Origin: Propionibacteriaceae bacterium | GTDB lineage: Bacteria; Actinomycetota; Actinomycetes; Propionibacteriales; Propionibacteriaceae | Direction: 5' to 3' | Length of the DNA: 33,420 nucleotides | Assembly: GCA_024636075.1 (NCBI GenBank) | Contig: JAGXHS010000122.1 | Coordinates: 1 to 33,420 of the forward strand | Notes under the pieces: generated by a model | Seen by the model: the letters and a program-made list of their open reading frames with translations, nothing else | The model's database searches: none | What the model was told of the DNA's origin: nothing | Position numbers and translations under genes: made by a program | Shown here: positions 1 through 33,420 of the stretch, piece by piece | Layout: each line of letters begins with the position of its first letter | Numbering within the stretch: the first letter of the stretch is position 1

Positions 1-562
1 GGCTCAGGGTGCGGGTGACCGCACCCGCGAGGTGATGGAAGAAGTGCCAGTGGTCAAGGCCGACGCTGGATACCCGCCGTTGGTGACGCCCTCATCCCAG
101 ATTGTCGGGAGCCAGGCCGTGTTCAATGTCCTGATGGGCCGCTACAAGGTGATGACCGGCGAGTTCGCCGACCTGATGCTGGGCTACTACGGAGAAACCA
201 TGGGTGAGATGAATCCGGAGGTGGTCGAGATCGCCAAGAAGCAGGCCAAGAAGGAGCCGATCACCGAACGGCCCGCCGACCTGCTGGATCCGGAATGGGA
301 TCACCTTGTCGCCGAAGCCGAGAAGGTGGAGGGCTCCAACGGTTCCGTGGAGGACGTGCTCACCAACGCGATGTTCCCGGGCGTCGCTCCGAAGTTCTTC
401 GCCTCACGCGACGAAGGACCGAAGAGCGTCGGCAAGACCGCTGAGCAGTTGGACGCTGACAAGGCCGCTGCCGACGGGTCGGCCAAAGCCGTGCGCGGTC
501 CAATCAAGTACAACGTCAGTTTCGCCGGACGCAAGCACAGCGTCCAGGTCGAACCGGCCTGA
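1..562 (+). CDS. Transcarboxylase 5S-like / pyruvate-oxaloacetate carboxyltransferase subunit, C-terminal part (truncated by window start)
   Basis: Frame 2 is open from the window start; C-terminal PYC_OADA-like text (ADAGYPPLVTPSSQIVGSQAVFNVLMGRYKVMTGEFADLMLGYYG); followed by 12S and 1.3S genes. Confidence 0.88.
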   Translation, partial: AQGAGDRTREVMEEVPVVKADAGYPPLVTPSSQIVGSQAVFNVLMGRYKVMTGEFADLMLGYYGETMGEMNPEVVEIAKKQAKKEPITERPADLLDPEWDHLVAEAEKVEGSNGSVEDVLTNAMFPGVAPKFFASRDEGPKSVGKTAEQLDADKAAADGSAKAVRGPIKYNVSFAGRKHSVQVEPA

Positions 563-581
563 GACGCCTGAAGGACGAGAG

Positions 582-2138
582 ATGGCAAAAACACATACCA
601 TGAAGGATCGCCTCCAGCAGTTGCACGAGGCACGCACCAAAGTCGAGCTCGGCGGTGGTGAGACCAAGCTGCAGAAGCAGCGTGACAAGGGCAAGCTGAC
701 GGCGCGCGAGCGTATCGCCGCGCTGATCGACGACGGAACGTTCCAGGAAACCGGCGCCTTCCGTCGGAACCGGACCACCACATTCGGCATGGACAAGGCA
801 GACATGCCTGCCGACGGCGTGGTGACCGGATCTGGGGCAGTCTTCGGTCGGCCGGTGCACATCGCCAGCCAGGACTTCACCGTGATGGGCGGGTCTGCGG
901 GCGAAGCGCACTCGATCAAGGTCACCCAGATGCTGGAGGCCTCGCTGCGCACCGGAACACCCTTCGTGTTCATCAACGACTCCGGCGGCGCCCGCGTCCA
1001 GGAGGGTATCGACTCGCTCTCGGGATACGGCAAGGTCTTCTACGCCAACGTGCTGCTGTCGGGCGTCGTGCCGCAGGTGTCGATCATCTGTGGCCCCTGC
1101 GCCGGTGGTGCTGCCTACTCACCGGCACTGACCGATTTCATCATCCAGACCCGCAAGGCCCACATGTTCATCACCGGGCCCGGCGTGATCAAGCAGGTGA
1201 CCGGTGAGCAGGTGACCCAGGACGAACTGGGTGGCGCGGACGCCCACATGGGTCGTTCGGGTGTCAACCACTTCGTCGTGGACGATGACGAGCAGGCAGT
1301 CCTGGTCGCACAGAAACTGCTCAGCTTCCTGCCGCAGAACAACTCCGAGGACGCACCGATCGTCGATCCTGACGAAGACGTCTCCCCGCGGAAGGCGCTG
1401 GAGGACGTGCTCCCGGTCGACAACCGCAAGGCATACGACGTGCGCGACGTCATCGCCGAGATCGTGGACCGGTCCGACTTCCTCGAAGTGCAGGCCGGCT
1501 ATGCGCAGAACATCGTGGTCGGTTTCGGACGAGTGGTGGGCCGCACCGTGGGCGTCATCGCCAACCAGCCCAATCACCTGTCTGGTGTGCTGGACATCAA
1601 CTCGTCGGACAAGGCGAGTCAGTTCATCCGGTTCTGCAATGCCTTCAACATTGCTCTGGTGAACATCGTGGACGTGCCCGGCTTCATGCCTGGTGTTGCG
1701 CAGGAGCACAGCGGCATCATCCGTCATGGCGCCAAGATGCTCTACGCCTACTCCGCGGCGACGGTGCCGAAGATCACCGTTGTCACTCGCAAGGCCTACG
1801 GCGGTGCCTACCTCGCAATGTGCTCGAAGGACTTGGGCGCGGACAAGGTCTTCGCTTGGCCGACCGCAGAAATCGCGGTGATGGGTGCCGAAGGCGCAGC
1901 CGGTGTGGTGTTCAAGCGCGAGATCGACGACGCTGACGATCCGGTCAAGCGCCGGGAGGAACTGGTGGAAGAGTATCGCGAGACCTTCTCCACCCCTTAC
2001 ATGGCTGCCGGTCGAGGACTGGTCGACGACATCATCGACCCGGCCGACACCCGACACCAGATCGCCATGGCACTCGAACTACTGGCCACCAAGCGGGAAA
2101 TTCGTCCGCCCAAGAAACACGGGCTCGGCCCGGCCTGA
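582..2138 (+). CDS. Methylmalonyl-CoA carboxyltransferase 12S subunit / acyl-CoA carboxylase beta (carboxyltransferase) subunit
   Basis: ORF 306..2138; start placed at ATG 582 (MAKTHTMKDRLQQLHEART) after GGACGAGAG. Motifs DSGGARVQEGIDSLSGYG, GPCAGGAAYSPALTDFI, KMLYAYSAATVPKITVVTRKAYGGAYLAM match the Propionibacterium 12S family. Confidence 0.95.
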   Translation: MAKTHTMKDRLQQLHEARTKVELGGGETKLQKQRDKGKLTARERIAALIDDGTFQETGAFRRNRTTTFGMDKADMPADGVVTGSGAVFGRPVHIASQDFTVMGGSAGEAHSIKVTQMLEASLRTGTPFVFINDSGGARVQEGIDSLSGYGKVFYANVLLSGVVPQVSIICGPCAGGAAYSPALTDFIIQTRKAHMFITGPGVIKQVTGEQVTQDELGGADAHMGRSGVNHFVVDDDEQAVLVAQKLLSFLPQNNSEDAPIVDPDEDVSPRKALEDVLPVDNRKAYDVRDVIAEIVDRSDFLEVQAGYAQNIVVGFGRVVGRTVGVIANQPNHLSGVLDINSSDKASQFIRFCNAFNIALVNIVDVPGFMPGVAQEHSGIIRHGAKMLYAYSAATVPKITVVTRKAYGGAYLAMCSKDLGADKVFAWPTAEIAVMGAEGAAGVVFKREIDDADDPVKRREELVEEYRETFSTPYMAAGRGLVDDIIDPADTRHQIAMALELLATKREIRPPKKHGLGPA

Positions 2139-2149
2139 TCGGGGTATCC

Positions 2150-2416
2150 ATGAGTGAGAAAAGCACGAACATCGAAGACCTGCAAGCCTTCGTCAGCAAG
2201 CTCGTCGAACGAATCGACGCACTGGAGAAAGAGGTCGCAGGACTGAAGGTCGACGAGGGTGTCCCGGAGGAAGACATGGTCGCCGTCTCGGCGGCCGTGG
2301 CAGCCTTCCTCGGTCACAGCGCCAAGGTCAAGGCCGTCAGCTTCAGCAACCGGGGCAGTTGGTCGCGGGATGCCCGTGGCCGTGTCCACAACCGACAAGT
2401 CCTGAAGGTTCGTTGA
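2150..2416 (+). CDS. Small epsilon-like/accessory protein of the biotin-dependent carboxyltransferase cluster
   Basis: 88 aa ORF between 12S and 1.3S genes; coiled-coil N-terminus, then [39 protein letters not shown], typical of small carboxylase accessory proteins. Confidence 0.7.
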
Positions 2417-2444
2417 CAGCGGCCATGAGCGGAGAGAAGAAGTC

Positions 2445-2813
2445 ATGAAACTGAATGTGACCGTCAACGGTCAGCTATATGAGATCGACGTCGAGGTCGC
2501 AGAAGAGGAGCGCGCCGGCCCCGGCCCCATCATCATGGGCGGAGGGTCAGGGCAGACCAACTCAGCGCCCACCACGGCGTCGGTCCCGGCTGCGAGCGCC
2601 AACTCGGTGGTCGCAACACTCGCTGGCAACGTCTCCAAAGTGTTGGTCGAGGAGGGACAGGAGATCTCTGCGGGCGAGATCCTGATGGTGCTCGAGGCGA
2701 TGAAGATGGAGACCGAGATCACAGCTCCGTCAGACGGCACCATCGGCGCCATCCTGGTCGGCCCCGGCGATGCCGTGTCAGGCGGGCAGGTACTGATCGA
2801 ACTGGCCAGCTGA
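2445..2813 (+). CDS. Biotin carboxyl carrier protein (1.3S subunit of transcarboxylase)
   Basis: [19 protein letters not shown]-terminus, [11 protein letters not shown] linker, canonical biotinylation motif [11 protein letters not shown]. Confidence 0.95.
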
Positions 2814-2817
2814 CCCG

Positions 2818-3624
2818 GTGCCAGCCAACGCACCATGGACGAAGTACGTCGCCATCGGCGATTCGTTCAGCGAAGGCTTGGCAGATCCGGATCCCACAAC
2901 GCCGAATCGCTTCATCGGGTGGGCCGATCGGCTGGCGCACCAGCTCGCTGCTGTGGCAGCCGATCGGGTCGATCTCCAGTACGCGAATCTGGCCATTCGC
3001 GGGCGCAAACTCGGAGCCATCCTGGATGTGCAGTTGGAGGCCGCGCTGCTTCTGCAGCCTGATCTTGTGAGTCTGGTGGGTGGCGGCAACGACATCCTGC
3101 GTCCCGGGGTGGATCTGGACGAGTTGGCAGCGCGAATTGAGGTTGCGGTGGAGCGGATCCGCGCCACGGGTGCCGACGTGTTGTTGGTCACCCCGACCGA
3201 TCCGCGCGGGGCGCCGCTGATCGGGCTGACCCGTGGTCGGATGGCCATCCATACCGCCAACCTGCACTCGATCGCCCGCCGACAGCAGGCGCACCTGACC
3301 GACTTGTGGGGTAGGGCCGAGTTCTCCGACTGGGGTGTATGGGCCGAGGATCGGATCCATCTGACCCCGCGCGGACATCATCTGGTGATGCTGGCAGCGC
3401 TGGAGGCGTTGGGCGTGCAGCACACGCTGCCCCACGTGGAGTTGGTTGCGCCGCGCGAGGTGACGACAGGACAAGCGCTGCGCGGTCACGCAAGCTGGGC
3501 GCGACACTACCTCGGCCCGTGGCTGAACCGTCGGATGACTGGTCGATCCTCGGGGGACGGTCTAAAACCAAAACTGCCCGTCTTGACCAGGATCGACGCG
3601 TCGAAGGCCGTTCCCGGGTACTGA
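2818..3624 (+). CDS. SGNH/GDSL-type hydrolase (esterase/lipase family)
   Basis: GTG start; block I AIGDSFSEGLADP, GGGNDIL block, C-terminal DRIHLTPRGHHLV. Confidence 0.9.
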   Translation: MPANAPWTKYVAIGDSFSEGLADPDPTTPNRFIGWADRLAHQLAAVAADRVDLQYANLAIRGRKLGAILDVQLEAALLLQPDLVSLVGGGNDILRPGVDLDELAARIEVAVERIRATGADVLLVTPTDPRGAPLIGLTRGRMAIHTANLHSIARRQQAHLTDLWGRAEFSDWGVWAEDRIHLTPRGHHLVMLAALEALGVQHTLPHVELVAPREVTTGQALRGHASWARHYLGPWLNRRMTGRSSGDGLKPKLPVLTRIDASKAVPGY

Positions 3625-3646
3625 TCCGGGCTGACGTCGGGACGGT

Positions 3647-4420
3647 TCAGCTGCTGCGGTGCACTTTGTGATTCGCCGCCTGGGCGCGTGGCCGGACGAC
3701 CATTCGGTCAATGTTGACATGGCTCGGCAGGCTCACCGACCAGCGAACACACTCGGCGATGTCGGCTGCCACCAAGCGCTCAGCGACTCCCTCATACACG
3801 TCGTCCGCCTTGGACTGGTCGCCGTGGAAGCGCACCAGACTGAATTCCTGGGTGTGCACCATGCCAGGGGAGATCTCGCAGACCCGCACGGGGCGGTCGA
3901 CGATCTCCAACCTCAGCGATCCCACCATGGCTCGCTCGGCGGACTTGGCCGCGCAGTATCCGGAGCCACCCTCGTAGGAGGTCTCGGCCGCGGTGGAGGT
4001 GATGAACACCACCGTGCCAGCTGCCGCTTCCAATGCCGGCAGGAGTGCTTTGGTGACCTGTGCAGCGCCCAGCACGTTGGTGTCGTACATCGTTCGCCAG
4101 GCGTCGAAGTCTGCCTCGGCCAAGGGCTCCAACCCGACCGCACCACCGGCGTTGTTCACCAGCACATCGACTCGGGATCCCACGGCTTCGGACAACCCGG
4201 CCACTGACCGGGGATCGGTCACGTCGCAGCGAACCGCTGAACCGCCGATCTCGTCGGCCAGTTCCTGCAGCCGGGCCAGCCTTCGCGCCGTGCAGACCAC
4301 GTGAAAGCCGTGCTCCGCCAGGAGCCTGGCCGTCGCGGCTCCGATCCCTGAACTGGCCCCCGTGATGACCGCCACCTTCTTGCCCGTTGCGTTGTGGTCA
4401 TGTCCCGCGTCAGAATCCAT
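3647..4420 (-). CDS. Short-chain dehydrogenase/reductase
   Basis: TGASSGIGAAT, NNAG, SGYCAAKSA (YxxxK) motifs. Confidence 0.93.
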   Translation of the reverse strand: MDSDAGHDHNATGKKVAVITGASSGIGAATARLLAEHGFHVVCTARRLARLQELADEIGGSAVRCDVTDPRSVAGLSEAVGSRVDVLVNNAGGAVGLEPLAEADFDAWRTMYDTNVLGAAQVTKALLPALEAAAGTVVFITSTAAETSYEGGSGYCAAKSAERAMVGSLRLEIVDRPVRVCEISPGMVHTQEFSLVRFHGDQSKADDVYEGVAERLVAADIAECVRWSVSLPSHVNIDRMVVRPRAQAANHKVHRSS

Positions 4421-4510
4421 CTCGCGTCCTTCCTGCCCCTGACTGTCTTCGTTTCAGCCAATCACACCCTGTCACCGGCGTACTGGGACACGGCCCGATA
4501 GGCTCAAGGA

Positions 4511-5260
4511 ATGAGCTCACAGTTGATTCTGCTCCGCCATGGCGAGAGCGAATGGAATGCCAAGAACCTGTTCACAGGCTGGGTCGACGTGGACATCAAT
4601 GAGAAGGGGGTGGGGGAGGCAGAGCGAGGCGCTGAGCTGCTGCTCCAGGACGATCTTCTGCCTGACGTGGTGCACACGTCACTGCTGCGCCGGGCGATCC
4701 ACACCGCCAACCTGACCCTCGATGGCTGTGACCGCCACTGGATCCCGGTGAAGCGCAGCTGGCGATTGAACGAGCGTCACTACGGTGCCTTGCAGGGCAA
4801 GGACAAGGCGCAGACCCTGGCGGAGTTCGGTGAGGAACAGTTCATGCTCTGGCGCCGCAGTTACGATACGCCTCCGCCGGAGATCGACGCCGACTCCGAC
4901 TACAGCCAGTTCCATGATGTGCGCTACGCCGACATCCCCGAGGCGGAACGTCCCCGCACCGAGTGCCTGAAGGACGTTGTGGTAAGGATGCTGCCCTACT
5001 GGGAGTCCGACATCGTCCCGGATCTGAAGAGCGGAAAGAGGGTGCTGGTGGCCGCCCATGGCAACTCATTGCGTGCCCTGGTGAAGCATCTCGACGACAT
5101 CTCCGACGACGACATCTCCGGGTTGAACATCCCCACCGGAATCCCGCTCTACTACGAGCTGGACGATTCACTGAAGCCCGTCACCAGATTTGGTCGCTAC
5201 CTTGACCCCGAGGCGGCCAAGGCTTCGATCGAGGCCGTCAAGAACCAGGGTAAGAAGTAG
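4511..5260 (+). CDS. gpmA: 2,3-bisphosphoglycerate-dependent phosphoglycerate mutase
   Basis: [57 protein letters not shown]. Confidence 0.97.
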
Positions 5261-5277
5261 GGTCTCCCGAACCACAG

Positions 5278-5322
5278 AAACGTCCCCACCCGGAGCCGGC
5301 TGCCCCCTGGGTGGGGACGTTT
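5278..5322 (+). terminator. Intrinsic terminator downstream of gpmA
   Basis: Perfect 14-bp inverted repeat AAACGTCCCCACCC (5278-5291) / GGGTGGGGACGTTT (5309-5322), then T-rich TTTCCCGTTTTC. Confidence 0.88.
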
Positions 5323-5424
5323 TCCCGTTTTCTCGGTCAAACAGTTCGCTGGGGGCCGGTTCCTGGTTCAGTTGCCCGAGATATCGGCAAACGCGCGGCT
5401 GGGGGCCGGACGCCGGGAGGCGAG

Positions 5425-5450
5425 CGTCACCCAGCAACGCTGGCGTGACG
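5425..5450. terminator. Hairpin in the convergent gpmA-phoU intergenic region, possible phoU terminator
   Basis: CGTCACCCAGC-AAC-GCTGGCGTGACG stem with a single bulge. Confidence 0.5.
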
Positions 5451-5477
5451 GCGGGATGCGGGTCTGGTGCCCAGCGG

Positions 5478-6143
5478 TCAGGCGTTGGGCCAGGCCTCGC
5501 CTTCCGGGGCTTCGCCGGTGATGATGTAGATCACCCGGCCACCCACCGCGACGGCGTGATCGGCGATGCGCTCGTAGTAACGACCGAGCAGTGCGATGTC
5601 GATGGCCTTCTCGACACTTTCGTCCCAGTCGTCCGAGAGCAGGATGCGGAACTGGTCCTTGCGCAGTTGGTCCATTTCCTCGTCCAGACCGGCGAGGGTC
5701 TCGGCCAGTTCCAGATCTTGGGTGCGCAGCACACTGGAGGCCACCTGCACCATGTCGTCGGCGACTTCTGACATCCGAAGGACGTTGGCGCGCAGCGAAT
5801 CCGGGACAGCCATCTGGGGGTAGCGAAGCCGGGCGATCTTCGCGATGTGGGCGGCCAGATCACCCATTCGGGCGAGCTCGAACACCATCCGCAGAACGGC
5901 GACGACGGTCCGCAGTTCTCCCGCGACCGGAGCCTGACGTGCCAACAACGTGAAGGCCTGTTTCTCGATCAGCTCGTGTTGGGCGTCGATCTTGGCGTCC
6001 TGGGAGATGACACGTTCCGCGACGTCGATATCGGCTTCCAGGAGTGCGGTGGTGGCGTCCACCACGGCCACGTGAATGTCGTCGGTGAGTGCTGCCAGCG
6101 CCTCGCCGGCGGCACTCAACTCGTGCCGATACATCTCGCGCAT
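5478..6143 (-). CDS. phoU: Phosphate signalling complex protein PhoU
   Basis: MREMYRHELSAAGEALAALTDDIHVAVVDATTALLEADIDVAERVI; two PhoU repeats; ERIADHAVAVGGRVIYIITGE. Confidence 0.96.
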   Translation of the reverse strand: MREMYRHELSAAGEALAALTDDIHVAVVDATTALLEADIDVAERVISQDAKIDAQHELIEKQAFTLLARQAPVAGELRTVVAVLRMVFELARMGDLAAHIAKIARLRYPQMAVPDSLRANVLRMSEVADDMVQVASSVLRTQDLELAETLAGLDEEMDQLRKDQFRILLSDDWDESVEKAIDIALLGRYYERIADHAVAVGGRVIYIITGEAPEGEAWPNA

Positions 6144-6307
6144 GGGGTCCCCTCGTGCTCGTTCAGGCCAGACGGGCCGGGATTGCGGCCTGCCAGCTCT
6201 TCATTCTACCGACGTCCAACCAGATGACGATGCGACATGCTTGCCTGCACCGACAATCGACGCTAGTCGTATTAACTTGACGAACAGACGAGGATCGGAG
6301 AACAGCA

Positions 6308-6325
6308 GGTGAACGATCAGCGAAC
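6308..6325 (-). promoter_or_regulatory. Candidate RegX3/PhoP PHO box between phoU and senX3
   Basis: GGTGAAC-GATC-AGCGAAC (on minus strand GTTCGCT-N4-GTTCACC), an 11-bp period direct repeat close to the RegX3 consensus GTTCACC-N4-GTTCAYC. Confidence 0.6.
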
Positions 6326-6395
6326 CGTGGGCAACCCAGCCGCTGAGTCCGGCTCGCATCGACCTGCCCGCTGTCGCCCGTCCTAGGATCAAGCT

Positions 6396-7589
6396 GTGGA
6401 TACTGTGACGCTGGTGCTGCTGTTGCTCTCCAGTGCTGCTGCGGGTGCGCTGATCGCACGCCTGGTGCGCCACAGCGCTACCCATGCTGCAGCCCGCCAA
6501 GCCACCGTTGTGGAGACTGCACCACCGGCAATGAATGAGGTGACCGATCTTCTCGATGCCGGCGCCATCCTCATTGGCCCACATGACGAGGTACTGCACG
6601 TCAATCCGGCCGCCACCCGCTGGCAGCTCACCTCAGCCACGCGAATCGAACATCGCGAAGTGCTCGATCAGGTGCGGTCTGTGCGCAGATTGGCAGCACC
6701 CCAGAATATTCGGGTGCGAGTGGATCGTGGTCCGGTCCGGCCGCCACTGATGCTGCAATTGCAGATCATCAATCTGATCCATGACCGGGTGATGGTCCTG
6801 GCACGCTCCCGCCATCGCAACGGCTTTGACGAGTCGACCGCGCGTGACTTCGTGGCGAACATCAGCCATGAGCTGAAGACGCCGATCGGAGCCATCTCAT
6901 TGCTCGCGGAGGCCGTTCAGCAGGGGGCCGACGACCCGGAGGCAGTGGCTCACTTCGCCGAGAGAATGAGGGTCGAGAGCGTCCGATTGAACGAGATGGT
7001 CAATCAGATCATCAACCTGTCGAGGCTGGAGGAGTCCGATGGGCTGAGTAACGCCGAGATGGTGTCAGTCGGCAGCGTCGTCGACGCAGCTCAGAACCGC
7101 TGCCGCACGATGGCAGAGGAGCGGGGGGTGCGTTTCAGTCGTGCCGGCGCCTCCACCCCCCTCGTCCGAGCGGATCCACGGCAGCTGATCGACGCCGTCA
7201 CCAACCTGCTGCACAACGCGATCTCCTATTCCGACCCCGAGGCCCGGGTGGCGATCACAACCCGGCGGACGACGATCGACGACCAGCCCTGCGTGGAGAT
7301 CCTGGTGGCCGACAACGGCATTGGCATCAAGCGCGAGGACCAGGAACGCATCTTTGAACGCTTCTATCGAGTGGACTTCGGTCGCAGCCGCACCAGCGGC
7401 GGTACCGGCCTCGGCCTGGCCATCGTGAAGCAGATCGCGCAAGCCCACGACGGCACTGTCAGCTTGTGGAGCAGCTTCGGCCAAGGCTCCACGTTCATGA
7501 TTCGGTTGCCTGAGTACACCGACCAGTCCCCGCAGCAGACAGTGGAAGGGCAGACGGTAGAGGGCCAGACCGGAGCGGAAACTGATTGA
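6396..7589 (+). CDS. senX3: Two-component sensor histidine kinase, SenX3/PhoR-like
   Basis: GTG start; N-terminal TM, PAS-like region, DFVANISHELKTPIGAISLLAEAV H-box, DNGIGI, FYRVD, GTGLGLAIVKQIAQAHDG; adjacent to phoU and a RegX3-like regulator. Confidence 0.93.
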   Translation: MDTVTLVLLLLSSAAAGALIARLVRHSATHAAARQATVVETAPPAMNEVTDLLDAGAILIGPHDEVLHVNPAATRWQLTSATRIEHREVLDQVRSVRRLAAPQNIRVRVDRGPVRPPLMLQLQIINLIHDRVMVLARSRHRNGFDESTARDFVANISHELKTPIGAISLLAEAVQQGADDPEAVAHFAERMRVESVRLNEMVNQIINLSRLEESDGLSNAEMVSVGSVVDAAQNRCRTMAEERGVRFSRAGASTPLVRADPRQLIDAVTNLLHNAISYSDPEARVAITTRRTTIDDQPCVEILVADNGIGIKREDQERIFERFYRVDFGRSRTSGGTGLGLAIVKQIAQAHDGTVSLWSSFGQGSTFMIRLPEYTDQSPQQTVEGQTVEGQTGAETD

Positions 7590-7715
7590 GGTGCTCACTT
7601 GTCAATGCCCGCTGACCCCGCCATCGATCGACCTGGGCCACCGATCAACGACCACGCCCAGCACAGTAGAGGTGCCCGCCAGTAGGCGGGCGCGACCGAG
7701 GAAGAGGATCACCTG

Positions 7716-8393
7716 ATGCCCAGAATCTTGATCATCGAGGACGAGCAGTCGTACCGGGAGGCGACGGCCTTCATGCTGCGTCGCGAAGGGTTCGAGGTCG
7801 CCGTGGCCGCGGACGGACGGAGTGGCCTCGCGGAGTTCAACCGCTCCGGTGCAGATGTGGTGTTGCTCGACCTGATGATGCCCGGGATGCCCGGGACGGC
7901 CGTCTGTCGGGAACTGCGGCAACTGGGCAACGTCGGCGTCATCATGGTGACCGCCCGCGATTCCGAGGTCGACAAGGTGGTTGGACTCGAGTTGGGTGCC
8001 GACGACTACGTCACCAAGCCGTTCTCGCACCGGGAACTGGTGGCCAGGATCCGCGCGGTGCTGCGTCGAGGTCAGGACGTGGAACTCGTACCTGACGTGA
8101 TCGAATCGGGTGGGGTCCGGATGGATGTGGAACGCCACGAGGTGAGTGTCGACTCGCAGGCCGTGCGGCTCGCCCTGAAGGAATTCGAACTGCTCGAGTT
8201 GCTGCTCCGCAATGCGGGGCGGGTGATGACCCGCAGCCAGCTGATCGATCGGATCTGGGGCTCCGACTACGTCGGAGACACCAAGACCCTCGACGTCCAC
8301 GTCAAGCGTATTCGCTCGAAGATCGAGCAGGACCCGTCCAACCCGGTGCTGCTGGTGACCGTTCGGGGGCTGGGCTACAAGTTCGACTCCTGA
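7716..8393 (+). CDS. regX3: OmpR/PhoB-family response regulator, RegX3-like
   Basis: MPRILIIEDEQSYREATAFMLRREGFEV, VVLLDLMMPGMPG, DDYVTKPFSHRELVARIRAVLRR, C-terminal winged helix. Confidence 0.95.
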   Translation: MPRILIIEDEQSYREATAFMLRREGFEVAVAADGRSGLAEFNRSGADVVLLDLMMPGMPGTAVCRELRQLGNVGVIMVTARDSEVDKVVGLELGADDYVTKPFSHRELVARIRAVLRRGQDVELVPDVIESGGVRMDVERHEVSVDSQAVRLALKEFELLELLLRNAGRVMTRSQLIDRIWGSDYVGDTKTLDVHVKRIRSKIEQDPSNPVLLVTVRGLGYKFDS

Positions 8394-8422
8394 ATCGGCG
8401 ACGGACTGGGCGCCCCGACGAA

Positions 8423-8929
8423 TCAGGAGCTCTGCGCAGAGGGAAGACTCTGGAAGTCGGGATCATCCGGGCTCATCACCGGAACCATCAGGGTGACGTC
8501 CCCGGACTTCTCGAAATTCATCGTCAGCTCGACCAGCAGGCCGGGGACAAAATCGCCCGTGACCGTGGCCCCGGTGTCGCTCAGCGAAACGGCCTCGCCG
8601 GCAGGCAGTTGGAGATCGGGACTTGAGGTACTGGCGCTGCCGGTCGGCTCGTTGTCTGGTTTCAGGGGCTGGGCGGTCAAGTTGGTCAAGCTGTCGTTTT
8701 CTGAAGCGATCAGCGTGCCCACCATTCTCGCCTGGTCACCATCCGGCACGAGCAAGAGGTTGCGTACCTTGATGCCGTCCTGGTTGGTCTGGACACCCGC
8801 CGCTGGAGTGTAGGGCGCCAGAGTGGCAAATGATCCGCACCCACTGGTGACGGCGACACAGGCACCGAGAACAACAGCGCTGAGCAGGCGGCGACCGGCG
8901 ACGAACTTCAGCGGGCGAGCACGCGACAT
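8423..8929 (-). CDS. Putative lipoprotein of unknown function
   Basis: ORF 8423..8944; start MSRARPLKF (8929) favoured by GAAGGGA Shine-Dalgarno; lipobox VTSGC after a hydrophobic stretch. Confidence 0.8.
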   Translation of the reverse strand: MSRARPLKFVAGRRLLSAVVLGACVAVTSGCGSFATLAPYTPAAGVQTNQDGIKVRNLLLVPDGDQARMVGTLIASENDSLTNLTAQPLKPDNEPTGSASTSSPDLQLPAGEAVSLSDTGATVTGDFVPGLLVELTMNFEKSGDVTLMVPVMSPDDPDFQSLPSAQSS

Positions 8930-9002
8930 GGGCAGTCCCTTCATCGGGTCGAGGGTGATGACAGCCTAATGGGAGTGTAAAGCCTGGGCGGGTCGTGGTG
9001 GT

Positions 9003-9234
9003 GAAGCAGACGATCCCGAACGCTGTGCCGATGCCACGTCTCGCAGGAACTGCGCCGGCACGTCACCCCCGTGGACCATCGCCTCGGGGAAGAAATGTGC
9101 CGTGTTGGCCCGCCACGCCCGCAACAAACGCCTCCACGACGCGATCGATCTGCTCGCTGAGTACCAGCGCCGGCGCCCGGGCCGTCTACGTCGAATCCAC
9201 CGCTCGGGCCGAGCGCCAAACCGCAGCAGTTTGA
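9003..9234 (+). pseudogene. Degenerate IS110-family transposase C-terminal fragment (frameshifted)
   Basis: Frame A reads EADDPERCADATSRRNCAGTSPPWTIASGKKCAVLARHARNKRLHDAIDLLA; an overlapping frame continues CSLSTSAGARAVYVESTARAER. Together they follow the IS110 C-terminal pattern (DDPxRF..GTAPVT.ASGK..V.ARHARN.RL.DA...WAF.ALS.SPGARA.YD). Confidence 0.65.
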
Positions 9235-9374
9235 CACGTTGGACCCTGGAATGTCTGGCTGAACCGCTCCCGACCGCCTCCTGGACGCATATCAATATCG
9301 AATTGTCAAGAGTCTTTGGGTGGCTCAAGACGCCGCCGACTAGGGGAGTCGCTGCTAAATCCCGGCCTTGGGCA

Positions 9375-9383
9375 TGATACAAT
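9375..9383 (+). promoter_or_regulatory. Extended -10 promoter element of carD
   Basis: TGATACAAT (TGn + TACAAT), 26 bp upstream of the carD ATG; leader contains GAAAGGGG Shine-Dalgarno. Confidence 0.55.
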
Positions 9384-9409
9384 GGAATCTGCGAAAGGGG
9401 CTGCAGAGT

Positions 9410-9895
9410 ATGACTTTTGAAGTCGGCGAGACGGTTGTGTATCCGAATCATGGGGCCGCGGTTATCGAGGACATCGAAACCCGGCAGATCAAGGGAGAGG
9501 ATCAACTTTACCTGGTGCTGCGCATCATTGGCCAGAGTGACTTGGTGGTGAGGGTACCCGCGTGCAACCTCGATCTGGTCGGTGTGCGCGACGTGGTTGA
9601 TGCAGATGGTCTGGAGAAGGTCTTCGGCGTACTGCGGGAAACGCAGGTGGAGGAACCCACGAACTGGTCGCGGCGTTACAAGGCGAATCTGGAGAAGCTG
9701 CACAGCGGCAACGTGATGAAGGTTGCCGAAGTGGTTCGCGATCTCTGGCGGCGCGAGAAGGACCGCGGGTTGTCCGCTGGCGAGAAGCGGATGCTGGCCA
9801 AGGCGCGCCAGATCCTGGTCTCCGAGCTGGCGCTGGCCGAGAAGGTCGAGGAAGAGCGCGCCGAGGTCCTGCTGGACGAGGTGCTCGCCAGCTGA
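9410..9895 (+). CDS. carD: CarD-family RNA polymerase-binding transcriptional regulator
   Basis: [72 protein letters not shown]. Confidence 0.96.
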
Positions 9896-9939
9896 CTCGC
9901 GCAGGTCGCCAACTTTGCGACCACCAGGAAATGAACTCG

Positions 9940-9980
9940 AATCGGGGCCGACCATCCAACGGGTGGTCGGCCCCGATTTT
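9940..9980 (+). terminator. Intrinsic terminator downstream of carD
   Basis: AATCGGGGCCGACCATCC-AAC-GGGTGGTCGGCCCCGATTTT, long stem (one G-T) followed by T run. Confidence 0.9.
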
Positions 9981-10160
9981 GTGTCAATCATGCTCATCGT
10001 GACCCTCGTGCCCGCAGACGTGAAGAATGTCGTGCTGTCCGCCACGGGCGGCGAGGTGCACCCGGTGGGCGCGGTGGGTGTTCCCGCGGTGCTGTTCTCC
10101 AGATTGATCACCTCACCGGTCGCTGTGATCATCGCCTACTTCGCCTCCATCCTGATCTGA
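9981..10160 (+). pseudogene. C-terminal remnant of PTS glucitol/sorbitol permease IIB/IIC component (SrlE/GutE-like)
   Basis: Frame encodes ...GAVGVPAVLFSRLITSPVAVIIAYFASILI*, aligning with the remembered SrlE C-terminus ([30 protein letters not shown]); sits directly upstream of the SrlB-like gene; no plausible RBS. Confidence 0.65.
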
Positions 10161-10240
10161 AACGGCAAAGTAGTTCGCACACACTGGCAATGGCCTTCAG
10201 CGGTGGTGCTGGAGGCTGGAACACCTAGGAGCGACACGCC

Positions 10241-10615
10241 ATGACCAAGACACTGTGGGAAAGCGAGATCACTCATCTCGGCGAGGACTCCGGCGAATTC
10301 ATCGCCGCGGGTTGTTTCATCCTTTTCGCAGAGCCGGTGTCCCCGGCACTGGCGAAGATGAGCCTGGTACACCCGAAGGGTGATGCACTGACGTCCCAAC
10401 TTCAGGCGGGTGACCACTTCGTGGTCGGCGAGCAGGCGGTGGTGCTGGACGAGATCGGTGCGCTCGCCCAGAAGAATCTGACCGAGCTCGGGCACGTCGT
10501 CATCTACGTCAACGCGCCCGGCCAGGAGCTGCGGCCGGGTGCGGTCAAGGCCACCGCGGAGGCAATTCCGACCCCGAAGGAAGGCGACCGCATCGCCTTC
10601 GTCCGTCCTGAGTGA
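10241..10615 (+). CDS. PTS glucitol/sorbitol transporter subunit IIA
   Basis: WESEITHLGEDSGEFIAAGCFILFAEPVSPALAKMSLVHPKGD...ELGHVVIYVNAPGQELRPGAVKA; PTSIIA_gutA pattern, conserved His in SLVH. Confidence 0.85.
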   Translation: MTKTLWESEITHLGEDSGEFIAAGCFILFAEPVSPALAKMSLVHPKGDALTSQLQAGDHFVVGEQAVVLDEIGALAQKNLTELGHVVIYVNAPGQELRPGAVKATAEAIPTPKEGDRIAFVRPE

Positions 10616-10830
10616 GCTGACACTGGGTGGGAGTTCCCACCAGAGCTGCGGAACGGTTCTCCGGTCCGAACAATGCGCTGGTCACCGGCCGGGGCAAGGG
10701 TTGGCTGGGCATTTTCCCTACTGACACCGTCAATCACCGCAGCCGAGGGTTACAGTTGAGGCAGCCAGATTGACGGTGATGGCCGAACAGTGCGCAACAC
10801 CATTGCTGGCGGGGGACAGGGGGGGTCCAG

Positions 10831-11796
10831 GTGCCTGCAGCGCGATCCAGTGACATTCTCGTGCGGGCGGCCCGGATGTACTACTTGGAGGGAATGAGCC
10901 AGTCAGCGGTAGCCGTTGCTCTCGGTGTCTCTCGCTCCAACGTGTCACGGGTGCTCGCCTCGGCTCGGGAACAGGGGGTGGTGGAGATCAGGATCCACGA
11001 TCCCGGAAGCCGATTCGCAGCGGATTCGACGTTGGCTGACCAGCTGCAGCAGGCATTCCCCGTCACACGAGCGGTCGTGGTCGAGCCGAGCCGGGGAGTG
11101 AGCGCTGTTGAAGCGGTTGCGTTCGCAGCGGCCGAGTACGTCGAGGAACACCTCAGTGACATCCACCGATTGGGACTCAGCTGGGGCAGCACGGTGGGAA
11201 AGTTCGTCGAGGCCATCGAGCCCAAACATCTCCGGGCGGACTTCGCGGTGGTGCCCTTGATGGGTGGCATGCCCACTCTGGACACCCGGCCTGCAGGCAA
11301 CGTGACCATCCAGGCGCTCGCCCGCAAATGTGGCGTGTCAGCGCAGCGGTTGTACGCACCAGCGGTGGTCGAGTCTCGTCAGACGCATGCCGCGCTGATC
11401 AGGGAATCTGCGATAGCCGCCGCCCTGCAGCGGGCTGCGGAGGTCGACTTCGCCGTCGTCGGTATCGGGGCTGCTGGTGTGCACTCGTCGCGGCACATCC
11501 TGGAGGCGATGCGACTCAGTGACGACGAGCTGCGCCTCGTGGCAGCCAGCGAGCTGGGCGGTGATGTCTGCGGTCGATTTGTCGATGTGTGGGGAGCACC
11601 TCTCGGGCCCCCCACATCGGAGCGCGTCATCGGGATCAGTTTCCAGCAGCTGCTGGACCTACCCCGGGTACTCGGCATGGCCGCCGGCCAGGAGAAGGCC
11701 CAGGGCGTGCTCTCGGTGTTGCGGAGTGGGGTGCTGGACATCGTCGTGCTGGACGCCACGGTGGCGCGCGAGGTGTTTGCTCGAGTGAATACCTGA
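10831..11796 (+). CDS. SorC-family (DeoR-like) sugar-binding transcriptional regulator
   Basis: N-terminal HTH (AARMYYLEGMSQSAVAVALGVSRSNVSRVLASAREQGVVEIRI); sugar-binding domain GLSWGSTV, VVGIGA, GRFVD. Confidence 0.93.
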   Translation: MPAARSSDILVRAARMYYLEGMSQSAVAVALGVSRSNVSRVLASAREQGVVEIRIHDPGSRFAADSTLADQLQQAFPVTRAVVVEPSRGVSAVEAVAFAAAEYVEEHLSDIHRLGLSWGSTVGKFVEAIEPKHLRADFAVVPLMGGMPTLDTRPAGNVTIQALARKCGVSAQRLYAPAVVESRQTHAALIRESAIAAALQRAAEVDFAVVGIGAAGVHSSRHILEAMRLSDDELRLVAASELGGDVCGRFVDVWGAPLGPPTSERVIGISFQQLLDLPRVLGMAAGQEKAQGVLSVLRSGVLDIVVLDATVAREVFARVNT

Positions 11797-11837
11797 CGGC
11801 AGTCAGCAGACGCTGACACGGCGTGCCGGTTGACGGC

Positions 11838-12374
11838 TCAGGTCGCGGACCCGTGCTCGATGCGGTCCTCGTTCGGTCGCGCCAGCCTGTCGAAGCGCTC
11901 CACCAACTCAGCAGGTGTGGACAACCGCGCCAGCAGACGCTGTGACAAGTCAGTTCGCTGCATGATGGCCAGCAACCGGCCCAGCAGCGGCACGTGCTGG
12001 CTGGGATCGTCCACGCAGAGCAGCAGGACCAGCCCGACCTGCACCGAACTACCGGAACCGCCCATCTCCTGGAACACCAGTGGACACTCCGGTACCAGAG
12101 CGCCCAACGCCATCTTCAACACATGACCACTGTAGGCGTGCGGAATGGCGATCGGGAGTGGGGTCGGGAGCCCCGTGGGATAGCGCTGCTCACGCTCCCA
12201 CAAGGCGTCTTCGTAGCTCGCACGGGCGAAGCCTTGTTGCACTGCGGCCGCACCCAGGTGGCGGACAGCCTGTTCGGCCATCGCCACTCCGGGGGGTCTT
12301 ATGAAGGTCAGCGCGGGATCCAGTCCCATGGTGAGATCTGGTCGCGACGAGCCCTCGCTGGAACTGCCACTCAT
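11838..12374 (-). CDS. PTS sugar transporter subunit IIA (galactitol/fructose type)
   Basis: LPIAIPHAYSGHV active-site His context; VQVGLVLLLCVDDPSQHVPLLGRLLAIM. Confidence 0.88.
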   Translation of the reverse strand: MSGSSSEGSSRPDLTMGLDPALTFIRPPGVAMAEQAVRHLGAAAVQQGFARASYEDALWEREQRYPTGLPTPLPIAIPHAYSGHVLKMALGALVPECPLVFQEMGGSGSSVQVGLVLLLCVDDPSQHVPLLGRLLAIMQRTDLSQRLLARLSTPAELVERFDRLARPNEDRIEHGSAT

Positions 12375-12661
12375 GTCGGCTGTGCGGTGTTCTGCTCTGC
12401 GGAGGCTGCACCTGCGGCATAGAGTCCACCACCGATGGCGATCGCGGAATCGAGACCGATGTAGAACTTCCGAGGGGGGAAGCGCTTCTGGATGAAGGTC
12501 CTGGCCGCGTCAGAGACCGGAACAAGGTCCTCCATCAGGATCGCCACCATTCGCAGCGACTTGCCGAACTTCTGCCCGAGCGCCAATGCGTAGATGGCGA
12601 TCATGACGGGCAGCACGACCGCTGCTCCCAGATCGTTCAGGTATACAGATACTGCTTCCAT
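12371..12661 (-). pseudogene. Truncated PTS galactitol permease IIC (GatC-like), internally deleted
   Basis: 96 aa ORF: first ~37 aa match the GatC N-terminus (LGAAVVLPVMIAIYALALGQKFGKSLR), the next part matches the C-terminal half (LVPVSDAARTFIQKRFPPRKFYIGLDSAIAIGG); full GatC is ~420-450 aa. Confidence 0.75.
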
Positions 12662-12711
12662 GCGGGCCCTCCTTGCCCTCGTGATGGATTGATGGGAACT
12701 ACGCCGGGGAG

Positions 12712-12987
12712 CTACTGCAGATGCGATACGACGTCGTCGAGTGCCTGGTCCCGACCAATTCCGGTCAGGAACGGCATTCCGGGCACGACGGGGACCGTGA
12801 TCGATTTCGGGACCTCAGTGGTGGACACGATGACGTCAACAGCGGGGTTGCCCGACAACAGATCCATCACCTTGCCCTGACTGACATCGACATCGATTCC
12901 GTGGTAGAGGCAATGCTCGCGGATGGCTGAGGCGACTATCGTCGATGTGGCGACTCCAGTGCCGCAAATGACGAAGACCTTTTTCAT
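12712..12987 (-). CDS. PTS galactitol-type transporter subunit IIB
   Basis: MKKVFVICGTGVATSTIVASAIREHCLYHGIDVDV: P-loop-like active-site Cys signature of GatB-type IIB. Confidence 0.92.
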   Translation of the reverse strand: MKKVFVICGTGVATSTIVASAIREHCLYHGIDVDVSQGKVMDLLSGNPAVDVIVSTTEVPKSITVPVVPGMPFLTGIGRDQALDDVVSHLQ

Positions 12988-13059
12988 GGGTCCCTGCTTC
13001 CTGGTTGTGGATCAACCCGCGGCGAGGTGCTGCGGCTGCGTGATTCAGGTTCTCAACGA

Positions 13060-13201
13060 TCAGCCGACCGCATCGAGAATTGCGGACATTCGCGCGAGCA
13101 GATCCGCCCCGGGGGAACCGTCGGCGACCCGTCGGTCGACCGTCAGGCCGGCGTGCATGGTAGAGCAGCTTGTGCTCCAGGACCAGTACCGGACTGGGAT
13201 C
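13060..13201 (-). pseudogene. Fused remnant of 2-oxoacid dehydrogenase complex genes (E1-beta fragment then E2 C-terminal fragment)
   Basis: Minus strand 13201-13160 reads [14 protein letters not shown] (E1-beta motif DPxPVxFLEHKxLY); 13158-13060 in another frame reads MHAGLTVDRRVADGSPGADLLARMSAILDAVG* (E2 C-terminal DHRVxDG motif with His replaced by Arg). Confidence 0.55.
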
Positions 13202-13370
13202 GCATATAGGTGCATCATATTGTCACTTATGTCGGCGTCACAGGTCTGTGACTTCGATCCGCACAAGAGTTTGGGCAAGAGGGAATGGCCAGCCCGGTCC
13301 GTGGCAGCACAATCGAGAGATCCGGCACCGCCCGCGGTCGAGACGAGTGCTGCGCCGATATACTCCGCTC

Positions 13371-14159
13371 ATGAGCGAACCTATCGTTGCCGTTGTGGTG
13401 GCAGCCGGGCTCGGGGTCCGCTTCGGTGGTTCCGTTCCCAAGCCGGTGAGGTCCATCACCGGCAAGGCTCTCGTCGCGATGTCCATAGAAGCGCTCTCGG
13501 CAGGAGGATGCACCGACGTTGTGCTGGTGATCCCCGGCGGGACGCGTCACCACTTCTCGCCCGCCCTTGCCACCTCGCCGATCGCGGTGACGCTTGCTGA
13601 AGGCGGAGCCACCCGCCAGGAGTCGGTGCGCAACGGTCTGCAGGCAGTACTGGACGACAAGCACCTCAGTCGAGCCAAGGTGGTGCTGGTGCACGACGCC
13701 GTGCGTCCGTTGGTTCCAGCCCGCGTCGTCGGAGACGTGATTGACGCTGTCCGCGGTGGCGCTGTGGCGGTGACCCCCGTCGTCTCGGTCGTGGACACCA
13801 TCCGCATGGTCGGTGGTGTCACCGGCTCGCAGCTGATCGACCGCAACACGCTGCGTGCAGTGCAGACGCCCCAGGGCTTCGACCTGAAGTGTCTGGTGGA
13901 GAGCCATGATGCGATGACTGCAGCGGGCTGGCAGGCCACCGACGACGTCTCCTGCTGTGAAGGCAATGGTCACCCGGTGACCTTCGTCGAGGGTTCCAGG
14001 CTGGCGATGAAGATCACCGAACCAGCCGATCTGGAGATGGCCAAGGCACTGGTGAAGGTGCATCGAGGGGTCGGGCACCACTCCGGAAAGCGGATTCGCC
14101 GGCACTGGCCAAAGCGGCTGCCGCGGATCGTGATCCAGCGACCCCACCTTGAGCAGTGA
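13371..14159 (+). CDS. ispD: 2-C-methyl-D-erythritol 4-phosphate cytidylyltransferase
   Basis: Start ATG 13371 ([20 protein letters not shown]); [24 protein letters not shown] motifs. Confidence 0.94.
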
Positions 14160-14647
14160 GCAGCTCGTTGGCAGGCAGTGTCCGTACCGGGGTCGGTGTT
14201 GACGTGCACCGACTTCAAGCGGGGGTGCCGATGCACTGCGCCGGGCTGTTCTTCAGTGACGAGAGTGCCGGGCTGACGGGCCATTCTGATGGTGACGTGG
14301 TCTGCCACGCGGCTTGTGACGCTCTGTTGAGTGCCGCCGGTCTGGGTGACCTCGGCTCCAACTACGGCACCGACGATGAGCAGTTCGCCGGTGCCTCAGG
14401 TGTCAGCTTCCTGGTCGAGACTGCACGTCGAGTGCGTGCAGCAGGCTACCGGATCGGCAACGTCGCGGTTCAGCTGATCGGCAACAGACCCCGGCTCGCC
14501 GCACGACGTGGTGAGGCGGAACGAGTGATGTCACAGGCAGTCGGCGCACCGGTGAGTGTGTCAGCGACGACCACCGACGGGCTGGGTTTGACAGGTCGCG
14601 GCGAGGGCGCAGCCGCCATCGCCAGCGCCCTGGTGATTGCAGCCTGA
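14156..14647 (+). CDS. ispF: 2-C-methyl-D-erythritol 2,4-cyclodiphosphate synthase
   Basis: [59 protein letters not shown] start overlaps the ispD stop. Confidence 0.96.
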
Positions 14648-15841
14648 TCAGCGAACGGCCTGTTCGTCCGCGGTGAAGGTGTTGCAGGTCACAATCTGCG
14701 GCGAGCTCAGACCTTTGCTCATCCAGCTTTGTCGGTTGGTTCCTTCCCCGTGGTTTCCGACGAAGCCCGGCTCGTTCCGCAGCACGTCATCGCCGAAGGA
14801 GTAGAACAACCGTCCGACCGAGTTCAGATCGGATTGCTGCATGCTGGTCGACTCCGAGACTGCGGAGAGAAACTCGCCAGCGAAACAGTCAGCCTGCATC
14901 TCCAGTCGCCGACTGAGTGTCATTGCATCCTTCTCGCTGGACTGCTGCTCCCATGCGGCGTTGGAGATCAGGATGCCCGTCCGTGCCTGGATGGCATGTC
15001 CGAACTCGTGGGCGATGATGCTCTCGGTGATGAACTGGGTGCCGAGCAGTTCCTGTGGGACCACCGTCGGAAGGTCCTGGGCATAGTAGACCTGTTGATC
15101 TGCTGCGCAGTAGACGGCGTTCCGGTTGGGGAGCTGACCACAGGCGGTGGTGACTGGTCCGTCGTAGACGGTCACGCTGGGCCGCACCGGGGTGAAGCCG
15201 GCAGCCTCCAAAGGAGGTCCCCAGACGCGCATCAGGCATTCGGTCATCTGGTTCATGTGGGTGGTGAGCCGGGTGTTCGACGCGGTGCGCAGGTCCAGTT
15301 CCTGCAGTTCGCAACGCACCGGCGAGTCGACGGTACCGGCGTAGATGGCATTCTCATTCAGCCATTCCCGGGCTTCGGAATAGGTCTGGGGTTGCGGAAG
15401 GGGTGGCGGATTCAGAGCGGCCGGAGGAACCTGGTAGTCCTCGTTCTGGTAGCCGGACGACGGCACATCGCCAGCGGTGGTCGTGGAGTGCTGTGCCATC
15501 GAACTGGCGATGATGATGGCGACGAAACCGATTACGCCCACGGCGAGCAGAGCGAGCAGTGTCAGGCCCAGCGGATTCGACTGTTTCGGCGGCGGAATGC
15601 GCATGCCCGACGGACTCTGGCCCGGCCCCGGGGGCGCCCACGACGGCTGCCAGCCAGCAGTCTGCCATGGTAGCTGCCCGGCCGGGGGCCGCTGCTGCCC
15701 GATGGGCGGTTGACCCCAGGGATTCTGACCGAAGCCACCCGGCCGGGAGCGGTCGGGCGGAGGCACCCCGCGCGTCAGCCGAGGTCTCGCTCCCGGTTGG
15801 CTCCCGGGCTGCGCGTTGGGTCCGTTCCGCGGCTGGCTCAC
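14648..15841 (-). CDS. Neutral zinc metallopeptidase, membrane-anchored, Pro/Gln-rich N-terminus
   Basis: IIAHEFGHAIQAR (HExxH), EMQADCFAGEFL; TM LGLTLLALLAVGVIGFVAIII; start placed at GTG 15841. Confidence 0.9.
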   Translation of the reverse strand: MSQPRNGPNAQPGSQPGARPRLTRGVPPPDRSRPGGFGQNPWGQPPIGQQRPPAGQLPWQTAGWQPSWAPPGPGQSPSGMRIPPPKQSNPLGLTLLALLAVGVIGFVAIIIASSMAQHSTTTAGDVPSSGYQNEDYQVPPAALNPPPLPQPQTYSEAREWLNENAIYAGTVDSPVRCELQELDLRTASNTRLTTHMNQMTECLMRVWGPPLEAAGFTPVRPSVTVYDGPVTTACGQLPNRNAVYCAADQQVYYAQDLPTVVPQELLGTQFITESIIAHEFGHAIQARTGILISNAAWEQQSSEKDAMTLSRRLEMQADCFAGEFLSAVSESTSMQQSDLNSVGRLFYSFGDDVLRNEPGFVGNHGEGTNRQSWMSKGLSSPQIVTCNTFTADEQAVR

Positions 15842-15981
15842 CAGCACAGAGTAACCGGCCAGGGCTCACGCACCACAGATCCCAGGTGATGTCAGCGCTA
15901 CACCGACTCGAGGTGGGCCGAACGCGGGTGTGGGATAGTTCTGAGAGCTGAATGTGCTGCCCACCTGCGAGGAGAATCCCC

Positions 15982-17703
15982 GTGAAGAGCCCACTATGCA
16001 CGCTCGTCGGGCGGCTGCTGGCTTTGCTGCTGCTGACGTTGGCGATGGCGGGTCTGCTCGCCCAGCGCGCCCACGCCGAGGGTGAGATCGCCGAGAGCTA
16101 TCAGGTGTCCGGCTCGGTACGAGCCGACGGTACGTTGATGATGACCGAGACGATCACTTTCTCCGACGCCGCTCCCGACACGCTGATTCAGCGAATCGCC
16201 CGCATCGAGGAAGGCATGGACTTCACCCGCTACCGCTTCCAGATCTCCGACGTCGCCGCCACGATTGCCGGCGAGCCAGTCCCGGTGAAGACCTCGCGAG
16301 ACGGTGACCACACGGTGCTGACTCTGAACACGCACGGTGCGGGGTCCCGCCCGATTGCCATCAGCTACTCGGTCGTCGGAGCAGCGCGAGCCACGCCGCA
16401 GGTGGAAGGTCGCCCCGCCAGCACCAGAGTCGTATGGCGGGTGCTGCAAGGCCTGTCCGTGCCGGTGAAGCAGGCGCGAGGCAGCATCGAAATCCCGGGC
16501 ACCATCACTTCGATCGCTTGCCAATCCGGCCCACCAGCTGCACAGACGCCGTGCGCGACCTGGGCCGGTGGCACCCATCAGGCCCCCGACCCACAGTTCA
16601 CCGATCGCGCCCGAGGGGCTGGCGAGTCAATCACTCTCGAGTTCACCGTGCCGTCACAGATGGTCGCCAGCAATCAGGACCTGGTGCAGAGGTGGACGCT
16701 CGGACGGGCGTTCTCGATCGCCCCAGTCCCGTTGCTGGCGGCGCTGATCCTGCTGCTGAGCGGGGGTGCCGCACTGTGGCTGTTGCACCGGACCCTGGGT
16801 CGTGACCACGACCATGCGGGCCGGGTGATTCCGGTCGCGGAGTTCACTCCGGTTGCTGCCGGTGCCGTCTCCTTCACCGTGCTTGAGGACGTGCGCCCCG
16901 GTCACGTCGGAACGGTGGCCGACGAGCGGGTCGATCCGGTGGACATCACGGCCACGCTGCTGGATCTCGCGGTGCGCGGACATCTGCGGATCCACGAACT
17001 GCCCGCCACCGGAGCGCACAAACCGATGGACTGGCGCTTCGAGCGTCTCGATCGCAGCACCGAGGAACTGCGAGCCTACGAGCTCTTGTTGCTCGACGCC
17101 GTGGCGCCGGCCGATGGATCCCAGGTGAAAGTATCGAGCATCGAAACTGCCGTCGCTCCGATCGTGCCCGCTGTGCAGGACAGTCTGTACTCCGATGTGG
17201 TGCAGCAGGGTTGGTACGAACGTCGCCCCGATGACACCCGCAGTATCTGGATCACCCTCGCTGGAGCCGCCGTCGCGCTGGCACTGGTCGGGGCCGGGCT
17301 GTTGGTGGGCCTGACGAACTTCGGACTGTTCGGGCTGGCGCTCATCGTCATTGCCCTCGGTGGGCTGTTCGTCGCTCAGGAGATGCCGCGGCGCACCGCG
17401 AAGGGTGCCGGACTGTTGAACGGTCTGCACTCTCTCGCCGCGCAGCTGGAGACCCAGCCGACCGATTCGCTGTCCAAACAGACCGAGTACGAGGAACTGT
17501 CCAGCGTGTTGCCGTACGCGGTGGTGCTGGGTGGCCGAGATCGGTGGTTGGCCGCGATCGCCGCGGCCGACGACGACCCCGAGGTTCCCGACCCCACGGA
17601 TTTGACCTGGTACCACGCCGACGACGATTGGCATCTGGCCGATCTGCCCGACGCCGTGCGGGCCTTCCTGGTGGCGGTCAGCGGTGAGCTCTACACCCGC
17701 TGA
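15982..17703 (+). CDS. DUF2207 domain-containing membrane protein
   Basis: Signal peptide VKSPLCTLVGRLLALLLLTLAMAGLLAQRAHA after GAGGAG; N-terminal DUF2207 pattern (YQVSGSVRADGTLMMTETITF), two C-terminal TM helices. Confidence 0.85.
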   Translation: MKSPLCTLVGRLLALLLLTLAMAGLLAQRAHAEGEIAESYQVSGSVRADGTLMMTETITFSDAAPDTLIQRIARIEEGMDFTRYRFQISDVAATIAGEPVPVKTSRDGDHTVLTLNTHGAGSRPIAISYSVVGAARATPQVEGRPASTRVVWRVLQGLSVPVKQARGSIEIPGTITSIACQSGPPAAQTPCATWAGGTHQAPDPQFTDRARGAGESITLEFTVPSQMVASNQDLVQRWTLGRAFSIAPVPLLAALILLLSGGAALWLLHRTLGRDHDHAGRVIPVAEFTPVAAGAVSFTVLEDVRPGHVGTVADERVDPVDITATLLDLAVRGHLRIHELPATGAHKPMDWRFERLDRSTEELRAYELLLLDAVAPADGSQVKVSSIETAVAPIVPAVQDSLYSDVVQQGWYERRPDDTRSIWITLAGAAVALALVGAGLLVGLTNFGLFGLALIVIALGGLFVAQEMPRRTAKGAGLLNGLHSLAAQLETQPTDSLSKQTEYEELSSVLPYAVVLGGRDRWLAAIAAADDDPEVPDPTDLTWYHADDDWHLADLPDAVRAFLVAVSGELYTR

Positions 17704-17722
17704 ACTCCCCGGCCGGGGAGGC

Positions 17723-19156
17723 TCACAACTCCAGGCCGGGGTAGAGGGGATGCGCGGCCAGTAATTCGGAGCTGGCGCTCTTGGCGCGTTCCGCCACCCC
17801 GGCTGTCAGGGTGTACTTGGCTTTGCTGGGCGTGCCCTGGGACGTGGCGGTGGGTTGGGTGTTGCGCAACACCTCGACGATCAGCTCGGCAACCCGGTCG
17901 AACTCGGCGGCGCCGAATCCGCGGGAGGTCAGTGCGGGAGTTCCCAGCCGAACTCCTGAGGTGTACCAGGCGCCGTTCGGATCCTGTGGCACCGAGTTCC
18001 GGTTGGTCACCACACCCGCGTCCAGCAGGGCGGATTCGGCCTGTCGGCCGGTGATGCCGTACTTCGAGACGTCCAACAACACCAGGTGGTTGTCGGTGCC
18101 ACCAGTGATCAAGTCTGCCCCGCGGGACAGAAACCCTTCGGCCAGGGACTTGGCATTGTCGGCGACGCGCTGCGCATAGTCCCGGAAGGACTGCTGACGT
18201 GCCTCGGCCAGGGCCACGGCCTTGGCTGCCATCACGTGGGCGAGCGGACCACCCAAGACCATCGGACAGCCCCGGTCGACGTCGCTGGCGAATTCCTTGG
18301 TGGCGAGCACCAGACCACCGCGGGGCCCGCGCAGTGACTTATGGGTGGTGGTGGTGACGACGTCGGCGTGCGGCACCGGATCCTCGTCACCGGTGAACAC
18401 CTTGCCGGCCACCAGACCCGCAAAGTGGGCCATGTCGACCATCAGGGTGGCGCCCACCTCGTCGGCGATCTCCCGAACCTTGGCAAAGTTGACCCGACGC
18501 GGATACGCGGAGTAGCCGGCCACGATGATCAACGGCTTGAACTCGCGGGCCTGCGCGGCCAGCGCGTCGTAGTCCAACAGTTGCGTCTCGGGATCGGTGC
18601 CGTAGGAGTTCTGGTGGAACATCTTGCCCGAGATGTTCGGTCGGAAGCCATGCGTCAGGTGTCCGCCGGCGTCCAGACTCATACCGAGCAGCCGTTGGTC
18701 ACCGAAGCGGTGGCGCAGCGTCTCCCAGTCGGTCTCGATGAGTTCGTTGACGTTCTTCGCCCCGAATTCGGCCAGCGCGGGCGTCTCCACCTTGTTCGCC
18801 AGGATCGCCCAGAAGGCGGTCAGATTGGCGTCGATGCCGGAGTGTGGTTGTACGTAAGCGTACTCGGCGCCGAACAGCTCGCGGGCGTGCTCAGCTGCCA
18901 CCGATTCGACCGTGTCCACGTTCTGGCAGCCGGCGTAGAACCGGTGACCGACGGTGCCCTCCGCGTACTTGTCACTGAACCAGGTACCCATGGTGAGCAG
19001 AACCGCGAGAGAAGCATAGTTCTCCGAGGCGATCAGCTTCAATGAGGATCGCTGGTCCGCCAGCTCGGCGCGGGTTGCCTCGGCGATCCGAGGTTCGACG
19101 GCGTCAATGGTGGTCAGGATGGACTGGTAGATCTCACTGGCGGACAGATCTGACAC
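17723..19156 (-). CDS. glyA: Serine hydroxymethyltransferase
   Basis: [45 protein letters not shown]; start GTG 19156 after GAGGAG. Confidence 0.95.
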
Positions 19157-19198
19157 GAACAGCTCCTCGGCGCTTGGTGGACGTGGCCTCCAATCTAG

Positions 19199-19214
19199 CG
19201 GGGCAGCTGCCCCG
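19199..19214. promoter_or_regulatory. Perfect 16-bp palindrome upstream of the glyA -10 element
   Basis: CGGGGCAGCTGCCCCG abutting minus-strand TAGATT (19192-19197). Confidence 0.4.
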
Positions 19215-19252
19215 ACGACATCCAGGACCACAGGTGCTGTGCACCGAGAGGA

Positions 19253-20212
19253 TCAGTTTCCGCGGATGCGCGACACTTCGTAGAGTGCCAGTGAGGCTGC
19301 CACGGAGGCATTCAGACTCTCCACCTCGCTGCTGATCGGTATCCGAACCAGTTGATGGCAGTGTTCGCGGACCAGACGAGCCAAACCGTTGCCCTCCGAA
19401 CCGATCACGACGACCAATGGACCGTCGAGACCCATGGCGGCGGTGATGTCCGTCTCGGCCTCGCCAGCCAGCCCGATGATGGTGAAGCCCGCCTTCTCGT
19501 AGTCTTCCAACGCCCGATTCAGGTTCTTCGCCCGAGCCAACGGAACCCGGGCAGCCGCACCGGCAGAGGTCTTCCACGCCACGGCCGTCAAACCGGCTGA
19601 GCGGCGCTCGGGGATGAGCACCCCGTGCGCGCCGAACGCGGCCGCGGAGCGGATGATCGCACCGAGGTTGCGCGGGTCAGTGATCTGGTCCAATGCCACG
19701 ATCAAGGCCTCGGTGTCGGATTCAAGGGCAAGGGTCATCAAGTCCTCGGGGTGGGCGTACTCGTAGGGTGGCAGTTGCAGCGCCACGCCTTGATGCACGG
19801 CTCCGCCAGTCATCCGATCCAACTCCCCGCGGGTTGTCTGCAGCATCGGAATGGAATGCTCCGCGGTGAATTTCAGGATGTCGCGCAGCCGGTCATCACG
19901 TTCGGCGCCCTCGGCGATGTAGGCCGTCTTCACCGGCAATCCGGCGTGCAGTGCCTCGACCACCGGGTTGCGCCCGGACACCCATTCGGGGCCGGCTCCA
20001 CTGCGGGGGGCGGAGCTCGTGGTGTTTCGGGGCGCTCCGCCGCCGCCCTGCGCGCCCGGCTTCTTGGACTTGTAGGCGTTGTGATAGGGACGATCTTCCG
20101 CCTTGGGGGTGGGCCCCTTGCCAGCGAGCGAGCGACGGATCCGGCCTCCGGAACCGGCGGTGCGGCCCTTGCCCTTGGTGGTGGCGCCGCGGCGCTGTGA
20201 ATTTCCTGCCAT
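19253..20212 (-). CDS. rlmB: 23S rRNA (guanosine-2'-O-)-methyltransferase, TrmH/SpoU family
   Basis: Basic N-terminus, VSGRNPVVEALHAG, LDQITDPRNLGAIIRSAAAFGAHGVLIPERRSAGL, VVVIGSEGNGLARLVREHCHQLVRIPISSEVESLNASVAASLALYEV. Confidence 0.95.
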   Translation of the reverse strand: MAGNSQRRGATTKGKGRTAGSGGRIRRSLAGKGPTPKAEDRPYHNAYKSKKPGAQGGGGAPRNTTSSAPRSGAGPEWVSGRNPVVEALHAGLPVKTAYIAEGAERDDRLRDILKFTAEHSIPMLQTTRGELDRMTGGAVHQGVALQLPPYEYAHPEDLMTLALESDTEALIVALDQITDPRNLGAIIRSAAAFGAHGVLIPERRSAGLTAVAWKTSAGAAARVPLARAKNLNRALEDYEKAGFTIIGLAGEAETDITAAMGLDGPLVVVIGSEGNGLARLVREHCHQLVRIPISSEVESLNASVAASLALYEVSRIRGN

Positions 20213-21625
20213 CTACTTCTCCAGACTCCAGGTGGCCCCGCTGGGGGTGTCATCAATCTGCAGCCCGGCCGCTGCAAGAGTGTCACGAATAGCGTCAGCC
20301 GTGGACCAGTCCCGCGCCGCGCGAGCAGTTGCTCGCTGTTCCAGCAAACTCCTGACGAGTGAGTCGATCACGGGACTCAGATCGGTGTCGCCGGCTGAAC
20401 GCTGCGACCAGATCGGATCGGCCGGATCGAGGCCCAGCACACCCAGCATCGCCTTCACTGACCGGTAGGCCTCAGCCGATTCGTCGTGCCGACCATCGTT
20501 CAGCGCCGCGTTGCCGTCGCGTAGGTGTTTGTAGAGCACCGCCAGCGCTCCCGGTGTGCCGAGATCGTCGTTCATCGCATCGGCGAAAGCCTGCGGGATC
20601 TGCGTGGTGTCGTCCGTGGTGGCGCCGTCCCTCTCCGCGCGGTTGAGGAAATTGTCGATCCGGGACAGCGATGCGGCCGCTTCGTCCAGCGAGGTGTCGC
20701 TGAACTCGATGCTGGAGCGGTAGTGAGGTGCGACCAGGTAGTAGCGCACTGCACGGGGTGGGTACCGCTGCACGACCTCGCTCACCAGAGCGCCGTTGCC
20801 GAGGGACTTGCTCATCTTCTCGCCGGCCGCGGTGACCCATGCGTTGTGCATCCAGTGGTTGGCGAAGCCTCTACCGGCGGCGCGTGACTGGGCCATTTCG
20901 TTTTCGTGGTGCGGGAAACGCAGATCCAACCCACCACCGTGGATGTCGAAGGTGTCACCGAGATACTTCCCAGCCATCGCGGAGCATTCGATGTGCCAAC
21001 CCGGTCGGCCGCGACCCCACGGAGCGGGCCAGGACGCAGTGCCGGGTTCACCGTCCTTGTGGCCCTTCCACAGTGCGAAGTCGCGGGGGTCGCGCTTGCC
21101 GCGCGGGTCGGCGTCCTCGGCGGGTTCCATGTTGGCGACGGACTGGTTCGACAGTTCGCCGTACTGTGGCCATGACTGCACGTCGAAGTAGACGTCTCCG
21201 GACCCGTCCGGGGCAGGGTAGGCGTGCCCACGCTCGATCAGGGTGCCGATCAGTTCCACCATCTCGGGGATGTGCCCGGTGGCACGTGGTTCGTAGGTGG
21301 GGGGCAGGCATCCGAGCGCAGAGTAGGCCTCGTGGAGTTCGCGTTCGAAGTGGTAGGCGAGGGAGAACCACTCGGTCCCCTGGGCGGCTGACTTGCTGAG
21401 GATCTTGTCGTCGATGTCGGTGACGTTCGCGATCACCGTCACCTCGTAACCGCTCCAGGTCAACCATCGGCGGAGCACGTCGAAGACGACCTCCTTGCGG
21501 ATGTGGCCCAGGTGTGGTGCTGATTGCACGGTCAATCCGCAGTGGTAGATGGACACCTTCCCCGAAACCAGCGGAACGAAGTCATCCAGCTGCCTGGTAG
21601 CACTGTCGTAGAGGCGGAAACTCAC
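20213..21625 (-). CDS. cysS: Cysteinyl-tRNA synthetase
   Basis: [17 protein letters not shown] (HIGH-like), [59 protein letters not shown] start. Confidence 0.96.
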
Positions 21626-21638
21626 CGGGCAAGCCTAA

Positions 21639-21670
21639 CCCTGATCGGGGTGGGCCCTGATCGGGGTGGG
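21639..21670. repeat. Perfect 2x16-bp tandem repeat in the cysS promoter region
   Basis: CCCTGATCGGGGTGGG (21639-21654) repeated at 21655-21670. Confidence 0.9.
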
Positions 21671-21697
21671 CATTGTGTCACCTGCTGGTGGCAACGT

Positions 21698-23077
21698 TCA
21701 GCCCTTCTTCCCAGCTCGCAGGGTGTCGATGTCGAATCCGCCGAACGGTGCCGGCAGGTCTTCGTCCTCGACGTCGTCCTCCCACGGGTCGTAGGGCTGC
21801 TCGCCGTTGTCGTCGTCGAATCCCTGCGACGGATCGTAGGGATTGACCGGGCTTTGGCCGAGGTCGGCGGCCGCGACGTCGGCGCTGATGTCCTCATCGG
21901 GAAGATCGATCAGCACGTCCTTGACGTACCCCATGGCGGCTTCGGCGATGGGTACTTCTCGGAATTCGCGTTGCGAGGCGTACCAGCGGTAGTCGAGCAC
22001 CTCGTGGAACACCTGCGCCAGATCGCGTTTGGCGCGCAGTTCCTGGGGGATCAACCGAACCACCGCCTGGAAATTGTCGGTCAGCCACTTGTGCGCCACC
22101 ACAGCTTGGTCGACGTTCCATTGACCGGTGCGGAACCGGTAGGTGTCCAAATCATTGAGCAAGCGGCGGGCCTGGTGTTCCTCTGTGTCCAGTCCGGTCA
22201 GTCTGAGCAGCCGTCTCGAGTGGTGGCCGGCATCGACGACCTTCGGCTGGATGCGGATGGAATTGCCGTCCGGGGAGGTTTCGATGTCCAGTTCGGCAAC
22301 GTCGAAGCCCAGGGCATTGAGTCGTCGCACACGCGATTCAACTCGGTGCAGCTCGTTCCCGGCGAACTCCTCCACGGCCGTCAGCTCCGTCCACAACTCG
22401 CGGTACCGGGCTTCGATGGTCTCGACCAGGGTGAGGGGTTTCAGCGCCTCGTCCAACAGGCCGCCCGCCTCCAGATCGCAGAACTCGCCAAACAGGTTCG
22501 TGCGGGCGATCTGCAACTCGTGCTCGCGCTGCCCGGCAGAGAGCCGATCGTGGAGTTCGCCGGTCTCAGCGTCAACGAGGTAGGCGGCGAACTCGCCGGC
22601 GTCCCGACGGAACAGCACGTTGGACAGCGACACGTCACCCCAGAGGAATCCGAGCAGGTGTATCCGGGCGATCAGCACGACGAGCGCGTCCAGCAGTCGA
22701 AGAACCGTGTCGTGGCGCACGCCGGAGGAGAACAGCGCCCGATAGGGCAGCGAGAACTGCAGGTGCCGGGTGACCAGGATGGGATCCAGGGGCTTCCCGC
22801 TCGGAGTTTCCCTGCCGCTGATCACAGCAATGGGATCCACCGACGGCGTCCCGAGGCGTTGCAGGTCGCTTAGCAGCCGGTACTCGTGCACGGCCAGGTG
22901 TTCGACCACCTCCTTGGCGGCATAGACACTGTCGCCGACCCTGATGAACCGCACCACGTGCCGGGAGATTCCCCGGGGCAGCGCCACCAGGTGCTCGACC
23001 GGCCAGTCCGCCAACGAGACATCCCAAGGCAGTGCCAGCAAGCGGGTGTCCGGCTCGGCGGAGAGGAATCGGGGCAC
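21698..23077 (-). CDS. DUF4032 domain-containing protein with kinase-like N-terminal fold
   Basis: Start GTG 23077 (VPRFLSAEPDTRLLALPWDVSLADW); LLGFLWGDVSLSNVLFRRDAGEFAAYLVDAETGEL kinase-like loop; acidic C-terminus. Confidence 0.88.
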   Translation of the reverse strand: MPRFLSAEPDTRLLALPWDVSLADWPVEHLVALPRGISRHVVRFIRVGDSVYAAKEVVEHLAVHEYRLLSDLQRLGTPSVDPIAVISGRETPSGKPLDPILVTRHLQFSLPYRALFSSGVRHDTVLRLLDALVVLIARIHLLGFLWGDVSLSNVLFRRDAGEFAAYLVDAETGELHDRLSAGQREHELQIARTNLFGEFCDLEAGGLLDEALKPLTLVETIEARYRELWTELTAVEEFAGNELHRVESRVRRLNALGFDVAELDIETSPDGNSIRIQPKVVDAGHHSRRLLRLTGLDTEEHQARRLLNDLDTYRFRTGQWNVDQAVVAHKWLTDNFQAVVRLIPQELRAKRDLAQVFHEVLDYRWYASQREFREVPIAEAAMGYVKDVLIDLPDEDISADVAAADLGQSPVNPYDPSQGFDDDNGEQPYDPWEDDVEDEDLPAPFGGFDIDTLRAGKKG

Positions 23078-23219
23078 CCCCCCATGATGACACGATGCGT
23101 GATCGACCGAAGGTAGATGCAGTGACCCATACGCCCTCCGCAACCACCGCGGTGAGCTGGCCAAGTGCTTGTCACGCTCGGGTGCAACCAGACGCAGGAG
23201 ATTCCGGGAGCGGGGAGAT

Positions 23220-24383
23220 TCAGAGAGCTGCGGCTCGATCCAGGCCAGCGCTCAGGTCGCTCACCAGATCGCGCGCATCCTCGATGCCTGCCGAGATGCG
23301 CACCAGGCCGTCGCTGATTCCGGCCTGCCGACGGGCCTGCGGGGTCATCGATGCATGGGTCATGGTGGCCGGATGTGACACCAGGGACTCCACCCCACCC
23401 AACGACTCGGCCAGGTCGAAGCAGGCCAGACCGTCCAGCAACGCCCGGACGGCGGGTTCGCCGGAGAGTTCGAAGCTGAACAACGACCCGAATCCGTCTT
23501 GCTGTCGGGCTGCCACCTGGTGACCCGGATGGCTCGTCAAACCGGGGTAGTGCACGGCGCTGACGGCAGGGTGCCTGACGAGCAGATCCACCAGTTCGGC
23601 GGCGTTGAGCTGGTGAACGCGCATCCTGGCGTCGAGGGTACGTAGTCCACGCAAGGTCAGGTAGCTGTCGAAAGGGCTGCCGGTCAGGCCCAGCGCATTG
23701 GCCCATTGGGCCAGCTGCTCGTGCAGCTCGGTGGTGGCCGCCACGACGGCACCGCCCACCACGTCGGAGTGGCCGTTGATGAACTTGGTGGTGGAATGCA
23801 CCACCACGTCACAGCCATGTTCCAGTGGGCGCTGCAGCAGGGGTGAACAGAAGGTGTTGTCAGCCGCGACGACGGCGCCAGCGTCATGGGCCGCCGCGGC
23901 GACAGCAGAGATGTCGGTGACCCGGAGCAGCGGGTTCGACGGGGTCTCGATCCAGACCAAATCTGCTGGAGTCGCGAGGCTGACTGCCAGTGCGTCCGGG
24001 TCCGTCTGGTCGACGAAGTCGACGCGGAATCGTCCGGCGTCGGCCAACCAGCTGAACAGCCGCCATGAGCCGCCGTAGCAGTCGTGCGGCACGACGATCC
24101 GGCCCCCAACCGGCACCAAGGCCTCCAGGCACAGCGTGACTGTTGCCATCCCGGTGGCCACGACGACCCCGCCCGCACCACCCTCGAGCATCGTCAACGC
24201 CTCAGCAAGCTGGTCCCGGGTCGGGTTTCCGCTGCGGGTGTAGTCGTAACGGCGGGGGGAGGCGAAGGACTCGAAGGCGAAGTTCGTGGACAGGTACACC
24301 GGCGGCACGACGGCGCCGTACTGGGTGTCCGACTCCAGTCCAGCGCGGATCGCCTGGGTGACGCGGGTGGTGATGCGGCTCAT
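23220..24383 (-). CDS. metB: Cystathionine gamma-synthase (PLP-dependent Cys/Met metabolism enzyme)
   Basis: YDYTRSGNPTRDQLAEAL, VVHSTTKFINGHSDVVGGAV, FSFELSGE...LGGVESLVSHPATMTHA; start ATG 24383 with AAGGAG. Confidence 0.93.
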   Translation of the reverse strand: MSRITTRVTQAIRAGLESDTQYGAVVPPVYLSTNFAFESFASPRRYDYTRSGNPTRDQLAEALTMLEGGAGGVVVATGMATVTLCLEALVPVGGRIVVPHDCYGGSWRLFSWLADAGRFRVDFVDQTDPDALAVSLATPADLVWIETPSNPLLRVTDISAVAAAAHDAGAVVAADNTFCSPLLQRPLEHGCDVVVHSTTKFINGHSDVVGGAVVAATTELHEQLAQWANALGLTGSPFDSYLTLRGLRTLDARMRVHQLNAAELVDLLVRHPAVSAVHYPGLTSHPGHQVAARQQDGFGSLFSFELSGEPAVRALLDGLACFDLAESLGGVESLVSHPATMTHASMTPQARRQAGISDGLVRISAGIEDARDLVSDLSAGLDRAAAL

Positions 24384-24500
24384 GACGCTCCTTGATCGCA
24401 ACGGGTCCCGCACGACCCTAGGGCCTGACCACCGCAGATCTGCCGCCGTCCATGCTGCGGGCGTAGAACCGCTGACAGCACGGCAATGCTGACAACACGA

Positions 24501-24535
24501 CAGTGGGGCCCCGCCGTGTCGGCGTGACCCCACTG
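24501..24535 (-). terminator. Terminator-like hairpin downstream of the UgpC/MsmK-type ATPase gene
   Basis: CAGTGGGG...CCCCACTG 8-bp stem with internal GC-rich sub-hairpin. Confidence 0.55.
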
Positions 24536-24554
24536 GTCGTGCTGAGGTGCTGGA

Positions 24555-25655
<1,101 letters not shown>

Positions 25656-25872
25656 GCCGAGTTCCTTTCCACGGGCAGGTACGTGCCCGACGATCCGTTG
25701 TGGAAGTGACCGAGGTCATTCTCGATCATTCGCAGTATCGCACAGCGAACGGTCGCACCGCAGGTACGCCGAGGCTTTGTTGCAGCACCTGCGGGGCGCG
25801 AACAGCCGGGTGCTTCGAGGGCCGTGGCAGGGACTAGCATTCATGGTGAAATGCTGGCGTCTGGAGGGGATA

Positions 25873-26934
25873 GTGAAGGCACTGGTCAAGACGCAGGCTC
25901 AACCCGGACTTGAGCTGATGGATGTCCCCGTACCGAACGCTGGGCCCAACGACGTGCTGATCAGGGTGGCCAGGACCGGGATTTGTGGCACCGACCTGCA
26001 CATCCTCAACTGGGACGGCTGGGCAGCGGCCAACGTCAGCGTGCCGATCATCGTCGGACATGAGCTGTGCGGTGAGATCGTCGAGGTCGGATCAGCCGTC
26101 GAAGATCTCGAGGTGGGCATGTTCTGTTCGGTCGAGGGGCATCAGGTGTGCGGCCGATGCCGGTCGTGTCTGGCTGACAAACGGCACCTGTGCGCTCAGA
26201 CCAAGGCTCTCGGCGTGCACATCGACGGAGCGTTCGCCGAGTATCTTTCCACGCCGGCGCAGAACGTCTGGGTGCATCGGACCGCGATTGATCCTGACGT
26301 TGCCGCGATCTTCGATCCTTTCGGCAACGCGGTCCATGCCGCGCTGCAGTTCCCCTGCCTGGGCGAGGACGTGCTGGTATCCGGTGCGGGGCCGATCGGC
26401 ACGATGGCGGCACTGGTAACCCGTCATGCCGGCGCCCGCAACGTGGTGATCACCGACCTCTCGGACGCCCGGCTCGATCTGGCCCGGTCGTTGGGGATCG
26501 ACGTCGCGATCAACGTCACGCGCGAGACCCTCGCCGACGCCCAACAGCAGTTGGGGATGTGCGAAGGATTCGACGTGGGCTTGGAGATGTCGGGTTCGGG
26601 AGCAGCGTTGGCCGACATGATCGTCAACATGACTCACGGTGGGCGGATCGCCATGTTGGGGATTCCGCCGTCGGAGATCCAGCTCGACATGGCCAAGGTG
26701 GTGTTGAACATGCTCACCATTCAGGGTGTGTACGGACGCAAGATCTTCGAGACCTGGTACGCCATGAGTGTCCTGGTGCAGTGCGGCCTGGACATCTCGG
26801 GGGTCATCACGCACCGTTTCCACTACTCGGACCACCAGGAGGCCTTCGCTGCAGCCGGCGGCGGTGCCGCTGGCAAAGTGTTGCTCGAGTGGACCGACCA
26901 TGTGCTGCTTGATTCGAACGGCGGAAAACGATGA
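25873..26934 (+). CDS. tdh: L-threonine 3-dehydrogenase
   Basis: [51 protein letters not shown], zinc Cys cluster [15 protein letters not shown]; directly followed by kbl. Confidence 0.94.
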
Positions 26935-28127
26935 CATCCCAGCCATACCAACACATAGCTCAGGATCTTGCGGCGGAGCTGCAGTCACTGCGCGACGAAG
27001 GTCTGTTCAAGGCCGAAGCTGCGCTCAGCACGCCGCAGTCCGCGCACATCGGCATCCAGGGCGGTCATACGGTACTCAACTTGTGCGCGAACAACTACCT
27101 CGGCCTGGCTGACCACCCGGTGCTGATCGCTGCCGCCAAATCAGCGCTGGACGAGTGGGGTTTCGGGATGGCCTCGGTGCGGTTCATCTGCGGCACCCAG
27201 CAGCCGCATCTCGACCTGGAGCGCGGGCTGTCGGAGCTGCTTGGCACTGATGACGCCATCCTCTACTCGTCATGCTTCGACGCGAACGGCGGCCTTTTCG
27301 AGGTCCTTTTCGACCAGCAGGATGCCATCATCTCCGACGCGCTCAACCACGCGTCCATCATTGACGGGGTGCGGCTTTCGAAGGCGGCCAGGTACCGATA
27401 CCGGAATCGCGACATGGACGATCTCGAAGCCAGATTGGTCGAGGCCTCCGGTGCAAGACGCCGGGTGATCGCCACCGACGGGGTCTTTTCGATGGACGGC
27501 TACGTGGCTCCGCTGGACAAGATCTGTGCACTGGCGGACAAGCACGACGCATTGGTGATGGTCGACGATTCGCACGCTGTCGGTTTCGTCGGGCCCAGCG
27601 GCGCCGGCACCCCGGAAAAATTCGGCGTCCAGGATCGGGTCGACATCGTCACCGGAACCCTCGGTAAGGCACTCGGGGGCGCGTCCGGTGGGTACACCGC
27701 CGCACGGCAGGAGATCGTCGACATCCTGAGGCAGCGATCCCGCCCCTACCTCTTCAGCAACTCGCTGGCGCCGGCCATCGTTGCAGCAGCGATTGCGACC
27801 CTCAACCTTCTCCGGGAATCGGCTGGATTGTTGGACCAGCTGCGCGAGAACACCATCTGGTTCCGGTCCGCCATGGCTGAGGCAGGTTTCGAGATCCCGG
27901 AATCCGACCATGCAATCGTGCCGGTGATGATCGGTGACGCCGCCGTTGCGGCGCAGATGGCCGAGGAGATCCTGGCCCACGGTGTCTATGTTCGAGCGTT
28001 CAGCTATCCGGTGGTGCCCAGAGGTGCAGCCAGGATCCGTACCCAGATGTCCGCCGCCCTCACCCGCAGTGACCTGCAACACGCCGTCGACGCCTTTGTG
28101 GCGGCACGTGCGACGGTGCTGGGCTGA
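26931..28127 (+). CDS. kbl: 2-amino-3-ketobutyrate coenzyme A ligase (glycine C-acetyltransferase)
   Basis: [56 protein letters not shown] overlap with tdh. Confidence 0.96.
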
Positions 28128-28171
28128 CTGCTCGTGGACGTGTCGATCACCAGCTCGGGTAACCTTTCGCA

Positions 28172-29005
28172 GTGATGAACAAACCGACCGCAGGCGACCC
28201 GGGACCCGAACCCTTCGACCCGGGACCCGAACCCTTCCAGGTGGAAGCTGCCCGACTGGCCGGAGAATTGCCCACCGCACCCCCCGATCCGTCCGAGGGG
28301 GCGGAGGCACGCGGGACCTCCGCCCCCAAGGAGTGGTGGGACGATCCCAACATGCCGTGGCGGCACAAGCCCACTCGTTCCGATCTTGCCTGCATGGGCT
28401 GGATCGGTTTCATGGGACTGTTCGGATTGGCCATGCTGCCGCTGCGGGGTTGGCTGTTGGGGCTCAACCCGTCGCTGTTGGTGGCGCTCACTGGTTCCCG
28501 GTCCGGCTCGGCGGCTCTTGGCGCACTGGCATCGGTGGGCGATTACTTGGCGTGGTGGTGGCCCATGCTCGCGGGCAGTCTGATGAGCATCAAGCTCGAC
28601 TGGGTCTTCTGGTGGGCCGGCAAGCTGTGGGGTCGCGGCATGATCGAGGTCTGGGCTGGTCGCAGCGATCGCGCCGCCCGCAACTTTGCCCGCGCGGAAC
28701 GGGTGGCCCAGAAGTTCGGCGTCTTCGGTATGTTCATTGCCTACGTGCCAATCCCGCTGCCCTTGATGCAGGTGATCTTCGTGCTCGCCGGGGCGTCCGG
28801 CTGGAGTTGGAAGAAGTTCATGGCGCTGGACTTCGTTGCCTCCACCGTGTGGTTGATCGCCTATTTCCTGCTCGGATGGGCCGTCGGTGAACCGGCGGTG
28901 GAACTGCTCAAGGGGTACGCCAAGATCGCCAACTATGTGGCGATCGGTCTCGTGGTGCTGGTGATCGGCACCACCATCTGGAACGGTCGCAAGCGGAAGA
29001 GCTGA
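28172..29005 (+). CDS. DedA-like / VTT-domain membrane protein
   Basis: ARAERVAQKFGVFGMFIAYVPIPLPLMQVIFVLAGASGWSWKKFMALDFVAS with multiple TM helices. Confidence 0.75.
   Translation: MMNKPTAGDPGPEPFDPGPEPFQVEAARLAGELPTAPPDPSEGAEARGTSAPKEWWDDPNMPWRHKPTRSDLACMGWIGFMGLFGLAMLPLRGWLLGLNPSLLVALTGSRSGSAALGALASVGDYLAWWWPMLAGSLMSIKLDWVFWWAGKLWGRGMIEVWAGRSDRAARNFARAERVAQKFGVFGMFIAYVPIPLPLMQVIFVLAGASGWSWKKFMALDFVASTVWLIAYFLLGWAVGEPAVELLKGYAKIANYVAIGLVVLVIGTTIWNGRKRKS
28196..28237 (+). repeat. Perfect 2x21-bp in-frame tandem repeat inside the DedA-like gene
   Basis: GACCCGGGACCCGAACCCTTC twice, encoding DPGPEPF-DPGPEPF. Confidence 0.95.
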
Positions 29006-29036
29006 ACGGATCCCACCGCAGCCCGGGATGTGGCGA

Positions 29037-29573
29037 TCATTCGGTGCGGTGGCGCTCGTCCAGTGCGGCGCGGTATCCGTCCTCGGCAGCCGAATTGAAC
29101 GCCACCAGCACGATCTTCTTCACGGAGGTCTCGCAATCGTGGAGAGCTTCCACCGCGACACGGGTCGCCGCCGGCATCGGGTAGCCGTACACCCCGGCCG
29201 AGATGGTGGGGAACGCAATCGAGGTGGCGCCCAGCTCGTCGGCGATCCGCATCGATTCGGTGTAGCAGCTGGCCAACAATCGTTCGCATTCGGCGCTGCC
29301 GTCGAACACCGGTCCGACGGTGTGGATCACCCACCGGGATGGTAGGCGTCCAGCGCCCGTGGCGACCGCCTGTCCTGGTGGTAGCCCCTGGCGCAGTGTG
29401 CCCGCCCGTAGACGCCGACACTCGTCCAGGAGATCGGGACCAGCAGCCCTGTGGATGGCGCCGTCCACGCCACCACCGCCGAGCAACGACGAATTGGCGG
29501 CGTTCACGATCGCATCCACGTCAAGGGTGGTGATGTCACCGCGCCAGACGGCGATGCTCGCTGTGGTACTCAT
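29037..29573 (-). CDS. Macro-domain protein (ADP-ribose / O-acetyl-ADP-ribose deacetylase type)
   Basis: DITTLDVDAIVNAANSSLLGGGGVDGAIHRAAGPDLLDECR, YTESMRIADELGATSIAFPTISAGVYGYP. Confidence 0.95.
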   Translation of the reverse strand: MSTTASIAVWRGDITTLDVDAIVNAANSSLLGGGGVDGAIHRAAGPDLLDECRRLRAGTLRQGLPPGQAVATGAGRLPSRWVIHTVGPVFDGSAECERLLASCYTESMRIADELGATSIAFPTISAGVYGYPMPAATRVAVEALHDCETSVKKIVLVAFNSAAEDGYRAALDERHRTE

Positions 29574-29806
29574 CACCCCAGTACACCTCAATCCCGACCG
29601 TCAGGTCGCTTCCGCGCCCGAGGTGTCGTTGCGCTCGGGAACGTTCGGCACGCTTGCAGCAGCACATCACCCTCGCGTCCGGACGCTGGCGGGAGCGACG
29701 GATGCGAGGGCGACGGTGTGGGGGCGACCGCGGGGGAATCGCGAAAAGTCCGGGGTCGGCAACCCGAGGATGCTCGGTTGCTGGCTGCCTGCGTAGGGTG
29801 ATGTAC

Positions 29807-31186
29807 GTGACCGAATACCGGCAGCATCGGCCCCGGGCGCCTGGTGCCCCACCCCACGGCTTCCCGATTCCCGGGGCACCGCAGCCAGCCGGGGTGGTTG
29901 AGCGTGGGCCGGTCCCCAGCCGCCAAGCTCAGCAGTACCCGCCGCCTCGACTACGGACCTTCGACAAGGTCTGGCGCTATGGGTTGGCCACCCTGGCCAT
30001 CGCGTTCAGTCTGCTGCTCCTGTTGGCGCTGCGCGTCCTGTCGGACAGCCCCGACAACACATCCGAGGTCGTCCCTCCGCCCTTGTGGTACATCTGGCTG
30101 TCTGTCGCGGTGTCCGTCGTGGCGGTGTGGATCATCCGCTACCGACGGCGTCACCCACTGCGCGTGCTGAGCTTCCTGTCGGTGCTCAACGCCATCACAT
30201 TCGTGGCCGGACCGATCACTGCATGGGCGTTGATCAGTCTGTGCACCCGTCGCCGATGGCGCGAGGTGTGGATCGCTTCCGGCGTGTATCTCGGCTGCGT
30301 GGTGGTAGGCCTACTGGTCAACCCATGGTCATCCAGAGTGACGTTGGGTATCGGTGGGCCAGGATTCGGCCCCGGGGTGTTGGGCTGGATCTCTGAAATC
30401 ACCGCCGAAGTGGGTGCGGTCGTGCTGTACGTCGTGATCGGGTTCTACGTGGGTGCCCGCCGGGACTTGATGGCATCGCTGAAGGATCGTGCCGAGAGTG
30501 CCGAACGAACCGCAGAGCTGAGCGCGCTGCAAGGTCAGTCCGCCGAGCGCAACCGGATCGCCCGAGAGATGCACGACGTGCTGGCCCACCGGATCTCCCT
30601 GGTCAGCATGCACGCCGGGGTGCTGGCATACCGTGACGACCTGAGTCCGGAGCAGACCCGCGAGATCGCCCGCACCATTCAGGAGAACGCCCACGCCTCG
30701 ATGACCGAATTGCGCACCGTGCTGGGATCGCTCCGGCAGGACGATGCGGGTGAATCGAGCACGATGCTGGAGTGGGCCCCGCCGGAGAAGCCGCAGCCCT
30801 TGCTGCGCGACATCGCTGAACTGCTCACCGATGCTGAGGCAGGTGGTGCTCAGGTGGAATACATCGACGAAGTGGCCTACCCGGAGCTGTTGCCCGGAAC
30901 CATCAGTCGACACGCCTATCGTGTCGTTCAGGAAGCCCTGACCAATGCGCGGAAACACGCTGCGGGAAGCCCCATCGCGGTCAGAGTCGCCGGAGCTCCC
31001 GGGCGTGGGCTCGAACTGACGATACGAAATCCGCTGTCCGGGAATGCCAGTGCTTCGGCGGCGCTCCCGGGCTCCGGTCTCGGCCTGGTCGGAGCGCGGG
31101 AACGGGCCGAACTGACCGGTGGTTGGGCGAAGTACGAGGTCACTTCCGACAACGCCTTCGAACTGAGAGCATGGTTCCCGTGGTGA
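29807..31186 (+). CDS. NarL-type sensor histidine kinase (HisKA_3)
   Basis: Four to five TM helices, ERNRIAREMHDVLAHRISLVSMHAGVLAY, HAYRVVQEALTNARKHA, GSGLGLVGARERAELTGG; start placed at GTG 29807. Confidence 0.92.
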   Translation: MTEYRQHRPRAPGAPPHGFPIPGAPQPAGVVERGPVPSRQAQQYPPPRLRTFDKVWRYGLATLAIAFSLLLLLALRVLSDSPDNTSEVVPPPLWYIWLSVAVSVVAVWIIRYRRRHPLRVLSFLSVLNAITFVAGPITAWALISLCTRRRWREVWIASGVYLGCVVVGLLVNPWSSRVTLGIGGPGFGPGVLGWISEITAEVGAVVLYVVIGFYVGARRDLMASLKDRAESAERTAELSALQGQSAERNRIAREMHDVLAHRISLVSMHAGVLAYRDDLSPEQTREIARTIQENAHASMTELRTVLGSLRQDDAGESSTMLEWAPPEKPQPLLRDIAELLTDAEAGGAQVEYIDEVAYPELLPGTISRHAYRVVQEALTNARKHAAGSPIAVRVAGAPGRGLELTIRNPLSGNASASAALPGSGLGLVGARERAELTGGWAKYEVTSDNAFELRAWFPW

Positions 31187-31839
31187 ACGACATTTCGGTG
31201 CTGCTGATTGACGATGATGCCCTCGTGCGGGCCGGGCTCAAGTTGATATTGGGCGGCAATTCCGGCATCACCGTGGTCGGGGAAGGCAGTGACGGCGACG
31301 AGGTGGCTGCCTTGGTGCAGCGACTGTCGCCCGACGTGGTGCTGATGGACATCCGGATGGCGCGGATGGATGGGCTGTCGGCGACCGCAGAGTTGTTGAA
31401 GCGCAAGGATCCGCCACACGTCATCGTGCTGACCACCTTCGACTCCGATGATCTGGTGTTGCGGGCACTGCACCTGGGCGCTGACGGGTTCCTGTTGAAG
31501 GACACCCCTCCCGGGCGGATGGTGGAGGCGATCCACCAGGTTGTGGACGGCGAGCACAGCCTTTCACCGACGGTGGTGCACCAGCTGATCGCCGTCGCCA
31601 CGCAGAGCATGGGAGCCAGCCGGAAGGACGATGCGCTCGCAGAGCTCGGCGAACTCACCGACCGTGAACGCGATGTCGCACTGGCGATCGGGCAGGGGCT
31701 CTCCAACGCGGAGATCGCCGGTAGGCACTACATGAGCGTGGCCACCGTCAAGGCTCACGTGACGCGCATTTTCTCCAAGCTGGGCGTCACCAATCGGGTG
31801 CAGATCGCCATCAAGGTGCACGACGCGGGCCTCAGCTGA
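31171..31839 (+). CDS. NarL/LuxR-family response regulator
   Basis: ISVLLIDDDALVRAGLKLIL, VVLMDIRMARMDGLSAT, FLLKDTPP, C-terminal LTDRERDVALAIGQGLSNAEIAGRHYMSVATVKAHVTRIFSKLGVTNRVQ. Confidence 0.95.
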   Translation: MVPVVNDISVLLIDDDALVRAGLKLILGGNSGITVVGEGSDGDEVAALVQRLSPDVVLMDIRMARMDGLSATAELLKRKDPPHVIVLTTFDSDDLVLRALHLGADGFLLKDTPPGRMVEAIHQVVDGEHSLSPTVVHQLIAVATQSMGASRKDDALAELGELTDRERDVALAIGQGLSNAEIAGRHYMSVATVKAHVTRIFSKLGVTNRVQIAIKVHDAGLS

Positions 31840-31858
31840 CGCCGCTCCACCGACGGAT

Positions 31859-32467
31859 TCAGGCGCGACCGAAAACGGTCACCAGGAAATTTGAGTCCTC
31901 CTCGAACTGGCGTAGGTCCCAGCTGCTGAGAGCCAGTTCCAGTCGCAGGTCACTGTGCTCGGCGTCGACGATGAATTCCCCGAAATCGTAGCCTCGACCT
32001 CCCCCGAAACCGATGGCGGCACGCCCCGAAGGCTTCAGATGGGTTGCCAGCGCCCGCAAGGCATCGCGCCGGCCGCTGGGAGCCAGGAAACCCATCACAT
32101 TGCCTGCGCACAGGATCACGTCGAAGGGCTCGTCGATGCCACGTGACGTCAGGTCCAGATCACAGAGGTCACCCACCAGATAGATCGGCCCAGGGTGGTC
32201 CTGCTGAGCGGCGTCGATCAGGACGGGATCGATGTCCACTCCCACCACGGTGTGGCCGAGCTCGTGCAGGCGCCCAGCATGTCGACCAGGCCCACACCCG
32301 GCGTCCAGAATGCGTGCGCTCCGCGGCGCCAAGGTGTCCACCAAGCGGGTCTCGCCCAACAGATCCGTCCCCTCCGCCGCCATCCGGCGGAACCGGTCCA
32401 CGTACTGCTGTGAATGGTCCGGGTTGGAAGCCACTATTCTTTCCCACTTGCCTTGTTCGCGCGTCAC
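31859..32467 (-). CDS. Class I SAM-dependent methyltransferase
   Basis: ARILDAGCGPGRHAGRLHELGHTVVGVDIDPVLI; start GTG 32467 (VTREQGKWERIVASNPDHSQQYVDRF). Confidence 0.9.
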   Translation of the reverse strand: MTREQGKWERIVASNPDHSQQYVDRFRRMAAEGTDLLGETRLVDTLAPRSARILDAGCGPGRHAGRLHELGHTVVGVDIDPVLIDAAQQDHPGPIYLVGDLCDLDLTSRGIDEPFDVILCAGNVMGFLAPSGRRDALRALATHLKPSGRAAIGFGGGRGYDFGEFIVDAEHSDLRLELALSSWDLRQFEEDSNFLVTVFGRA

Positions 32468-32703
32468 TCGCCACAGTCTGCCGCAACTCGTGTCAACGAT
32501 CCCAACCGGGCGCGCTCGAGCCGCGCAGAGTCTGCACGGAGTGGTCCGCTCGAGATCCGTGACGCTGACGTCTGTAGCTCCCAGTACGCCAGCGCGACTC
32601 ACCAGCGGCGGCGTGAGCGCACCTTTCGGCGGTGTGGAGCGGGTTGCCGCGGCGTGACCGATCCAGACAGCTGTGCCGGGCGATGTCTCAACTCACCGGG
32701 CGG

Positions 32704-32776
32704 AGCCCCCGGAGGGAGTCGAACCCTCGACCGCTCGCTTACAAGGCGAGTGCTCTGGCCGCTGAGCTACGGAGGC
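32704..32776 (-). tRNA. tRNA-Thr (anticodon TGT)
   Basis: Reverse complement GCCTCCG-TA-GCTC-AGCGGCCA-GAGC-A-CTCGC-CTTGTAA-GCGAG-CGGTC-GAGGG-TTCGACT-CCCTC-CGGGGGC-T folds as a cloverleaf; loop CTTGTAA gives anticodon TGT; CCA not encoded. Confidence 0.95.
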
Positions 32777-32833
32777 GTGCTGGGAATCAGCAGCCACCAT
32801 TCTGCCGCCGTCCCGCCCGCCTGTCGAACGCAG

Positions 32834-32848
32834 GCAGTGCGGCACTGC
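32834..32848 (-). terminator. Small hairpin downstream of manA
   Basis: GCAGTG-CGG-CACTGC; no clear U tract. Confidence 0.3.
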
Positions 32849-32853
32849 GTCTC

Positions 32854-33420
32854 TCAGACTCCGCTGGCTGCCAGGACGGCGAAGGCATCGCCGGAAAGTT
32901 GGACCACTTCACCGGCAGGGATGAAGGCTGACTGTCCCTGGATGAGTTCGTTGCCGTGTTGGTCGCTGAGGTGGCCGTCCAGCACCAGCAGGATCCGTCC
33001 TCGATTGGTTACTGGGACGGTGGCCACGACCGGGCTGGACACTTCGATCCGCCAGGTGGCGAACTCGGGTGCCGGGGTGACGTAACGCCAGAGGCCGGGC
33101 CCTTCCGGCGATGGATCGATGACGGCGACTGGTCCGGACCGAAAATTCACCACCCGGACGAGCTCGGTGACGTCGATGTGCTTCTTGGTGAGGCCGCACC
33201 GAATCACGTTGTCAGAGCTGGTCATCACCTCCACGCCAGTTCCCCGAAGGTAGGAGTGCAGGTTTCCGGCGGGCAGAAACAATGCCTGCCCGGGCTCCAG
33301 GAGGACCCGGTTCATCAACAACGCGGCAAGGATGCTGGGCGAGCCCGGATGGTACTCGTCCAGCTGCACGGCCACCCGGCAGAAGTCCCCGAAGTCGCCG
33401 TCCTCAGCAACGTGGTCGAC
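32854..33420 (-). CDS. manA: Mannose-6-phosphate isomerase, class I, C-terminal part (truncated by window end)
   Basis: LDEYHPGSPSILAALLMNRVLLEPGQALFLPAGNLHSYLRGTGVEVMTSSDNVIRCGLTKKHIDVTEL; frame open to the window end. Confidence 0.92.
   Translation of the reverse strand, partial: VDHVAEDGDFGDFCRVAVQLDEYHPGSPSILAALLMNRVLLEPGQALFLPAGNLHSYLRGTGVEVMTSSDNVIRCGLTKKHIDVTELVRVVNFRSGPVAVIDPSPEGPGLWRYVTPAPEFATWRIEVSSPVVATVPVTNRGRILLVLDGHLSDQHGNELIQGQSAFIPAGEVVQLSGDAFAVLAASGV

Follow-up and report, generated by a model that had tools for sequence, protein, structure and literature searches.

Probable remnant of a galactitol permease gene, and probable piecemeal erosion of the hexitol-uptake locus around it, in a Propionibacteriaceae bacterium

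Why should a gene lying between those for the IIB and IIA subunits of a galactitol-type phosphotransferase system (PTS), the operon partners of the membrane permease GatC (IIC), encode only 96 residues? We address this question for mini-GatC, an open reading frame of 96 codons with an ATG start (12371..12661, minus strand) in a 33,420-nucleotide stretch of a Propionibacteriaceae genome, referred to here as the window. The first-pass annotation had described the frame as a GatC reduced to an in-frame fusion of its two ends, and had suggested that it might be either a small membrane protein with a new function or a fossil kept for the sake of coupling to IIA. Our analysis makes it quite probable that mini-GatC is a dead GatC remnant, produced by two, probably three, deletions that kept the frame, and that the surrounding hexitol-uptake locus is eroding by piecemeal deletion.

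The derivation of mini-GatC from a galactitol-type IIC is apparent from profile and structural alignments alike. The frame passes the Pfam gathering score for EIIC-GAT (GatC) through two separate stretches (E = 1.7e-7; 31.1 bits against a cut-off of 24.2), and TIGR00827 likewise matches in two stretches (E = 6e-15) at 55.1 bits, below the 542.2 bits set for a full-length subfamily member; the profile alignment that had been proposed as a check thus finds both halves in both families. Against the galactitol IIC chain of PDB entry 9u82, residues 6-36 of mini-GatC align with 7-37 and residues 37-78 with 262-303, and in 13 intact homologues the two stretches are separated by 230 codons. As reference we use L061 (467 aa), the closest intact homologue by its N-terminus (which begins METVSAYLNDLGASV, compared with MEAVSVYLNDLGAAV in mini-GatC). 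In its numbering, the first retained piece (GatC 1-37; 12551..12661, minus strand) carries the start codon and the first transmembrane segment, with 70% identity to L061 over 37 aa and a hydropathy peak of 2.3, and the second (GatC 267-307, with the pattern RMV...GLDSA.A.G; 12431..12553, minus strand) is 83% identical to L033 and 76-80% identical to L061 and L062. Six bases before the start codon, a Shine-Dalgarno sequence, AAGGAGG, has been kept (12668..12674, minus strand); a promoter scan returned a single weak site at about chance level. The only other EIIC-GAT-family match in the assembly, on contig C49, looks ascorbate-type, and because about 28% of the genome is missing from the assembly, the absence of a full-length gatC from the genome is unproven. 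That second match (L001, positions 3-1022) is UlaA-like, has a proline-rich tail, is truncated at the contig end and adjoins a UDP-glucose epimerase-like gene.

How, then, was the gene shortened? The 9u82 and homologue alignments bear out the earlier assignment of residues 1-37 to the start of GatC and of what follows (residues 37-77) to a distant GatC segment, and the junction predicted near 12550 falls at codon 37 (R37; 12551..12553, minus strand), where about 230 codons have been lost relative to L061. The description as a fusion of N- and C-terminus holds in that the pieces are joined in frame, but the event was not a simple one: the second piece is internal to GatC, and further junctions follow it. 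At junction 2 (12431..12445, minus strand), mini-GatC reads LDSAIAIGGGLY, in which a short direct repeat, AIAIG, leads into GGLY (AIAIG|GGLY). In intact proteins, LDSAIA.G stands at residue 307 and AIAIGGGLF follows some 65 codons further on, and it is this second copy, as found in L062, L063 and L033, that the sequence after the junction matches, with a loss of about 65 codons. The match to the second copy was equalled by only 0-3 of 2000 shuffles with L061, L062, L063 and L033, and by 0-1 for AIAIGGGLF of L062, L063 and L033, and was not seen with L040 in the same test. The repeat is visible in L062 as GCGATCGC and GCCATCGC at the two copies, which have GC(G/C)ATCGC in common at the DNA level. 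A third junction is probable from position: of the length difference between L061 and mini-GatC (467-96 = 371 = 230+65+76), 76 codons remain to be accounted for, which places it near residue 81 (about 12419), followed by a residual C-terminal tail (junction and tail at 12374..12421, minus strand). We tried to place the last 15 residues on the GatC tail by sequence, but the match was not significant, the stretch being too low in complexity; the overlap of their stop codon with the start of gatA nonetheless places these residues where the original C-terminus would be. The reading frame is kept at all of the junctions, and neither retained piece contains a frameshift or a stop.

What remains would hardly serve as a transporter. 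In comparison with known members of the family (PF03611 EIIC-GAT, TIGR00827, TC 4.A.5), mini-GatC shares both homologous pieces, the IIB and IIA operon setting and the IIC/IIA overlap seen in L061-L064, but has 96 residues against about 460; a complete permease is a multi-helix protein of about 450 aa with V-motif and core domains, whereas mini-GatC has one hydrophobic segment, lacks most of the core domain and is missing about 371 residues relative to L061. UlaA, the model for the AG superfamily, binds its substrate through residues in HP1-HP4, TM4 and TM9, all parts of the core (PMC6048161). Set against these binding elements, the alignments reveal a loss of residues needed for function: mini-GatC still has the first helix and the GLDSA-bearing segment, and nearly all of the substrate-binding core is gone. 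The GLDSA segment probably corresponds to the HP3 Asp region, and would be the only substrate element possibly left. Because it has a single hydrophobic segment and lacks all but one arm of one substrate-coordinating element, the product, if made, would be a single-helix stub unable to bind or move sugar, and transport is not expected.

The feature that has survived most neatly is the link to gatA. As first described, the stop codon of mini-GatC overlaps the IIA start as ATGA (12371..12374, minus strand), the TGA overlapping the ATG of GatA. The same type of overlap (NTGA; GTGA or ATGA) joins gatC to gatA in L061-L064, four relatives from the same order with an intact gene, which makes the arrangement ancestral. 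There is no clear ribosome-binding site before gatA, either in the window or in L061-L064. Termination-reinitiation coupling has been shown for 13 of 14 tested overlapping gene pairs (Huber et al. 2019, PMC6728339). With its ATGA overlap and a downstream gene that shows no clear ribosome-binding site, the mini-GatC/GatA pair resembles these, and it is plausible that GatA translation is coupled to mini-GatC in this way; it differs in that the upstream gene is a remnant.

The damage is not confined to gatC. Members of this family often carry a hexitol locus between CarD and IspD. In L178, L181 and L183 this interval contains, at varying completeness, genes for E1/E2, SrlA, SrlE, GutA, a hexitol dehydrogenase and SorC: L178 and L181 have dehydrogenase E1/E2-type genes, SrlE, GutA, SorC and IspD, with SrlA directly upstream of SrlE in L181 and the hexitol dehydrogenase between GutA and SorC in L178. 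The L040 interval holds E1/E2-type genes, GatB-GatC-GatA and SorC, and the Gat part of the window is inverted relative to it. (L040 carries two SorC-family regulators within this one interval, at 9120-13385, each 47-49% similar to the single one in the window.) In the window the interval is 3.5 kb, and a search of the locus recovered no SrlA, hexitol dehydrogenase or GutM. Of the sorbitol EIIBC (SrlE) there remains an N-terminal 25 aa (residues 19-43) joined in frame to a C-terminal 28 aa (residues 309-336; 9990..10160, plus strand); the pieces match at E = 2e-5 and 3e-9, neither score was reached by any shuffle, and Pfam EIIBC-GUT_C scores over its cut-off. The original SrlE start region is gone, and a terminator-like hairpin of CarD stands in its place; a match of the sequence 5' of 9990 to SrlE was not significant. 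The hairpin itself (9943-9980, plus strand; ATCGGGGCCGACCA...TGGTCGGCCCCGATTTT) is long and GC-rich, has a long loop, lies 3' of CarD and is likely the CarD terminator. Upstream of GatB, where the intact operon of L040 and L061 has the corresponding genes, an E1-beta remnant of 18 aa abuts the last 28 aa of E2, out of frame with each other (13072..13213, minus strand). The out-of-frame E1-beta/E2 fragments and the lost SrlE start argue that the locus is debris rather than design.

Could the deletions instead be artifacts, produced by draft assembly or an amplification chimera from a genome with an intact gatC? The window comes from a single draft assembly of 198 contigs and 71% completeness, the genus is represented by this one genome with no close strain for comparison, and several deletions crowd one 3.5-kb region. 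Against this stand several observations. Across 119 pairs of open reading frames compared with another member of the family (G154), there was one gap of at least 15 aa, in a control that covered 408 kb of the assembly against 1.07 Mb of G154 and can miss short HSPs. Ten window proteins are full length against Pfam, and the junction repeats, at under 10 bases, are too short to mislead an assembler. The neighboring remnants are also unequal (E1-beta 18 aa, E2 28 aa, SrlE 53 aa), as expected if decay had proceeded in steps, and the clustering of deletions in one pathway together with this unequal loss is what decay gives. We therefore regard an artifact as unlikely.

Decay of the locus has not been uniform. 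Its whole genes are the small soluble ones only: a GutA-type (sorbitol) IIA orphaned from its EIIBC (10241..10615, plus strand), a SorC/DeoR-family sugar-responsive regulator (10831..11796, plus strand), a GatA-type IIA with catalytic His79 (11838..12374, minus strand) and a GatB-type IIB with its active-site CGTG Cys (12712..12987, minus strand). In GatA, residues 79-82 (12129-12140, minus strand) lie in the sequence IPHAYS, where homologues have IPHTD or IPHAD, so that the Asp two residues after the catalytic His is replaced by Tyr. GutA is 42-55% identical to a clade of GutA proteins of the family, several of them encoded between CarD and IspD, and no EIIBC partner for it was found in the assembly (no EII-GUT and no other EIIBC-GUT_C).

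This survival of four whole genes, three of them PTS subunits with their active-site His or Cys present, in a genome that also encodes Enzyme I and HPr, raises the prospect of a permease-less regulatory PTS branch in which selection maintains GutA, GatA, GatB and SorC as a phosphorylation-dependent switch that has dispensed with the membrane subunits. Such a branch is compatible with mini-GatC being a remnant, and differs in what it says about the locus. However, if the loss is recent, small genes would have escaped it by chance, the signals that SorC-family regulators are known to sense are sugar phosphates, not PTS phosphorylation, and GatA carries Tyr where its homologues have Asp, two residues after the catalytic His; we think a regulatory branch quite improbable.

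Recent loss is indeed what the divergence of the retained pieces suggests. They are 70% and 76% identical to L061, the same values as between L061 and L062, and GatB is 61% identical in both comparisons (window-L061 and L061-L062). As the divergence of the retained pieces does not exceed that among intact proteins, the gatC deletions are recent on this scale. We looked for relaxed selection on these pieces and could not detect it, and purifying selection likewise cannot be shown; neither frame disruption nor relaxed substitution was found, and although neither is obligatory for deletion alleles, their absence leaves the pseudogene reading short of certain. Of 32 positions invariant in 12 intact relatives, three (F, A and G) are changed in mini-GatC, whereas in a left-one-out control the intact proteins change 0-2 each. 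Retention of the frame at three GatC junctions has a chance of 1/27, and at all within-gene junctions (two or three in GatC, one in SrlE) of 1/27 to 1/81; such consistency is a hint that the frame has been under selection, in GatC at least.

The retained frame also favors a functional small membrane protein, a stub that has taken on a new task such as anchoring GatA/GatB to the membrane or regulating them: the frame is open behind its kept AAGGAGG, its GC3 of 0.73 is coding-like, it encodes one clear transmembrane segment, and GatA and GatB are intact. Nevertheless, we found no positive support for neofunctionalisation. Our searches covered 198 genomes of the family and 397 drawn from the order (partly overlapping), as well as a pattern scan of about 85,000 species, one genome each, which recovered 21 loci, and none of them yielded a second mini-IIC or another member of a short-form IIC family. 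All relatives found are long GatC-like open frames (381-768 aa), the shortest of which lie at contig ends; a join between residues 37 and 267 occurs in none of them, and intact GatC occupies the matching operon position in L061-L064, L040 and L066. The structure prediction for mini-GatC is of low confidence (pLDDT 54, pTM 0.27), and the altered invariant residues also speak against such a protein. Furthermore, with the SrlE start lost and E1-beta/E2 out of frame, deletion at this locus shows no bias toward producing small proteins, and we hold this reading to be very improbable. In a further, combined scenario the translated stub would persist as a partner of GatA/GatB, tethering them to the membrane or acting as a translational leader, within a permease-less branch that now only signals to the neighboring regulator; this too is very improbable.

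We thus return to mini-GatC as a fossil, a reading favored by the homology of both pieces, the lack of a short form in the other genomes searched, the loss of nearly all of the core and the deletion-scarred neighbors of the same pathway. A full-length galactitol-family permease of about 467 aa would have been reduced to the 96-aa stub by two, probably three, in-frame deletions, in a lineage losing its hexitol-uptake locus piecemeal, with the SrlE, E1-beta and E2 scars products of the same process. Chance may account for the survival of the frame and overlapping stop, or they may persist because GatA is translated by ribosomes that have just completed the stub and reinitiate. Bacterial pseudogenes are known to be worn away by deletions once inactivated (Kuo and Ochman 2010, PMC2916853); the window locus resembles them in its erosion, with several genes of one pathway hit together, and differs in that the within-gene deletions keep frame. 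Inactivation of a galactitol permease can be favored, as in E. coli adapting to the mouse gut, where gatC lost function by a 1-bp frameshift insertion (PMC7064181), in contrast to the large in-frame deletions in this actinobacterium. Mini-GatC is a case of ordinary gene decay, save for the neat retention of the frame and of the link to GatA.

For annotators, the case is a warning that a Pfam match above the gathering score can stem from a stub. It also presents an overlapping stop and start that has outlived most of the upstream protein, and that can be used to ask whether coupling constrains the decay of an upstream gene. At least one internal deletion at the locus lies between short repeats. 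Taken as a probable remnant, mini-GatC offers a snapshot of the dismantling of a sugar-uptake locus, in which internal deletions strike the large membrane and enzyme genes first and leave the small soluble subunits and the regulator whole.
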